In this document: piece after piece, positions 1 to 64,000 of the stretch
Position numbering within the stretch: the stretch's first letter is position 1
How the letters are laid out: every line of letters begins with the position of its first letter
From: Cytophagales bacterium
GTDB taxonomy: Bacteria; Bacteroidota; Bacteroidia; Cytophagales; Cytophagaceae
Direction of reading: 5' to 3'
Assembly (NCBI GenBank): GCA_004294225.1
Contig: REBA01000023.1
Coordinates: forward strand, 1-64,000
Length of the DNA stretch: 64,000 nt
The notes under the pieces: generated by a model
Seen by the model: the letters and a program-made list of their open reading frames with translations, nothing else
What the model was told of the DNA's origin: nothing
The model's database searches: none
Made by a program: the position numbers and the translations under genes

Positions 1-1476
1 AGAAGCCTCATTACCTTGTTCATAAGATTGATATAATTGAACTGCGGAAGTAGTATCTACAAATATCCCTGCTGCGTTCAATGTTTTTATTTGTTCCCAA
101 TTTCTAATAGCATATTTTACGCTGTCTCTAGAATTCAGAATATATGCTTGCCCTCCTGCCCACATACCACCTCTCATAAGTGAGCCATTGGCTGTGATAT
201 TTATGCCTTTCGGAAAACTTGGGTTATGCCTATAAATATCTTGATAATTATCATGAAGCATAGAAAAATAATTAGCATCAGATGTGCTTATTTTTTTCAA
301 CTGTTCTACTGTTCCTAACATTGGCTCAGGTGGCCATATATCAGGGTGCGATGCATCATAGCCTCCTTTTATCCAGCCTCTTATATTTACTAATCCTTTT
401 TTAAATCCCCATTCCTTTTTCAGTGTGTCTAGAGATTGGGCAACTTCCTCATGAGTAAAACTAATATTGGGCGGAGGATTTTCTCCTTCCAATTTTGCTT
501 TTTCTAATTGTTCATGTTTTAATAATTTATTCTCTTGAGTTGAGAATTTCTGTTTAGGGATGGCTTGATAATAGGTAACTTGTCTCCCACCAATCAACTT
601 TTTAAGTTCTGGTGTTTCTTTTATTTTTTCGTCTAGTGTTTTGTTCATCCCTTTGGAGATAGCATAAGACCTGAATTTTTGAGCTATTCCTACATAACCA
701 CCATTGGTGAATGAATACTTAATAGTCTTACTTGCTCTATACTTTCCTAAAGATTTCTGCCAAACAGGTGATACATTCATGCCTAGTTGAATAATACCAG
801 AATCTTCAAATCCATCTTCTACTATAGCAAGATAACCTTTGTTTTCTTTGTTTAAGCCTGCTACAAATCTCATATTGAGGTGTGCTACCCATGCTAGATA
901 TTTTCTGTCGTTTGATTTCTTTATAAGTTTGCCCGCACCTATTGGCAGCACTAGGGTCTCATTTTCTATTGGTGTCGGAAAGGTAAGGTTGGGAATTTTA
1001 TTATCTATATCAGTGATAGAGAAAACAAGATGCTCATTTTCTAAACTTGCCTTACACTTGAATTTCCCTACAGATTGCATTTCAGCATTTAGCATAGAGA
1101 ATACAACAATGCCATCATTTAATTCTCCTCTAAACCTTGATGGAAATTGCTCGCAAATAGATCTATCTTGACGAATCCATACATGATTTTTCTCGATTTC
1201 ATCTTCTTCTTGAATAGCCACAGACGACATTCTCCAAGTGCTTTGATTTTTTTTGTCATATATCGTAGCAGAAGCATCAGTCATCCAAGAGAATATGATA
1301 TATTCATTTTCTAATTTTTGAAGCAATTGCGGAACGTAACCTTCTTCATTGGAGAAAAAAACTTGATTAAATCCTTGTGGTTCATTCTCGCTCATGGCTT
1401 CTTGGGCTTTAAGAGCTACCATTCCACCTAAGCCAATAGCTGAGATTTGTTTTAGAAAAGGTCTTCTTTTTAACAT
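1..1476 (-). CDS. Tat-exported glycosidase-like protein (DUF5696-like), 3' end outside window
   Basis: An open frame of 492 codons runs from an ATG at 1476 to the left edge without a stop, so the C-terminus is missing. The protein starts MLKRRPFLKQISAIG, which matches the twin-arginine consensus RRxFLK followed by a hydrophobic stretch, so Tat export is likely. An N-terminal beta-rich half (about residues 30-270) is followed by a region with GYDASHPDIWPP, SMLHDNYQDIY and GGMWAGGQAY. This looks like the sugar-binding face of a TIM-barrel glycosidase and recalls DUF5696-type proteins. The family call is by pattern memory only, and the substrate is unknown. The gene is divergent from the thioredoxin-like gene to its right. 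Other carbohydrate enzymes lie about 15 kb away and are not linked to it. Confidence 0.6.
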   Translation of the reverse strand, partial: MLKRRPFLKQISAIGLGGMVALKAQEAMSENEPQGFNQVFFSNEEGYVPQLLQKLENEYIIFSWMTDASATIYDKKNQSTWRMSSVAIQEEDEIEKNHVWIRQDRSICEQFPSRFRGELNDGIVVFSMLNAEMQSVGKFKCKASLENEHLVFSITDIDNKIPNLTFPTPIENETLVLPIGAGKLIKKSNDRKYLAWVAHLNMRFVAGLNKENKGYLAIVEDGFEDSGIIQLGMNVSPVWQKSLGKYRASKTIKYSFTNGGYVGIAQKFRSYAISKGMNKTLDEKIKETPELKKLIGGRQVTYYQAIPKQKFSTQENKLLKHEQLEKAKLEGENPPPNISFTHEEVAQSLDTLKKEWGFKKGLVNIRGWIKGGYDASHPDIWPPEPMLGTVEQLKKISTSDANYFSMLHDNYQDIYRHNPSFPKGINITANGSLMRGGMWAGGQAYILNSRDSVKYAIRNWEQIKTLNAAGIFVDTTSAVQLYQSYEQGNEAS

Positions 1477-1649
1477 ATTATTTAACTATTTAAAATATCA
1501 AATTTGGATTTAAAGAAAGGTAAATCTATTTATTTTATTCTTTTTTCTTTATATAATACTAACATAATTACTAAAATATTTTCAAAACAACCTCCCATTG
1601 ACTGGCAAGGTTATTGTAAAATTATAATGAAATAGATTGCAAAGGTTTA

Positions 1650-1677
1650 TTTGCATTGCGTTAAAATTGTATATTTG
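1650..1677 (+). promoter_or_regulatory. Candidate Bacteroidota promoter for the TlpA-like gene
   Basis: TATATTTG at 1670-1677 is a perfect TAnnTTTG -7 element. A TTTG at 1650-1653 could be the -33 element, although its 16-base spacing is shorter than usual. The ATG lies 55 bases downstream. The rest of the 256-base divergent gap is AT-rich and shows nothing else I can name. Confidence 0.45.
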
Positions 1678-1732
1678 AAACCAAATTTATCATAACATCT
1701 TAACTCATTTATATCAAAATATCCATTTAAAT

Positions 1733-3196
1733 ATGAAACTCAAATACCAATTCTTATCAGTTTTGTCTATCATATTTTCCATTCAATTAATGTCATACGC
1801 TAAATTAGCAGGTGACAAAGATGGTTATAATATTAAAATAAAAGTAAAAGGACTAGCTCCCAAAGACACTTGTTTCCTAGCCTATTATTATGGAGATAAC
1901 AAATACCTTAAAGATACTGCTATAGTTGACAATAACAGCTCTTTTGTATTTAAAGGCAAAGAAGCACTTCCTGGAGGCTTGTATCTTGTTGTTTACCCAG
2001 GAAAAAGATATTTTGAAATGGTATGTAAGGAACAAAATTTCTCGCTTGAAACCGATACGACCGACCCCTACAAATTCATGAAAGTAAAAAACTCAATAGA
2101 AAATCAATTATTTTATGACCACCTCAACTTTCTTCCTAGTAGGAGAATAAAAATTGATTCATTGAGCAAAGTATATGAAGCATTAAAGGATAATAAAGAA
2201 GAAAGAGAAGCTATAAGACAAAAAATTGTTGCAACTGACAAAGAAGTAAAAGATTTCAAATCAGATATTATTAAAAAGCACCCTAACACTTTTGTAGCAA
2301 TGCTTTTCAAAGCTACAGAAGACCCTACAATACCTGAAAATCCTAATCCAAAAGACTCCACTTATGGATATAGGTATTACAAACAACATTATTTTGATAA
2401 TTTTGATTTCAAAAATGATGATATACTCCGCACTCCTATCTTTCATGAAAGACTAAAATCTTTTTTTGAAAACATGGTATACCGTCACCCCGACTCTATA
2501 AACAAAGGTGCTGACTTTGTCGTCACTAAAGCCAAAGCTAATAAAAAACTATTCCAATATTGTGTCTATTGGATAACTAACAATTATGAAACTGCCAATT
2601 GGATGGGTTCTGATGCAATATTCGTTCATATGGTAAAAAAATATTATACCAAAGACCAAGCTTTCTGGCTAGATTCTACAAGGCTAAACAAAATACAAGA
2701 TAGAGCTAGAATACTTGAACCATTGCTCATTGGTAAAAAGGCTCCTAATATGTACCTGCAAGACACAAGTGCCGCCTTGAATTCAGGAAATTCTAATGGC
2801 AAAAAATTCTATCAATTGTATGAAGTAAAAGCTAAATATACTGTAGTTATATTTTTTGATCCAGATTGTGGACACTGCCAAAAAGAAGTTCCTAAACTAT
2901 ACAAAGACTTTTATCTCAATTACAGAAATAAAGGAGCTCAGGTTTATGCCATCAACGCTACACACAGTAAACTCGACTCATGGAAGAAGTTTATTAAAGA
3001 GCATAAGTTAGACTGGATAAATGTTCATGATTCTGGCCCTTACTACGACTTTGCCAAAACCTATGACATTACCAGCTACCCAGTAATCTATCTTTTGGAT
3101 GAGAAAAAAATCATCAAAGCCAAAAGAGTTGGTGTGGAACAGTTAGGAGAAATTATTGATAGTTTAGAAAAAGAACAATCTACTTCTACAAAATAA
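1733..3196 (+). CDS. TlpA-like thiol-disulfide oxidoreductase (DUF4369/DUF5106-type)
   Basis: This 487-residue secreted protein has a signal peptide (about residues 1-23), an N-terminal beta domain resembling DUF4369 (about 30-110), a helical middle resembling DUF5106 (about 120-340) and a C-terminal thioredoxin fold. The redox motif is C379-G-H-C382 in FFDPDCGHCQKE, and a cis-Pro segment (SYPVIYLLD) lies near the end. In this family the protein sits in the periplasm or outer envelope and reduces or rearranges disulfides; its substrates are not identifiable here. The ATG at 1733 follows a candidate promoter, and a strong terminator follows the stop, so it is probably monocistronic. Confidence is high for the thioredoxin fold and moderate for the N-terminal domain names. 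Confidence 0.88.
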   Translation: MKLKYQFLSVLSIIFSIQLMSYAKLAGDKDGYNIKIKVKGLAPKDTCFLAYYYGDNKYLKDTAIVDNNSSFVFKGKEALPGGLYLVVYPGKRYFEMVCKEQNFSLETDTTDPYKFMKVKNSIENQLFYDHLNFLPSRRIKIDSLSKVYEALKDNKEEREAIRQKIVATDKEVKDFKSDIIKKHPNTFVAMLFKATEDPTIPENPNPKDSTYGYRYYKQHYFDNFDFKNDDILRTPIFHERLKSFFENMVYRHPDSINKGADFVVTKAKANKKLFQYCVYWITNNYETANWMGSDAIFVHMVKKYYTKDQAFWLDSTRLNKIQDRARILEPLLIGKKAPNMYLQDTSAALNSGNSNGKKFYQLYEVKAKYTVVIFFDPDCGHCQKEVPKLYKDFYLNYRNKGAQVYAINATHSKLDSWKKFIKEHKLDWINVHDSGPYYDFAKTYDITSYPVIYLLDEKKIIKAKRVGVEQLGEIIDSLEKEQSTSTK

Positions 3197-3205
3197 ATAT
3201 TAATA

Positions 3206-3240
3206 GAAAAAGAACACCTATAAAAATGGGTGTTCTTTTT
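3206..3240. terminator. Intrinsic terminator after the TlpA-like gene
   Basis: A run of A followed by GAACACC pairs with GGTGTTC followed by T5 across a short AT loop. With A's on the left and T's on the right it could work on both strands, but only the plus-strand gene ends here. Confidence 0.85.
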
Positions 3241-3284
3241 CTGCTCTTATTGATTTCAAATATCTGCAAGCCCATTTCTGATCA

Positions 3285-4367
3285 ATGACAAAAAAGAAAA
3301 TCATATTTACAGTTACTAATGATTTGGTTTATGACCAGCGTATGCAGAGAATTTGCGGAACATTAGCTGAAAAATATGATGTAACATTGATAGGGCGAGT
3401 TCTAAAAAACAATCAACTCACAAACCAGTTATACAATCAAAAAAGATTTGATTGCTATTTCAGCAAAGGCAAACTTTTTTACGCTGAAATCAATCTAAGA
3501 ATATTCTTTTTTCTGCTCTTCTCTAAAGTAGATATTATTGGTGCTATAGATTTAGATACTATCGTTCCTGCATTTTTGGTATCCAAACTTCGGAACAAAA
3601 CTCTAGTGTACGATGCACATGAATATTATACTCAAGTCATAGAACTGATTGATAGGCCTCTTGAGCAAAGCATATGGCTTAAAATCGAAGAATTTATTCT
3701 GCCGAAGGTCAAACATGCCTATACCGTAAGCGAAAGCCTTCAAAAGCTTTATACAGATAAATATAACATACCATTTGAACTAATTAGAAATATAGCCCCT
3801 TTAAAACCTAAGATAGAAAAAACAAGCCAAGAGAAATACCTAATTTATATAGGTGCTGTAAATGCTGGCAGGGGTATATCGGAACTTTTATATGCCATGA
3901 AAGAAATAAGTCTTCCCCTTCATATCTGCGGAGAAGGCGACCTTCTTGATGAAATGAAGCAATTATCAATTCAATTAAATGTTCAAAACAAAGTGGTTTT
4001 TCATGGAAATGTGCTTCCAGAGCCACTTAGAAAACTTACCGCAAATGCATTTGCGGGTTTTTTATTGTTAGAAAACAAAGGACTAAGTTATTACTATTCA
4101 CTTGCTAATAAATTTTTTGATTATATACATGGCGAAATTCCTCAAATAACAATTAATTTCCCCGAATATCAACTCATCAACAATCAAATTGAAGTGGCAT
4201 TATTAATCGATCTTCAACCCAATCACATTGTAGCCGCAGTAAATAAATTAATCAACGACCCAGAATTATATCGAACTCTTAAGGATAACTGTAAAATTGC
4301 AAAACATGAATATTCTTGGCAAACTGAATCTCAAAGGTTAATATCATATTATGAACAAATAAAATAA
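3285..4367 (+). CDS. Glycosyltransferase, GT4-like (GT-B fold)
   Basis: This 360-residue protein has a GT-B outline. The N-terminal domain opens KIIFTVTNDLVYDQRM, with a DAHEYY motif near residue 110 (the donor-lobe entry seen in bacterial GT4 enzymes). The C-terminal Rossmann lobe carries YIGAVNAGRGISEL, LHICGEGDLLDEM and a NKFFDYIHGEIPQ stretch in the place of the usual nucleotide-sugar-binding E-x7-E region. It probably transfers a sugar from a nucleotide donor to an envelope glycan or lipid carrier; donor and acceptor cannot be read. The TAA at 4365-4367 is in the same frame as the next gene, whose TTG start comes only one sense codon later, so the two are surely co-transcribed. Confidence 0.8.
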   Translation: MTKKKIIFTVTNDLVYDQRMQRICGTLAEKYDVTLIGRVLKNNQLTNQLYNQKRFDCYFSKGKLFYAEINLRIFFFLLFSKVDIIGAIDLDTIVPAFLVSKLRNKTLVYDAHEYYTQVIELIDRPLEQSIWLKIEEFILPKVKHAYTVSESLQKLYTDKYNIPFELIRNIAPLKPKIEKTSQEKYLIYIGAVNAGRGISELLYAMKEISLPLHICGEGDLLDEMKQLSIQLNVQNKVVFHGNVLPEPLRKLTANAFAGFLLLENKGLSYYYSLANKFFDYIHGEIPQITINFPEYQLINNQIEVALLIDLQPNHIVAAVNKLINDPELYRTLKDNCKIAKHEYSWQTESQRLISYYEQIK

Positions 4368-4370
4368 TTA

Positions 4371-5297
4371 TTGATACACTATCTCAGACATCACCAAATT
4401 GACTTTGAACAATGGGACGATTGCATCAACAAATCGACTATACCTCTTGTCTATGCCAAATTTTGGTACCTAAATACATTAACAAAGAATCATTGGGATG
4501 CATTGGTGTTGAATGATTATGAAGCTGTAATGCCACTTTGTAAGAAAAGTAAACTAGGGATAGAATATCTTTATCAACCCATCTTCGCTCAACAGCTAGG
4601 TATATTCTCTAAAGTTGGATATAGCAACTCATTAATTAAAGAATTTATAACACATATCCCAAAAAAATTCAAATTTATAGATATTCAACTCAATCTAAAA
4701 AACGACCTATTGCCCAAGGTTAATACTATTTTTGTAAAAGAAAATGTCAATGTAGAGTTAAGTCTGAATGAGCCTTATACTAAGCTTTTCAGTAATTATT
4801 CAGATAATCTAAAAAGAAATTTAAAAAAAGTATATACACAAAATCTAGTACTTGACTTTAGCTTAGATTTTCAACCAACCATAGCACTTTTTAAAAAATA
4901 CAAAGGACTACAATATCCCGAGATGCAAGAGCATGTCTATGAAAATTTAGCTCATATATTAGAAATAGCAATTACAAAAAATTGTCTAAAAATAGTACAG
5001 GTAAAAGATAAATTTAGTAATTCTTTACTTGCTGGAGCATTTTTCTTAATCGATACACAGCGTTTGATTTTTCTGTTTTCAGGAATAAGCGAAGAAGGAA
5101 AACAACAAAGAGCCATGTTCTATTTGTTAGATACAGTAATCAAAGAATATGCAAACTCCCCAAAAATCTTAGACTTTGAAGGCTCAAATGATGAACAACT
5201 TGCTAGATTTTACAAAGGGTTTGGCGGGAAAGAATTAAAATATTTTCATTTAAAAATCAACAGGCTTCCCGCTTTTTTAAAATGGATAAAGAAATAA
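4371..5297 (+). CDS. GNAT/FemAB-like acyl- or aminoacyl-transferase
   Basis: This 308-residue protein has the layout of Acetyltransf_6/FemAB-like proteins: an N-terminal half with QPIFAQQLGIFS, a central SDNLKRNLKKV helix, then a GNAT-like half with LAGAFFLID, the FLFSGISEEGK segment and a C-terminal LDFEGSNDEQLARFYKGFGGK. In related proteins the last motif closes the second GNAT lobe. The best available start is TTG at 4371, since no ATG or GTG precedes conserved sequence. It lies between a glycosyltransferase and miaA and overlaps miaA by 16 bases. A role in decorating a surface glycan or peptide is an inference from the glycosyltransferase neighbour. The substrate is unknown. Confidence 0.65.
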   Translation: MIHYLRHHQIDFEQWDDCINKSTIPLVYAKFWYLNTLTKNHWDALVLNDYEAVMPLCKKSKLGIEYLYQPIFAQQLGIFSKVGYSNSLIKEFITHIPKKFKFIDIQLNLKNDLLPKVNTIFVKENVNVELSLNEPYTKLFSNYSDNLKRNLKKVYTQNLVLDFSLDFQPTIALFKKYKGLQYPEMQEHVYENLAHILEIAITKNCLKIVQVKDKFSNSLLAGAFFLIDTQRLIFLFSGISEEGKQQRAMFYLLDTVIKEYANSPKILDFEGSNDEQLARFYKGFGGKELKYFHLKINRLPAFLKWIKK

Positions 5298-6208
5298 ATC
5301 AGAAAAAAGTTTTGGTAGTAATAGCTGGTCCTACTGCTGTAGGAAAGACATCGTTATCCATCGAACTAGCTCAACATTTCAAAAGCCCTATACTATCCGC
5401 AGACTCTCGTCAGCTTTATAAAGAAATGAATATCGGCACAGCAAAGCCTTCAAAAGAAGAAATGCAAGATGTGCCTCATTATTTTATTCATTCCCATTCT
5501 ATACACGAAAATTATAGTGTAGGAAAATATGAAGAAGAAGTTCTAAATACATTAAAACAATTATTTCTAAAACATAATCTTGTTTTTCTAGTTGGAGGCT
5601 CTGGATTATATATTAAAGCAGTATGTGAAGGCCTAGATGAGCTTCCTGAAGCTAATGGAGCAATCAGAGAAGAACTCAATCAAGCATATTTAAACTTTGG
5701 ATTGGAAGAATTATTAAAAGAACTTAAAGAAAAAGATCCATCCTACTTTGAAGTAGTAGATAAACATAATCCCCAAAGAATTATTAGAGCATTAGAAGTA
5801 ATAAGAGCCACACAAAAACCTTTTTCTTCCTTCCTAAGCTCAACCAACAAATCAAGGCCTTTTTCTATAATAAAAATTGGAATTGAAGAAAACAGAGAAA
5901 TATTATATCAAAAGATAGACCTCAGAATGGATATAATGCTAGATTCTGGTCTGTTGAATGAAGCTAAAAACTTATATCCATTTAAAAGTCATAATGCACT
6001 TCGCACTGTAGGCTACGAAGAAATCTTTGATTATTTAGAAGAGAAAAAAAGCTGGGAAGAAACAGTATTCTTATTAAAAAGAAATAGTAGAAGATATGCC
6101 AAAAGACAGTTAACTTGGTTCAGAAAAGACAAAGCATTCCTATGGTTTCACGCTTCATCGATTAATGAAATAATTGAACATATTTCTAAACAATATCAGC
6201 AATTATAA
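5282..6208 (+). CDS. miaA: tRNA dimethylallyltransferase MiaA
   Basis: MiaA transfers a dimethylallyl group from DMAPP to N6 of A37 in tRNAs that read codons starting with U. The 308-residue protein has the P-loop G16-PTAVGKTS24, the substrate motif [17 protein letters not shown], the [11 protein letters not shown] strand, and a C-terminal RTVGYEE followed by the [12 protein letters not shown] helix typical of the family. Length is normal. It overlaps the preceding gene by 16 bases, which suggests translational coupling, and its last 6 bases overlap the end of hslV on the other strand. Confidence 0.97.
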
Positions 6209-6742
6209 GCTTTCGATAATAAAATTATGGTTGGTATAAATACATATATCAGCAGCAATACTTAGGCTTTCTTTTACAATTTCTTGGGCTGTTAGATGAG
6301 GAGCGTGTCTTTTTAATGCTATAGCAGCCGATTGAGCATACATACTTCCAGAACCAATAGAAGCAATTCCATTATCAGGTTCTAAAACATCGCCAGTGCC
6401 AGAAATAATCAGTACTTCTTCTTTAGAAATAGAAATCAACATTGCTTCTAATTTTCTTAAATACCTGTCTGTTCTCCAATCCTTCGCTAATTCGATTGCA
6501 GCTCTTTTCATATTTTGATTATAAGCATTAAGCTTTTCTTCAAAACGTTCTATCAAAGTAAAAGCATCCGCTGTAGAACCAGCAAAACCTGCGATTATCT
6601 TGCCATCACTGAGTTTTCTTATCTTCTTTACATTACTTTTTGCTACTGTATTGCCCATAGTAGCTTGTCCATCGGCTCCTATAGCTACATTTCCATTATG
6701 AATAACTGCAAGGACTGTTGTTGATTTTATTTTCTCAATCAT
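6203..6742 (-). CDS. hslV: ATP-dependent protease proteolytic subunit HslV
   Basis: HslV is the proteasome-like peptidase of the HslUV complex in the cytoplasm. The 179-residue protein has MIEKIKS before T8-T9-VLAV, where T8 corresponds to the N-terminal nucleophile threonine exposed after processing. It continues with [31 protein letters not shown] and a C-terminal ICIYTNHNF. The ATPase partner hslU is not in the window. The stop overlaps the miaA stop by 6 bases tail to tail, leaving no space for a conventional terminator. Confidence 0.96.
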
Positions 6743-6766
6743 TAATTCTAATTTTTATATTAAGTT

Positions 6767-7987
6767 TTAAAAACGAAATGCCATTAATAATTTCATTTCC
6801 CTATATTTTATTTCAAATTTTTTGGCCAAGTAGGGGTTGGTGACATATCCCTTGTAAGCATATACACCTTTCATAAACCAATCTCTAGAAAAAATCAAAT
6901 CATCTACTCCACCCTTCTTTGAAATCTGAAGAAGCATAGGAGTAAAGATATTACTTAATGCGGTAGATGCGGTTCTTGCAACCCTAGAAGCAATATTTGG
7001 CACACAATAATGAATTACATCATGCTTTCTAAATACTGGGTTCTTATGATCTGTAATCCTTGAGGTCTCGAAACATCCGCCTTGGTCTATGCTTACATCA
7101 ATCAATACTGAATTAGGTTGCATTTCAGCAATCATTTCTTCGGTAACTACGCAAGGTGAACCTTCGTCTGTTCTAAGCGAACCTATCACCAGATCTGCTA
7201 CTTTAAGCTCATTTCGCAAAGTAAAAGTATCGATTGTAGAAGTGTAAAGTTGCACTCCTAAATTTTGTTTCAATCTTCTTAATTTATATACATGATTATC
7301 GAATACTTTTACTTCTGCACCAAGCCCTAATGCAGTTCTAGTAGCATACTCTGCTACTGTTCCCGCTCCTAAAATTAACACTTTGGTAGGTGGCACACCA
7401 GTAATACCTCCTAATATTATTCCTTTGCCATTTTTGCTTGATAAATATTCTGCAGCTATAAGCATTACAGTGCTTCCTGCTATCTCGCTCATTGCCCTTA
7501 CAAGAGGAATAGTTCCTCCCTTATCTTCTAAATATTCATAGGCCAATGCTGTAATTCTTTTATTGTTAAGTTCTTCAAAATAAGATTTGTCTAATCTTGC
7601 TAATTGTAGTGCTGAGATTAATGTTTTACCTGGCTTGATAAAATCTATTTCTTCTAATGTGGGTGGTTGCACTTTTAGAATAATATCTGATTGGTAAACC
7701 TCTTGTGCCGAATAACTAATCTTTGCACCTGCTTCGCTGTATTCTCTATCCGAAAACTTTGCATTGATTCCAGCATTAGTTTCTACTATTACTTCATGTC
7801 CATTATTTACTAAGAGCGCTACTGCCTCTGGTGTTAGACAAACCCTATTCTCAAAATCTTCAGATTCTTTGGGAAGACCAATATATAATTTAAAGTCTTT
7901 GCTAGCTACTTCTTGAAGAGCCTCTTTGGGGTACAAAGCAGACTGTGTAGCTAACTTGCCTAAGGTATCGTCTATTTTAGGTTTCAC
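6767..7987 (-). CDS. ald: Alanine dehydrogenase
   Basis: This 406-residue enzyme of the alanine dehydrogenase/transhydrogenase-alpha superfamily interconverts L-alanine and pyruvate plus ammonia using NAD. Visible motifs are the N-terminal GLPKESEDFENRVCLTPEAV, DIILKVQPP, the Rossmann loop VLILGAGTVAEYA near residue 205, and SVLIDVSIDQGGCFETS. The longer-than-usual N-terminus (about 30 residues before the first motif) is seen in the Bacteroidota form. The start of hslV follows 24 bases downstream, and tsaE lies 12 bases upstream, so tsaE-ald-hslV is probably one transcript. Confidence 0.9.
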   Translation of the reverse strand: MKPKIDDTLGKLATQSALYPKEALQEVASKDFKLYIGLPKESEDFENRVCLTPEAVALLVNNGHEVIVETNAGINAKFSDREYSEAGAKISYSAQEVYQSDIILKVQPPTLEEIDFIKPGKTLISALQLARLDKSYFEELNNKRITALAYEYLEDKGGTIPLVRAMSEIAGSTVMLIAAEYLSSKNGKGIILGGITGVPPTKVLILGAGTVAEYATRTALGLGAEVKVFDNHVYKLRRLKQNLGVQLYTSTIDTFTLRNELKVADLVIGSLRTDEGSPCVVTEEMIAEMQPNSVLIDVSIDQGGCFETSRITDHKNPVFRKHDVIHYCVPNIASRVARTASTALSNIFTPMLLQISKKGGVDDLIFSRDWFMKGVYAYKGYVTNPYLAKKFEIKYREMKLLMAFRF

Positions 7988-7999
7988 TTGATAAGGATT

Positions 8000-8413
8000 T
8001 TAATTTAGTTGAAATATTCTTTGACCCAACTGAGTAAGAATTTTTATTTTAAAATATTGAAGTGGTAATAATGATGGAATCTTCTCTGCCCATTCAATCA
8101 GGCATAAATTTCCTGAATCGAAATATTCCTCAACTCCAATATCTATGGCTTCAATTTCGTTTTCTATTCTATAAAAATCAAAATGGTAGATGATCTTATT
8201 CTCTCTAGTAAGATATTCATTGATAATTGAATAAGTAGGGCTAGACACGTGGTCTATTACTTTCAAAATTTTACAAATTTCCTTTATGGTAGTGGTCTTT
8301 CCTGCCCCCATTTCGCCTTCAAATACCCAACATTTCCTATTGGAAGATAAATCAACTATCTGCTTTGCAATATCTGCTAATTGGTCTTCTTGTTGGCAAA
8401 TTATTTCCATCAT
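8000..8413 (-). CDS. tsaE: tRNA threonylcarbamoyladenosine biosynthesis ATPase TsaE
   Basis: TsaE (YjeE) is the small ATPase that, with TsaB and TsaD, makes t6A37 in ANN-decoding tRNAs. The 137-residue protein has a Walker A motif G33-EMGAGKTT41, a SSPTYSIINEY switch segment, the HFDFYRIE strand and the LCLIEWAEKIP motif, all characteristic. Two ATG codons are adjacent at the start, and either could be used. It is followed by alanine dehydrogenase after 12 bases. Confidence 0.95.
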   Translation of the reverse strand: MMEIICQQEDQLADIAKQIVDLSSNRKCWVFEGEMGAGKTTTIKEICKILKVIDHVSSPTYSIINEYLTRENKIIYHFDFYRIENEIEAIDIGVEEYFDSGNLCLIEWAEKIPSLLPLQYFKIKILTQLGQRIFQLN

Positions 8414-8449
8414 CCAGAATAAGAATCGGTTGAATTAACTAGAATGGAT

Positions 8450-10099
8450 TTAGTTTTCATCAAGTTTTTGCATGAAAAAATCTTGATGGATTTCTTTAAA
8501 TTCATGCAATTCTTCAATATTCACATCTTGTATGATTGTTTCATAACCTTTTGCTTGAATTTCTATTCTATATCCTTTGCCTTCGCTGAAAAGCAATAAA
8601 TATTTTCCTGTCTCGCTATTGCTTGATGCAGATTCAATGATATCATTGGAGGGTTTATCTGATATATATATTTTAGCCGATATGGGTTGTTTAGAAGTAG
8701 AATCCAAGACACGCCCCTTGAGAAGCATTACCTCAGCTGCATCGGTATTTAAATCGGCATAATACAAATCTCTATCCCCAAAACCTTCAGACCTTATTGA
8801 TGAAAAAAACACCCTTCTTCCATCGGCAGACCAAGAAAAATGAATATCGTCATGGGGAGTATTAATCGGTGGACCTATATTAATAGGAATTGACCATGTT
8901 TTCAAATCTTCATCCCATTTGCTTTTAAAAATATCATAACCACCCATCGTATTATGACCGTTGGAACTAAAGTATAAAGTCTTGCCATCGGGATGAAGAT
9001 AGGGGGAATCTTCGTCATATGGGGTATTGATTATATCACCTAAGTTTTGTGGCATAGCCCATTCGCCATGGGGTAGTTTTTTAATAGAATAAATATCTGT
9101 ACCTCCTTTTCCATCTTTACGATCGCTTGTAAAAAACAAGGTCTTTTCATCTGATGATAGTGATGCACTTGGCTCCCAACCAGAGGAGTTGATATTTTCT
9201 GACATCTTTACTGCTGGCATCCAAGTATTACCATTTAATTCACTAATATATAAATCACCACTCGCTTTGAAGGTAGCTGTAGCTTCAGAATATCTGTAAA
9301 GAATGAGTTTTTGCCCATCTGCACTAAGTCCTATACTGGCATCATGACCAAACGTGTTAATGTTGGTACCCATTTTCTCTGGAATAGACCAACCTGTATC
9401 TGTATGATAACAAATGTAAATATCTTCAAAATATTTACCATCAATAGGGTCTATGTTGCCACCAGTAGTATTAGGGCGGTTTGATGTAAAAATCAATATA
9501 CTTTGATCAGCAGATACTACTGGTCCATATTCTGGATATTCGGTATTGATGGTACCTCCCATGTTTGTGATTTTTATTCCATTTGGTTTAGCACTTAGTT
9601 CTTTGGCGGTAGAGCATATCCTAATATCTCGCTCTGCAGAAGCAACCATTCCATTCTTTATGTTTTTTTTATTTTGTGAAAGGTAGTTTTTGTAAATCTC
9701 AAAATATTTTAATGCAAAATCATATTTCCCTGACAAATGGTATGCTTTGGCGGCATAGTACATCATCTGTAAAGGATATTTTTCTGGCTCTTGAAGACAT
9801 AATTGAAAAAACGGCAGGGCTTTTTCATTCTTATCTAAAAACAAATAGCAATAAGCTATGGCATATTTATATTCTGAAACTTCAGGATTAAGTTGATACA
9901 AAGTAAGGTAAACAGGAAGTGCCAAATGGTATTTGTAGTTATCAAAATATTCTTTGGCAGTAACTTGTAATTGATATATTTCAAGCTTTTTCTGTGCTTC
10001 TAAATAATTAGAAAAGGTAATTAAAAAAAGTAATGTGCAATAAAATATTGTTTTTCTGAAATATAGAAATATCGATTTTGCCAAACTCATTGAGTACAT
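8450..10099 (-). CDS. TPR/PD40-repeat surface protein with carboxypeptidase-regulatory-like domain
   Basis: This 549-residue exported protein has a signal segment ending near LEAQ (about residue 35), TPR-like helices (about 40-160), a PD40/WD40-like beta-propeller (about 180-445) with repeated blades such as LIFTSNRPNTTGG, LFFTSDRKDGKGGTDIYS and LYFSSNGHNTMGGYDIF, and a C-terminal carboxypeptidase-regulatory-like domain (about 455-545). In many Bacteroidota this order is followed by an OmpA peptidoglycan-binding domain, as in PorE-like T9SS proteins. Here the protein stops before any OmpA domain, so it is a short version. Role: probably an envelope or periplasmic scaffold. The exact function is unknown. 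Confidence 0.8.
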   Translation of the reverse strand: MYSMSLAKSIFLYFRKTIFYCTLLFLITFSNYLEAQKKLEIYQLQVTAKEYFDNYKYHLALPVYLTLYQLNPEVSEYKYAIAYCYLFLDKNEKALPFFQLCLQEPEKYPLQMMYYAAKAYHLSGKYDFALKYFEIYKNYLSQNKKNIKNGMVASAERDIRICSTAKELSAKPNGIKITNMGGTINTEYPEYGPVVSADQSILIFTSNRPNTTGGNIDPIDGKYFEDIYICYHTDTGWSIPEKMGTNINTFGHDASIGLSADGQKLILYRYSEATATFKASGDLYISELNGNTWMPAVKMSENINSSGWEPSASLSSDEKTLFFTSDRKDGKGGTDIYSIKKLPHGEWAMPQNLGDIINTPYDEDSPYLHPDGKTLYFSSNGHNTMGGYDIFKSKWDEDLKTWSIPINIGPPINTPHDDIHFSWSADGRRVFFSSIRSEGFGDRDLYYADLNTDAAEVMLLKGRVLDSTSKQPISAKIYISDKPSNDIIESASSNSETGKYLLLFSEGKGYRIEIQAKGYETIIQDVNIEELHEFKEIHQDFFMQKLDEN

Positions 10100-10226
10100 T
10101 TTATAAGTGTATGGAATCTAAAAATATAAAAAAAACACTGAACTAAAAAGTGATGATGATTATCTTATCTATTCTTGTTATTTATAAATTTCAAAGTAAC
10201 CTGAGTTTTCAATGTAAAATCTTAGT

Positions 10227-11129
10227 TCATTTTGGCCGTAATTCATTTTTAGGCTTTATACTTACGAGATAAATTCCCGCTATAATAATTATGGAAAAAA
10301 TAATTTTTTCTAAACTTATTTGATCTTTTTCAAGCCAAACAGCAAAAAAAGAAGTGAGCACTGGTTGTAAATAAATATAAACACCTGCAATAGAAGGATG
10401 GACAAATTTCAATGCATGAATATTGAAATAATATGCAAACCAAGAAGAAAAAATAATAATAAAAAACAACGAATACCAAGCCTCAGAACTAAAGAGATTA
10501 AAGTTTGTTGAAACTAGGTCGTTCCATGCAAAAGGCAATATACCAATAGTTCCAATCATAAAAAGCAATGGCATTATAGTGGTAGTCTTATACTTCATTA
10601 TAATTGGTTTTATCAATATCAAAAAGACAGCCCAGCAAAATGCATTCAGAAGTATATAGATATCCCCTATCAATACCTGATGAGCTGCAATTTTAAAAGA
10701 ATAAAGTAAAATAGAAATAGCACCAGAAGCAGCGAAGAGTAATCCCAATAAATTTAATTTTGAGATCTTTTCTTTCAAAAAGATTGAAGAGATAATTATA
10801 ACAAATATAGGGGAACTAGTCATCATCAACGCTGCATTAATCGGTGTAGTTTTGTTCAAACCTTCCATAAACAATAATTGATTCGCAGCAATACCCATAA
10901 TACTTGCGAGAATCAACCTTAATAAATTTGATTTACCTATTTTTTCTTTTTCAGAAAAAAGATAAAGTGCAAAGAAGAAGACTACAGACGTTATCGCTCG
11001 AATTAATATTATTGCACTTGGAGAGATGTACACTGGCATCAATATTTTAGAAATACTATAATTTAAAGCAGCAATAATAGTAGTTGCAATAAAAATAATA
11101 TGAGGTAAATAATTAGATTTAAATAACAT
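10227..11129 (-). CDS. EamA/DMT-family transporter
   Basis: This 300-residue inner-membrane protein has about ten hydrophobic helices in two EamA halves. Family-like signatures are ALNYSISKILMP in helix 1, NQLLFMEGLNKTTPINAALMMTSSPIFVIIIS in the first half, and a mirrored second half with YIYLQPVLTSFFAVW. Members export or import metabolites such as amino acids, and the substrate cannot be read. It is transcribed divergently from the ABC exporter to its right. The 127-base gap to the next minus-strand gene holds no feature I can name. Confidence 0.85.
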   Translation of the reverse strand: MLFKSNYLPHIIFIATTIIAALNYSISKILMPVYISPSAIILIRAITSVVFFFALYLFSEKEKIGKSNLLRLILASIMGIAANQLLFMEGLNKTTPINAALMMTSSPIFVIIISSIFLKEKISKLNLLGLLFAASGAISILLYSFKIAAHQVLIGDIYILLNAFCWAVFLILIKPIIMKYKTTTIMPLLFMIGTIGILPFAWNDLVSTNFNLFSSEAWYSLFFIIIFSSWFAYYFNIHALKFVHPSIAGVYIYLQPVLTSFFAVWLEKDQISLEKIIFSIIIIAGIYLVSIKPKNELRPK

Positions 11130-11259
11130 AAAAAAGAATTTTCAATCTTGATGAGTGCAATTAATAAGTTTCTTGAAATATTTAATGAGAATAGTGGCTG
11201 AATATTGTTATTCATCAAAATTAACAAGAGATTTATACTTTTATTGATAAAAATAATAA

Positions 11260-11925
11260 ATGATTCAATTAAGCAATATTCACAAGTCTTACCCATTAGG
11301 TAATAGCTCAATGAAAGTACTCAAGGGGATTGATCTAACGATTAACGAAGGAGAACTAGTGGCGATAATGGGTGCTTCGGGCTCTGGAAAATCTACCTTG
11401 CTGAACATTCTTGGAATACTTGACAACTATGACGAAGGAAATTATTACCTCAATAACACATTAATAAAAAATCTATCTGAAACACAAGCAGCTCAATATC
11501 GGAACAAATTTCTGGGATTTATATTTCAATCTTTTAATCTACTTAGTTTCAAAAACGCAATGGAAAATGTAGCATTGCCCCTATATTATCAAGGAATAGG
11601 GAGAAAGAAAAGAAATGAAATAGCATTAGAATATTTAGATCAAATGGGATTAAAAGATTGGGCAAATCACTTGCCTTCAGAACTATCTGGAGGACAAAAA
11701 CAAAGAGTAGCTATTGCTAGATCGCTTATTACAAAACCAAAGTTAATACTTGCAGACGAACCTACTGGTGCTTTAGACTCCAAAACGTCTGAAGATGTAA
11801 TGGAGATATTAAAAAATCTACATCAAAAAGGACTTACCATCATCATCGTAACCCATGAAAATGAAGTAGCAGAGAAGACACAAAGAATTATTCGACTCAA
11901 AGATGGCCTTATTGTTAACCAATAA
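11260..11925 (+). CDS. ABC transporter ATP-binding protein, MacB/LolD type
   Basis: This 221-residue cytoplasmic ATPase has Walker A (GASGSGKST, K44), the Q-loop region IFQSFNLLSFKNAMENV, the signature ELSGGQKQRVAIARSL, Walker B LILADEPTGALDS and the H-loop VTHENEVA. The PTGALD motif and short length place it with MacB, LolD and FtsE. It is the first of four closely spaced genes: ATPase, two permeases (13-base gaps) and a membrane-fusion adaptor. It energises mechanotransmission by the MacB-type permeases that follow. Confidence 0.93.
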   Translation: MIQLSNIHKSYPLGNSSMKVLKGIDLTINEGELVAIMGASGSGKSTLLNILGILDNYDEGNYYLNNTLIKNLSETQAAQYRNKFLGFIFQSFNLLSFKNAMENVALPLYYQGIGRKKRNEIALEYLDQMGLKDWANHLPSELSGGQKQRVAIARSLITKPKLILADEPTGALDSKTSEDVMEILKNLHQKGLTIIIVTHENEVAEKTQRIIRLKDGLIVNQ

Positions 11926-11938
11926 ATAATATCTAAAT

Positions 11939-13183
11939 ATGATTGATTTAGACCAATGGCAAGAGATTTACTTTACCTTAAAAAAGAATAAGCTAAGAAC
12001 TTTTCTTACTGGATTCAGTGTAGCATGGGGAATATTTATGCTAGTTCTACTTCTTGCTGCTGGGAAAGGTTTTGAGAATGGTGTAAAAAGCAACTTCTCA
12101 GACATGAGCCCGACCATGGTTGAAATTGGAGGAGGAGAAACAAGCCTTTCATACAAAGGACTAAAGCCTGGAAGAGAAATCACTTTCGTAGAAGAAGACC
12201 TAAGAAATATTCAGTCAAATATCCCTCAACTGGAATTTCTTTCTGCTGAATTTCATGCTTGGGGTGACAACTTTGTTTCTTACAAAAATAAAGAAGGAAA
12301 TTATAATATTATCGCATGTCATGCTGATTACAACAAGATTGAAATAAATACTATTCAAGACGGTAGATTTATCAATAAAGAAGATGTAGAGAAAAAAAGG
12401 AAAGTCGCTGTAATAGGCTCTAATATTAAAGAAGCCTTATTTAAAAACACCAATCCTATCGGCAAATATTTTATTATAAAAGGTGTACCTTTTTTAATAA
12501 TTGGCTATTTCAAAGACCAAGGGAAACCTTGGAGACTAGGGCGTATTCTTATACCTTATTCTACTTCTCAATTGGTATATAATGGAAATGGTTTTAAAAA
12601 TATCATGATTTCATTGAAAAAAAATATTACCGCTGATGAAAACAATAAAGCAGTTGATAATATAAAAAAAATTCTTGCCGCCAAACACCTATTTGACCCT
12701 CAAGACCCCAAAGCAATATGGATGTTTAACTTTACCGAACTTTTGAATATGATTGGAGGATTATTCATAGGTATAAATATTTTTGTTTGGATTATAGGTA
12801 TCGGTACAATCATCGCTGGAATAGTAGGAGTAAGTAATATAATGATAATTACAGTGAAAGAAAGAACCAAAGAAATTGGTATCAGAAAAGCTCTGGGAGC
12901 AACGCCGAATTCTATCATTTCGCTTATTGTGAAAGAGTCAATGTTTATAACCTCAATCTTTGGTTACATTGGCTTAGCTGCAGGAGTAATATTAATAGAA
13001 CTAGTGAATCTATGGCTCAGTCAATCTGATATTAACAAAGAAACATTTGCAAACCCAGAAATCAATCTCAATGTAGGTCTAGCGGCCATAGTTCTTCTAA
13101 CGATATGTGGAGTGATAGCAGGATTTATACCTGCTCTAAAAGCATCAAAAGTTCCACCAATAGAAGCCTTAAGAGCAGACTAA
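11939..13183 (+). CDS. MacB-type ABC transporter permease (first copy)
   Basis: This 414-residue permease has one N-terminal helix (near KLRTFLTGFSVAWGIFMLVLLLAAG), a large periplasmic domain (about 45-280) and three C-terminal helices, the FtsX/MacB_PCD plan. The cytoplasmic coupling motif TVKERTKEIGIRKALGATP is clear, and the protein ends in PPIEALRAD as in this family. It starts 13 bases after the ATPase. It is closely similar to the next gene, including near-identical starts (DLDQWQEIYFTLKKNKLRTFLT here, DLDKWQEIYVTLSRNKLRTFLT there), so the pair arose by duplication and may form a heterodimer. Confidence 0.92.
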   Translation: MIDLDQWQEIYFTLKKNKLRTFLTGFSVAWGIFMLVLLLAAGKGFENGVKSNFSDMSPTMVEIGGGETSLSYKGLKPGREITFVEEDLRNIQSNIPQLEFLSAEFHAWGDNFVSYKNKEGNYNIIACHADYNKIEINTIQDGRFINKEDVEKKRKVAVIGSNIKEALFKNTNPIGKYFIIKGVPFLIIGYFKDQGKPWRLGRILIPYSTSQLVYNGNGFKNIMISLKKNITADENNKAVDNIKKILAAKHLFDPQDPKAIWMFNFTELLNMIGGLFIGINIFVWIIGIGTIIAGIVGVSNIMIITVKERTKEIGIRKALGATPNSIISLIVKESMFITSIFGYIGLAAGVILIELVNLWLSQSDINKETFANPEINLNVGLAAIVLLTICGVIAGFIPALKASKVPPIEALRAD

Positions 13184-13196
13184 CCCTCTTTATAAA

Positions 13197-14462
13197 ATGT
13201 TCGATTTAGATAAATGGCAAGAAATATATGTTACACTAAGTAGAAATAAGCTTAGAACATTCCTTACTGCCTTTGGAGTTTTTTGGGCTATTTTTATGCT
13301 ACTCATCATGATTGGTGCTGGAAATGGACTCAAAAACGGCGTTAATGAAAGATTTAATTCTTGGGCATCCAATAGTGTATTCGTTTGGTCAAATACTACC
13401 TCTATGGAATATAAAGGCTTCAAACCTGGTAGAACAATAGAGTTCACTAACGATGATATTTCCGCCATCAAGAGAAACATTCAAGAAGTAGACATTATTG
13501 CACCAAGGCACAGACTTGGTCAATACTGGGCAAATAATAAAGTAAGTAAAGGGATTAAAAGTGGCAATTATAAAATAAATGGAGACCAGCCCGAGTATGC
13601 AAAAATAGAATCCTATAAAATGCAGAAAGGAAGATTTATTAATGATGGTGACATGAGTGAAAAAAGAAAAGTAGCTGTAATAGGTCATAAGATTTTCGAA
13701 CAATTATTTAGCCCAAACGAAGACCCGATAGGGCAATACCTCCAAGTCAATGAAGTAAATTTTAAAATTATAGGATTGTTGAAAAAACCAACCCGCTCAG
13801 GTGGTGAGCAATCAGAATCTCTAATTGTACCCTTCTCTACTTTTCAATACACTTTCAATATGGGGAATAAAGTTGGGTGGTTTGGAATTACTGCAAAGCC
13901 GAATGTTAAAGCATCAGATATGCAAAAAAGAGTACTTGATTTACTAAAATCTAGGCATAAAATACATCCTGAAGATAAGCAAGCACTTGGTTCTTGGAAC
14001 TTAGAAGATGAGTACAATAGAACAAATAATCTTTTTATCGGCATGAATTGGCTTTCTTGGTTCGTAGGAATACTAACATTGGTTGCTGGTATAATTGGTG
14101 TAAGTAATATTATGCTTATTATTATTAAAGAAAGAACAAAGGAAATAGGTATTAGAAGAGCAATTGGTGCAAGCCCTTGGGCTATCGTAAGTCAAATTAT
14201 TTCTGAATCTATTGTACTTACTTTTCTAGCAGGTTATTTTGGCTTAGTTGCAGGAATAGGTCTTCTAGAAATTATAAATAAAACAATGGAAAGTATGCCA
14301 CAAAACCCAGACAGTGCCTCCTTCTTTAAAAACCCAGGAGTAGATCTTAATATTGCCCTAACTGCTTTAGCCGTGATTATTGCTTCTGGAATATTAGCAG
14401 GCCTTATTCCAGCAAAAAAAGCGTTAAGCATTAAACCAGTAGAAGCTCTAAGAGCAGAATAA
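13197..14462 (+). CDS. MacB-type ABC transporter permease (second copy)
   Basis: This 421-residue paralogue of the preceding permease has the same arrangement of one helix, a periplasmic MacB_PCD domain (about 45-285) and three helices. The coupling helix reads IIKERTKEIGIRRAIGASP, and the end is KPVEALRAE. The periplasmic domains differ more than the membrane parts, as expected if each subunit contributes a different surface to substrate or adaptor. The gap to the previous gene is 13 bases, and 34 bases separate it from the adaptor. Confidence 0.92.
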   Translation: MFDLDKWQEIYVTLSRNKLRTFLTAFGVFWAIFMLLIMIGAGNGLKNGVNERFNSWASNSVFVWSNTTSMEYKGFKPGRTIEFTNDDISAIKRNIQEVDIIAPRHRLGQYWANNKVSKGIKSGNYKINGDQPEYAKIESYKMQKGRFINDGDMSEKRKVAVIGHKIFEQLFSPNEDPIGQYLQVNEVNFKIIGLLKKPTRSGGEQSESLIVPFSTFQYTFNMGNKVGWFGITAKPNVKASDMQKRVLDLLKSRHKIHPEDKQALGSWNLEDEYNRTNNLFIGMNWLSWFVGILTLVAGIIGVSNIMLIIIKERTKEIGIRRAIGASPWAIVSQIISESIVLTFLAGYFGLVAGIGLLEIINKTMESMPQNPDSASFFKNPGVDLNIALTALAVIIASGILAGLIPAKKALSIKPVEALRAE

Positions 14463-14496
14463 AAAAATAACTAATTTTGAAAACAAAAGAATAAAA

Positions 14497-15615
14497 ATGA
14501 AAAAATACATTAAAATAATTATCGGAATACTATTAATAGCACTTGTCTTTTGGACTTTTTATTTTCTTTATACCAAGTCTAAACCAAAACCCATAGAATA
14601 CACTACTCAAACTCCATACTATACCTCTATCATCAAAAAAACAGTAGCCTCTGGCACCGTAACTCCCGAAAAAGAAGTAGAAATAAAATCTATCGTTTCA
14701 GGAATTTTGGAAGAACTATTTGTAGAAGCTGGTCAGCATGTAAAAAAAGGAGACATCATTGCTAGAATAAGGATTATCCCAAACATGATCAATCTAAACA
14801 GTGCCGAAGACCGATTCTCAAAATCTAAAATAGCTTATGAAAATGCTCAAATCAATTATGAAAGACTAAAAGCTTTGCTTGACCAGAAAGTGATTGCCTT
14901 ATCTGAATTTCAACAAGCAGAATTAAGTTATAAAACTGCACTAGAAGAAATGAAAACGGCACAAGATAATCTTCAATTGGTCAAAGAAGGCATCTCAAAA
15001 AGAATGGGGAAATCTTCTAATACCCTTATCAAATCTACTATTTCAGGAATGGTGCTTGATGTTCCTGTAAAAGTTGGTAAAAATGTAATAGAAGCAAATA
15101 ATTTCAACGATGGCACTACTATAGCCTCTATAGCTGAAATGGATAAGATGATTTTTACTGGCAAAATAGATGAAGCTGAAGTGGAAAAAATCAAAAAAGG
15201 CATGGAACTATTGATAAATATTGGTGCTATAGAAACAGATACTTTCAAGGCAGTACTTGATTATATTTCACCAAAAGGGAAAACTATTGATAAAGAAGGA
15301 AGAGGAGCTATTCAATTTGAAATCAAAGCTAGAGTGCTTTTAAAGCCCAATCAATTCATCAGGGCTGGTTATTCCGCAAATGCAGATATTATTCTTGAAC
15401 AAAAAGATAAAGTTCTAGCCATCAAAGAAAGTCTTATTCAATACAAATCAGATTCTGTATTGGTAGAAATAGAAAAATCTAAAGATGTATTTGAAAAAAG
15501 AATCATCAAAACAGGAATCTCCGATGGTATCAATACTGAAATAATTAAAGGATTGTCTGAAAAAGATAAAATCAAAGTTTTTCAGCCCTCTGAAGAAGAT
15601 AAAACTAAAAAATAA
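14497..15615 (+). CDS. Periplasmic adaptor (membrane-fusion protein) of the MacB-type exporter
   Basis: This 372-residue HlyD/RND-type adaptor has an N-terminal membrane anchor (about residues 5-25), a split lipoyl domain (VEIKSIVSGILEELFVEAGQHVKKGDIIARI and TIKSTISGMVLDVPVKVGKNV, each seen only in part), an alpha-hairpin (about 105-170) and a beta-barrel domain. Together with the ATPase and two permeases it would form a MacAB-like tripartite exporter. No TolC-like outer-membrane channel is encoded nearby, so one must be supplied from elsewhere. The substrate is unknown; peptides, lipids or macrolide-like compounds are typical for the family. Confidence 0.9.
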   Translation: MKKYIKIIIGILLIALVFWTFYFLYTKSKPKPIEYTTQTPYYTSIIKKTVASGTVTPEKEVEIKSIVSGILEELFVEAGQHVKKGDIIARIRIIPNMINLNSAEDRFSKSKIAYENAQINYERLKALLDQKVIALSEFQQAELSYKTALEEMKTAQDNLQLVKEGISKRMGKSSNTLIKSTISGMVLDVPVKVGKNVIEANNFNDGTTIASIAEMDKMIFTGKIDEAEVEKIKKGMELLINIGAIETDTFKAVLDYISPKGKTIDKEGRGAIQFEIKARVLLKPNQFIRAGYSANADIILEQKDKVLAIKESLIQYKSDSVLVEIEKSKDVFEKRIIKTGISDGINTEIIKGLSEKDKIKVFQPSEEDKTKK

Positions 15616-15623
15616 ATCATTTT

Positions 15624-16250
15624 CTAAACTCCTCCATTTAATAGCTTATTATCTATTTTATTTTGAATCCAAGAAATATAATGACCTTTGTAAACATCTC
15701 TCAATTGCCACCAATCATTTTTACCGACCTCTCCCCTGCAATTATAGCTACCACATAAGCATGGATTGATTTTTGCACTTTCAAACTCGTTCACTACAAA
15801 AGTGGCATAATCTATCGTGATTTGCTCTCCCTTGAGTATTTTTCTTCTTGCTGCCACATCACCATCATTGACCATCCAAGCGTTAGGATCACAGGAATGA
15901 TTGATAAAATAATCTAATTGAGCTTCGATATGTTCATTCTCATAGGGACCCACATAAATATTTTCTTCGATTTCGGTGCAATATTTTTCAAAGAAAGCTT
16001 TATATGTAGGCGACATGTTATCAACATCAGCTCTTGTTTTTATTGCACAGCTGTCGTTCCAATTCTTGAAAATAATTTCCCCTATTTCTATATCAGAGTT
16101 GGCAAAGATTCCATAAAAATCAGCTGCTATAAATTGCTTTGATATTTTTGGATTATAAAAAGATGAAACAGAGCTTGGTGAATTTCTTAACTTCTCTGCA
16201 GGTTGATTTCCTTGCGAACTAGAGGAAATGATTGTCTTGAAATTAAACAT
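15624..16250 (-). CDS. SET-domain protein, putative lysine methyltransferase
   Basis: This 208-residue protein has the core SET motifs. An entry segment FYGIFANSDIEIGEIIF (about 45-61) is followed by the SAM-binding N117-H-S-C120-DPN pseudoknot motif, then GEQITIDYAT with the catalytic-position Y148. A post-SET cluster C164-x-C166-x4-C171 lies near the end and in eukaryotic enzymes binds zinc with a fourth cysteine from the SET core. The N-terminal 40 residues are Ser/Asn-rich and low in structure. Methylation of a protein lysine is inferred from the family, and the target is unknown. It stands alone, tail to tail with the ABC exporter genes with an 8-base gap. Confidence 0.85.
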   Translation of the reverse strand: MFNFKTIISSSSQGNQPAEKLRNSPSSVSSFYNPKISKQFIAADFYGIFANSDIEIGEIIFKNWNDSCAIKTRADVDNMSPTYKAFFEKYCTEIEENIYVGPYENEHIEAQLDYFINHSCDPNAWMVNDGDVAARRKILKGEQITIDYATFVVNEFESAKINPCLCGSYNCRGEVGKNDWWQLRDVYKGHYISWIQNKIDNKLLNGGV

Positions 16251-16427
16251 AGATTGAAAATTTGATAAAGCATTAATTAAATTAAATTTTTAAACCAATA
16301 AAACAGAAAAGAATTAACTCTCCCCTCAATATTTTGTGCTTTCTTTTCTATCTTCTATTCTCTTATAATCTGCAAATTAGTTTTTATTAATGCAAGTATT
16401 TATCTAAATAATATTAAAAATAAAAAT

Positions 16428-18746
16428 CTAATACCAATAATTTAAGACCACCTTTTGCCCCTTTACCACTATGCCACTTTGAGTGTTGATTTTATGAATC
16501 AATGCTGAGCTTACTTTGACATTGTTGATAGTCATAGCTTTTATCTTTTTGTTTTTTAAAGGGCCAAATAATTTAAAATTGCTTTCCTTAGAACAGTCAA
16601 TAACTTGTTGAAAGTTCTTTATATCAACCCATTTGTTAGAAACACTAATCTTAGCCTTTACTGTTTCTATATTTGCTGCTGAGTATTTCAGATTGCCCAT
16701 TCTTGGCTTAACCTGAATTGTATCAAAACCAATAGATGAGGGAGTAATTCCAGCAACAAACTGACTAAGCAATGTTAATCCACCTCCACTCCAAGCATGA
16801 TTATAAGTACCACCACCATACCCTTCTTTGCCTATCCCCCATCCTTCCCAAAGGGTAGTCAAAGGACTTTTTATCATTTTTGAAAACCTCTTCAAAAGAC
16901 GCTCTATAGCCTGATGATCTTTATCCATCAACCACAGTGCCTCTAAAACATATTTCTCCATATAGGGGCTTGCATGGTAGTTGTTCTGAAAAACTTTACC
17001 TATTGCATCATACTGAGATTGCTGAGCAAAACCAGCTAAAACTGCCAAAGCGTTTGCTCTGTCATCGGTGGGTTGGGTATAAGAAGGACTTCTGTACTCT
17101 TTCCCTGTCCAAAATGTTTTATTAAAATTACTATTGATCAATTTCATTCTTTGCTCAGCCCATGTTTTCTCCTCTTGATTACCCAATAGATTCGACATAG
17201 ACAAATATGCCTTACAAGCCAAGTAATACCAACTGTTTTCAACAATAGGCATATCTATATTTTCGCCCCAGTCGCCCCAATCCCAACCTCCAGCTCGATG
17301 AGCCAAAATACCATTAGGCTGAAACTTCCAGAGCACTAAATATTTTTTGATTTTAGGAAATACCTTTTTGATGGTAAGGGTATCTCCTGTATGAAGGAAA
17401 TAATCCCAAATTCCATAATGACCAACAGTATTGAGCATTTGCATTGGTAATTCTTGGTCCCAATTAGAGGCTGGTACTGGGCCAAATATAGAGCTATCTT
17501 TTTTCTGCCAATCCATCGTTTCTAGATAAAATTTCTTAGCCAATAAATGCGATTGGGGGCATAAAGCATAAAAAGATTCTCCAATTTCATTAACTGCATC
17601 ACCACTCCACTGAGCCCTTTCTCTATCGGGGCAGTCCATATATGAATCACGCATGGTGATATAAAGTGTTCTTTGTGCTTTCTTCCATAAGGTATTTAAG
17701 TCTTCTTGTTCACACTGAAAGCTTCCCGTAAATTCTGTATCATAGCCTGTTTCTCTATATTTCAAAGCAATAATTTCTACTTCTTTAGGGATAATATACA
17801 TAACATAATGACCATTCATCCACCCATAAGACTCATATTCTTGAATTCCTTCCTTGCATATGTAGGTGGCTTTGACATTCAGCTCTCCACCTCCAGAATA
17901 ATTATCTGTAAGTATTTTTATTGAACTATTCGTCCTTGCTTTCACCTTCAAATAGGAGGTAATCTGTGCATTGTATGGTAAATAGCATTTAATCGTATCG
18001 TATCCATTTTTATTGCTCACTCTTTCTGTTTTCAAGTATTCCTTGAGTCCATAATCTTTCCATAAGGGTATTGGTCTTCTGACTAAATTATTCCATGGCG
18101 AGCATCCAGCACTTCCTATTTCCATTGTTCCGCTCCAAGTGTTTGGCTCAAAAGATTTACCTTTCCAATCTATATTATCCAATTGAGCATCAAAAACAAC
18201 ATCTGATTCAGCCAACCTCCAATTGGGTTTTAATTCATCTGCTAATGCTTTATATGCTGGGTGAGGCATGGTGAACCAATTTTTATCAGACTTCAAAACA
18301 AGATTGTTATCTAAAAATAATTCGAATATCAAACCAGATTTACCGCTTGAGATATGAGAAAAACTATCTTTACCAAAATACCAATACAATATTGAAATAA
18401 CATTTTCTCCTTCTTGTAAATATTGACCAACCTCGAACTCATCATAATAGGTGTCCTTAGGATTTGGTCCTCTCTTTAGCCCTCCTTCAAAAACAACCAA
18501 GCGACCATTGATCCAAAGCCAATACTTAGAATCTACCGCCATTCTAATAGTAGATTTCTTGAAATTCTTAGAAATATTTAGCGTTCTTCTTGCTATATTC
18601 CAAGTGTTAGAGGCACTTTGAGTGAATCTACAATTAATCCATTGTGCTTCCCATGGGGAATCAATTTGAGCTTGGGTATAAAAACAGGAAAATAAAACCA
18701 ATAGGATAATTATTCCACTTTTATTAATAGTTTTATTCATCGACAA
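16428..18746 (-). CDS. Alpha-L-rhamnosidase, GH78-like
   Basis: This 772-residue secreted enzyme has a signal peptide ending near FYTQAQ, N-terminal beta domains (about 30-330), an (alpha/alpha)6 catalytic barrel (about 350-680) and a C-terminal beta domain. GH78-type motifs are DSYMDCPDRERAQWSGDA (acidic catalytic region) and the later LWEGWGIGKEGYGGGTYNHAWSGG segment, whose Glu is in the general position of the catalytic base. It should release terminal alpha-L-rhamnose from plant or microbial glycans. It follows the GH106-like gene by one base, so the two are translated from one transcript. The 177-base stretch after its stop shows no gene. Confidence 0.88.
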   Translation of the reverse strand: MSMNKTINKSGIIILLVLFSCFYTQAQIDSPWEAQWINCRFTQSASNTWNIARRTLNISKNFKKSTIRMAVDSKYWLWINGRLVVFEGGLKRGPNPKDTYYDEFEVGQYLQEGENVISILYWYFGKDSFSHISSGKSGLIFELFLDNNLVLKSDKNWFTMPHPAYKALADELKPNWRLAESDVVFDAQLDNIDWKGKSFEPNTWSGTMEIGSAGCSPWNNLVRRPIPLWKDYGLKEYLKTERVSNKNGYDTIKCYLPYNAQITSYLKVKARTNSSIKILTDNYSGGGELNVKATYICKEGIQEYESYGWMNGHYVMYIIPKEVEIIALKYRETGYDTEFTGSFQCEQEDLNTLWKKAQRTLYITMRDSYMDCPDRERAQWSGDAVNEIGESFYALCPQSHLLAKKFYLETMDWQKKDSSIFGPVPASNWDQELPMQMLNTVGHYGIWDYFLHTGDTLTIKKVFPKIKKYLVLWKFQPNGILAHRAGGWDWGDWGENIDMPIVENSWYYLACKAYLSMSNLLGNQEEKTWAEQRMKLINSNFNKTFWTGKEYRSPSYTQPTDDRANALAVLAGFAQQSQYDAIGKVFQNNYHASPYMEKYVLEALWLMDKDHQAIERLLKRFSKMIKSPLTTLWEGWGIGKEGYGGGTYNHAWSGGGLTLLSQFVAGITPSSIGFDTIQVKPRMGNLKYSAANIETVKAKISVSNKWVDIKNFQQVIDCSKESNFKLFGPLKNKKIKAMTINNVKVSSALIHKINTQSGIVVKGQKVVLNYWY

Positions 18747-18747
18747 A

Positions 18748-21687
18748 TTAAATTTTACTGCGTAATTTTTTAGTAATTCTAATCTTTACTTTACCTGTTA
18801 TTCCTGAAGGGTGAAGAGCAACTTCTTTCCAAGGTTTGCACCATGCACATTCCCCTTTATCTATATTAGAATAAGTATAAGGTCTATCATGATTTTCAAT
18901 TCCATCTCCAACCATTCTATTGTTTAATCCATTACTCACCGCTATCACCAAATTGTTTTCTCCTGCTCTTAATGTTTGAAGTACTTCTATAGTATAAGGG
19001 TGCACCCATAGATTGCCTAAATTTCTTCCATTTAACCATACTTCAGCCATTTTGTGAATGGAATCTATTTCTAAAGCAATAGAAGATGCATTTTTCAAAT
19101 CTTGCTCTTCCAATGTGAAGGTTTTGTAATAGGTAGCTTCCCCAGAAAAATATTTAATATCCTGATTGGCACTCATTGTCCATGAAGTAAGACTATCTAA
19201 TGAATTATAAGGCTTCTGCACCATATTTCTAGGAAAACGTATTTCCCAATTTTTGCTAATATCTACCCAACTATTTTTTAAGGTATACGACTCTATGGTT
19301 GAATTTTTTGTTTTCAAGGTATAAGTACCATTGATGTTCATGGTAGTATTATTTTTTGAATTGAATGGAAAAATAGTTTGGTTATCTCTATCAATTTGGC
19401 TAACTAACTTATCACTATTTTTTAAATCAATTTTATCTTTAAAGACAATAAAAACAGAACCTCCAATAGGCAACTCCAATGGAATGGTAGTGTGTGAGCG
19501 ACCAACAATCATTTCGTTTATTTTTTTGATTTCTCCTGTAAGTGAATTCCACAATTCAGCTTGTTTGTTGATGATTCTAAAACTAGCGTCAAACCTGATC
19601 GCTGAATCTCCTTGATTCGAGATAAAATAAATATCTTCGCCATTTGTAGTTCCTCTGTGAATGTATCTAATCAATTTAGAATCACTAGAGCTATTAGTAT
19701 AAAAATCTTTGGGTACTATTTGCTCGGCTAGTACTTGTTTTACTGACTTACCATACACGATAGTACCTTTTCCAAAATTCAATTGTTTAATATTAAAACC
19801 ATCAATATTTCTCCAGATTTTATTTGCAATATTTTGCATTTGGGTATTTTGATGATTTAAATCAAACAAAGAGGGAACGGCAAGAGGTTTTTTAGCAATT
19901 ACCACAGCACCAGAAGCTAATAATAACTCTAACTTCCTTAATACATCAAGACTAATTACACTTTCCTCTGGAATCAACATAAGTTGATAACTCTGTCCAT
20001 TGGGCAATCTCAATCTACCATCATTGAAGGATAAATTTTTAATTATTTGCTCTGAATTGATGGCGTCGAAGTCATATCCATCACCTACCAATCTAGATAA
20101 AGTATGTTCCTTTACAAAATTAGGGGCTTGATCTCCATAATAAACCAGCACATCCGCAATAAAATTACCTTGTTGAAGCAGATAACTAGTTCGTGCAATA
20201 TAGTCATTGAAACCTTTTGAGACCTTCAACCAAGGTTGAAAAGAACCAAAAACAACACCGAATGGATAATTATAACCAGGGGCACCTGCTTCTGAAGGAT
20301 TGTGCTGGAAAGTATGAAAAACCACACGATTTAGACCCCAAGTAAATGCATTGTCTAAGTTTTTCTTCATTACATTAAAATCTTCATCATAAATAGAAGC
20401 AGTAGTAAAAGCTTCTGCTTCTACATATTTTTTGCCATACACATGCACTGCACTAGCTACGCCCTTGATCATATCTAACTTATAATCTCCAGAGGCTAGT
20501 GTATCTTTATCATTATTTAGCCAAAATTCACCTCTAGCATAATTCAAAACTCCTGAAGATTTTATCGACTCAAATGGACAATTATGCACAGGTGCTCCAG
20601 GCCCAGCAGCTTCTGCAGCATAGCCAATACCATGCTTATTGCACATCCTTACTCCTTTTAAATAATGATTTTCAATAATCATATCAGAAAAAGTTTTTGA
20701 CAAATCATATTTAAAACGAGCCAAAGAGTCTACAGAAATATATGTTGAATCAAAAATAGCTGGTAAAAAAGGCAATGCATCATAACCTCTTCTGTTATAA
20801 AATTCAGACAAAAAATCTGGAGACCATTTAGAACCTGATACTTCATAGCTATCCACATAAAGATATTTCAAGGCTGTTTTCCCCATATTATTGCCTAGCC
20901 TTTGCGACAATTTTCCTAAAATGTAATTCAAGTTTACCTCTTGAGCCGATGCACTGAAATGATCTAACATAAGCCCTAGCGACTTAGGACTAGGTACTTT
21001 AAGCAATTCGCCTGTAGTAGCCATTGCTAGCCTTGTGAGCTTCCACTCTCCGCTTGGGACCTCCCAATGCAAAATTCCTTCTTTAGATACTTTAGCAGTC
21101 AAGTCGATTTTAGATTTGGTTTTTAAATTATTGGCTACAACGAATAAGTCTTTAATTAATGGCTGATAATTGAATTTAAAAAATTCTGAAGTCATAGCTT
21201 CTAAACCTTTAGGTATTTCAGGCAAAGGTAGCCTTAGATCAATTGTTTTACCACCAGTAATTATGGTATCGGTTTTAAAAATTCCTTTACAAGCATTTTC
21301 ATTGTCAATCCATTTACCTCCCGAATTCCAACTGCTAGAAGTAATCAATCCTATTTCTAAACCAAGTTTACCAGCTTCTGTAATTGCAAATCCTATTGCA
21401 TCTGCCGAAGGTTCTCCTAAAAACTCTCCACCTATATGAGCAGGTTTTGAAGTACTAATAGTGCCTACATCCCAAATATCAAACCCACCCATACCTATTC
21501 TTTTGGCTAATTCTAGCTCAGTTTTGATTTGAGGATAATTATAATTCCCGTTTACCCATGTCCACAATGCTTTAGGCCTTGCATCTATAGGTGGGTTTAG
21601 GAAATTATCTTTCAACTGAGCCTTGGCGAAGCAAGTAGAATAAATATACATTATCCAAAAAAAACAAATTTTTATCTTAATTGACAT
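18748..21687 (-). CDS. Alpha-L-rhamnosidase, GH106-like
   Basis: This 979-residue exported enzyme has a signal peptide (about 1-23) and opens with NPPIDARPKALWTWVNGNYN, the usual start of GH106 catalytic domains. It then has RIGMGGFDIWDVGT, YLYVDSYEVSG and ARGEFWLNN in the TIM-barrel part, and a C-terminal galactose-binding-like region near residue 900 (EVWLNGRNLGNLWVHPY). GH106 enzymes cleave terminal alpha-L-rhamnose. With the GH78-like partner one base downstream, it suggests removal of rhamnose in two different linkages or acceptor contexts, for example from rhamnogalacturonan side structures. No SusC/SusD pair is present beside them. Confidence 0.85.
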   Translation of the reverse strand: MSIKIKICFFWIMYIYSTCFAKAQLKDNFLNPPIDARPKALWTWVNGNYNYPQIKTELELAKRIGMGGFDIWDVGTISTSKPAHIGGEFLGEPSADAIGFAITEAGKLGLEIGLITSSSWNSGGKWIDNENACKGIFKTDTIITGGKTIDLRLPLPEIPKGLEAMTSEFFKFNYQPLIKDLFVVANNLKTKSKIDLTAKVSKEGILHWEVPSGEWKLTRLAMATTGELLKVPSPKSLGLMLDHFSASAQEVNLNYILGKLSQRLGNNMGKTALKYLYVDSYEVSGSKWSPDFLSEFYNRRGYDALPFLPAIFDSTYISVDSLARFKYDLSKTFSDMIIENHYLKGVRMCNKHGIGYAAEAAGPGAPVHNCPFESIKSSGVLNYARGEFWLNNDKDTLASGDYKLDMIKGVASAVHVYGKKYVEAEAFTTASIYDEDFNVMKKNLDNAFTWGLNRVVFHTFQHNPSEAGAPGYNYPFGVVFGSFQPWLKVSKGFNDYIARTSYLLQQGNFIADVLVYYGDQAPNFVKEHTLSRLVGDGYDFDAINSEQIIKNLSFNDGRLRLPNGQSYQLMLIPEESVISLDVLRKLELLLASGAVVIAKKPLAVPSLFDLNHQNTQMQNIANKIWRNIDGFNIKQLNFGKGTIVYGKSVKQVLAEQIVPKDFYTNSSSDSKLIRYIHRGTTNGEDIYFISNQGDSAIRFDASFRIINKQAELWNSLTGEIKKINEMIVGRSHTTIPLELPIGGSVFIVFKDKIDLKNSDKLVSQIDRDNQTIFPFNSKNNTTMNINGTYTLKTKNSTIESYTLKNSWVDISKNWEIRFPRNMVQKPYNSLDSLTSWTMSANQDIKYFSGEATYYKTFTLEEQDLKNASSIALEIDSIHKMAEVWLNGRNLGNLWVHPYTIEVLQTLRAGENNLVIAVSNGLNNRMVGDGIENHDRPYTYSNIDKGECAWCKPWKEVALHPSGITGKVKIRITKKLRSKI

Positions 21688-21844
21688 ACATTCAATTATT
21701 TATTAGTATTTTTATATATTATAATTTACAATATTACGATAAAATTTTATCTTTAATTAAGATTGACATTAACTCTTTAACCAAAACCTAATCTACTTTT
21801 GATAGAAAAATGAAGATGTATTCTTACTTCTAATGGAATAGATG

Positions 21845-21852
21845 TAATTTTG
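21845..21852 (+). promoter_or_regulatory. Candidate -7 element for ilvA
   Basis: TAATTTTG matches TAnnTTTG exactly, 43 bases before the ilvA ATG. No good TTG -33 box lies at the expected distance, so this is tentative. The rest of the 208-base divergent gap is very AT-rich. Confidence 0.35.
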
Positions 21853-21895
21853 CAAATAGCAATGAAAAACTTCAATGCAAAATTTATAAATAATA

Positions 21896-23155
21896 ATGAC
21901 AAAAGATTTACCTTTAGCTACTGTAAGTGCTATACAAAAAGCAAGTGAACGACTCAAGGGGGTTGCCTTGCATACTCCATTAATAAAAAATCAAAATCTA
22001 TCTGATGCTTACGAATGCAATGTCTATCTTAAAAGAGAAGATCTCCAGATTGTTCGTTCCTACAAAATAAGAGGAGCCTATAACCTGATCAGTAGCTTTA
22101 GTTCAAATGCACTTACAAAAGGGGTTGTATGTGCTAGTGCTGGTAATCATGCTCAAGGAGTAGCTTTCTCTTGTCAAAAACTAAAAATTAGAGGTGCTAT
22201 TTTTATGCCCAATACTACTCCCAAACAAAAAATTACACAAGTAAAAATGTTTGGTAAAGAGTATGTAGAAGTCATTCTTACTGGAGATACTTTTGATGAT
22301 GCTTATGCCGAATCTATAGCTTACTGCAAAGCCAATGACATGCTTTTTGTCCCCCCTTTTGATCACCCTTTGATTATAGAAGGACAAGGCACTGTAGGAT
22401 TAGAAATATTAGAAGACTTAAATGAGCCTATCGATTATTTATTTCTTGCAATAGGTGGTGGTGGTCTGGCTGCTGGCATTAGCTCCTATTTTCATGAACT
22501 ATCTCCAAAAACAAGAATTATAGGTGTAGAGCCCTTAGGTGCTCCATCTATGAAAAAATCTCTAGAAGAAAACAAAGTAATAACCCTTGACAGCATTGAC
22601 AAATTTGTGGATGGTGCAGCCGTAAAACGTGTGGGAGATTTGAATTTTGCTATATGCAAAGAAACATTATCTGACGTGCTTCTTATCCCTGAGGGAAAGG
22701 TTTGTAGTACAATCATCAAACTCTATAATGAAGAAGCTATAGTAGTAGAGCCGGCAGGTGCTCTAAGCATAGCGGCACTTGATGATTATAAAGAAAAAAT
22801 AAAAGGGAAAAATATAGTTTGCATAGTAAGTGGAAGTAATAATGACTTAGGTAGAACAGAAGAAATAAAAGAAAGATCTTTGTTCTTCGAAGGTCTCAAA
22901 CATTATTTCATCATTACTTTCCCTCAAAGGGCAGGGGCTCTAAGACAATTCTTAGATGAAGTTCTTGGCCCTAATGATGATATTACCCACTTTCAATATA
23001 CAAAGAAAAATTCTAAAGAAGATGGGCCTGCATTAGTGGGCATAGAGCTGAAACATAAAGATGATTATGCTAAACTTATGCTACGAATGAAACAACATAA
23101 TTTTAAATATACCGAAGTCAATAAAGATATTAACCTTTTCAACTTTTTAATATAA
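21896..23155 (+). CDS. ilvA: Threonine dehydratase (threonine ammonia-lyase)
   Basis: The enzyme deaminates L-threonine to 2-oxobutanoate, the first committed step to isoleucine, using PLP. The 419-residue protein has the PLP lysine in S55-Y-K57-IRGAYN, the substrate loop CASAGNHAQGVAFSC, the glycine-rich phosphate clamp AIGGGGLAAG and a C-terminal ACT-like domain (about 330-419; HYFIITFPQRAGALRQFLDEVLG). A single ACT-like domain fits the shorter biosynthetic form seen in many Bacteroidota. No other ilv genes are nearby. The murF-alr fusion begins 7 bases after the stop. Confidence 0.93.
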   Translation: MTKDLPLATVSAIQKASERLKGVALHTPLIKNQNLSDAYECNVYLKREDLQIVRSYKIRGAYNLISSFSSNALTKGVVCASAGNHAQGVAFSCQKLKIRGAIFMPNTTPKQKITQVKMFGKEYVEVILTGDTFDDAYAESIAYCKANDMLFVPPFDHPLIIEGQGTVGLEILEDLNEPIDYLFLAIGGGGLAAGISSYFHELSPKTRIIGVEPLGAPSMKKSLEENKVITLDSIDKFVDGAAVKRVGDLNFAICKETLSDVLLIPEGKVCSTIIKLYNEEAIVVEPAGALSIAALDDYKEKIKGKNIVCIVSGSNNDLGRTEEIKERSLFFEGLKHYFIITFPQRAGALRQFLDEVLGPNDDITHFQYTKKNSKEDGPALVGIELKHKDDYAKLMLRMKQHNFKYTEVNKDINLFNFLI

Positions 23156-23162
23156 ATTATTC

Positions 23163-25625
23163 TTGCTGAAATTTTCTCAAATCATCAACTGTATCCAAGG
23201 AGAAATACTCCAAATATTTTTGGATGAAGAAATCAACAATTTAATCTTTGATAGTAGAAAAATTCCTACTGCACAACACAGTGTTTTCTTTGCAATTGAT
23301 GGCGATAGACATAATGGGCATCAATTCATTGAATCAGCATACAACAAAGGGGTAAGAAACTTTATTATAGAAAAAAAAATCAACATTTCTCAATTACCAG
23401 AAGCAAATATAATCCTAACAAATTCTAGCGTAAAAGCACTTCAAAATATTGCAAAATTTCATAGAGAAAAATTTAAAATTCCTGTAATTGGAATCACAGG
23501 AAGCAATGGAAAAACAATAGTCAAAGAATGGTTGGCTCAATTATTATCCAAAGAATTTAACCTTATAAAAAGCCCAAGAAGCTTCAATTCTCAGATTGGC
23601 GTTCCGCTATCTGTTTGGAATATGCAGGCTAATCACAACCTAGGAATATTTGAAGCGGGTATATCTAAGCCCAATGAAATGGGAAATCTTGAAAAAATCA
23701 TTCAACCCTCCATTGGAATTTTTACTAATATTGGTACTGCCCATGATGAAGGATTTGAGAACACCGCACAAAAAATCAGAGAAAAACTACTCCTGTTTTC
23801 TAATTGTGAAGTGCTTATTTTTTGTTCCGATTATGAATCAATAAATAATGAAATTGCAACTAAAACATGGACTTTAAAAACCTTTTCTTGGTCAATAAAA
23901 TCAAATATAGCCGACGTAAAAATTAACATTAAGCAAGTCGCCAATAATTCCAGTATTATAGAACTTAATCATAACAACGACAAGACCTCTTATATAGTTC
24001 CATTCACTGACAATGCATCAATTGAAAATATTATACACTGCATTGTGCTTATGATTTATTTAAAAATTCCTGCTATAGATATCAACCAAAGATTAAAAGG
24101 CATTCAAAGTGTTGCTATGAGGTTAGAATTAAAGCAGGGAATAAATAATTGCTATATAATTGATGATAGTTACAACAATGACCTAGAAGGCTTGAGCAAT
24201 GCCATTAATTTTCTAGAGCAACAAAACGCATCTCTTCCAAAAACCATTATTATTTCTGACTTATTAGAGAGTTCTATTTCTTCCGATACACTTTATGCTA
24301 GAGTAGCAGAACTGATAAAGAGTAAAAATATACATTTAATTGCTGGAATAGGAAAAGACATTCAAATCCTAAAATCAGAATTTACCAATTCTGCATTCTA
24401 TCCTACCACTGAAGATTTTCTCAATAATTTTCAGACGCATAAAATCAATAACCAAATTGTGCTTATCAAAGGAGCAAGAAAGTTTCAATTTGAAAAATTA
24501 GCACAATTACTCCAAGAGAAAGCCCATGGCACAGTTCTAGAAGTCAATCTAGATGCCATAACCCATAACCTCAATTATTTTAAATCTCAATTAAATAACC
24601 CTACCAAAATAATGGTAATGGTAAAAGCATTTGCATATGGTAGCGGTAGCTATGAAGTTGCAAACTTATTGCAATTTCACCATGTCGATTACCTTGGTGT
24701 AGCTTATGCTGACGAAGGTGTAGAGTTAAGAAATCATGGAATTCAAATTCCTATTATGGTAATGAATCCAAGTTCCTCTGCATTTTTTAAAATAATCGAT
24801 AATAATTTAGAACCAGAGATTTATAATTTCAGAATACTTCATCAATTTATTGATTTTATCAAACATGCTCAAATACCTCAGGCCCGGATTCACCTGAAGA
24901 TAGATACTGGTATGCACCGCCTAGGATTTGAAGAACATGAAATTTCTGATTTAATTAAAATCCTTAAAGATACACCTGAACTTAAAGTTATCAGCTTGTT
25001 TTCTCACCTCGCAGGTGCCGACAGTAAGAAGCATAACGGTTTTACCATTGTCCAGTTGAACTTATTTTCAAAAATTGCTTCAATTATTGAAAGCGAATTA
25101 AAATATATCATCATCAAACATATACTTAATTCTGCTGGTATCATCAACTATCCAGAACATCAATTTGATATGGTAAGGCTTGGTATAGGTCTATATGGAA
25201 TAGATGCGTCTGAAAATGTTCAAAGCAAATTAGCTACTGTAGGAAGGCTAAAAACAATTATTTCTCAAATAAAGCATGTAGCATCAGGAGAGACAATAGG
25301 TTACAGTAGGGTTGGAGTTGCTAATAGTCCCACAACAATCGCTACCATTGCTATAGGCTATGCAGATGGTTATAATCGTGGCTTTAGCAATGGTATTGGG
25401 AAAGTTGTGGTTAATGGGCAGCTATGCCCAGTTATTGGCAATGTCTGTATGGATATGACAATGATTGACATTACTAATATTGAAGCTAATGAGGGTGATG
25501 AAGTAGAGATTTTTGGAGAAAACAATTCAATACAAAATCTTGCAAATAGTATCAATACAATTCCCTATGAAATATTAACCAATGTGAGCGAACGAGTAAA
25601 AAGAATCTTTTACAGCGAGCAATAA
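23163..25625 (+). CDS. murF-alr: Bifunctional MurF ligase / alanine racemase
   Basis: This 820-residue fusion combines two consecutive cell-wall steps. The N-terminal MurF half (about 1-450) has the ATP loop GITGSNGKT (G110-T118, K117) and adds D-Ala-D-Ala to UDP-MurNAc-tripeptide. The C-terminal half (about 456-820) begins GTVLEVNLDAITHN and carries the PLP lysine K488 in MVKAFAYGSG, the RLGIGLYG segment and GETIGYSRVG, where a catalytic tyrosine is expected; it converts L-Ala to D-Ala. The fusion is a known Bacteroidota arrangement. The best start is TTG at 23163, because no ATG precedes the conserved N-terminus. It is probably co-transcribed with ilvA. Confidence 0.93.
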   Translation: MLKFSQIINCIQGEILQIFLDEEINNLIFDSRKIPTAQHSVFFAIDGDRHNGHQFIESAYNKGVRNFIIEKKINISQLPEANIILTNSSVKALQNIAKFHREKFKIPVIGITGSNGKTIVKEWLAQLLSKEFNLIKSPRSFNSQIGVPLSVWNMQANHNLGIFEAGISKPNEMGNLEKIIQPSIGIFTNIGTAHDEGFENTAQKIREKLLLFSNCEVLIFCSDYESINNEIATKTWTLKTFSWSIKSNIADVKINIKQVANNSSIIELNHNNDKTSYIVPFTDNASIENIIHCIVLMIYLKIPAIDINQRLKGIQSVAMRLELKQGINNCYIIDDSYNNDLEGLSNAINFLEQQNASLPKTIIISDLLESSISSDTLYARVAELIKSKNIHLIAGIGKDIQILKSEFTNSAFYPTTEDFLNNFQTHKINNQIVLIKGARKFQFEKLAQLLQEKAHGTVLEVNLDAITHNLNYFKSQLNNPTKIMVMVKAFAYGSGSYEVANLLQFHHVDYLGVAYADEGVELRNHGIQIPIMVMNPSSSAFFKIIDNNLEPEIYNFRILHQFIDFIKHAQIPQARIHLKIDTGMHRLGFEEHEISDLIKILKDTPELKVISLFSHLAGADSKKHNGFTIVQLNLFSKIASIIESELKYIIIKHILNSAGIINYPEHQFDMVRLGIGLYGIDASENVQSKLATVGRLKTIISQIKHVASGETIGYSRVGVANSPTTIATIAIGYADGYNRGFSNGIGKVVVNGQLCPVIGNVCMDMTMIDITNIEANEGDEVEIFGENNSIQNLANSINTIPYEILTNVSERVKRIFYSEQ

Positions 25626-25645
25626 TAACATTATTAATAATGTTA
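25626..25645. terminator. AT-only palindrome between murF-alr and ssrA 3' ends
   Basis: A perfect 20-base palindrome (TAACATTATT and its complement) begins at the murF-alr stop and lies 8 bases from the tmRNA 3' end. It could be a weak bidirectional terminator; having almost no G or C makes this uncertain. Confidence 0.35.
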
Positions 25646-25653
25646 AATAAAAG

Positions 25654-26043
25654 TGGAGCCGGAGGGATTTGAACCCTCGTCCAGAGAAGGTAATCATCGA
25701 ATTTTCTACATGCTTATCTCCGCATTAGTTTTCGTACCCAGCCAGGCGGGGAGCCACCAAACTAGATCTTATTTGCTTTATTTCACCAATTTCTCGCAAA
25801 GGTCATTGGCTAGTCCTGCATTTCGACACCTCGAATTCTATACTAGCAGTACCGTAGGATAGAGAGATGATGGCCTTCTCAATCTTATTGAGAATAAGCT
25901 AATCTAACATTCCGTCAGATTAAGCAGCCATGGCGTAAGAATTTTCGCCAATTATATTGTAGAACTATCTTTCAAGGCTCTCATTCTATGAGCCTGCATG
26001 CTTATATCCGCAACCACTCAGCCTGTCAATTCCGGTCGGCCCC
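25654..26043 (-). ncRNA. ssrA: tmRNA (SsrA)
   Basis: Read on the minus strand the RNA starts GGGGCCGACCGGAATTGACA and ends with a T-arm GGTTCAAATCC and CGGCTCC plus discriminator A. The first seven bases pair with the last seven before the discriminator to form the tRNA-like acceptor (one G-U pair). CCA is not encoded. The internal reading frame gives GENSYAMAA followed by TAA, a typical Bacteroidota tag. tmRNA rescues ribosomes stalled on broken messages and marks the product for proteolysis. The open frame readable on the plus strand across it is not a gene. Confidence 0.96.
25920..25949 (-). other. tmRNA tag-peptide reading frame
   Basis: Codons GGC GAA AAT TCT TAC GCC, then ATG GCT GCT TAA, encode GENSYAMAA. 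With the alanine carried by tmRNA itself the added tag is (A)GENSYAMAA, ending in the small hydrophobic residues recognised by ClpXP-type proteases. Confidence 0.93.
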
Positions 26044-26107
26044 ATGTGTCAATGAACAATTATAATGATACTAGAAAAATAAAGAAAGTAAAGTATCAGA
26101 AAAAAAG

Positions 26108-26178
26108 AGGTCGCGAGCGGATTTGAACCGCTGTAGGAGGTTTTGCAGACCTCAGCCTAACCGCTCGGCCACGCGACC
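26108..26178 (-). tRNA. tRNA-Cys (GCA)
   Basis: The minus-strand cloverleaf has acceptor GGTCGCG/CGCGACC, D-arm GGCCGAGCGGTTAGGC, anticodon stem GAGGT/ACCTC with loop CTGCAAA giving anticodon GCA, and T-arm AGCGGTTCAAATCCGCT. The discriminator is U, the usual cysteine identity base. CCA is not encoded. It lies between rpsA and ssrA, all on the same strand. Confidence 0.96.
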
Positions 26179-26231
26179 TTTTAAAGAGGAGTACAAACTT
26201 ATACTAATTTTGTGATTATCCAAAATATTAT

Positions 26232-26267
26232 AAAAAAAAGAAAGTGTCTAAAGACACTTTCTTTTTT
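26232..26267 (-). terminator. Intrinsic terminator after rpsA
   Basis: AAAGTGTCT pairs with AGACACTTT across a two-base loop, with A and T tracts extending the stem on both sides. It lies 25 bases beyond the rpsA stop and separates rpsA from the tRNA-Cys/ssrA segment. Confidence 0.9.
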
Positions 26268-26291
26268 ACTTTTCATTGCTAATAAAGCTAA

Positions 26292-28133
26292 TTATTCTTC
26301 TGTTTTTTTAGCTTTAGCTTTTTTAGGTTTTTCTTCTTTCTGAGCATCTGCTTCATTGTAGGCATCTTTCAATGCTGATAATGCAGCTATGTCTCCCATA
26401 GTAGATTTCTCAAGAGCTACAGGTTTTTCTACTTTTGCTTTAGTAGTAGCTGGAGCCTCTGTAGATTTTGCTATTGCTTTTTTACTTGCAACTTCTTCTT
26501 CGGTAGCTTCTGTAAAGGTTCTTGTATGCGATAATAAGATTTTCTTATCGTCTTTAGAAAACTCAATTACTCTAAAATCTAAGGATTCACCATTTTCAGC
26601 ATTCTTACCATTTTGCTTAATTAATTGCTTATTCATAGCAAAACCTTCAATTCCGTATGGCAACTCTATTACTGCACCTTTATCATTTTTAGAGGTAATC
26701 ATTCCTTTGTGGTCTGAACCTACAGTAAATATAGTTTCAAAAGTATTCCAAGGATTTTCTTCTAATTGCTTATGTCCTAATGCTAATCTTCTGTTTTCAG
26801 AATCTAACTCGAGAACTATGACATCAAGCTTATCACCAACTTTCACAAATTCAGAAGGGTGTTTAATCTTTTTTGTCCAAGAAAGATCTGAAACGTGCAC
26901 TAGGCCGTCAATACCTTCTTCTAGTTCTATAAACAATCCAAAATTAGTAAGATTTCTTACCACGCCTGTATGCTTACTTCCAAGTGCATACTTAGTGATA
27001 GAATCAGTTTTAGTCCAAGGATCTTCGGTAAGTTGTTTTATACCTAAGGACATTTTTCTTTCGTCTCTATCTATAGTTAAAACGACTGCCTCAAGTTCAT
27101 CGCCTACTTTAATAAAATCTTGTGGATTTCTCAAGTGTTGAGACCAAGACATTTCTGATACGTGAATCAGTCCTTCTACTCCTTGAATAATCTCTAAAAA
27201 TGCACCATAATCAGCTACATTGACAATTTTACCTTTCACTTTAGACCCTACAACCACATCGCCTTGAAGAGCATCCCAAGGATGTGCAGAAAGTTGTTTC
27301 ATACCAAGAGAAATACGTTTTTTCTCATCATCAAAATCTAAAACTACTACGTTCACTTTTTGGTCTAAGCTTAATACTTCATCTGGATGATTTATTCTTC
27401 CCCATGAAATATCAGTGATATGAAGTAATCCATCCACTCCTCCCAAATCTATAAATACCCCAAAATTGGTCATGTTTTTAATCACTCCTTCAAGTACCTG
27501 ACCTTTCTCAAGATTATTTAGAATTACTGCTTTTTGTTTTTCAATATCTTTTTCAATCAATACTTTGTGAGAAACAACTACGTTATCGTTGGTATAGTTG
27601 ATTTTCACAACTTTAACTTCCATTTTCTTTCCTACAAATATATCGAAATCTCTAATTGGCTTCACATCTATCTGAGAACCGGGCAAGAACGCTTCTATTC
27701 CATACACATCTACAATCAAACCACCTTTAGTTCTTCTTTTCACCATTCCTTCGATAATAATATCTTGATCTAATGCATCTTTGATATTATCCCAAGCTTT
27801 CACAATTTTCGCTTTCTTTCTAGAAAGTATTAATTGCCCATTGGAATCTTCTCTGTCCTCTACATATACATCTACAGAATCGCCAATCTTTAGATTTTCA
27901 ACATCACGAAATTCAGATAAAGGAATTAAACCATCCGATTTAAAACCAATATTCAAAATCACATCTTTACTAGTCAAACCAACTACTACGCCAGTGATTA
28001 CTTGTTTTTCAGCTACCTCAGTAAGAGTGCCTTCATACATTTGTTCTAACTCTGCTTTTTGAGCATCGGTATAAGAACTTCCGCCTTTTCTGCCTGTATT
28101 GTCCCAGTCAAAATTTTCTATCGGTGTCAACAT
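26292..28133 (-). CDS. rpsA: 30S ribosomal protein S1
   Basis: S1 helps mRNA bind the 30S subunit. The 613-residue protein carries a series of OB-fold S1 repeats (roughly six between residues 40 and 530), recognisable from repeated units such as GVFIDLGGVDGLLHITDISWGRINHP, GAFLEIIQGVEGLIHVSEMSW and GLFIELEEGIDGLVHVSDLSW. The last about 80 residues are a Lys/Ala/Glu-rich low-complexity tail. The start is ATG at 28133. The 146-base upstream region holds a candidate -7 element and three consecutive hairpins, suggesting control at the leader. Bacteroidota largely lack Shine-Dalgarno sequences, so S1 may matter more for initiation here. Confidence 0.96.
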   Translation of the reverse strand: MLTPIENFDWDNTGRKGGSSYTDAQKAELEQMYEGTLTEVAEKQVITGVVVGLTSKDVILNIGFKSDGLIPLSEFRDVENLKIGDSVDVYVEDREDSNGQLILSRKKAKIVKAWDNIKDALDQDIIIEGMVKRRTKGGLIVDVYGIEAFLPGSQIDVKPIRDFDIFVGKKMEVKVVKINYTNDNVVVSHKVLIEKDIEKQKAVILNNLEKGQVLEGVIKNMTNFGVFIDLGGVDGLLHITDISWGRINHPDEVLSLDQKVNVVVLDFDDEKKRISLGMKQLSAHPWDALQGDVVVGSKVKGKIVNVADYGAFLEIIQGVEGLIHVSEMSWSQHLRNPQDFIKVGDELEAVVLTIDRDERKMSLGIKQLTEDPWTKTDSITKYALGSKHTGVVRNLTNFGLFIELEEGIDGLVHVSDLSWTKKIKHPSEFVKVGDKLDVIVLELDSENRRLALGHKQLEENPWNTFETIFTVGSDHKGMITSKNDKGAVIELPYGIEGFAMNKQLIKQNGKNAENGESLDFRVIEFSKDDKKILLSHTRTFTEATEEEVASKKAIAKSTEAPATTKAKVEKPVALEKSTMGDIAALSALKDAYNEADAQKEEKPKKAKAKKTEE

Positions 28134-28157
28134 ATTTATTTTAAAGCTCTTTTTACA

Positions 28158-28238
28158 TCAATATTCGAGCAAGGATATTGAAATTAAGTTTGTAAAAACT
28201 TCAAACAACGCATTCGAAGTTCCATTCTGTTAAATGGA
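28158..28238 (-). promoter_or_regulatory. Three-hairpin leader of rpsA
   Basis: In transcript order: TCCATT/AATGGA with a 6-base loop (28238-28221); AACTTC/GAAGTT with a 13-base loop (28221-28197); TCAATAT/ATATTGA with a 10-base loop (28181-28158). All three stems are perfect and sit between a candidate -7 element and the start codon. In gamma-proteobacteria the rpsA initiation region also folds into a series of hairpins used for S1 autoregulation. Similar use here is inference. Confidence 0.45.
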
Positions 28239-28241
28239 TTG

Positions 28242-28249
28242 CAAAATTA
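28242..28249 (-). promoter_or_regulatory. Candidate -7 element for rpsA
   Basis: On the minus strand this reads TAATTTTG, an exact TAnnTTTG match. It lies 109 bases before the rpsA ATG and just ahead of the hairpin leader. No convincing -33 TTG is visible in the A/T run behind it. Confidence 0.4.
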
Positions 28250-28279
28250 GTAAAAAAAAATATATTTTCATGTATTTTT

Positions 28280-30832
28280 TTAAAATGGATAACCTATACT
28301 AAGATTAAGATTAGGTGAGCGGTAGCCTTCCTTAAAAAATATCCATCTCTTGCCTTCTTCTTGGCTTGGATCTTTGGCTTTCCAACCAAAATCAAATCTG
28401 AGGATGAGAAAAGAAAAGTTAAGCCTTATGCCTAATCCTGTTCCTACCGCTATTTGAGAAAGAAATTTATCAAAATAGAAAACTCCTTCTGGTCTGGCTT
28501 TTTCTACACCATTTCTCGGTGCCCAAATCCAAAGATTACCAGCGTCTACGAACAATGCACTCTCTAAAAATTTAATAATTTTGAATCGATATTCCCAACT
28601 CATTTCTAGCATTATTGAACCTGGTTGCTCGAATCTATAAATTGGTCTTCCTTGTTCATCTCTTTCGGCGACCCAGCCTCCTGGGCCAAGTCTTCTAGGT
28701 GACCAAGACCTTATGCTGTTGCTACCTCCTAAGAAAAAATTTCTCTCATATGGGAGTATTTCTTCATTATCATAAGCCTTTGCGACACCAATATTGTATT
28801 TCATTGCAAAGGTATTTTTTCTGATGGGGAAATATAATCTTAAATCAGTGCTTAACTTAAAATATCTAAAAGTTTTCAATCCCAATAATGTATCACTTTC
28901 TACAAGTAGATTGTTTTTATTAAGAATATTAAGCAAGGTTCCACCTGATTCTGCATAAATTCTAAGATATTTCGATTTTTTATTTTCACCAAGAACGTTG
29001 TTAGTGAAAGTATAAGTGGCATTCATATCACTTACGAAAGAGGTTCCAAAACTATTGATCAAATTATTTCCATTGTTTTGGAGTTTATTTAAATACTCAA
29101 CAAAGCTTGCTGACTTGTTTTTGGTAGATACTAAGTTTAAATCTACTATTGCAAAAGAAAATAGCTTTCTTGGGCTTAATTGAAAATTATAATTCATCCC
29201 TACATTGATATTATCTCTAGTATATTCTGGTCTTCCGATATAAGAATAAGAAACATCGAATCTAGTGACAGGGCTATAATTTTCTATAAAGTTTTGGAAT
29301 TTTCTACCCATTGGGAAGTACAACTGAGGAAAAGACATAGAGGTCTGTGCATTATATTCTTCACTTCTATAAAATTCAGATTTATTAAGTAGCGATGCCT
29401 GACCTACTACTGTGGCTCTAAAACTAGTTTCAAATATTTCAAAACCCCTTAGCGTATTTCTTGATTTAAAATTTAAAAATCCAGAGGGTCCTGGAACAAA
29501 GTTAGAAGCCATACTTAGCCCCACTTCTTCTGTACTTTGAAATTTTTGTAGTGGCATTGTTCTAACATACGCTGTTAGTTTGGGATGTAGCGTATCTGAA
29601 TCGTTTGTTTTTTCAAAATTAATATTAATAAATTTATACATATCCAAAGCTGCTAGTTGCCTTTGAGAATTTTGAATTTTAGAAACATTATAATACTCTT
29701 TTTCTTTAATGAGTAATTTTTTACTAATTATTCTTTTTGAAAAATTTTGTTTTGTATATATAAAATAGATATTTCTATAATAACCAGTATCTTTTTTAAC
29801 GCTAGTATTTCCTTGGTCTGTAAAGAAATAAACTTTATCAAAAGTATACCTCTTATGATTCTTTCCATCGCTTGTATTGGAAATTATTGTAGTGATATTT
29901 ATTTCACGTTTTATTTGAGAAGAATCTATATCAAAAGAAATATATTGGGGATTAAAGTCAAAATATCCTGAGTTTCTCAACAATCTATTGATTCTATCTC
30001 TTTCATTTGTGAGGTCTTGTTCTTTGTAGAAATTATTGATTTTTATATAAGATTCTTTATTGTTCTTTTTAATAAGGTTTGATATTGAAGTATCATTAGT
30101 TTGAGTAGTGAATGTTATTATTTTGTATGGCGATTTTTCAATGATTTTAAACTTCAAACTAATATCTCTTTTATTAGTATCTATCTGACAAGATATTTGA
30201 TTTTCTAGATACCCTTGATTGAAATAAAAATTATGAAGAGTATTGAGGTTAACCTGAATTGAGCTGCTATCAAATATAGATGGGGGTTCGCCTACCACTC
30301 TCATCATCCAGTTACCTTTGCTGATTTTTTCATCTGCTTTATTTAATTTATTGGTTCGTTTTTTTCTTGTTGAAATTAATTTTTTAAAATATTTTGATTT
30401 ATAATGAACCGAATCTAATGCGTTATCATATACTTCATCTTTATTTAAAGCATCTAAATAAAGAGAGTCATTTAAAGTTCTTAATTTGTGATTATACTTT
30501 TCAAGTACCTTTTTTCTTTGCCTTTGGGCATTAAGCGTATCAAAATGATTGAATCCAATTTGATACATCATTAAATATAACCGAACACCAAGAAGACTTC
30601 TATTGGGTTGTGGACTCAGAAGTATGTTTAAATCGCTAAAGTTAAATTTTTTGTTTCCCTCAAAACTTTGCTTTTTTAATAAATATTCATTCGATTTTAA
30701 ATAATTTTTATTTGCACACTGTATAAAAACTAATAGCAAAGGCAGTATAATAAGTGATTTGATAAAATACTTATTAAAAAAAAATATATAATTTATACCT
30801 TTCCGAAAAATCACTACTAATAATAGATTCAA
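28280..30832 (-). CDS. tamL: TamL-type outer-membrane assembly lipoprotein (BamA/TamA superfamily)
   Basis: This is a lipoprotein with POTRA-like domains (about 60-420) and a C-terminal 16-strand-type barrel (about 450-850), ending in GYPF with an aromatic last residue. Barrel motifs include FFLGGSNSIRSWSPRRLGPGG (the RGW-like turn of loop 6) and VGTGLGIRLNFSFLILRFDFG. The lipobox is VFIQC39. TamL is the Bacteroidota lipidated TamA homologue and works with TamB in envelope assembly. No tamB is seen here. The longest frame (850 residues) starts at TTG 30832, immediately beside the ATG of the divergent methyltransferase. GTG at 30814 is an equally likely start and gives a shorter signal peptide. 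Confidence 0.88.
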   Translation of the reverse strand: MNLLLVVIFRKGINYIFFFNKYFIKSLIILPLLLVFIQCANKNYLKSNEYLLKKQSFEGNKKFNFSDLNILLSPQPNRSLLGVRLYLMMYQIGFNHFDTLNAQRQRKKVLEKYNHKLRTLNDSLYLDALNKDEVYDNALDSVHYKSKYFKKLISTRKKRTNKLNKADEKISKGNWMMRVVGEPPSIFDSSSIQVNLNTLHNFYFNQGYLENQISCQIDTNKRDISLKFKIIEKSPYKIITFTTQTNDTSISNLIKKNNKESYIKINNFYKEQDLTNERDRINRLLRNSGYFDFNPQYISFDIDSSQIKREINITTIISNTSDGKNHKRYTFDKVYFFTDQGNTSVKKDTGYYRNIYFIYTKQNFSKRIISKKLLIKEKEYYNVSKIQNSQRQLAALDMYKFININFEKTNDSDTLHPKLTAYVRTMPLQKFQSTEEVGLSMASNFVPGPSGFLNFKSRNTLRGFEIFETSFRATVVGQASLLNKSEFYRSEEYNAQTSMSFPQLYFPMGRKFQNFIENYSPVTRFDVSYSYIGRPEYTRDNINVGMNYNFQLSPRKLFSFAIVDLNLVSTKNKSASFVEYLNKLQNNGNNLINSFGTSFVSDMNATYTFTNNVLGENKKSKYLRIYAESGGTLLNILNKNNLLVESDTLLGLKTFRYFKLSTDLRLYFPIRKNTFAMKYNIGVAKAYDNEEILPYERNFFLGGSNSIRSWSPRRLGPGGWVAERDEQGRPIYRFEQPGSIMLEMSWEYRFKIIKFLESALFVDAGNLWIWAPRNGVEKARPEGVFYFDKFLSQIAVGTGLGIRLNFSFLILRFDFGWKAKDPSQEEGKRWIFFKEGYRSPNLNLSIGYPF

Positions 30833-31588
30833 ATGATTTCCAAAAATAACTTAAAATACATCAAATCTCTGCAATTAAAGAAATTTAGAAAAGAAGAAAA
30901 TAAATTCTTGGTAGAAGGGGCCAAAAGTGTACTTGAATTATTGAACTCAAATTTCAATATTCATCAGCTATTGGTAAGTGAAACCTATTACCATAATAAT
31001 GAAAAAATTATTCATTCTAAATGTAAAGAATTTTCAATCTGCACAGAATCAGAAATAGAATATGCAGGAAGCTACTCTTCTAATCAGTCTGCTTTGGCTG
31101 TAGTAGATATGCCCCAACCATCAATTCTTCTTCCAAACCAAGGAGTTTCAGAATATATACTTATGCTTGATAACATCAGCGACCCTGGTAATCTCGGCAC
31201 CATTATTCGTATTGCCGATTGGTATGGTATTTCTAAAATTATTGCTTCTGAAAATACTGCAGAGCTCTATAATCCTAAAGTAATCGCTGCTAGCATGGGT
31301 TCATTTATTAGAGTAAATTTGTTCTACACTTCTTTGGAAGAATACTTAAAAAATTATAAAACGTTTGTATACGGTGCTAGTTTGGATGGTAAGAATATCT
31401 ATGATACAAAATTCAATCCTTCTTCTGGAATGCTTCTATTAGGAAGCGAAGCTCATGGTATTAATAATTCGCTTTACCCTTTTATCGATGAATTAGTATT
31501 TATACCAAGATTTGGTGGTGCAGAATCACTTAATGTAAGCGTAGCAACTGGCATCTTTTGTGATCACATCAAACGCCAATGCTTATAG
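30833..31588 (+). CDS. TrmH/SpoU-family RNA 2'-O-methyltransferase
   Basis: This 251-residue protein has the SPOUT plan: an N-terminal substrate-binding domain (SLQLKKFRKEENKFLVEGAKSVLELL) and a C-terminal knotted methyltransferase domain with motif 1 DNISDPGNLGTIIRIADW, motif 2 LLLGSEAHGI and motif 3 FGGAESLNVSVATGIF. It should methylate a ribose 2'-OH in tRNA or rRNA using SAM; the target nucleotide cannot be read. It is divergent from tamL with no gap, so its promoter must lie within the tamL signal-peptide region. Confidence 0.93.
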   Translation: MISKNNLKYIKSLQLKKFRKEENKFLVEGAKSVLELLNSNFNIHQLLVSETYYHNNEKIIHSKCKEFSICTESEIEYAGSYSSNQSALAVVDMPQPSILLPNQGVSEYILMLDNISDPGNLGTIIRIADWYGISKIIASENTAELYNPKVIAASMGSFIRVNLFYTSLEEYLKNYKTFVYGASLDGKNIYDTKFNPSSGMLLLGSEAHGINNSLYPFIDELVFIPRFGGAESLNVSVATGIFCDHIKRQCL

Positions 31589-31610
31589 GTCTTTAGAATA
31601 AAAAACTAAA

Positions 31611-31838
31611 TTACTTATCTTTATAATCAAAACTATCCCCCAAACTTTCTTGCTTGTTATAATTAGGCTCTCTGCGTTTATACTTGTTAGGTTTTCTTGT
31701 CAAATTCTTTTTGTCTCTATGGTCCATGTCACGATACCTTTGGTCTGTAGTGGCGGGGCAATGATAGGGATTAATAGTAACACAAGCATTTATGCTAATG
31801 ATAATAATCGCTATAAGTATAAAAGTATATTTCTTCAT
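31611..31838 (-). CDS. Small basic lipoprotein, unknown function
   Basis: With the ATG at 31838 this is 75 residues: MKKYTFILIAIIIISINAC, where C19 is a good lipobox cysteine, then a short charged tail rich in Lys, Arg, Asp and Tyr. A longer frame starting 20 residues earlier has no signal-like N-terminus and is less likely. The mature protein is very hydrophilic and has no motif I recognise. It lies convergent to the methyltransferase and divergent from nuoA. Confidence 0.55.
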   Translation of the reverse strand: MKKYTFILIAIIIISINACVTINPYHCPATTDQRYRDMDHRDKKNLTRKPNKYKRREPNYNKQESLGDSFDYKDK

Positions 31839-31930
31839 GCAAAGAGCATATTGGATGATGATTACTACGAATTTAATTGTAATTTGATTAGTAATCACAA
31901 AAAAAGAATTGATATTTTTTTGTGATTCGA

Positions 31931-31958
31931 TTGAAATCTATAAGTGTATGTATCTTTG
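31931..31958 (+). promoter_or_regulatory. Promoter of nuoABCD
   Basis: TTG (31931-31933), 17 bases, then TATCTTTG (31951-31958) matches the Bacteroidota -33/-7 consensus exactly. It leaves a leader of about 85 bases before the nuoA ATG. Confidence 0.65.
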
Positions 31959-32048
31959 CAACTGCTAAATAATATTCAAGCTTCTATATTGAAAATTATT
32001 TTTTATTAGAAACAAGGTATATTAAATTGCATGATTAGCTAAAAAAAA

Positions 32049-32534
32049 ATGGAAAACAAAGAAATATCAGAGTTTGGGTACATCCTTCTATTTATAGTTA
32101 CTGGCTTATTATTTCTGATTTTAACATTATTCCTAGGTAAGCTCATCCGCCCTAAAAGACCAAATGAAGAAAAAAACACTACTTATGAGAGCGGAGAAGA
32201 TGCCCATGGAAATGCTTGGGGCATGTTCAATCCGAAGTTTTATGTTATTGCTCTTATATTTCTTTTGTTTGAAGCAGAGCTTTTATTTTTATTTCCCTGG
32301 GCTACTGTTTTTGGGAACCAAGAATTGATTTTGCTTAGTAATAGATATTGGGGTAAGATTGCTGTTGTTGAAATGCTAATTTTTATTAGTATTCTAGCAT
32401 TGGGACTATGTTATGTTTGGAAAAAAGGATATCTAGATTGGCAGAAACCCATAAGCAATTCTAGTAATTATTCTATTTCATCTCATCACGAATTATATCA
32501 AAAAATCAATAAAAAATACGAGACCAAATCATAA
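32049..32534 (+). CDS. nuoA: NADH-quinone oxidoreductase subunit A
   Basis: This 161-residue membrane subunit of NDH-1 has three transmembrane helices (about 10-30, 70-95 and 105-125). The family motif TTYESGEDAHGNAWGMFNPKFYVIALIFLLFEAELLFLFPWA is intact (shown here only as the visible block between residues 45 and 87). It anchors the Q-module to the membrane arm. The C-terminal about 30 residues are a Ser-rich extension beyond the usual end. It is the first gene of a four-gene nuo run, with a 12-base gap to nuoB. Confidence 0.94.
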   Translation: MENKEISEFGYILLFIVTGLLFLILTLFLGKLIRPKRPNEEKNTTYESGEDAHGNAWGMFNPKFYVIALIFLLFEAELLFLFPWATVFGNQELILLSNRYWGKIAVVEMLIFISILALGLCYVWKKGYLDWQKPISNSSNYSISSHHELYQKINKKYETKS

Positions 32535-32546
32535 ATATATTTAAAA

Positions 32547-33080
32547 ATGGAGGGATTATTAGATAAGAAATTTAATTCTGGAGGAGTAATAATCACTAAG
32601 GTGGATGATGTAATTAACTGGGCTAGGCTGTCTTCTATTTGGCCCATGGGGTTTGGAATCGCTTGTTGTGCTATAGAAATGATGTCAACTTTCACAAGTG
32701 CTTATGACTTAGATAGATTTGGCATAATGGCTAGAGCATCTCCAAGACAATCAGATTTAATGATTATAGCGGGAACAGTTACTTTCAAAATGGCTGATCG
32801 CCTTAGACGTTTATATGAACAAATGGCAGAGCCAAGATATGTGATTTCTATGGGTTCATGCTCCAACTGTGGTGGGCCATATTGGCAACATGGTTACCAT
32901 GTTGTAAAAGGAGTAGATAAAATCATCCCTGTGGACGTATATGTTCCAGGGTGTCCGCCTAGACCAGAAGCATTGATAGGTGGAATAATAAAACTTCAAG
33001 AAAAAATCAGAAAAGAAACCCTCATGAATACTCCTCTTTTGGATAAATTAGTTGGTCAATCCACCTTAACTTCAAATTAA
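32547..33080 (+). CDS. nuoB: NADH-quinone oxidoreductase subunit B
   Basis: NuoB carries cluster N2, the last iron-sulfur centre before quinone. The 177-residue protein has all four ligands: C40 and C41 in [12 protein letters not shown]105 in [12 protein letters not shown] and C136 in [10 protein letters not shown]. Length is normal. It sits between nuoA and nuoC with gaps of 12 and 1 bases, so translation is probably coupled. Confidence 0.97.
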
Positions 33081-33081
33081 A

Positions 33082-33603
33082 ATGACCTTCGAAGAAATAC
33101 AACAACTTCTCCAATCAGAATTTAATAATTTAACGCTTGAAGTTAGCAACCAAGAAAGTCAAGCTCAAATAAATGTTCCAGCACAATCGATGATTGAAAT
33201 CATTGGTTTTTTAAAATCTAACAAATCCACTTTTTTTGATTTACTTTCATGTATTACTGGCATTGACAATGGCAAAGAAGCTGGAAATATTGATATCATA
33301 TATCATCTTTATTCCATTCCTTTTGAACATGCTTTAATAATAAAAACTAGCATTCAAAGAGGAACCCCACCTGAGCATCCTCCTTCTATAGACAGTATAA
33401 GTGCTATCTATCAATCTGCCAACTGGCACGAGAGAGAAATTTTTGATTTCTTTGGAGTAATTTTCAACCACCATCCTGATTTGAGAAGAATACTTCTTCC
33501 TAATGATTGGCAAGGATATCCTCTCAGAAAAGATTACAAAGAACAAGAATATTACCGTGGAATAAAAGTAGATAACAACTTTACAAGCGAGACCAATAAT
33601 TAA
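33082..33603 (+). CDS. nuoC: NADH-quinone oxidoreductase subunit C
   Basis: This 173-residue peripheral (30-kDa) subunit of the Q-module has the family signature from EREIFDFFGVIFNHHPDLRR to GYPLRKDY near the C-terminus. It is separate from NuoD, not fused. The gaps to nuoB and nuoD are one base each. Confidence 0.95.
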   Translation: MTFEEIQQLLQSEFNNLTLEVSNQESQAQINVPAQSMIEIIGFLKSNKSTFFDLLSCITGIDNGKEAGNIDIIYHLYSIPFEHALIIKTSIQRGTPPEHPPSIDSISAIYQSANWHEREIFDFFGVIFNHHPDLRRILLPNDWQGYPLRKDYKEQEYYRGIKVDNNFTSETNN

Positions 33604-33604
33604 A

Positions 33605-34825
33605 ATGCAAAATAACGCTGTTCAATATATTTACAACCCCGAAAATCTAGATCAATCAGATCCTTTATATACCAATATCAATAACCTAAAATCTCACGAG
33701 ATGGTTATAAATATTGGACCTCAACACCCATCTACACATGGTGTATTGAGATTAGAAGTTGTCATGGACGGAGAAATTGTAACTAATGTGATACCTCATA
33801 TGGGCTATCTGCATAGATGCTTTGAAAAACATGCAGAAAATCTCCCTTATCCTCAAATTATTCCTTTTGTAGATAGACTAGATTATTTAGCTGCCATGAA
33901 CAGTGAGCATATCTATGCAATGGGGGTAGAAAAAATGCTTGGAATATCAGAAGAAATCTCCACCAGAACAGAATACATAAGAGTATTGGTAGCAGAACTC
34001 AACCGTCTATCTTCTCACTTTCTCGGAATAGGTGCTTATGCCATGGATATGGGTTCATTTACTCCTTTCTTATGGCTTATGCGCGATAGAGAGCATATCA
34101 ATAGAATGCTAGAATGGGTATCTGGAGCTAGAATGCTCTATAATTATATTTGGATAGGTGGCTTATACTATGACCTTCCAGTAGGGTTTGAAGAAAGATG
34201 CAAAGAATTTACAGTTTACCTAAAACCCAAACTTACTGAATTAAAACAATTAGTAGTAGACAATAAAATATTCATTAACCGTACTGCTAATATTGGTGTT
34301 TTACCTTTAGACCTCGCCATCAACTCTGGAGTTACTGGACCAATGCTCAGAGCTTCAGGACTAAGGTTTGACTTACGAAAAGTAGATGCCTATTCTGTAT
34401 ACCCAAAACTAGATTTTGATATCCCTATAGGAGAAGGAAAAATGGGGCAATTAGGGGATTGCTGGGACAGAACTTTCGTAAGAATAGAAGAATGTTGGCA
34501 ATCTATCAGAATCATAGAACAATGCATAGAACAACTAACCAACGACCATAAAAGAACAAGAAGCTTTAACCCACAAGCCAGTATCCCCAAAAAAATAAGA
34601 CCTCCAAAAGTAGATTTTTATTTCAGAGGAGAAAGCCCTAAAGGTGAACTAGGATTTTTCTTTAGACACAATTCTAATTTTGATATCCCCTATCGCTGCA
34701 AGGTAAGAGCACCTAGCTTCTGTAACCTCTCTGTATTACCTGCTATTTCAAAAAATATCATGTTGGCAGATTTAATAGCAATTCTTGGGTCGATAGATAT
34801 TGTTATGGGCGAAGTAGATAGATAG
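33605..34825 (+). CDS. nuoD: NADH-quinone oxidoreductase subunit D
   Basis: This 406-residue 49-kDa subunit forms the quinone pocket with NuoB. Visible motifs are NIGPQHPSTHGVLRLEVVMDGE, YLHRCFEKHAE, GARMLYNYIWIGG, the SGVTGPMLRASG loop and the C-terminal VLPAISKNIMLADLIAILGSIDIVMGEVDR region, with GEVDR as the end. The nuo run stops here; nuoE to nuoN are not in the window, and the next gene 89 bases on is an unrelated lipoprotein. Confidence 0.96.
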   Translation: MQNNAVQYIYNPENLDQSDPLYTNINNLKSHEMVINIGPQHPSTHGVLRLEVVMDGEIVTNVIPHMGYLHRCFEKHAENLPYPQIIPFVDRLDYLAAMNSEHIYAMGVEKMLGISEEISTRTEYIRVLVAELNRLSSHFLGIGAYAMDMGSFTPFLWLMRDREHINRMLEWVSGARMLYNYIWIGGLYYDLPVGFEERCKEFTVYLKPKLTELKQLVVDNKIFINRTANIGVLPLDLAINSGVTGPMLRASGLRFDLRKVDAYSVYPKLDFDIPIGEGKMGQLGDCWDRTFVRIEECWQSIRIIEQCIEQLTNDHKRTRSFNPQASIPKKIRPPKVDFYFRGESPKGELGFFFRHNSNFDIPYRCKVRAPSFCNLSVLPAISKNIMLADLIAILGSIDIVMGEVDR

Positions 34826-34914
34826 TTTTAGTATATTAACTTACTATTTCCTATCTTAACTTATATAATTAACTAATCATATTTAACCTAAACATTGCAA
34901 TCTTTTCTACCTTG

Positions 34915-36990
34915 ATGAAAAAATTAAATCTAGCTTTAATTCTACTATTAAGTTTTCTATTCAATGCTTGCAAAAAACAAATAGAATCACCCAAATGGAA
35001 TGTGGATGTCTTAGCTCCAATAATAAAATCTAGCCTAAGCATAAAAAGCCTTGTTGAAGACAGTACTTATCAACTTGACAAAGACAGTAGTGTTATTCTA
35101 GTTTTCAAGCAGCAATTAGATTCCTTTAGTCTAAAAGGGCTCAACGAATTCCAAATTGCCCCTTTTTACAACAAAATAAAACTTTCCTCTCTAAAACTAA
35201 ATACCGACACTATTACCCAGTCAATCACCCTAGGGCAAATAGCAAGACAACTACTTACCAACCCAGACCAAAACCTAAGAACTGTTGGAATTGGGATTCT
35301 ATTTAGTCATGGAAGAAATTTAGACATTCCAGATTTTAATAACCTAACTACCGAAGGTGTTCCTTTTGATGTTACAGAATGGTTCAAATATGCGATAATC
35401 AAAAAAGGAAACCTTACTATCTCGCTTTTAAATCAGCTTCCTGTAACCGTTTCCAATATTCAGTTCGATTTAAAAAACACAACGCTGGAGCCACTGCTTG
35501 TATTAAGTTCAAATTTTTCAAATGTAAAACCCAATGAAACCCGAACCGAAACCGTTCAGCTCGACAATAAAAAAATAGAGGGTAGCTTACAAGTAAATAT
35601 CGCAGATTTAGATTTATTAGGTGGAAAAAACTTACTCGTAGATACCAATGCTGCTCTTAAACTTCAGGTTGTAATTACAGATATAGAGCTCGAAGAAGCA
35701 GATGCTATCTTCCCTGCCCAAAATGTTGTTGTAGACACAGTAGAAGTACCTATTACCCTTGTAGCAGGTGTAGAAGCAAAAAAAGCCACTTTAGAAAAAG
35801 GTTTAGTGAGAATAAAAGTATTGAGTACTATCCAAGATTCTTTATTTTATACCTACAAAATCCCTAATGCAATTACTCCTGAAGGAAAGCCTTTTGTTGT
35901 GAATGGTAAAGTACCACCAAGCAAAGGAGGCGTTGCAACCCAATATGAATTTATCGCCGACTTTAGTGGCTTCAAAATAGATATGAGAGGAGCTCCAGGG
36001 AAAGACACCGTAAACGCTTTTTATAGCGACTTTACTGCAGCGATAAGATTTTCTGGCAAACCCGTTTTTTTATCATTGACAAAAGATAGCCTAGAAATCA
36101 GCATCACTATGGAAAAACTAAAACCAGCTTATCTATTTGGATTTATCCAACAAGATACCCTCATAGAAGCCAATACCCCAGTAGATATATTTAATAACAT
36201 AAGTGCTGATGCTATAGACTTCAAACAAATCAACATGAAACTAAATATCAAAAATAGTTTTGGTGTAACCGTAGAAATAACTCCAGAATACCTAAAAGCA
36301 ACTGGTATTAATGGGCAAACAGCCTCCTTAATTGATGAAAATCTAATAGGAGTTTTAAGGGCAATACCAGCTGCATCAGACAACCCTCTTACTGGTACTT
36401 CATTAGAATTAAGCACCAAAAATGCTGCCCCACTTTTTAATACTATACCTAAAAATGTAGCTTATAAATTAAAAATAAAAACAGGGAAACAACTTTTTGT
36501 GGGTGGCCCCAAATTATATACTGATTTTGCCTATACCAACTCAACGATTGCACCTTCAATCACTATAGAAGCACCACTCAATTTTTCTGCAAAAAAACTC
36601 ATCTTACAAGACACGATAAGCTTAAATGACAATTTTAAAAATCAAATACGAAACGGGAAATTTATTATGCTTGTAAAAAATGGATTTCCTTTAAAAATAT
36701 TAATCAAACTAAAGTTCTTAGATAATAACAATAAAGTGCTTACTACTATTCTTCCTCAAGAAGCAATCAGCGAAGGCATACTTAATACTAACAATAAAGT
36801 CGCACAAGCGAGCAAAAGCAAAATCAATTATAACCTCAGTGAAGAAACCATGAGCAAAATAAACCAAGCCAACAAAATCCTAATTGAAGCACAATTCGAT
36901 ACCGCCCCCCCCAATACCCAAATAAAAATATACCACGATTATAAAATAGACCTTCAACTTATCGGAGATATCAATTATCAAGTCAACTAA
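34915..36990 (+). CDS. Large surface lipoprotein, unknown function
   Basis: This 691-residue protein has a lipoprotein signal peptide (LLLSFLFNAC, Cys near residue 19). The ATG at 34915 is preferred over the TTG three bases earlier. The mature chain is beta-rich with several similar modules of about 150-200 residues, and no enzyme motif is seen. A run of eight C (36905-36912), rare in this AT-rich DNA, encodes A-P-P about 30 residues from the end. The gene is followed after 5 bases by an outer-membrane barrel gene, so the two proteins probably act together at the outer membrane. Function unknown. Confidence 0.75.
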   Translation: MKKLNLALILLLSFLFNACKKQIESPKWNVDVLAPIIKSSLSIKSLVEDSTYQLDKDSSVILVFKQQLDSFSLKGLNEFQIAPFYNKIKLSSLKLNTDTITQSITLGQIARQLLTNPDQNLRTVGIGILFSHGRNLDIPDFNNLTTEGVPFDVTEWFKYAIIKKGNLTISLLNQLPVTVSNIQFDLKNTTLEPLLVLSSNFSNVKPNETRTETVQLDNKKIEGSLQVNIADLDLLGGKNLLVDTNAALKLQVVITDIELEEADAIFPAQNVVVDTVEVPITLVAGVEAKKATLEKGLVRIKVLSTIQDSLFYTYKIPNAITPEGKPFVVNGKVPPSKGGVATQYEFIADFSGFKIDMRGAPGKDTVNAFYSDFTAAIRFSGKPVFLSLTKDSLEISITMEKLKPAYLFGFIQQDTLIEANTPVDIFNNISADAIDFKQINMKLNIKNSFGVTVEITPEYLKATGINGQTASLIDENLIGVLRAIPAASDNPLTGTSLELSTKNAAPLFNTIPKNVAYKLKIKTGKQLFVGGPKLYTDFAYTNSTIAPSITIEAPLNFSAKKLILQDTISLNDNFKNQIRNGKFIMLVKNGFPLKILIKLKFLDNNNKVLTTILPQEAISEGILNTNNKVAQASKSKINYNLSEETMSKINQANKILIEAQFDTAPPNTQIKIYHDYKIDLQLIGDINYQVN

Positions 36991-36995
36991 TCTAT

Positions 36996-38264
36996 ATGTA
37001 CTTTAAAACGCTTTTCTTTCTTCTTTTTCTTACTTTTCTAAGTTCAGTAGTCAGGCTTAAGGCTCAAATTAATAGCAATAATATTGATAGAAATTTTTTA
37101 GATCAGAATCAATTATATATCCACCCTAGTGCTTCAAACAAAATACTTCTCAACACAACTTACGAAATTGAAATGGCATCTAATGCCCTTACCAATTCTT
37201 TTATGAAAGCAGCACTATTCAAGGGCTTTATTGATGAAAAAGAAAAAAACGATGTAAGTAAACACCTCAGTCAACGAAATACCCTTGGCTTAGAAACTAA
37301 CTTTGCCATTCACGCATTATTTAGAAAACCTAAATATGCTGTCATTGCTGGAATAGGACACAGAGAGCTACTATATACAAAATTTTCAAGTGGTTTATTC
37401 GAAACTATTTTCAGAGGGAACAAAATGTATACAGGACAAAATGTAGAATTAGGGAACACCAATATAGGATATCTCAATTACGATTACTTATATATTGGGT
37501 TAAATAAATCAATTAAAAACTTCAATATTTACTCTTCAATTCAATTGATTAGAGGAGGATTCTGGCTAAATAGCAATATTGAAAAAGCCAAAATGTACAC
37601 CGAAGTTGATGGATCTTATATCAACTTCGATAGCCGATTAACTTTAAATTATAGCCCTAATAAATTTTCAACTTTCCCTTCTACAAGTGGTTTAGGGTCT
37701 GCTATCAACCTAGGCATAAATTGGACAAAGAATCAACATAAAATAAACTTTGAAATACGAGACCTAGGATTTATCTACTGGAAAAATCAGTCTAAATTCT
37801 CATTAGATTCCAATTATAAATATGAGGGAATAGAAGCCAATGATTTGTTCGATCAAAATGTTTTTGCATCAAACAACATAGAAATAGATACCATTGCTCA
37901 GAAAATAAAAGTACCTAAAAACACAGAAAATATTACCCAATTTATTCCTTCAACAATTATTGCCAATTATAACTTTCAATTAAATCCTAAAACAGAATTG
38001 TTTTTAGGAGTAAAACAAATTTTGCTATCTAGTTACCTCCCAAAAATTACCCTTAGAGCGCAATTTCAGATATTAAAATCACTTTATGTCCTACCAAGTA
38101 TCAATTATGGTGGATTTGGCAAACAAAGTCTAGAAATAGGACTTATCAAATCTTTCAATAAAACGTTAATCGCCTCTTGTAATCTGTATATTATTGAATA
38201 TCTTTTGTTCAATAAAAACACATTAGGTAGTGGTCTAAATTTTAGCCTTACAAAATCATTTTAA
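36996..38264 (+). CDS. Outer-membrane beta-barrel protein, DUF5723-like
   Basis: This 422-residue protein has a signal peptide (about 1-24, ending RLKAQ), then alternating amphipathic strands and a terminal LNFSLTKSF with C-terminal Phe, as expected for a barrel inserted by BAM. The opening DRNFLDQNQLYIHPSASNK and the NLGINW/FEIRDLGFIYW segments resemble DUF5723 proteins of Bacteroidota, a family without a known role. It is 5 bases after the lipoprotein gene and 15 bases before the transposase-like gene. Confidence 0.7.
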   Translation: MYFKTLFFLLFLTFLSSVVRLKAQINSNNIDRNFLDQNQLYIHPSASNKILLNTTYEIEMASNALTNSFMKAALFKGFIDEKEKNDVSKHLSQRNTLGLETNFAIHALFRKPKYAVIAGIGHRELLYTKFSSGLFETIFRGNKMYTGQNVELGNTNIGYLNYDYLYIGLNKSIKNFNIYSSIQLIRGGFWLNSNIEKAKMYTEVDGSYINFDSRLTLNYSPNKFSTFPSTSGLGSAINLGINWTKNQHKINFEIRDLGFIYWKNQSKFSLDSNYKYEGIEANDLFDQNVFASNNIEIDTIAQKIKVPKNTENITQFIPSTIIANYNFQLNPKTELFLGVKQILLSSYLPKITLRAQFQILKSLYVLPSINYGGFGKQSLEIGLIKSFNKTLIASCNLYIIEYLLFNKNTLGSGLNFSLTKSF

Positions 38265-38279
38265 CGTATAAGGTCATGT

Positions 38280-38855
38280 ATGTATAAATTCAATTCCATA
38301 ACATCACAAGACCTCATTGATAATACCTATGGATTGGAGGGTTCATTTTTCATCACCATCAATACCGCCAATAATGACCTACCCCTATCTACGATTAAAT
38401 CCAACAAAGTTATTCTAAGCCCCGCAGGAAAGATAGTTGAAAAAAGTCTATTAGAAATGGAAAAACATTTCTTGAATCTCAAAATAGAACACTACATTAT
38501 CATGCCTAACCATATTCATGCATTAATACATATCAATAACATTGACTTAGAACAGCTGATTATTTCTGGGGTGTCTCGTTTTGAAATGTCCTTTGGATTA
38601 ATGGTGGGGCGATTAAATCCATTTCTATTAAAAGGTTCTATTTTCCATGCTGTTACTTGGTTCAAAGCTTCTTCGCTTATAGAACTTCAAAAAAACAATT
38701 ATACCAAATTTTTATGGAAATCAGGATATTTCGATTTCACCATTCAAAACCAAACTTCCTACAACAATGTAGCAAAATACATTAACCATAATCCAGAAAA
38801 CTGGGAAGACGACCTAGACCACCCCGAAAATAATTACCGAAGCATCATCTACTAA
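38280..38855 (+). CDS. Y1 (IS200-like/RAYT-like) transposase-family protein
   Basis: This 191-residue single-strand DNA nuclease of the HUH type has metal-binding histidines in MPNH78-I-H80-AL, a VTWFKASS helix, the LWKSGYFDF segment and the candidate nucleophile Y167 in VAKYINHNPENW. These motifs match REP-associated tyrosine transposases rather than the shorter classical IS200 TnpA. No terminal hairpins are seen in the flanking 15- and 16-base gaps, and neither neighbour is interrupted. It looks like a resident gene in an operon rather than a mobile copy. Confidence 0.85.
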   Translation: MYKFNSITSQDLIDNTYGLEGSFFITINTANNDLPLSTIKSNKVILSPAGKIVEKSLLEMEKHFLNLKIEHYIIMPNHIHALIHINNIDLEQLIISGVSRFEMSFGLMVGRLNPFLLKGSIFHAVTWFKASSLIELQKNNYTKFLWKSGYFDFTIQNQTSYNNVAKYINHNPENWEDDLDHPENNYRSIIY

Positions 38856-38871
38856 ATTAAACCGAGAACTG

Positions 38872-39894
38872 ATGAAGCCTAAAATTGCTGACGCACTCAA
38901 TTTCTATTCTACACTCAGCCCTACTAAAATCGTCAATGCCTTTCAGCTCATCTCTAGCTATTACTTCTCTAGGCTTATTAACAAACCAATACATTGGGGA
39001 AAATTGGCTGCTATTGCATTCGAACCCACCACTTCATGTAATCTTCGTTGCCCTCAATGCCCAAGTGGAATTCGTTCTTTTACAAGACCGACTGGCAATT
39101 TAGACCAAACTCTATTTTACCAAACGATTGACGAAATAAAATCGCATCTGATGTACCTCACTTTTTATTTCCAAGGCGAACCCTATCTAAATCCTAAATT
39201 TTTGGAAATGGTCGCCTATGCAAACCAAAAAAACATCTATACCTCTACCTCTACCAATGCGCATTATCTAGACCAAGCTAATGCCAAAGCCACCGTAGAA
39301 TCGGGCTTAAATAGAATTATTATTTCTATAGACGGTACCGCTCAAGATACTTTTCAAAAATATAGAGTGGGTGGAAAATTAGATAAAGTAATAGAAGGAA
39401 CAAAAAATCTTATAGAATGGAAAAAAAAGTTAAAATCCTCTACTCCACACATCTTGTTTCAATTTATAGTAATGAAACATAACGAACATCAAATTGAAGA
39501 AATAAAGTCTTTGGCAAAAACAATTGGAGTGGACGAACTGCAACTCAAAACTGCACAGATTTATGACTATGAGCATGGTTCAGACCTTTTACCTACAAAC
39601 GAAAAATATTCAAGGTACCATAAAAGCCACAATTCTAATTACGAAATCAACAACCAATTGCTCAATCATTGCTGGAAAATGTGGCATTCTTGTGTAATCA
39701 CTTGGGATGGAAGTGTAGTACCTTGTTGTTTTGACAAAGATGCAAGCAATTCTTTAGGTCAATTAAGCCATGAAAAACTATCCTCTATTTGGAAAAACAA
39801 ACTTTATCAGAACTTCAGAACCAGAATTTCCAAATCTAGAAAAGAAATAGAAATTTGTAAAAATTGCTCTGAAGGAACAAAGATATTTCAATAA
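38872..39894 (+). CDS. Radical SAM/SPASM-domain protein
   Basis: This 340-residue protein has the radical SAM cluster motif C56-NLRC60-PQC63 after FEPTTS, the TFYFQGEPYLNP strand, and a C-terminal SPASM domain with Cys residues at 267 and in WHSC, VVPCCFD and ICKNC, enough for one or two auxiliary 4Fe-4S clusters. SPASM enzymes often modify peptides or proteins, but many Bacteroidota homologues are uncharacterised. No small precursor peptide is visible within about 1 kb. It ends the four-gene run and is followed by a strong terminator. Confidence 0.88.
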   Translation: MKPKIADALNFYSTLSPTKIVNAFQLISSYYFSRLINKPIHWGKLAAIAFEPTTSCNLRCPQCPSGIRSFTRPTGNLDQTLFYQTIDEIKSHLMYLTFYFQGEPYLNPKFLEMVAYANQKNIYTSTSTNAHYLDQANAKATVESGLNRIIISIDGTAQDTFQKYRVGGKLDKVIEGTKNLIEWKKKLKSSTPHILFQFIVMKHNEHQIEEIKSLAKTIGVDELQLKTAQIYDYEHGSDLLPTNEKYSRYHKSHNSNYEINNQLLNHCWKMWHSCVITWDGSVVPCCFDKDASNSLGQLSHEKLSSIWKNKLYQNFRTRISKSRKEIEICKNCSEGTKIFQ

Positions 39895-39927
39895 AAAAAG
39901 GCTTCTCTAAGAGAAGCCTTTTTTTAT
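39893..39927. terminator. Bidirectional intrinsic terminator
   Basis: AGGCTTCTC pairs with GAGAAGCCT across a three-base loop, with A7 on one side and T7 on the other. It serves both the radical SAM gene (+) and the T9SS cargo gene (-), whose stop is 18 bases away. Confidence 0.92.
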
Positions 39928-39944
39928 TATAAACTTTAAAAGAA

Positions 39945-40940
39945 TTATTTGTTGATTACTAATTTCTCAGTAGCACTCAAATTTCCTTTAGAAATTACTA
40001 CAGTATAAATTCCGTTAGGCAAATTATCGGTAGCTATTTCATGTTTAGTTTCGCCAGCTACAACAGCTTGATTATTGTTGTATACTTTTTGAGACAAAGA
40101 GTTGATGATAGAGATAGATACTTCATCTTGTTGTTTAGCATTGATAGTAACATTCACCAAGTCCGCAGCAGGATTAGGAGCTATACTTACTTTGTTTACT
40201 AAAGAGTTAAGTTTGTTTACACTATTAACAACATCTCCAAGTGTGATAGTACCAAAACCAGAAGGATCCGTCCAATTTCTATTTCCTCCGTTTTGATTCC
40301 ACATAGATTGAGCAGTTCTAGTAGCTATACCTTGATTGTTAGAAATATCAAAACCAATTTTCCTTCCTATAACAGGTATTAATGCAGGAGTTGTAAGAAA
40401 ATCCATTTCGAACCAAGACAACTCAAACTCCATAATATAACCATTAGCAGTTAACTTTGCCGCTTGTGCCACAACATTACCAACTTGTCCATTAGGGCTA
40501 GATACTTTGAGACTATCTAAATTTCCTGTAGGTGATCCAGAAACAATCTGAAAAGTTGATGCATTATATGCTCTTGGCCAGTTAGCTGGACAGTTTGAAG
40601 TTTTATCATTGGTCATGGAGAAAAAAAGCTCAATAGCGTCACCTGTACCTAGGTTAGCATCTACTACTTCTGCCACTACAAACAAGCTATTATCATTCCA
40701 TAATGCAGCCCATTTTGTGGTTTTATCGCAACCAGTAGCTGGTGGCATATTGCAATCAAGAGTTGAATTGTCAATACAGTTTTCAAGCATTTGCATACCT
40801 CCAGCCATATAGTCAGCATCTATTACACCATCTACTTTAATAGTACTTAAAGTCTTACCTACTGTATAATTTTTCATTTGAGCCATAGATAACGAGGCTA
40901 TAGAGGCAAACATGGTTGCTAAAATGTAATTTTTTATCAT
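39945..40940 (-). CDS. Secreted CBM9-like protein with T9SS type A sorting domain
   Basis: This 331-residue protein has a signal peptide (ends SLSMAQ), then a CBM9/DOMON-like beta-sandwich (about 25-235; TIKVDGVIDADYM, ALWNDNSLFVVAEVVD, GDAIELFFS) and a C-terminal T9SS type A domain (about 250-331; VSIAPNPAADLVNV, YNNN, LPNGIYTVVISKG, EKLVINK). The sorting domain directs export through PorU-type sortase and anchoring or release at the surface. Cysteines near residues 55-70 and 115 could form disulfides. There is no catalytic domain, so it is a binding protein, perhaps for a glycan or heme. A near-perfect promoter lies just upstream. Confidence 0.85.
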   Translation of the reverse strand: MIKNYILATMFASIASLSMAQMKNYTVGKTLSTIKVDGVIDADYMAGGMQMLENCIDNSTLDCNMPPATGCDKTTKWAALWNDNSLFVVAEVVDANLGTGDAIELFFSMTNDKTSNCPANWPRAYNASTFQIVSGSPTGNLDSLKVSSPNGQVGNVVAQAAKLTANGYIMEFELSWFEMDFLTTPALIPVIGRKIGFDISNNQGIATRTAQSMWNQNGGNRNWTDPSGFGTITLGDVVNSVNKLNSLVNKVSIAPNPAADLVNVTINAKQQDEVSISIINSLSQKVYNNNQAVVAGETKHEIATDNLPNGIYTVVISKGNLSATEKLVINK

Positions 40941-40975
40941 ATTTATAATTGTTTAAGGTTAGATTTATTACTTTT

Positions 40976-41007
40976 CAAAAATACTAAATAGAAATAGAAA
41001 TATCAAA
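40976..41007 (-). promoter_or_regulatory. Promoter of the CBM9-like T9SS cargo gene
   Basis: Read on the minus strand: TTTG (41007-41004), 20 bases, TATTTTTG (40983-40976). Both boxes match the Bacteroidota consensus and the start codon is 35 bases downstream. Confidence 0.7.
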
Positions 41008-41161
41008 ATTTTAATAAAATATTTTAATAATTAAAGAGAATTATTCGTCCATTATTAAGCTATTTTACATAGAATAGGACAAAAAGCTTGTCTATAAACA
41101 ACAATTTCAATAATATCTATTATATTGATTGTCGAAAAAAATACTCAAAATCTCTTCAATA

Positions 41162-41290
41162 ATGTGGGAATATAGCATCATCATTATCTTATTTCTTGGG
41201 GCATTATTTTATCTGACCAAGCATTTTTGGAAAACAGGCAAAGCAAATTCTTGTGGCTGTGGTACTAAAAAATCTTGTAAAAGCTCATAA
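41162..41290 (+). CDS. 42-residue Cys-rich single-pass membrane protein (FeoB-associated-like)
   Basis: ATG at 41162 to TAA at 41288-41290 encodes MWEYSIIIILFLGALFYLTK, a transmembrane helix, then HFWKTGKANSCGCGTKKSCKSS with three cysteines. The pattern of an N-terminal helix and a short C-terminal CGCG...C tail matches the FeoB-associated Cys-rich membrane protein family, which is often found beside feoB. No feoA or feoB is here. A strong terminator begins right at the stop, supporting a real transcribed gene. The role is unknown; binding iron or another metal is plausible. Confidence 0.65.
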   Translation: MWEYSIIIILFLGALFYLTKHFWKTGKANSCGCGTKKSCKSS

Positions 41291-41329
41291 AAAAAGCCAA
41301 TTGGCGAATTCTACCAATTGGCTTTTTTT
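41291..41329. terminator. Bidirectional intrinsic terminator
   Basis: AAAGCCAATTGG pairs with CCAATTGGCTTT across a nine-base loop, with A and T tracts on both sides. It lies between the 42-residue gene (+) and the DUF3127 gene (-), whose stop is 15 bases away. Confidence 0.92.
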
Positions 41330-41343
41330 ATGAATATTTTATT

Positions 41344-41724
41344 CTAAAAAGGCAAATCTCCCTCTTCAGTACCGCTAGATTTAAATGAACTTACCTCTGG
41401 GAAATCATCTGATTGCTCTCTTGAATTTGATGGTTTGCTAGAATTATTTCCAGCAGCATCAATTTTCCAAACTCTTAATTCGGTATACCACTTTTCATTA
41501 TATTCTCTAGACTCTATATTAAAAGAGATTTTCAATTCATCTCCTATTTCATATTTATGCAATAACTCTAGCTTTTCGTTCCATGCCTGAAAACAAGCTT
41601 TTTTCGGATATTGCCCAGTAATTTCTTCTATCAAGAAGTCTTGTTTTTTCCAAGGTCCTTTGGCACTTTGCCCTCCAATTTCGGGCATTACTTTTATGAG
41701 TTTTCCTACAAATTCTAAAGCCAT
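41344..41724 (-). CDS. DUF3127 domain protein (OB-fold-like)
   Basis: This 126-residue protein resembles DUF3127: MALEFVGKLIKVMPEIGG, then KKQDFLIEEITGQYPKKACFQAW and GDELKISFNIESREYNEKWYTELRVWKI. The strand pattern and the acidic C-terminal tail ending GDLPF recall single-stranded DNA-binding proteins, which also end in an acidic DLPF-like tip. This makes nucleic-acid binding a fair inference, not a demonstrated function. It starts one base after the FKBP gene stop, so the two are co-transcribed. Confidence 0.82.
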   Translation of the reverse strand: MALEFVGKLIKVMPEIGGQSAKGPWKKQDFLIEEITGQYPKKACFQAWNEKLELLHKYEIGDELKISFNIESREYNEKWYTELRVWKIDAAGNNSSKPSNSREQSDDFPEVSSFKSSGTEEGDLPF

Positions 41725-41725
41725 C

Positions 41726-42430
41726 TTATTTATCTATTGAGATTAATTCTACTTCAAATACAAGTGTTGCACCAGGACCAATTTTACCCCCTGCTCCTCT
41801 TTCGCCATAAGCCAATTCAGAAGGTACAAATAGCTTCCATTTTGACCCTGTTTTCATTAATTGAAGGGCTTCTACCCAACCTTTTATTACACCATTCACT
41901 GGGAATGAAGCTGGCTGACCTCTATCAACTGAACTATCAAATACTGTTCCGTCTATCAAAGTACCATGATAATGCGTGGTTACCTTATCAGTTTCTTTAG
42001 GAATTTCGCCATCACCTTCTTTCATAACTGAATATTGTAAGCCACTTGGTAATGTAACTACACCAGGTTTTTTCTTGTTTTCTTCAAGAAATTTCACTCC
42101 TAAGACTTTATTTTTTTCTGTTTTCTCTGCTTGAAGTTTCATAAAAAATTCATTCAGTATAGATTCAGCTTTTTCATTAGAAACCATTAGTGGATTACCT
42201 TTCATCACATCGGTAAAGGCTTTACTAAGCATTTCGGTACTAATATTGTCCATGCCTTGAGATTTCAAATTACTAGCAATATTTACCCCTAAAGCGTAAC
42301 TTACGCTATCAATGGTAGTCGTTGTTTTTGTCATTGTAGTTGTTTTTGTTTTTTTTGATTGCGCTTCTACTGTTCCCATTCCTATTGCTCCAGCTATAGT
42401 GAGTAGTATAATTTGTTTGTTGAAATTCAT
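41726..42430 (-). CDS. FKBP-type peptidyl-prolyl isomerase, FkpA/Mip-like
   Basis: This 234-residue exported isomerase has a signal peptide (ends GTVEAQ), an N-terminal helical dimerisation domain (about 40-115; SYALGVNIASNLKSQGMD) and a C-terminal FKBP domain (about 125-234; VTTHYHGTLIDGTVFDSSVDRGQPASFPV, GWVEALQLMKTGSKWKLFVPSELAYGERG). It would act as a folding helper in the periplasm. A Lys/Thr-rich linker follows the signal. DUF3127 follows directly downstream. Confidence 0.94.
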   Translation of the reverse strand: MNFNKQIILLTIAGAIGMGTVEAQSKKTKTTTMTKTTTTIDSVSYALGVNIASNLKSQGMDNISTEMLSKAFTDVMKGNPLMVSNEKAESILNEFFMKLQAEKTEKNKVLGVKFLEENKKKPGVVTLPSGLQYSVMKEGDGEIPKETDKVTTHYHGTLIDGTVFDSSVDRGQPASFPVNGVIKGWVEALQLMKTGSKWKLFVPSELAYGERGAGGKIGPGATLVFEVELISIDK

Positions 42431-42537
42431 AATTTTTTATTTTAAGATTTGCTAAGATAAGTTGATTTATTTGAAATATTAAATTTTGTTGGTGATAAAA
42501 CTAAGCTTAAAAATAGAAAGATTATTTTGAATGAACT

Positions 42538-43791
42538 TTATAAACGATTAAACCAAATCATTTTTTTATATATAATTAATAAAAAAATAAAGTAGTAAAT
42601 ATAATGAATGATTTGAGCAAACATGATTCCTTTTATTTCAAAATATTGACACAGTAAAAACCCAGAAATCAGATACACCAAATTAGCACTCGATTCCAAA
42701 AGTAAAAATGTCTTTGTTCGTGATTGAGCAAACAAAAGATAGGATAAAAAAAAGGAAATAAACTTAAACACATCAGCTATTATTTGCCAACTTATAAAAG
42801 CTCTTCCTGGCAAAAACTCTTTGCTGAACAACAACAACAACAACTCGTCTTTAGCCACATATACAATTACAAAACCCATTAAAGCCAATGGGAAAAAAAT
42901 CTTAAAATATTGAAATACAAATTTCCTTATCGCAAAATCGTCATTTACAATTGATACCAATCGAGGGAAATAGTTTATAGCAATTAATGAGGTGAAAGCT
43001 GTGGTATAAAAATCTGAAAGCTTCACTACTGCTTGCCAATAACCTACTTGATCTGCTGGAAAATAATTCATGGCTATTTGACGAACTCCAATTTCGGTAA
43101 TTTTTCCAAATGCCATTACTCCTACAGCAATGATTACGAAATTGAAAATTGCATTATAAATCTGCTTGTTTATAGCGAAGTGAATGTGTAAATATTTACT
43201 ATAAAAAAAGATAAAAAATACAACTGTAGTAATGGTGGTGGTAGCCAAACCTGAAACAACAGCAAGTATTGCCCATGAGAACCCCAGTTTTACGATGGCA
43301 AAGTACACCAAAAATACAGTAGCAATGCTTCCTATACTATTTATGGTGTTAAAGACTATAGTTTTTTGATTGGCCAAAAAAACCGACAATAATAAATATT
43401 GGATTAATAAAAAGACAATTCCCAAAGTTGCTACAAAAAACCACTTCCATATTCCTATACCATTTAAAAAAAAAGTTTTTGAAATAAATGGATGAAATAC
43501 TATTCCCAAAATAACGATGATAATAAAAACAATACCTGTAAGCACAAGCCCTGAAGTATAAACTTGATTTCTATATTCCTGATTTTTATCTGGTGCATTA
43601 TATTCTTTGATTAGCCCTTTATTAATTCCCTCGTTACAAATCAAAATAAAGGAAGAATATATGTTTTGTAAATGAGCAAGCAGTATTATACCTTGTGGAC
43701 CATAATGAATAGATATCATTTTATTGACAATAAAACTTGATATGGTTCTCACCACAATCCACATTATTGAGCTTATAGAAGATTTAAACAT
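42538..43791 (-). CDS. Wzx-like O-antigen/polysaccharide flippase
   Basis: This 417-residue inner-membrane protein has about 10-12 helices, fitting the polysaccharide biosynthesis (MOP/MATE) superfamily. The N-terminus SSISSIMWIVVRTISSFIVNKMISIHYGPQGIILLAHLQNI contains the family's first two helices, followed by EGINKGLIKEY, which is common in O-antigen translocases. It would flip a lipid-linked oligosaccharide to the periplasmic face. It is alone on its strand and divergent from asnB; no other clear polysaccharide genes are adjacent. Confidence 0.82.
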   Translation of the reverse strand: MFKSSISSIMWIVVRTISSFIVNKMISIHYGPQGIILLAHLQNIYSSFILICNEGINKGLIKEYNAPDKNQEYRNQVYTSGLVLTGIVFIIIVILGIVFHPFISKTFFLNGIGIWKWFFVATLGIVFLLIQYLLLSVFLANQKTIVFNTINSIGSIATVFLVYFAIVKLGFSWAILAVVSGLATTTITTVVFFIFFYSKYLHIHFAINKQIYNAIFNFVIIAVGVMAFGKITEIGVRQIAMNYFPADQVGYWQAVVKLSDFYTTAFTSLIAINYFPRLVSIVNDDFAIRKFVFQYFKIFFPLALMGFVIVYVAKDELLLLLFSKEFLPGRAFISWQIIADVFKFISFFLSYLLFAQSRTKTFLLLESSANLVYLISGFLLCQYFEIKGIMFAQIIHYIYYFIFLLIIYKKMIWFNRL

Positions 43792-43942
43792 TATTGATTT
43801 TTAATCCAAAAACGAAATATAATATTTTATTTCTGAATAGAAGTAGTAAAGAGAGCTAAACTACAATAATTTGAATTTTATTGACCTTATGGTTTCATAA
43901 CGCAATGTTTTCCTTATTTTAGCTTTCTAATTAATAGTTTAT

Positions 43943-45943
43943 ATGTGTGGAATTGCTGGAATTGTGGATTTAAATGGAAATCTACAAGAACTGAAATCAA
44001 ATTTGATAAAAATGGCTCAAATGCTTCGGCATAGAGGACCAGACGATGAAGGTTTTTTTTACAGCAACCCTAACAATTTTAGTACCGAAGGAGGTAATGA
44101 CACACCAAAAGATTGTTACAGAAGCCAATTGCTCTATGCTCCTAAAGAGAGTCTTAATAATATTAACAAAGCCCAAATTGGCTTAGCTCACAGAAGACTT
44201 AGCATTATAGATTTGAACCCTTCTGGTCATCAGCCGATGTGCAATGATAATCAAAACCTTTGGTTGGTTTTCAACGGTGAGATTTATAATTATGAAAGCA
44301 TAAAATCTAAACTAATTTCTTTTGGTTATAATTTTGTTTCCAACTCTGATTCTGAAGTAGTGCTAAAAGCATTCGAACATTGGGGTAAAGATTGTGTTCA
44401 TCATTTCAATGGTATGTGGGCACTGGCTATTTATAATAGACTTGAGCAAACCCTATTCTGCTCAAGAGACAGATTTGGTGTAAAACCATTTTATTATATC
44501 TACCATAACCATTTATTTGCATTTGCTTCAGAACAAAAGGCACTTCTACATTTATTAAAAAATGAATCAAAAATAAATCGAGCAGCGGCTTTTCAATATT
44601 TAGTTCTTGGCACAAGCGAACAAAATGAAAAAGGGCTTTTTGAAAAAATTTTAGAATTACAACCATCCCATCAATTAGAACTTGATTTAAAAAGAAATCA
44701 ATTAAAAAAACACCAATATTATCAATTAAAGTACCTAGCTGATTGGGAGGATTTTTCAGAGACAAAGTTTCAAAATTATTCCGCCCAATTAAACCATCTC
44801 CTTACAGAATCTATAAGATTAAGATTACATTCTGATGTCGCACTGGGAACCTGCTTGAGTGGTGGCTTAGACAGCTCAAGCATTGTTTGCATCACTGATA
44901 AGCTCCTTAAAGAAAATCCATTGCAACAGGTCGGTAATCGGCAATCATTATTCACTTCTGTTTTTTTGAATCAAAAAATTGATGAGTCCAATTGGGCGAA
45001 GATAATTGCCGAGAAAACTCATGCAAAGTGGTATCAAGTTGAACCCACTCCAGAGGAGATGATTCAAGAGTTTGAAGATTTGACCTACAGTCAGGATATT
45101 CCTATTTTGAGCTCTAGTACTTATGCTCAATACAAGGTAATGCAAAAGGTAAACCAACAAGGAATAAAAGTAACACTAGATGGTCAAGGGGCAGATGAAT
45201 TGTTTGCAGGGTATGACCCACATTATACTGCTTTTTTTTATGAAAACATTAAAAATAAAAAATGGAGAGAAACATTTCTAAATCTAAAAAACATAGGAAC
45301 ACAATTCGCAAACCCTAAGTATGTTCTAAATGTGCCCCTGAAACATTCAGCAACGCTGTTATTCCCCCATTTTATTAAAACTAATGGATATAGGAAATTC
45401 AATAAAGAATATAAATTTATTAGTAATGAATTATGGACTCAAAATAAAGAAGAACTAAATCTACTTAACAATAAATTTAGCTATAATCTGAACCAGAAAC
45501 TTCACAAAGAATTTACTGGCCACCAACTAAAAGTTTTGTTAAGAACAGGAGACCGGAATTCAATGAGATTTTCAGTAGAATCGAGAGTCCCCTTCTCTGA
45601 TGATTTACCGCTTATTGAAACTGTTTTTCAAATTCCATCAAGTTATAAAATTAGAAACAACCAAAGTAAGTACTTATTAAGGCAAGCAATGAAAGATTTA
45701 CTTCCCAAAGCAATATTTAATAGAAACGACAAACAAGGTTTTTCCACCCCTGAGTTTCTATGGCTAAAAACAAACAAAAACTACTTCAAACAATACATTA
45801 CCAATGACCTTTCTGAATTTATCCATGTAAAGCCACTGCTTAATAAATGGGATTCAACCATTGACCGACTAAACCCCAATAATACCAACCGATTGTTCAG
45901 AATCATTCAATTTGCTGCATGGAAAAAAGTATTCAATCTCTAA
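43943..45943 (+). CDS. asnB: Asparagine synthase (glutamine-hydrolysing)
   Basis: This 666-residue enzyme has an N-terminal class II glutaminase domain with nucleophile C2 (MCGIAGIVDLNG), MLRHRGPDDEGF, the LAHRRLSIIDL and VFNGEIYNY segments, and a C-terminal synthetase domain with the PP-loop S306-GGLDSS. It makes asparagine from aspartate, glutamine and ATP, or an amide in glycan modification. Being divergent from a flippase gene leaves the second possibility open. The last 25 bases overlap the next gene in another frame. Confidence 0.93.
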   Translation: MCGIAGIVDLNGNLQELKSNLIKMAQMLRHRGPDDEGFFYSNPNNFSTEGGNDTPKDCYRSQLLYAPKESLNNINKAQIGLAHRRLSIIDLNPSGHQPMCNDNQNLWLVFNGEIYNYESIKSKLISFGYNFVSNSDSEVVLKAFEHWGKDCVHHFNGMWALAIYNRLEQTLFCSRDRFGVKPFYYIYHNHLFAFASEQKALLHLLKNESKINRAAAFQYLVLGTSEQNEKGLFEKILELQPSHQLELDLKRNQLKKHQYYQLKYLADWEDFSETKFQNYSAQLNHLLTESIRLRLHSDVALGTCLSGGLDSSSIVCITDKLLKENPLQQVGNRQSLFTSVFLNQKIDESNWAKIIAEKTHAKWYQVEPTPEEMIQEFEDLTYSQDIPILSSSTYAQYKVMQKVNQQGIKVTLDGQGADELFAGYDPHYTAFFYENIKNKKWRETFLNLKNIGTQFANPKYVLNVPLKHSATLLFPHFIKTNGYRKFNKEYKFISNELWTQNKEELNLLNNKFSYNLNQKLHKEFTGHQLKVLLRTGDRNSMRFSVESRVPFSDDLPLIETVFQIPSSYKIRNNQSKYLLRQAMKDLLPKAIFNRNDKQGFSTPEFLWLKTNKNYFKQYITNDLSEFIHVKPLLNKWDSTIDRLNPNNTNRLFRIIQFAAWKKVFNL

Positions 45944-47064
45944 GCTATAAGCTAATTCTATTATTTATTTTTGCTTTTAACTCCCAAAATGCAAAAAGCC
46001 AAAATCTTATTCATAAAGATGAGATAATAAGTCTAGTCATCAAACAAGGGCTTGATAAAATGTATAATTTAGAATTTGAAGAATCTGAAAAGATATTTTT
46101 AGAAATAAAGAAAAAGTATCCCAACAATCCTGCATATGATTTCCTTATGGCGATGAATACATTTATAAAAATGTACACTAATAACACTTATAAAGAAAAA
46201 TCAGCTGAGAACCTAAACTATCTATTAGCTAGCCTTGAAAAAACAAAAAAACTAGATGCCCTGCATCCCAACGACCCAGAAGTTATCTTCTTTTACATGT
46301 CAATTTATAGCTCTATAACATTATACTACAGCCAAAGGAAAGAAACTATAAAAGCAATAAATTTTGCAAAAAAAACCTATGACTTTCTTAGACAAGGCTA
46401 CAATTTAAAAAATCAATACAACGAACTCTATTTTTCAGCAGGAATATATGATTTTTATAGAGAACAATATCCAGAAACCCATCCAGTTTATAAATCTTTC
46501 ATGTGGCTATTTGCTCCTGGAGATAAAATAAAAGCGATAAAAGAACTAGAATACGCCGCCCAAAATGCAGTGCTTACTAAAACAGAAGCTCACTCCTATC
46601 TAACAACTATCTCTATAAAATACCTTTCGAACTACGAAAACGCGGCACACCATGCTTCATACCTTCATAAAAACTACCCCAACAACCTAGTCTATACCAC
46701 TAGAAATATTGAAGCACTTTTGCTGTCAGGGAAATATGAAGAAGCAGAAAAATTGCTTCCACTTATCTCCAATACCAACAAAAAAATTTTTGAGATGGCC
46801 TATCATATATTCAAAGGAATATTACTTGAGAAAAAAGAAAAAAAATATGACCTAGCTCTAGGATACTATGGGAAAGGAATACAATTTTCTAAAGAAGTAG
46901 AATTCCCTGTAAACGATTTCCTTGGTCATGCCTATCTTGGAATTGCCAGAATATTCAAACACCGTGGCGAAATAAAAAGTGCTAAAATATACTTTGAAAA
47001 AACTTTAGAAAAATCAGATTATGTTGCTTTCAAAAAAGAAGCAGAGTCTAATTTAAAACAATAA
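45919..47064 (+). CDS. TPR-repeat exported protein, unknown function
   Basis: This 381-residue protein has a signal peptide (about 1-28, ending AKSQ), then alpha-helical TPR-like repeats through most of the chain. Examples are the segments near residues 35-75, 210-260 and the last 60 (LGHAYLGIARIFKHRGEIKSAKIYFEKTL). No catalytic motif is seen. Its first 25 bases overlap the end of asnB, so it is translated from the same message, but nothing in the sequence links the two functions. Confidence 0.75.
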   Translation: MEKSIQSLSYKLILLFIFAFNSQNAKSQNLIHKDEIISLVIKQGLDKMYNLEFEESEKIFLEIKKKYPNNPAYDFLMAMNTFIKMYTNNTYKEKSAENLNYLLASLEKTKKLDALHPNDPEVIFFYMSIYSSITLYYSQRKETIKAINFAKKTYDFLRQGYNLKNQYNELYFSAGIYDFYREQYPETHPVYKSFMWLFAPGDKIKAIKELEYAAQNAVLTKTEAHSYLTTISIKYLSNYENAAHHASYLHKNYPNNLVYTTRNIEALLLSGKYEEAEKLLPLISNTNKKIFEMAYHIFKGILLEKKEKKYDLALGYYGKGIQFSKEVEFPVNDFLGHAYLGIARIFKHRGEIKSAKIYFEKTLEKSDYVAFKKEAESNLKQ

Positions 47065-47094
47065 TCAAATACAGGTTAATAAGCTATTTTAAAT

Positions 47095-47102
47095 TATTTT
47101 TG
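47095..47102 (+). promoter_or_regulatory. Candidate -7 element for fabG
   Basis: TATTTTTG matches TAnnTTTG 52 bases before the fabG ATG. A -33 TTG is not visible at the normal distance, so confidence is low. Confidence 0.35.
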
Positions 47103-47154
47103 GAGTAACGACTTTAAATTATAAACTTTAATAAAAAAATAAATTTTATCAACA

Positions 47155-47901
47155 ATGGGATTACTAAAAGGGAAAAATGTATTAATTACAGGAGCATCTA
47201 AAGGAATAGGTAAATCAATAGCTATAAGATGTGCCGAAGAAGGTGCTAATATAGGATTTACGTATCTTTCAAGTATAGAAAAAGGAAAAGCTTTAGAAAC
47301 TGAATTACAAAACTTAGGTATAAAAGCAAAAGGATACCAATCTGATGCCTCAAACAGTATAGCGGCAGAAAAACTATTAAATGATTTTATTACTGACTTT
47401 GGTTCTTTAGATGGATTGGTAAATAATGCCGGAATCACCAAAGATGGTCTATTAATGAGAATGACAGAAGAAAATTGGGACGCAGTTATCAATACCAATC
47501 TAAAATCAGTATTTAACCTAACTAAATCAGCCATAAAGCCACTAATGAAACAAAAATATGGCTCAATTGTAAATATCACCTCAGTGGTAGGATTAAAAGG
47601 AAATGCTGGTCAAGCAAACTACGCTGCTTCTAAAGCAGGTATCATAGGCTTCACTAAATCCGTAGCACTAGAACTTGGCTCAAGAAACATTAGAAGCAAT
47701 GCTGTAGCACCAGGATTCATCGAAACAGAAATGACAGAAGTACTAGATCCTAAAGTAATCGAAGGTTGGAAAGAAGGGATACCACTAAAAAAATCTGGTA
47801 ATCCCGCAGATGTAGCAAATGCAGTAGTATTTCTAATTTCAGAATTATCCACTTATATTACAGGTCAAGTAATACAAGTAGATGGTGGTATGCTTACATA
47901 G
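47155..47901 (+). CDS. fabG: 3-oxoacyl-ACP reductase FabG
   Basis: This 248-residue short-chain dehydrogenase has the NADPH motif TGASKGIGKS (13-21), NNAG in the central strand, catalytic S143, Y156 and K160 (YAASK), and the PGFIETEM loop. It reduces 3-oxoacyl-ACP in fatty acid elongation. The full match along the FabG pattern and length support this rather than another SDR. It is followed by an inverted repeat that may terminate the transcript. Confidence 0.94.
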   Translation: MGLLKGKNVLITGASKGIGKSIAIRCAEEGANIGFTYLSSIEKGKALETELQNLGIKAKGYQSDASNSIAAEKLLNDFITDFGSLDGLVNNAGITKDGLLMRMTEENWDAVINTNLKSVFNLTKSAIKPLMKQKYGSIVNITSVVGLKGNAGQANYAASKAGIIGFTKSVALELGSRNIRSNAVAPGFIETEMTEVLDPKVIEGWKEGIPLKKSGNPADVANAVVFLISELSTYITGQVIQVDGGMLT

Positions 47902-47913
47902 TTTTTTTAAACT

Positions 47914-47944
47914 CCCCTTGTTTGAGCTAAACTCTTACAAGGGG
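47914..47944 (+). terminator. Possible terminator after fabG
   Basis: CCCCTTGT pairs with ACAAGGGG across a 15-base loop, starting 13 bases after the stop. There is no T tract after it, so it may be a weak terminator or an operator rather than a classical one. Confidence 0.4.
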
Positions 47945-47969
47945 AATAAACATTTATATTAAATTTATT

Positions 47970-50054
47970 TTGACCTCCTTAAAAGTTATTTGGCAAAATT
48001 CCCCTTGGTACATATTACTGTGTATTCTAATTGCTGCATTTTTCAGCTATCTACTTTACAATAGAAATACTATATGGAATAAGCAAGTCAAGTATTTACT
48101 AGTTACACTAAGATTCAGCACCTTATTGATATTATTTTTACTACTACTCAATCCTTTATTAAAATTACTCAACAATTATCTCGAAAAGCCTATTATAGTA
48201 TTGGCAATAGATAACTCTAAGTCTATTCAAAACACACAAAACAGTGCTTATATAGAAAATATAAAGAAAGAGCTCATAGAGCTCTCCAATGAATTAAAAA
48301 AACTTCCCATCGAATTAAAAATTCATAGCTTTTCAGATAGCACTCAAAATATCGATAAAATACAGTTCAACCATAATACTTCTGATATAAGCCAATTATT
48401 AAAAGAAATCAATTCAAATTACTCCAACAAAAATTTACAAGGGATAATTCTAGCCTCTGACGGTATTTATAACCAAGGTGTAAACCCAAGTTATAATCCT
48501 AGTTCAATACCTAATTATACCATTGGGCTTGGAGATATTGTACCAAAAAAAGATATCCTTATCAAATCCTTATCATTTAATAAAATCTCATTTTTAGGAA
48601 ATAAATTCCCAATAATAGTAGAAATACAGCATTTTGAACTTGAAGGTAAAACTGTTGAAATAAAAATCAAACAAAATAAAAAAACAATTGACAGCAAACG
48701 AATTGAACTAAAAGGAAATAAAAACACTCAATCAATAGAATTCCTTATAGAAGCTGATAAAAAAGGCTATCAACATTACACTATAGAAGTAGATTATTTA
48801 AGCCAAGAAATTACCAAAGAAAACAATATAGCTCATGCCTACATTGAAATATTAGACAACAAAGAAAAAATACTAATCGTTGCAAACAGTCCACATCCAG
48901 ATATTAAAGCCATAAAATCAGCATTAGAAACAAAAGAAAGCAACGAAGTATTTGTATATATTAATGGTATAAATGATTTGATAAAAACCAACTATGATAT
49001 AGTTATTTACTATCAAGTTCCCAGCATTACTCGAACAAACTCTCTAGAATTACAGCAACTCCAAAAAAATAATTTATCGTCAATTTATATAATTGGAAAC
49101 CAAACTAATTTAAATGATTTTAACAACCTAAAAAAAGCAGTAACTATACAAGCTAGAGTTGGGCAAATTGATAACGTTATGCCCTCTTTCAATGAAAAAT
49201 TCGATAAATTTAAAATAAGCCCAGAAGATCAGTCCATAATTAGTGAATACCCTCCATTGATGATTCCCTTCGGAAGTTATCAACTAGACCAAAGTAATAA
49301 CACTGAGGTAATACTATATCAAAAAATAGGGAATACCATTAGCTCCAAGCCATTGCTTATCTTTGAAAATAAATCAGATACAAAAACGGGTATTTTAATC
49401 GGAGAAGGAATCTGGCAGTGGCGTATGACAGAACTACAAGAAACCAATGAGAGTAAAACATTTGATCAATTTATATGTAATTTTATCCAACTAACTTCCA
49501 ATAAAGAAGATAGAAGAAAGTTCAGATGCACAAGCACACAACAAGAATATTCTAGCTTAGAATCAATATTTTTTGAAACAGAAGCATACAACGATATCTA
49601 TGAAAAAATATACAACAATAAAGTTGATTTAAAATTAACCGACGAAAACGACAACACTTATCCATACTCATTTATCAATACAATTCAATCTCCAAAATTC
49701 GAAGTAAAAGGATTAAAACAAGGTGCTTATAAATACGAAGCAACTACCACAATATCTGGTAAACAAGAAAAATATAAAGGAGAATTTATTGTACAAACCA
49801 CAAATTTAGAAGCCCTGAATACTACTGCAGATCACGAAATTTTAAAGATACTCTCCCAAAAAAGCAATGGGCAATTTGTAGCAGAAAATAATATGAAAAA
49901 GATAATTCAAGCTATAAATACAAGGAAATTAACCAACCTCCTCTATCCAATAGAAGATGTTAAAGAAATCATTGAATTTTATTGGATATTTGTACTAATA
50001 ATTTTCCTTATTAGCATTGAGTGGATAATTAGAAAGTATAAAGGAAGTTATTAG
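47970..50054 (+). CDS. VWA-domain inner-membrane protein
   Basis: This 694-residue protein has two N-terminal helices (about 14-30 and 42-66), a periplasmic von Willebrand A-like domain with a MIDAS D81-N-S83-K-S85, several beta domains and a final helix (about 670-690) before IRKYKGSY. The plan resembles BatA/BatB-like and CoxE-like stress or scaffold proteins of Bacteroidota. The best start is TTG at 47970, as no ATG precedes the first helix. It ends tail to tail, 6 bases from the respiratory run. The function is not determined. Confidence 0.75.
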   Translation: MTSLKVIWQNSPWYILLCILIAAFFSYLLYNRNTIWNKQVKYLLVTLRFSTLLILFLLLLNPLLKLLNNYLEKPIIVLAIDNSKSIQNTQNSAYIENIKKELIELSNELKKLPIELKIHSFSDSTQNIDKIQFNHNTSDISQLLKEINSNYSNKNLQGIILASDGIYNQGVNPSYNPSSIPNYTIGLGDIVPKKDILIKSLSFNKISFLGNKFPIIVEIQHFELEGKTVEIKIKQNKKTIDSKRIELKGNKNTQSIEFLIEADKKGYQHYTIEVDYLSQEITKENNIAHAYIEILDNKEKILIVANSPHPDIKAIKSALETKESNEVFVYINGINDLIKTNYDIVIYYQVPSITRTNSLELQQLQKNNLSSIYIIGNQTNLNDFNNLKKAVTIQARVGQIDNVMPSFNEKFDKFKISPEDQSIISEYPPLMIPFGSYQLDQSNNTEVILYQKIGNTISSKPLLIFENKSDTKTGILIGEGIWQWRMTELQETNESKTFDQFICNFIQLTSNKEDRRKFRCTSTQQEYSSLESIFFETEAYNDIYEKIYNNKVDLKLTDENDNTYPYSFINTIQSPKFEVKGLKQGAYKYEATTTISGKQEKYKGEFIVQTTNLEALNTTADHEILKILSQKSNGQFVAENNMKKIIQAINTRKLTNLLYPIEDVKEIIEFYWIFVLIIFLISIEWIIRKYKGSY

Positions 50055-50060
50055 CTTTCA

Positions 50061-50342
50061 CTAAGTAAGTTTTTTCTTCAATACCTTTTCTAAAAAATTA
50101 ACTTTAGCAGTCTCCTTAGTACTTTGTTTGTACCAAAAATAACCAATACCAGCAGCCATTAAATAAGGAATTACCATAAGGTATAAGATGCCAGAATTTA
50201 CCCCTTTACCTTTTCCTTGCTGAGTGTTTGCACTACTTTCTATAGTTGCTCTACACATTGCACATTGAGCATTTGTTTTAGAAATAATAGCAAGTTGAAA
50301 AATAAAGAAAATAAGCAGGAATAAAAATCTATATAACTTCAT
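50061..50342 (-). CDS. Small CxxC membrane protein at the end of the oxidase operon
   Basis: This 93-residue protein has a signal peptide (about 1-25), then C27-A-M-C30-RATIESS directly after the predicted cleavage site, a Gln/Gly/Lys-rich linker, one transmembrane helix (about 50-70; GILYLMVIPYLMAAGIGYFWY) and a basic tail. The CAMC motif places two thiols and a methionine thioether together in the periplasm, which could bind Cu(I). As the last gene of the aa3 oxidase operon, 20 bases after the DUF420 gene, it is a candidate assembly factor. That is inference; I know of no established function for it. Confidence 0.72.
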   Translation of the reverse strand: MKLYRFLFLLIFFIFQLAIISKTNAQCAMCRATIESSANTQQGKGKGVNSGILYLMVIPYLMAAGIGYFWYKQSTKETAKVNFLEKVLKKKLT

Positions 50343-50362
50343 AAATTTAATTGTTTAATTTA

Positions 50363-50893
50363 TTATAGATAATAAGGACTAATCATAAGATATACAACCA
50401 CCCCACTAATGGATACATACATCCAAATTGGGAAAGTATATTTTACTACTTTTTTATGAGAATCAAAATCTGCTCTAAATGCATAAAATAAAGCCATCAA
50501 TACAAATTTAACAACTACTGCAGCCAATATAATGTGTGTAATCAAAAGAAAATAATAAACAAAAGACACTAATCCTTGACCTCCAAATTTAGTTGAAGAA
50601 TTAGATAAATGATAAATAACATAAGAAACCAAAAAAACAGATCCTAAAGAGAATGCACTCAACATCATTTTTTTATGTAATTCTAATTTTCTGTTTTTAA
50701 CAGCTATAAATCCTAAAAACAAAAAAACAGCAGTTAGGAAATTAATAACCGCATTCAAATGAGGTAAATACCTTGTCCAATCGCCCAGATAATACTTGGT
50801 TCTTATCCCCAATAATATTGCTACTACTATTGGAATAAGATAAGATACTATATTAATAACCTTATAATTCAACAGCTTATTCACCGAGTTCAT
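50363..50893 (-). CDS. DUF420 membrane protein, cytochrome oxidase-associated
   Basis: This 176-residue integral membrane protein has about five helices. The segments PHLNAVINFLTAVFLFLGFIAVK, the KKMMLSAF motif, THIILAAVVVKFVLMALFYAFR and the final VKYTFPIWMYVSISGVVVYLM match DUF420, a family found with heme-copper oxidases and related to CtaM-like assembly factors. Conserved histidines lie near the membrane surfaces (PHLN, ELHKK, THII). It overlaps the sco gene by 17 bases. Confidence 0.87.
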   Translation of the reverse strand: MNSVNKLLNYKVINIVSYLIPIVVAILLGIRTKYYLGDWTRYLPHLNAVINFLTAVFLFLGFIAVKNRKLELHKKMMLSAFSLGSVFLVSYVIYHLSNSSTKFGGQGLVSFVYYFLLITHIILAAVVVKFVLMALFYAFRADFDSHKKVVKYTFPIWMYVSISGVVVYLMISPYYL

Positions 50894-51554
50894 ATATTTT
50901 TTGTAATACTTTAATTTCTGCTACCAACCTATCTATTTCTTTTCTATCAGTACCATTATAATAACCTCTTATCCAACCATTTTTATCTACTAACACCACT
51001 TTGTCACTATGAATAAACTCTAATGGTCTTTCTCTATCTTCCATCGCAGTTAAGAAAAAGCTCTTTTGTGCTAAAGAATAAATACTATCTTTCGAACCTG
51101 TAAGAAAAGTCCATTTATTATAAATAACATTTTTTGAGGTCATATGTTTTCTCAAAACACTTGGTTGATCAAATTCAGGATCCACAGTAAAGGAAAGCAA
51201 TTTCACCAAACTATCATTTTCAAATTCTTCTTGAACTCTAATCAATTCATTGGTCATTTTTGGGCAAATTGTTTGGCATCTGGTAAATACAAAATCTACC
51301 ACCAAGATTTTATCTCTAAATTGATTAGAATTAATTAATATAGAATCTTGATTCCACAAGCTAAACTCGGCAATTTTATGGGCTTGGGTAACTTTATAAT
51401 TTTTACTTCCATCAATTTGAACAGAGTCTACTGCAAAAAAAACAGGAAGCTTATAATGGTTGTGAGAAAAAAACTTTAAATTAAAAAAAATCAAAGCTGG
51501 AACTACTAATGCAATCAGTAGAATTCCAGCTTTTAAATATTTCGATGATTTCAT
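50877..51554 (-). CDS. sco: SCO-family copper/thioredoxin-like assembly factor
   Basis: SCO proteins deliver copper to, or reduce, the CuA site of cytochrome c oxidase subunit II. The 225-residue protein has an N-terminal membrane anchor (about 8-27) and a thioredoxin fold facing the periplasm. The copper-ligand motif is C93-QTIC97-P, with the distal H182 in EFIHSDKVVLVDKNG. All three ligands are present. The start codon shares one base with the stop of the subunit IV gene, and the end overlaps DUF420 by 17 bases, so translation is tightly coupled. Confidence 0.95.
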   Translation of the reverse strand: MKSSKYLKAGILLIALVVPALIFFNLKFFSHNHYKLPVFFAVDSVQIDGSKNYKVTQAHKIAEFSLWNQDSILINSNQFRDKILVVDFVFTRCQTICPKMTNELIRVQEEFENDSLVKLLSFTVDPEFDQPSVLRKHMTSKNVIYNKWTFLTGSKDSIYSLAQKSFFLTAMEDRERPLEFIHSDKVVLVDKNGWIRGYYNGTDRKEIDRLVAEIKVLQKIYELGE

Positions 51555-51901
51555 TAGTTAAATATCCATTCCCTGAATTGGAAGACTGAAGTTCCTTCCA
51601 TAAGCAATGCCAATATCAACCACATTATAAATGCAGTAGGAATAACGATTGACCAAATCAAAGTTTTTACTTCATGTTTTAAATGCATAAATTCTGCAAC
51701 GATATAATAGGTTTTCACAAAAGTAAGTAATACAAAAAGCAAAGTTAACCAAGGATTTCTTTGAAAGACACCTGCACAAACGAATTCAACTGCTGTAACG
51801 GCACCTAAAATATAGGTTACTTTTAAAATTTGTTTTACTTTCTGAGGATCTCTAGGAACTATGTTAACTGGGCTAGAATCTGAATGATGATGTGATGACA
51901 T
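51554..51901 (-). CDS. Cytochrome c oxidase subunit IV-like protein
   Basis: This 115-residue membrane protein has a His-rich start (SSHHH), then three helices: about 30-48, 52-70 (LLFVLLTFVKTYYIVAEF) and 78-100. TYYIVAEFMHLKHE matches the prokaryotic COX4/CyoD family. It is a small accessory subunit of the aa3 oxidase and has no cofactor. It sits between the subunit III genes and sco. Confidence 0.9.
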   Translation of the reverse strand: MSSHHHSDSSPVNIVPRDPQKVKQILKVTYILGAVTAVEFVCAGVFQRNPWLTLLFVLLTFVKTYYIVAEFMHLKHEVKTLIWSIVIPTAFIMWLILALLMEGTSVFQFREWIFN

Positions 51902-51932
51902 AATATTAATTTTATATAAATATTGTAATAAA

Positions 51933-52682
51933 TTAAACCAAATAAAAGAATGTAAATACGAATACCCAAACTAAATCTACAAAGTGCCAATATAAACCAA
52001 CTTTTTCAATCATTTCGTAATTTCCAACTTTATCATAAGTACCTAGACATACATTGTAAAAAACAATAATATTTATAAGTACACCACTCAATACGTGAGT
52101 TCCATGAAATCCTGTAATAAAGAAAAATAAATCGGCAAATAATTGAGGGCCGTATTCATTAATATGTAAATTAGCTCCAAAAACCTTTGTGCCATCTAAT
52201 AATGTTCTACCGTGCTCAGAACCTTGAATAAATATTGTCCATTCCCATGCTTGACAGCCTAGAAAAGCAAACCCACCTAAAATTGTCCAAAGCATCCACT
52301 TCTTCACTTCTTCTTTGTCCATTCTATGACCAGCTTCTACCGCTAATACCATAGTAACGCTACTTAAAATTAAAATAAAGGTCATAATTCCCACAAAAAC
52401 CAATGGAGCATCTATATGCCAAAATGGAATGTGAGTAAAAACTTTTTCTGGGATTGGCCAATATAAATCTGAAAATTCAAATTTAAGACCATGTATATTA
52501 GGGTCATATGCACTGTGTGAAAATCTACTGAAACCATAAGTAACTAACAAGCCAGAGAAAGAAATAGCATCTGATAGTAAAAAAAACCACATCATTAGTT
52601 TTCCCCAACTTGCTTTAAGGGGTTCAGCCCCTCCGTTCCAAATGTTTCCTGAGTTTTGATCTAAAGTAGCAGAATGTGCCAT
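51933..52682 (-). CDS. coxC: Cytochrome c oxidase subunit III
   Basis: This 249-residue protein has seven helices as expected. Family motifs are KLMMWFFLLSDAISFSGLL, LGGFAFLGCQAWEWT, and the C-terminal FITGFHGTHVLSGVLINI with GLYWHFVDLVWVFVFTFFY. Subunit III stabilises the proton-uptake side of the oxidase. It is preceded at 52704 by a second, shorter subunit III-like gene, so two copies lie in tandem; the pair is common in Bacteroidota oxidase operons. Confidence 0.95.
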   Translation of the reverse strand: MAHSATLDQNSGNIWNGGAEPLKASWGKLMMWFFLLSDAISFSGLLVTYGFSRFSHSAYDPNIHGLKFEFSDLYWPIPEKVFTHIPFWHIDAPLVFVGIMTFILILSSVTMVLAVEAGHRMDKEEVKKWMLWTILGGFAFLGCQAWEWTIFIQGSEHGRTLLDGTKVFGANLHINEYGPQLFADLFFFITGFHGTHVLSGVLINIIVFYNVCLGTYDKVGNYEMIEKVGLYWHFVDLVWVFVFTFFYLV

Positions 52683-52703
52683 ATTAAAATAAATTTATAA
52701 GAT

Positions 52704-53312
52704 TTAGTTATTTAAAATTAAGAAGCCGAACAAATATATCCAAAGAAAATCAAGAAAATGCCAATAAGTTGCACACATTTCAATCCTGACCATATTTTTA
52801 GAATGTACTTTATATTGAAAACTAGCAACTAGAACAAACAATAGAAAAATAATTCCAGAAACAAGATGTAGAGCGTGTAAACCTGTAAGAACATAAATAA
52901 ATGAACCAGAAGGATTACTAGAACTACCTCCGAAATAAACCCCCATGCTAACTAGTTCTTTCCATGCATAAAACTGTCCTATCACAAATAAAATTCCTAA
53001 AAAAAAGGTGATAGCGATACCAATTTTTAAATTATTAATATTATCTCTCTTTGCAGAGAAATAAGACCATTGCAAAGTTGCAGAACTGAATAAAATAATA
53101 ATAGTATTCACCCACAAAAGAACTGGTAATTCAAATTCTAGCCAATTACCATCTGCCTTCCTTACTATAAAAGCACTAGTGAGTGCACCAAAAATCATAA
53201 TTACAGTGCATATAAACAACCAAAGTGCAAACTTTTTAGGATGCATCGAAAGTGGTCTTTCAGGAAAGTTTGATAAACTTGAATCAGATTTAATATCTAT
53301 AATTTGTCCCAT
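52704..53312 (-). CDS. Second cytochrome c oxidase subunit III-family protein
   Basis: This 202-residue heme-copper oxidase subunit III-like protein lacks the first two helices found in the 249-residue neighbour. It has KKFALWLFICTVIMIFGALTSAF, TLQWSYFSAKRDN, LTGLHALHLVSGIIFLL and the terminal CATYWHFLDFLWIYLFGFLILNN. In the same operon it probably complements the longer subunit. It overlaps ctaB by 16 bases. Confidence 0.92.
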   Translation of the reverse strand: MGQIIDIKSDSSLSNFPERPLSMHPKKFALWLFICTVIMIFGALTSAFIVRKADGNWLEFELPVLLWVNTIIILFSSATLQWSYFSAKRDNINNLKIGIAITFFLGILFVIGQFYAWKELVSMGVYFGGSSSNPSGSFIYVLTGLHALHLVSGIIFLLFVLVASFQYKVHSKNMVRIEMCATYWHFLDFLWIYLFGFLILNN

Positions 53313-54196
53313 ACAAAAGCGATTTGAACTATTGGTAAATAAAGAAATGAACCAAACATAATTAACTTTGCTGCTTTATTAGTACATTCTTTCATTAAAT
53401 AGAAAGTTTGCATTAAAAAGATGACACCTGTTACAGTAGCAATTATGCCAAAATTAATTCCAGTCATGCCCAATTTTGTAGGAATCAAACCCAAAGGAAT
53501 AAGCATTAGGGTATAAATCATTATCTGCAAAGCAGTATTAATATCTTTAACTCCACCAAAAGGTAATAACTTAAAATTAGCTTTTTTATAATCATCATCT
53601 AAAACCCATGCAATGGCCCAAAAATGTGGGAATTGCCAGATAAATTGAATTAAGAACAACAATAAGCCTTCTACAGTAATAGAATCAGTACAAGCCACCC
53701 AACCAATCAAAGGAGGTAAAGCACCTGGTATAGCACCTACTAGAACTGCTATTGAACTTACTTGTTTTAATGGAGTATAGATAAACGCATATATAACTGC
53801 AGAAATTGTGGTTAAAATTGCTGAATATAAATTAACATGGACTATTAAAAGGTAAAGCCCAATAAAGAAAATAATCGTAGAAAAGATTGTTGCTTCTTGA
53901 ACTGAAATCCTTCCTGTTGGTAAAGGTCTATTTTGAGTTCTTTTCATTAATTTATCCAAATTGATTTCAATAATTTGGTTTACAGTATTAGCTGCTCCTG
54001 TTATTAAAAAACCACCAATCAAAAACAAAACAAATGGAATTAAAGAAATAGAAGATTTTACACCTAACATATATCCAATACCAGCTGAAAATACTACCAA
54101 AAAACTTAGTCTGAATTTCAACAATTCAAAGTATGCTTTAAGCTTATTCGTAAAAGACAATTTATGATGGTGTATTTCTATATTTTTTGACAACAT
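53297..54196 (-). CDS. ctaB: Protoheme IX farnesyltransferase (heme O synthase)
   Basis: CtaB attaches a farnesyl group from FPP to heme B, giving heme O for the oxidase. The 299-residue UbiA-family membrane protein has about nine helices, the prenyl-diphosphate site NQIIEINLDKLMKRTQNRPLP, the YTPLKQVSSIAVLVGAIPGALPPLIGW loop, and a second acidic site in VLDDDYKKANFKLLPFGG. The start overlaps the end of no other gene but lies 5 bases after ctaA, and the next start overlaps it by 16 bases. Confidence 0.95.
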   Translation of the reverse strand: MLSKNIEIHHHKLSFTNKLKAYFELLKFRLSFLVVFSAGIGYMLGVKSSISLIPFVLFLIGGFLITGAANTVNQIIEINLDKLMKRTQNRPLPTGRISVQEATIFSTIIFFIGLYLLIVHVNLYSAILTTISAVIYAFIYTPLKQVSSIAVLVGAIPGALPPLIGWVACTDSITVEGLLLFLIQFIWQFPHFWAIAWVLDDDYKKANFKLLPFGGVKDINTALQIMIYTLMLIPLGLIPTKLGMTGINFGIIATVTGVIFLMQTFYLMKECTNKAAKLIMFGSFLYLPIVQIAFVWDKL

Positions 54197-54201
54197 GTTT
54201 A

Positions 54202-55266
54202 CTAGACTATTTTTAATATATTTTTAGAATTTAAATATATTGATAAAACTGAAAATTGTAATCCTATAACTAAAGCACCAACAAACAAATGCAATGGTTG
54301 TACAAAAGCAGGTATTGACCAATAAGCCATTACCACACCCAACAAAACTTCAGACCATAAGAGGAAGTTAAATAATAAAGAAATTTTATAAACCAAAGAC
54401 TGTGTGCCTAATGCTATATTAATTTTATACAAAAAGACTAAATTCAGAATTAAAATTAAGATGGAAATAGAACGATGAACATAAAAAATAACACCTAAAA
54501 AATCAATCCATAAAGATCTATTTTCATAATCAAATCTTTGGGCAATAATATCAACTTGTTCTCTAACTCTTGATCCTAATAATATTTGAAAAGCACTAAG
54601 GATAATTAAAACAATTATAAAATTCAATAAAAACTTAGATTTAACAAGCTCAATATTTGATATAAATCGATATGCTCTAAATATATTATAAATTAAAATA
54701 CCAATAATGGCTAATGCTAAAAACATATGAATAGTAATGGTAAAAGGAAGGAGATGAGTAGATACCACTATAGAACCTATCCAACCTTCTAAAATCACCA
54801 AAAAAAGAGATAAAAAAGTATTTAAAGTGATTACTAAATCAATTTTGTAAAAATAAATAGAAATAAAAGCCAAAATTAGTATAGAAAAACCAACCAAAAC
54901 ACCAAAAAGCCTATTCAAATACTCAATCCAAGTTTTAGTAGCATTAAAATCATCGCTATGAGCAGACTTTAAATCAGACGAATCTAATTTTGAAGCTAAA
55001 TCATTGAAATGAAAATAAGAGAGCATTTTGATAATTTTAATATTTTTTTCTTGTCTTTTCAAAGCATAAATTTCTTTATAATTTGATGGTAGTTGCTCAG
55101 CTTTTGTGGGAGGAATATAATAACCATAACATTTAGGCCAATCTGGACAACCCATTCCAGATCCAGTACTTCTTACTATTCCTCCTATAAGTACAAGAAG
55201 ATACAAAGATATCAAAGTAATAAGACTCCAATTTTTGTATCTTCTAACACGAGAGTCAAACTCCAT
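54202..55266 (-). CDS. ctaA: Heme A synthase (CtaA/COX15)
   Basis: CtaA oxidises heme O to heme A. The 354-residue protein has eight helices in two halves. The first has YLLVLIGGIVRSTGSGMGCPDWPKCYG with the paired cysteines of the periplasmic loop; heme-ligand histidines are expected in the HLLPFTITIHMFLA and VHRSISILI segments, and a matching one in QPLHLFVGALVIG. An unusually long loop (about residues 55-105) after the first helix is Lys/Asp-rich. It lies between coxA and ctaB. Confidence 0.93.
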   Translation of the reverse strand: MEFDSRVRRYKNWSLITLISLYLLVLIGGIVRSTGSGMGCPDWPKCYGYYIPPTKAEQLPSNYKEIYALKRQEKNIKIIKMLSYFHFNDLASKLDSSDLKSAHSDDFNATKTWIEYLNRLFGVLVGFSILILAFISIYFYKIDLVITLNTFLSLFLVILEGWIGSIVVSTHLLPFTITIHMFLALAIIGILIYNIFRAYRFISNIELVKSKFLLNFIIVLIILSAFQILLGSRVREQVDIIAQRFDYENRSLWIDFLGVIFYVHRSISILILILNLVFLYKINIALGTQSLVYKISLLFNFLLWSEVLLGVVMAYWSIPAFVQPLHLFVGALVIGLQFSVLSIYLNSKNILKIV

Positions 55267-55284
55267 TAATTAATATTTAGCAAA

Positions 55285-57123
55285 TTAATGTTTGCTTTCA
55301 ATAGGATCTACTTCATTCTCAAAATTAGACTCTTTTGTTTCAGAGTAAGGAATATTCTGAGGAATAAAATCTTCACTTGCACCTGGCTTACTGTAGTCAT
55401 ATGCCCATCTATATACAGTTGGAATCTCACCAGGCCAGTTACCATGCTCAGGATTTATAGGAGTTGTCCATTCTAAAGTATTAGATTTCCATGGATTAGA
55501 AGGAGCTCTTCTGCCTTTAAAAATACTGTAAATAAAATTAAATACGAAAATAAATTGTGCTGCAAAAGTTATAATAGCAGCTATACTTACAAAGGTATTT
55601 AAGTCAGTAAATGATTTAGTAAAATCAAAACCTGTAAAAGAATAATATCTTCTTGGGAAACCAGCAATTCCTATATAATGAAGAGGGAAGAAAACCATAT
55701 AAATTCCAACAAAAGATATCCAGAAGTGAATATAACCCAATGTTTCATCTAACATTCTACCGAACATTTTAGGGAACCAGTGATATACACCCGCAACCAT
55801 TCCAAAGAAAGAAGCACTACCCATTACTAAGTGAAAATGAGCAACGACAAAATAAGTGTCATGTAATTGAATATCAGCAGCAGAGTTACCTAAAATAATT
55901 CCAGTCAAACCTCCAGATATGAAGAAAGAAACTAAACCAATCGAAAACAACATGGCTGGAGTGAAAATTATATTTCCTCTCCATAAGGTAGTAATATAAT
56001 TAAATGCTTTAACAGCAGAAGGAACAGCTATTATGAGTGTAAGAAACATAAATATAGTACCCAAAAAAGGATTCATACCAGTAACAAACATATGATGTGC
56101 CCAAACTATGAAAGATAGGAAAGCAATTGCCAACATAGACAATATCATCGCTTTGTAACCAAATATTGGTTTCCTAGAGTTTGTAGCAATAATTTCAGAA
56201 GTAATTCCTAATGCAGGTAATAATACAATGTACACCTCTGGATGTCCTAAAAACCAAAATAAATGTTGGAAAAGTATGGGACTACCTCCAGTGTGCTGTA
56301 GAGCTTCACCTCCAATATATATATCGGCTAAGAAGAAACTAGTACCAAAACTTCTATCAAATATTAACAACAAAGCTGCTGCAAATAAAACTGGAAAAGA
56401 CAATAGACCAATTATAGCAGTAATAAAGAAAGCCCACATTGTTAAAGGCATTCTAAAAAACGACATTCCTTTGGTTCTTAGATTGATAATTGTTGTAATA
56501 TAATTGATGCCACCTAACAAAGATGAAACAATAAAAAAGGCCATACTCGTGAGCCACATAGTCATTCCTAAACCAGAACCACCAACAGCTTGAGGTAAAG
56601 CACTCAAAGGAGGATATATAACCCAACCTCCAGATGCTGGCCCTGTTTCTATAAATATAGAAACCATCATTATAGCACTTGAAAGAGCAAAGAACCAAAA
56701 CGATAACATATTCAAGAAACCAGATGCCATATCTCTAGCACCTATTTGAAGTGGTATCAAGAAATTACTGAATGTTCCGCTTAATCCAGCAGTTAATACA
56801 AAGAATACCATTATAGTTCCATGCATAGTAACTAATGCCAAATAAAACTCTGGGTCTAATTTTCCTTCTTTAATCCAATCTCCTAACAGAGGTTGAAGCC
56901 AATCCAGCTTTGCATTAGGAAATCCAAGTTGAAGTCTAAACAATAAAGACATTCCACCGCCAAAAATTGCCCATAATATCCCCATGAAAAGGTATTGTTT
57001 TGCTATTACTTTATGATCTTCACTAAAAATCCATTTTTGAATAAATGACAATTCTTCGTGATCGTGGTCATGATCATGTTCAGTATGGTGATGATGTGCA
57101 GAAGTACTATGTGCTAATTCCAT
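55285..57123 (-). CDS. coxA: Cytochrome c oxidase subunit I
   Basis: This 612-residue catalytic subunit has 12 helices. Visible landmarks are HGTIMVFFVL (heme a ligand), the HPEVYIVLLP motif with the cross-linked His-Tyr pair at CuB, WAHHMFVTGM (two more CuB histidines), and LHDTYFVVAHFHLVMG with the heme a and a3 ligands. A short His/Asp-rich N-terminus (STSAHHHHTEHDHDHDHEE) precedes the first helix and could bind metal. It accepts electrons from CuA in CoxB and reduces oxygen at heme a3/CuB. Confidence 0.97.
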   Translation of the reverse strand: MELAHSTSAHHHHTEHDHDHDHEELSFIQKWIFSEDHKVIAKQYLFMGILWAIFGGGMSLLFRLQLGFPNAKLDWLQPLLGDWIKEGKLDPEFYLALVTMHGTIMVFFVLTAGLSGTFSNFLIPLQIGARDMASGFLNMLSFWFFALSSAIMMVSIFIETGPASGGWVIYPPLSALPQAVGGSGLGMTMWLTSMAFFIVSSLLGGINYITTIINLRTKGMSFFRMPLTMWAFFITAIIGLLSFPVLFAAALLLIFDRSFGTSFFLADIYIGGEALQHTGGSPILFQHLFWFLGHPEVYIVLLPALGITSEIIATNSRKPIFGYKAMILSMLAIAFLSFIVWAHHMFVTGMNPFLGTIFMFLTLIIAVPSAVKAFNYITTLWRGNIIFTPAMLFSIGLVSFFISGGLTGIILGNSAADIQLHDTYFVVAHFHLVMGSASFFGMVAGVYHWFPKMFGRMLDETLGYIHFWISFVGIYMVFFPLHYIGIAGFPRRYYSFTGFDFTKSFTDLNTFVSIAAIITFAAQFIFVFNFIYSIFKGRRAPSNPWKSNTLEWTTPINPEHGNWPGEIPTVYRWAYDYSKPGASEDFIPQNIPYSETKESNFENEVDPIESKH

Positions 57124-57158
57124 AATAAATTATATAAATTTGATATATAAATAAATAA

Positions 57159-58268
57159 TTATATTTTTTTAGTCAATGAATCTACTTGAGAAATATTCAT
57201 TATTGAATCTGATTTAATCAACAACGTTGGAGGTTCATTGTTTGGCTGAGGCATTACTAATTTCTTCAACTCATCAGATGTTGCTTTAGAAAGCACATAT
57301 TCTTGATTCATTTCTACAAATGTCTTTTGAGTTTTATACCATTCTTCATATTCGGCTTCCTCTACTACTTTGATTACAAATCTCATTGCAAAATGTCCAC
57401 GACCACAAACTTCAGTACAAGCAATTTCATAATTGAAATCAGGGTTTCCTAATTCTTCTCTAATTTGAGCTGTAGTTTTAGTAGGGGTAAACCAAAATTT
57501 AGTAGGCATACCAGGAACTGCATCCATTTTAAGTCTAAAATGAGGAGCAAATACGGAATGGAGTACATCTCTAGCTCTTATTCTCAAAAGAACAGGTTTA
57601 CCTTTTGGTATGTACAACTCTGAAGGTATAAAATCATCATAAGAGGATTTATCACTAAAATCTAAACCAAATTCATTAGAAGCATCAATCTTAGTAAAAT
57701 GATATGCACCAAAAGAATTGTCTTTACCAGGATATCTTACTTGCCAAGCAAATTGTTTACCCATAATTTCAACTACTACAGCATCTTTTGGAGCTTCTTT
57801 GGTAATTTCAGACCATTCTTTCCAGCCATAAAATACGAGTATTGCCATCACTATTGCAGGAATAACAGTCCATACAATTTCTAACTTATGATTGTCTGGA
57901 TAAAATAAAGCTTTATTGTCTTTTTTATATTGATACTTGTAGGCAAAAGCAAATAAAAAGATATTAGTAACTATAAATGCAAAACACAAAATTGACATTG
58001 TTACCCAAAACATTAAATCTGTTTTTACTCCATGTTCTGAAACAGCTTTGGGAAGATAGTGATGAGAAGCAACACTAGAATACCAAAAAAACAAAGCAAA
58101 ACCAATCACCATAAAAATAACAAGACCTAAAGCATGGTATCCGTTTGATGGCTTAACAGTGTCCTGATAATCACCTTTCATCACTTTTACAAGTGTTTGA
58201 ATTCTGAAAATTAAAAGAAGTATAGCAAGAACTAGTACTACAGCTAAACTTATTAACATTCCTGTCAT
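57159..58268 (-). CDS. coxB: Cytochrome c oxidase subunit II
   Basis: This 369-residue protein has four predicted helices (two extra at the N-terminus, then the usual hairpin at about 85-110 and 130-150) before a periplasmic cupredoxin domain. CuA ligands are intact: H237 in VLHSVFAPHF, then C284-TE-V-C288-GRGH292-FAM295. No heme c domain is fused, so a separate cytochrome, probably from Alternative Complex III, must donate electrons. It lies between actF and coxA. Confidence 0.96.
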   Translation of the reverse strand: MTGMLISLAVVLVLAILLLIFRIQTLVKVMKGDYQDTVKPSNGYHALGLVIFMVIGFALFFWYSSVASHHYLPKAVSEHGVKTDLMFWVTMSILCFAFIVTNIFLFAFAYKYQYKKDNKALFYPDNHKLEIVWTVIPAIVMAILVFYGWKEWSEITKEAPKDAVVVEIMGKQFAWQVRYPGKDNSFGAYHFTKIDASNEFGLDFSDKSSYDDFIPSELYIPKGKPVLLRIRARDVLHSVFAPHFRLKMDAVPGMPTKFWFTPTKTTAQIREELGNPDFNYEIACTEVCGRGHFAMRFVIKVVEEAEYEEWYKTQKTFVEMNQEYVLSKATSDELKKLVMPQPNNEPPTLLIKSDSIMNISQVDSLTKKI

Positions 58269-58311
58269 TATATTTTAAATTTAATTATTAAACAATTTTT
58301 TTAACTGAATC

Positions 58312-59586
58312 TTACAAATGAACTGTATGATGTAAACTTTCTTGCAACATCGGATGATTTTTAGGAACTAATGATGCTTTGGATAATCCATTTAAAATAA
58401 AATAAAAGAATAAGCCCCCGAAAATCATTATCGAACCTAACTCAATAAACAATATTGTAACATCTAAACCACCTTCTTGTTTTAAAAGAGGAGGTGTCAT
58501 CATAATATAAAAATCAAACCAATGTCCAATAATAATAGCTATTGCAACAATTTTCAAAATAATTGCCTGTCTTTTAGATTGAGCAGTCATTAAAGTTAAA
58601 AATGGAAATGCAAAGTTGATAAAAATATTCATGAAAAATATAGGGCTATATACATCATTTTTTAATCTTTCAACAAAATAAATAGCCTCCTCAGGAATAT
58701 TCGCATAGTAAATCAATAAAAACTGAGCAAACCATACGTAAGACCAAAATATACTAAAAGCAAACATAAATTTACCCAAATCATGAAGGTGGCTTGAATT
58801 TACTACAGATAAATATCCGTTTTCTTTCAAAGTAACAACAATTATAGCTATCATTGACAAACCACTTACAAACCAACTTGCTAAAACATACCAACCAAAC
58901 ATAGTACTAAAAAAATGTGGGTCTATTGACATTACCCAATCCCAAGAAGAAGTAGAAGATGTAACACCAAAGACAATTAGAAAAATAGCAGACCAGAATA
59001 TGCTCTTATCATGATATTTTAAATCAGAGTTTAAATCTTCAGCTAAAGAATTATTTCTAATATTTTTCCATATTAAATACCATAATGCAAAATAAATAAC
59101 CATTCTCGCCAAGAAAAAAACAGTATTTAAATACCCTTTTTTTCCATTAAGTATTTCATCGAAATGCTCACCTGGTTCATAAACATCGTGGTGAGTCCAG
59201 TGAAATAAATCATGTTGAAAAAACAAAAATAATAATACCATTATAAAGCCACCAACTGGAAGAAAATAGCCAAATGATTCTGCTACTCTTTTTACTACTA
59301 CAGACCACCCTGCTTGAGCAATATAATTGAACGCAACAAAAAACACACCCACTAAAGCTATACCTGAAAAGAATACCGTATTTAGCCACAAATCTTTAAT
59401 GATTCTCAAAATCCAAGTAGGGCTTCCGTGATGTTCGACAGCGTGTTCAGCAACACCATGAGCCGAATGATGCCCTTTGTTTAATAAAATTATTGTACCT
59501 AAAACCATTAGTACTAAACCAGCACCAATAGTAGTAAAGATTTTCTTTTTGGACCCTGAGCTGAAAATAAATTTCTCTTCTGTCAT
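58312..59586 (-). CDS. actF: Alternative Complex III subunit ActF
   Basis: This 424-residue integral membrane protein has about ten helices and belongs to the quinol:cytochrome c oxidoreductase quinone-binding subunit 2 (ActF) family. Motifs are YVLASWFVSGLSMIAIIVV, the WSYVWFAQFLLIYYANIPEE stretch and FFMNIFINFAFPFLTLMT. An N-terminal His-rich segment (HHSAHGVAEHAVEHHG) follows the first helix. ActF sits in the membrane domain beside ActC and may help form the quinol site or a proton path. Confidence 0.94.
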   Translation of the reverse strand: MTEEKFIFSSGSKKKIFTTIGAGLVLMVLGTIILLNKGHHSAHGVAEHAVEHHGSPTWILRIIKDLWLNTVFFSGIALVGVFFVAFNYIAQAGWSVVVKRVAESFGYFLPVGGFIMVLLFLFFQHDLFHWTHHDVYEPGEHFDEILNGKKGYLNTVFFLARMVIYFALWYLIWKNIRNNSLAEDLNSDLKYHDKSIFWSAIFLIVFGVTSSTSSWDWVMSIDPHFFSTMFGWYVLASWFVSGLSMIAIIVVTLKENGYLSVVNSSHLHDLGKFMFAFSIFWSYVWFAQFLLIYYANIPEEAIYFVERLKNDVYSPIFFMNIFINFAFPFLTLMTAQSKRQAIILKIVAIAIIIGHWFDFYIMMTPPLLKQEGGLDVTILFIELGSIMIFGGLFFYFILNGLSKASLVPKNHPMLQESLHHTVHL

Positions 59587-59632
59587 GATATTCTATAAAT
59601 TGAAAATATTAAATATGAGTTTTGTAATGAAC

Positions 59633-60280
59633 TTATTGTGAAACTTGGAGTTTATTCTTCACATATAAAGCAACTTTCCAACGTTCTTCTTGATCTAGTT
59701 GTGAAGCATGAGATAACATTCTACCTTTTCCATTAGAGATCACATGAAAGACATGTCCCATAGAAATCGTTTTTAATTGCCCTTCTGCAAGATTTGCAAC
59801 ACCTTTGAAAGGTTTATTAACAGGACCATCTCCTTTTCCTTCTGCTCCGTGACAGTGTGCACAGAATTTAGCATATAATAATTCTCCGTCTGCTAAATTT
59901 TTGGGAGAATTCTCTAAAGGATTTACTAACACTTTTGCAGCATAACTCAAACTGTCCTTAGGAATATGATAAGGCATAAAGCCATTTTTTGTTCGCTTAA
60001 TTGTACCTTCTGCTGGAACCCTCATATTCATTTGATGGGGGTTGTGTGGATTTGAATTATAATACTCTCCTACTCCATCATCGTCAGAGCTAATAAATAC
60101 ACCCTGATTTTCATCTGTAATTTGAGTTAAAGGTTCATATGCCTTAGAATGATACATGTTAGGAGCAAACTCCCATCTAGTATTTTCATGGATACCAATA
60201 TTTTTAAATTTTTCTTGATCAGTACAAGAAAACATAATAGCTCCTGCTATTATTAGGGATATATTTTTTGTTATTGACAT
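59633..60280 (-). CDS. actE: Alternative Complex III mono-heme cytochrome c subunit ActE
   Basis: The ATG at 60280 gives 215 residues with lipobox AIMFSC19, so the protein is a periplasm-facing lipoprotein; a GTG four codons earlier is less likely. The heme c site is C140-AHC143-H144, followed by GKGDGP; a distal methionine is expected in the later SMGH or KGRML segment. ActE relays electrons from the multiheme and iron-sulfur parts of the complex to the oxidase or a soluble carrier. It follows actD after 21 bases. Confidence 0.93.
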   Translation of the reverse strand: MSITKNISLIIAGAIMFSCTDQEKFKNIGIHENTRWEFAPNMYHSKAYEPLTQITDENQGVFISSDDDGVGEYYNSNPHNPHQMNMRVPAEGTIKRTKNGFMPYHIPKDSLSYAAKVLVNPLENSPKNLADGELLYAKFCAHCHGAEGKGDGPVNKPFKGVANLAEGQLKTISMGHVFHVISNGKGRMLSHASQLDQEERWKVALYVKNKLQVSQ

Positions 60281-60301
60281 AAATCTTAACACCTACTATA
60301 A

Positions 60302-60832
60302 TTAATTCAAGCTTTTAAAATTTACTTCTTGAGCACCATGATTTTTTAGAATCATCTCAATTTGTTGATTATTGAGCTTATTTTTAGCCAAATCTATAAC
60401 CATTACAAACTTATCATCTGTACTCCTTGGGTCAAACATAAAAGGTTTGTTATTCCAAGGACCTAAACCACATATTGCCATAAATGTTCCAACCATTCCT
60501 AAAGAAGCAAGCAAAACCGTAGTTTCAAAAGTAATAGGGATAAAATCAGGTAGTGGAACATAAGGCTTACCTCCTATATTCATTGGCCAATCATAACCCA
60601 TCATTGCAATCATCATGGTCAAACCTAAACAGGTACCAGTCATTCCAAATAGAAATGCTGCAATAGGTAAGTTAGATGGTTTATACCCCAAAGCTGCATC
60701 TAAACCATGAACTGGGAACGGAGTAAATACTTCTTGAATTTTTACACCTTCAGTTCTTATTTGTTCAACACCATGTACCAATACATCTTCATCTTCAAAG
60801 ATACCTAGTACAAAATTTTTACCTTTTTCCAT
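60302..60832 (-). CDS. actD: Alternative Complex III subunit ActD (DUF3341)
   Basis: This 176-residue protein has two central transmembrane helices (about 58-80 and 103-125) and matches DUF3341: the opening VLGIFEDEDVLVHGVEQIRTEG, the FTPFPVHGLDAALGYKPSNLP segment and the final IVMI-like DLAKNKLNN region. ActD is a structural subunit without cofactors. Its ATG shares one base with the actC stop (TAATG), a typical coupled pair. Confidence 0.95.
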   Translation of the reverse strand: MEKGKNFVLGIFEDEDVLVHGVEQIRTEGVKIQEVFTPFPVHGLDAALGYKPSNLPIAAFLFGMTGTCLGLTMMIAMMGYDWPMNIGGKPYVPLPDFIPITFETTVLLASLGMVGTFMAICGLGPWNNKPFMFDPRSTDDKFVMVIDLAKNKLNNQQIEMILKNHGAQEVNFKSLN

Positions 60833-62202
60833 TAGTGATTATGATCTTGTTGTTTTCCTGATGAAGATTTTAAAATTGATTTAACTTCAGCCATATTGAT
60901 TACTGGGAAGTATTTTGCAAAAAGCAAAAACAAAGTAAAGAATAAACCAAAAGAAAATAAGTAATCACCCACATCATATTTAGTAGGATAAAACATTGCC
61001 CATGACGATGGCAAATAGTCTCTATGTAATGAAGTAGCGATAATAACAAAACGTTCAAACCACATACCTATATTTACAACGATAGATAAAACAAAGGTAA
61101 TTTTTATATTTCTTCTTACGCTTCTTATCCAAAATAATTGAGGAGAAATAACATTACAAGTCATCATAGACCAATATGCCCACCAATATGGCCCAGTCAT
61201 TCTATTCACAAATGCGTAACTTTCATAAGGAACACCAGAATACCAAGCAATAAAAAACTCAGTAATATAAGCTATACCTACTATAGAACCTGTTAGGACA
61301 ATGATTTTATTCATTGATTCAACATGTTCAATTGTTACATAATCTTGTAAATTGAAAACTACCCTTGTAATCAACATTAATGTCAAAACCATTGCAAAAC
61401 CGGAAAAAATAGCTCCCGCAACAAAATAGGGAGGGAAAATTGTTGTATGCCATCCAGGAATTACTGATGTTGCAAAGTCCATACTAACTATTGTATGAAC
61501 AGAAAGTACCAATGGAGTAGATAATCCAGCTAAGACCAAACTAATTGCTTCATATCTTGACCAATGCTTTGCAGATCCAATCCAACCAAAACTTAATGCT
61601 CCGTAAATTACTCTTCTAACTCCTGTAGCACGTTCTCTAATAGTTGCAAAATCAGGTATTAAGCCTACATACCAAAACACTAAAGATACAGTTAAATAAG
61701 TGCTAATTGCAAAAACGTCCCAAACAAGAGGAGAATTAAAATTTACCCACAAAGAACCGAACGTATTTGGTAAAGGGAGTGCCCAATAAGCCATCCATGG
61801 ACGTCCCATGTGAGCAAGAATAAAACTAGCAGCACATAATACTGCAAAAATAGTCATCGCTTCTGCAGCTCTATTTATGGAAGTTCTCCATTTCTGTCTG
61901 AACAGTAAAAGTACAGCTGAAATCAAAGTACCAGCATGGCCAATACCCACCCACCAAACAAAGTTAGTAATATCCCAAGCCCAACCAATAGTTTTATTTA
62001 ATCCCCATAAACCTAAACCTTCCCACCAAGTCATCCAAAGGCAGTAAGAACCATAAATAAGGCATATCACTGATAAAGTGAAAGCAATAATCCACATTTT
62101 AGAAGGTTTACCTTCTACTTGCTTACATATATCTGTGGTAACATCTGAAATTGTTTTCCCACCTGTCACCAATGGTGGTCTTACCGGAGAAGTAACTTGC
62201 AT
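60832..62202 (-). CDS. actC: Alternative Complex III subunit ActC (NrfD-like)
   Basis: This 456-residue NrfD/PsrC-family membrane protein has about ten helices and forms the quinol-oxidising membrane core. Visible family segments are [47 protein letters not shown]-like [52 protein letters not shown] and the later [10 protein letters not shown]. It pairs with ActB, the iron-sulfur subunit. It is followed by actD with a one-base overlap. Confidence 0.96.
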
Positions 62203-62232
62203 AATTAATTTATTATTCCTTTTTATTAAAAA

Positions 62233-64000
62233 TTAAACGTTTCTTATTTTAGTCAAATAGGATACATTGGGTTGAACATTCAATTCTTCTAAAACATGAT
62301 ATGCTCTTTCCTTATTTTCTAAATTGAGTTGATTGAAAATTTCTGTTTCTGAATCATTCATATCTCCAAAAACTATTGCTTCAGATGGACATGAAGAAGC
62401 ACATGCTGTTTTTATCTCACCATCTTTTGGTCTTCTTCCTTCTTTTTTAGCAGTCAATTTCCCCTCTTGAATTCTTTGAACACAAAGGCTACATTTTTCC
62501 ATTACTCCTCTTGACCTTACAGTAACATCAGGATTAAGAACCATTTTACCTAAAGTATTGTTCATTGAAGTATTCTCAGGAAACTTACTATTGTCAAAGT
62601 ATTTAAACCAATTGAATCTTCTAACTTTATACGGACAGTTATTTGCACAATATCTAGTTCCTATGCAACGATTATATGCCATCATGTTTAGACCTTCTGA
62701 ACTATGAGGAGTGGCGGCTACAGGACAGACAGTCTCGCAAGGAGCATGATTACAATGCTGACACATCATAGGTTGATAAGTAACTTGTGGATTTTCTGAG
62801 GCTTGCTCTAAATCATTATAGGTACTTCCATCATCCCTTTTAAAATATTTATCTACACCTTTTTCAGGCATCTCTGCATCACTACTATAGTATCTATCAA
62901 TACGAATCCAATGCATTTCTCTTCGGTTAGAGACTTCTTTTTTTCCAACGACTGGAACATTATTCTCTGCTTGACAACTAATCACGCAGGCACCGCATCC
63001 AGTACATGAATTCAAATCAATAACCATCCCCCATTTATGATTAGGGAATTTGTGTTCACCTGACCATGCAGAAATCTCAACAGGTTTTTTCTTACCATCT
63101 GGTGTAGTAACCATTGGATGAAATCTACCCGCATCAGGATTTTTTATATACTCTGATAAAATGGAATCTTGTATAATTGGTCTAGCCATTATAGTCTCAT
63201 GAGTCTGAGTTTGAGCTAATGCCTCTACTTCACCAGTTGCAGATATAGTAATATTATTTGCATAATATTGCAATGTTCCATTAGTATAAGTCAGGAAAGG
63301 GTATGCATTTACTCCGACATTATTAGCACATTTACCAGCTTTGCTTCTTCCATATCCAATAGCTAATGAGAAAGTTCCATTTGCTTGACCTGGTTGTATT
63401 ACTAAAGGAAGTGGCTTATCAATTGCCTTTCCATTTATGGTGACATTAACTAATGCTCCTTGAGCTAATTGATTATCTTTTGCATATTTATGAGAAACAG
63501 CAACATAATTATCCCAAGTTACTTTTGAAATAGGGTCTGGGAATTCTTGAAGCCATGGATTATTGGCTTGGTTTCCAGTTCCAATACCTACCTTTTCATA
63601 TAATTTAACTTCTATAGCAGAATTATCTGATTGATATTTTTTACTTATTTCTGAGGAAATTTGACTTAAATCTGATGATACAAATGTTGAAGGTAAACTT
63701 TCTGAATTAACTTCAAAAACACCATTGTGAAGTGCTAAATCCCAAGAAGATTGGAAATCGGTTTTTAAAATGTTAGCACTCCAATAAGATTGGATATAAT
63801 TATAATAATTAGATGGATTAGTAGAAATCCATGATAATAAACTTTCTTGAGCTGACCTATTCTCTTTAAAAAGAGGGGTAATTGTAGGTTGTGCTAAACT
63901 GTAAATTCCTTTTTTAGGTTCTGCATCATTCCACGACTCTAAATAATGGGTGTCAGGACAAATAAATTTACATAACGAAGCTGTCTCATCTTCTCTATCT
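62233..64000 (-). CDS. actB: Alternative Complex III iron-sulfur subunit ActB (5' end outside window)
   Basis: The frame is open from the stop at 62233 to the right edge, 588 codons, so the N-terminal part is missing. The upstream half resembles the C-terminal region of molybdopterin oxidoreductases (LVIQPGQANGTFSLAIGYGRSKAGKC), and the downstream half is a four-cluster ferredoxin domain: CTGCGACVISC, CQHCNHAPCETVC, CIGTRYCANNC and CSLCVQ with CASSCPSEA. A TTG at 63273 is inside the protein and is not the start. ActB feeds electrons between quinol oxidation and the heme subunits. Gene actA should lie further upstream. Confidence 0.95.
   Translation of the reverse strand, partial: DREDETASLCKFICPDTHYLESWNDAEPKKGIYSLAQPTITPLFKENRSAQESLLSWISTNPSNYYNYIQSYWSANILKTDFQSSWDLALHNGVFEVNSESLPSTFVSSDLSQISSEISKKYQSDNSAIEVKLYEKVGIGTGNQANNPWLQEFPDPISKVTWDNYVAVSHKYAKDNQLAQGALVNVTINGKAIDKPLPLVIQPGQANGTFSLAIGYGRSKAGKCANNVGVNAYPFLTYTNGTLQYYANNITISATGEVEALAQTQTHETIMARPIIQDSILSEYIKNPDAGRFHPMVTTPDGKKKPVEISAWSGEHKFPNHKWGMVIDLNSCTGCGACVISCQAENNVPVVGKKEVSNRREMHWIRIDRYYSSDAEMPEKGVDKYFKRDDGSTYNDLEQASENPQVTYQPMMCQHCNHAPCETVCPVAATPHSSEGLNMMAYNRCIGTRYCANNCPYKVRRFNWFKYFDNSKFPENTSMNNTLGKMVLNPDVTVRSRGVMEKCSLCVQRIQEGKLTAKKEGRRPKDGEIKTACASSCPSEAIVFGDMNDSETEIFNQLNLENKERAYHVLEELNVQPNVSYLTKIRNV

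Follow-up and report, generated by a model that had tools for sequence, protein, structure and literature searches.

A conserved pseudoknot in the rpsA leader of Cytophagales, a candidate autogenous leader of ribosomal protein S1

The window (the whole stretch of DNA analyzed, 64,000 nucleotides of a Cytophagales genome) carries rpsA on its minus strand, with an ATG start codon at 28133 and a gene call that corresponds to the NCBIfam 30S ribosomal protein S1. The gene upstream of rpsA, which matches TamL, lies on the same strand and ends at 28280; the promoter and leader are thus contained in an intergenic gap of 146 bases. No second ribosomal-protein gene was seen 3′ of rpsA on its strand within the window; found there were tRNA-Cys and tmRNA, giving the one-strand order rpsA, tRNA-Cys, tmRNA (25651-28133). 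All three genes are kept in the sister loci L002 and L031, and a scan of 24 related loci detected tRNA-Cys within the fetched stretch in most and tmRNA only in these two sisters. In E. coli, tmRNA is among the RNAs bound by S1. The features of the promoter, leader, and gene are as follows.

28242..28249, minus strand: promoter -7 element TAATTTTG (TAnnTTTG); from the sequence, conserved in same-order leaders
28237, minus strand: predicted transcript start (+1); inferred from the box position in F. psychrophilum
28221..28238, minus strand: hairpin 1 (5′-terminal), UCCAUUU aaca GAAUGGA; from the fold, position conserved
28198..28220, minus strand: hairpin 2, ACUUCGAAU gcguu GUUUGAAGU; from the fold, hairpin kept in sister L002
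28182..28197, minus strand: A/U-rich single-stranded linker; from leader comparison
28175..28181, minus strand: pseudoknot stem S1, 5′ strand UCAAUAU; from the pseudoknot fold, covariation, and model R1
28171..28174, minus strand: pseudoknot loop L1, CCUU; from the pseudoknot fold
28167..28170, minus strand: pseudoknot stem S2, 5′ strand GCUC, in the hairpin loop; from the pseudoknot fold and permutation tests
28165..28166, minus strand: pseudoknot loop L2, GA; from the pseudoknot fold
28158..28164, minus strand: pseudoknot stem S1, 3′ strand AUAUUGA; from the pseudoknot fold, covariation, and model R1
28150..28157, minus strand: pseudoknot loop L3, UGUAAAAA; its UGUA is common to many relatives
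28146..28149, minus strand: pseudoknot stem S2, 3′ strand GAGC, 12 nt 5′ of the ATG; from permutation tests
28134..28145, minus strand: A/U-rich spacer from pseudoknot to start codon; from the sequence
26292..28133, minus strand: rpsA, ribosomal protein S1 (613 aa, six S1 domains); NF004953 at E 1.1e-269, PF00575 in six stretches

The initial annotation had described three consecutive hairpins between a TAnnTTTG element and the rpsA start codon, and stems of at least 6, 6, and 7 Watson-Crick pairs were indeed present: (i) stem 1, UCCAUU/AAUGGA, at 28238-28221 with an additional closing U.G; (ii) stem 2, with the core AACUUC/GAAGUU, at 28220-28198, which reaches nine pairs in the fold when a G.U is included; and (iii) stem 3, UCAAUAU/AUAUUGA, joining 28181-28175 with 28164-28158. 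The putative promoter, proposed at the same time, is conserved: 70 of 80 same-order leaders have TAnnTTTG at a position from -170 to -60 relative to the ATG, with 6.7 expected. This element sits 5′ of all three hairpins and would place them in the transcript. In F. psychrophilum the TAnnTTTG box is reported at -12 to -5 (PMC9723704), and the transcript start was therefore put at 28237, at the foot of hairpin 1. Directly after the box, a hairpin with a stem energy of -7 or lower was detected in 57 of the 70 leaders compared with 15.8 expected by shuffling. At the place of hairpin 2, a hairpin of -8 or lower was found in 26 of 50 leaders (9.2 expected), making this element common but less constant than hairpin 1. 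The leader of the window was also found to fold better than shuffled sequence, with -20.8 kcal/mol for 110 nt against -13.9 (z -2.39, 4 of 200 shuffles as good) and a similar signal when folding began at the predicted transcript start (104 nt, z -2.21, 3 of 200 as good). This signal faded once 34 nt of coding sequence were added to the leader (z -1.27, 22 of 200 as good). The single-stranded linker motif AACY was barely enriched (41 of 62 leaders, 30.2 expected).

Closer analysis of the third hairpin revealed that it forms one half of an H-type pseudoknot, in which the loop GCUC pairs with a downstream GAGC. Of the three-hairpin description, the presence of all three elements stands, while the picture of simple consecutive hairpins is kept only in part because hairpin 3 belongs to this pseudoknot; in addition, hairpin 2 is less constant than that picture would have it. 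The pseudoknot of the window is among the weaker members of its kind, at -14.8 with an S2 of only 4 bp, and 6 of 300 shuffles were as good. The sister locus L002, whose protein is 89% identical, has a strong pseudoknot (-21.9, 0 of 300 shuffles as good), and its stem S1 differs from that of the window on both sides of several pairs. Thus, the window pseudoknot is weak when taken alone, yet it is made secure by the pseudoknots of its relatives. The nested minimum fold of the window places L3 in a different A/U helix with the upstream linker (28190-28196 with 28150-28156). This helix was rejected as a real element, since it was not conserved and 59 of 300 permutations were as good.

Conservation was examined in relatives of the same order. 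A query with the S1 protein gave a match at E ≤ 0.001 in all 59 relatives, a few of which (G014, G018, G025, and G058 among them) yielded only weak matches to other S1-domain proteins. A total of 130 leaders was pooled (30, plus 80 loci and 20 stretches), of which 120 differed from one another in the last 85 bases; removal of near-duplicates left 80. Six more same-order loci (L111-L116) were left out of the counts. The start codon was taken as the ATG nearest the aligned start; it is doubtful in L026, L185, and L196, which were retained in the counts. Nearly all leaders showed complementarity between the loop of their last hairpin and the strand just 5′ of the ATG, the pairing of a hairpin loop with an outside strand that defines the H-type. 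When the S1 hairpin was picked by energy alone, ignoring S2, the best helix between loop and downstream strand averaged -9.04 kcal/mol across the 80 leaders, compared with -4.98 (sd 0.33) after the strands were swapped between species; none of the 200 permutations reached the observed mean, the lowest being -5.90. The downstream strands are short and G-rich, and when they were compared with their own dinucleotide shuffles only 29 of the 80 leaders ranked within 5 of 100. With both stems scored jointly, 62 of the 80 leaders had a pseudoknot of -17 kcal/mol or lower; shuffled sequence reached this level in 4.0% of 3200 cases, and control gene starts taken from these loci did so in 17 of 210. The remaining 18 leaders had no pseudoknot at this threshold, and some of these have a doubtful start (L026, L185, and L196 run into coding sequence).

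The sequences of the pseudoknots vary widely. Among the 62 leaders, 56 different pairs of S2 strands were found, ranging over GCUC/GAGC, UGAUCCUA/UAGGAUCA, GAAUCA/UGAUUC, and CAACAA/UUGUUG, and no invariant loop core was apparent. The geometry is more regular: L1 is mostly 1-5 nt, L2 0-3 nt, and L3 mostly 7-10 nt long, and in same-order leaders the distance from the end of S2 to the ATG is 4-17 nt (median 10). In alignment A3 (18 sequences), the covariation score of stems S1 and S2 was 0.499 compared with 0.216 in shuffled alignments (0 of 500 as high), and sliding the pairing along the alignment gave only 0.07-0.25 (at most 0.247). Stem S1 was 87% paired in A3 and S2 60%, the latter because the register slips in some rows. 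RNAalifold found zero pairs on a plain MAFFT alignment, which is explained by the S2 strand shifting one base between lineages; pairing was judged instead by the per-species tests with permutations. The stem conservation and covariation on which the initial annotation had staked its proposal were thus both found in same-order leaders, and the leader is a conserved 5′ RNA structure supported by covariation, as known for ribosomal-protein leaders. Overall, the pseudoknot structure is very likely real.

A covariance model, R1, was used to examine how closely the structure is tied to rpsA; this model is narrow and covers only the sub-type with UUUCAG...CUGAUGUA, such that at E values up to 10 the rpsA leader was scored in 27 of 82 sources. 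In the genome of the window, R1 matched the rpsA leader at 2.7e-7, with the next match at 0.96. Across the 59 genomes there were 18 matches at E ≤ 0.001, and all 18 lay directly 5′ of rpsA, with the reservation that 12 of these sequences were in the model. Eight weaker matches were found up to 0.1, one at rpsA (G002) and seven elsewhere, about the chance rate. The R1 sub-type thus lies consistently 5′ of a ribosomal-protein gene, as is typical of leaders of this class.

Other orders of the class, which judging from the protein sequences appear to include Flavobacteriales, provided 99 loci or stretches and 92 usable leaders, seven having been dropped for an unclear start. These leaders were found to be built differently. 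The motif [AG]AUACAA occurred within 48 nt of the ATG in 40 of the 92 (1.92 expected), compared with 1 of 130 in the order of the window. A hairpin, sought directly 5′ of this motif, ranked within 1 of 30 shuffles in only 17 of the 40. Discarding near-duplicates and two rows in which no stem adjoined the motif left 30 leaders, and in these the hairpin loops pair with a strand upstream of the hairpin (mean -9.64 versus -6.81 permuted, 0 of 200; -7.78 shuffled). A repeat comparison of both directions in both groups gave (i) for Cytophagales, downstream pairing of -10.86 versus -5.72 (0 of 200; 62 leaders, with the hairpin chosen jointly with S2) and no upstream loop pairing (-7.41 versus -7.50, 127 of 200; 62 leaders); and (ii) for the other orders, upstream pairing of -9.64 versus -6.76 (0 of 200; 30 leaders) and no downstream loop pairing (-3.54 versus -3.60, 115 of 200; 30 leaders). 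The two wirings are therefore mutually exclusive, with neither group showing the pairing of the other, and a downstream pseudoknot of -17 or lower was found in 6 of the 92 other-order leaders, which is the background rate. Leaders with a hairpin followed by UACAA and a loop that pairs upstream are exemplified by L122, L124, L125, L132, L222, L229, L241, L246, L249, and L252. Among the remaining 52 leaders of the other orders, some are short and have a 5′ hairpin only. In one family (f23: L117, L118, L120, and L121), the rpsA leader is very short, with a small 5′ hairpin, an AAGGAG-like site, and no pseudoknot. Outside the class but within the phylum, 21 leaders (L156-L176) were read by eye, several of which have GGAGG-like sites.

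These comparisons leave room for a tentative proposal, to which we give slightly less than even weight, that a natural pseudoknot bound by S1 is maintained on the S1 mRNA throughout the class and has been built twice, with the loop pairing downstream in Cytophagales and upstream in the other orders. If true, the two-wiring pseudoknot would sense S1 independently of any Shine-Dalgarno pairing, and it would represent a regulatory RNA that was rewired while ligand and place were kept.

As to function, the presence of a conserved knot beside the start codon together with a differently wired knot in related orders suggests self-control by S1. In gamma-proteobacteria, S1 represses its own mRNA by competing with the S1 on the 30S subunit (PMC10931766). 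S1 is also described as a pseudoknot-binding protein: SELEX for E. coli S1 yielded an H-type pseudoknot bound at nM affinity, the protein binds pseudoknots of tmRNA, preQ1, rpsO, and tisB (PMC7708055), and the rpsO pseudoknot is melted by S1 on the 30S subunit (PMC3858243). A pseudoknot beside the start codon of the S1 mRNA fits an autogenous S1 leader in light of this known repression and binding. For ribosomes of Bacteroidia, Shine-Dalgarno pairing is reported not to be used (PMC9976891), and action of bS1 at A-rich sites near -12 has been suggested (PMC6847099). For the other wiring, purification of the Flavobacterium johnsoniae protein is on record (PMC9976891). On balance we favor, with moderate confidence, the reading that the rpsA leader is an autogenous ribosomal-protein leader of S1, in which S1 as the ligand, repression, and competition are inferred. 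Its layout would be a 5′-terminal hairpin, usually a second hairpin, an A/U-rich linker, and an H-type pseudoknot about 10-50 nt from the start codon, with the pseudoknot and its A/U-rich flanks offering bS1 a place to dock with high affinity. At limiting S1 levels, the S1 bound to the 30S subunit would dock there, melt the pseudoknot, and initiate, the phylum making no use of Shine-Dalgarno sequences. An excess of free S1 would instead occupy or stabilize the pseudoknot over the ribosome footprint and block initiation.

The main rival, which we consider rather unlikely, is that the pseudoknot serves as a standby or loading site, dependent on S1, and increases rpsA translation, as has been proposed for E. 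coli tisB, with no feedback from free S1. The tisB pseudoknot is needed for binding of 30S and S1 and for translation (PMC7708055), and a loading element would suit a phylum without Shine-Dalgarno use, for which A-rich sites near -12 have been proposed as targets of bS1 (PMC6847099). However, some 100 nt separate the tisB standby site from the start region, and the S2 of the rpsA leaders ends far closer, at a median of 10 nt 5′ of the ATG, where structure should hinder initiation; moreover, the confinement to rpsA suits feedback better than a general enhancer. It is less probable still that the hairpins merely protect a highly expressed mRNA or shape its start region with no regulation, since, although hairpin 1 is at the predicted 5′ end in most leaders as would be expected of a stabilizing hairpin, this leaves unexplained both a pseudoknot with compensating changes next to the start codon and the oppositely wired second pseudoknot at rpsA in other orders. 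The least probable reading is that S1 is not the ligand and the leader senses a metabolite, a different ribosomal protein, or an sRNA instead. Small H-type pseudoknots of the preQ1 type can serve as metabolite sensors, but the 56 different S2 pairs in 62 leaders and the lack of an invariant loop core make a small-molecule pocket unlikely, and that no second ribosomal-protein gene was seen 3′ of rpsA in the window argues against another ribosomal protein.

Autogenous control by S1 thus remains our preferred reading, and an S1 leader of this kind was not described in the sources searched, namely Rfam 15 and the literature. At gathering score, Rfam 15 returned tRNA or tmRNA only for the window and 10 relatives, and relaxing the threshold for the leader brought up just four matches, all at chance level and well under their gathering scores; these results, like the comparison with published leaders below, bear on known families and not on function. 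In the main text of open-licence papers no S1 leader was found for this phylum. Supplementary listings (Table S7 of PMC9723704, the PMC7247131 supplement) may include one, and the 64 of F. psychrophilum in PMC9723704 could count a structured rpsA leader among them. The closest relatives by phylum are the L13, S4, S15, and S16 leaders of Bacteroidia and Flavobacteria (Eckert and Weinberg 2020, PMC7247131), which are likewise predicted and supported by covariation; these differ in that none is for S1 or 5′ of rpsA, Table 1 of that paper has no S1 leader among its 20, and the word pseudoknot is absent from its main text. In Bacteroidota, S1 is the suspected substitute for Shine-Dalgarno pairing in the start and control of translation, and a conserved pseudoknot on the S1 mRNA offers a direct test of its role; the two wirings of one leader likewise provide material for studying the replacement of regulatory RNAs.

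The E. coli-type rpsA leader consists of three plain hairpins; here, the third hairpin instead lies within an H-type pseudoknot that ends beside the start codon, so the surmise of the initial annotation that this leader is of a design other than the gamma-proteobacterial one is supported as far as the fold goes. The two are nonetheless alike in gene, structured leader, A/U-rich single strands, and the lack of a canonical Shine-Dalgarno sequence, and S1 is the regulator in gamma-proteobacteria (PMC10931766). The E. coli rpsO (S15) leader is similar in that the ribosome-binding region of this ribosomal-protein mRNA forms a pseudoknot, which S1 on the 30S subunit melts (PMC3858243); it differs in that the ligand is S15, a Shine-Dalgarno sequence is present, and the pseudoknot includes coding sequence, whereas that of the rpsA leader ends before the start codon. 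The S1 SELEX pseudoknot (Ringquist 1995, cited in PMC7708055) and the tisB standby pseudoknot are likewise H-type and bound by S1; these are artificial or from a non-ribosomal mRNA and are likened here by fold type, by which the leader pseudoknot would be the natural equivalent of the one obtained by in vitro selection with S1.
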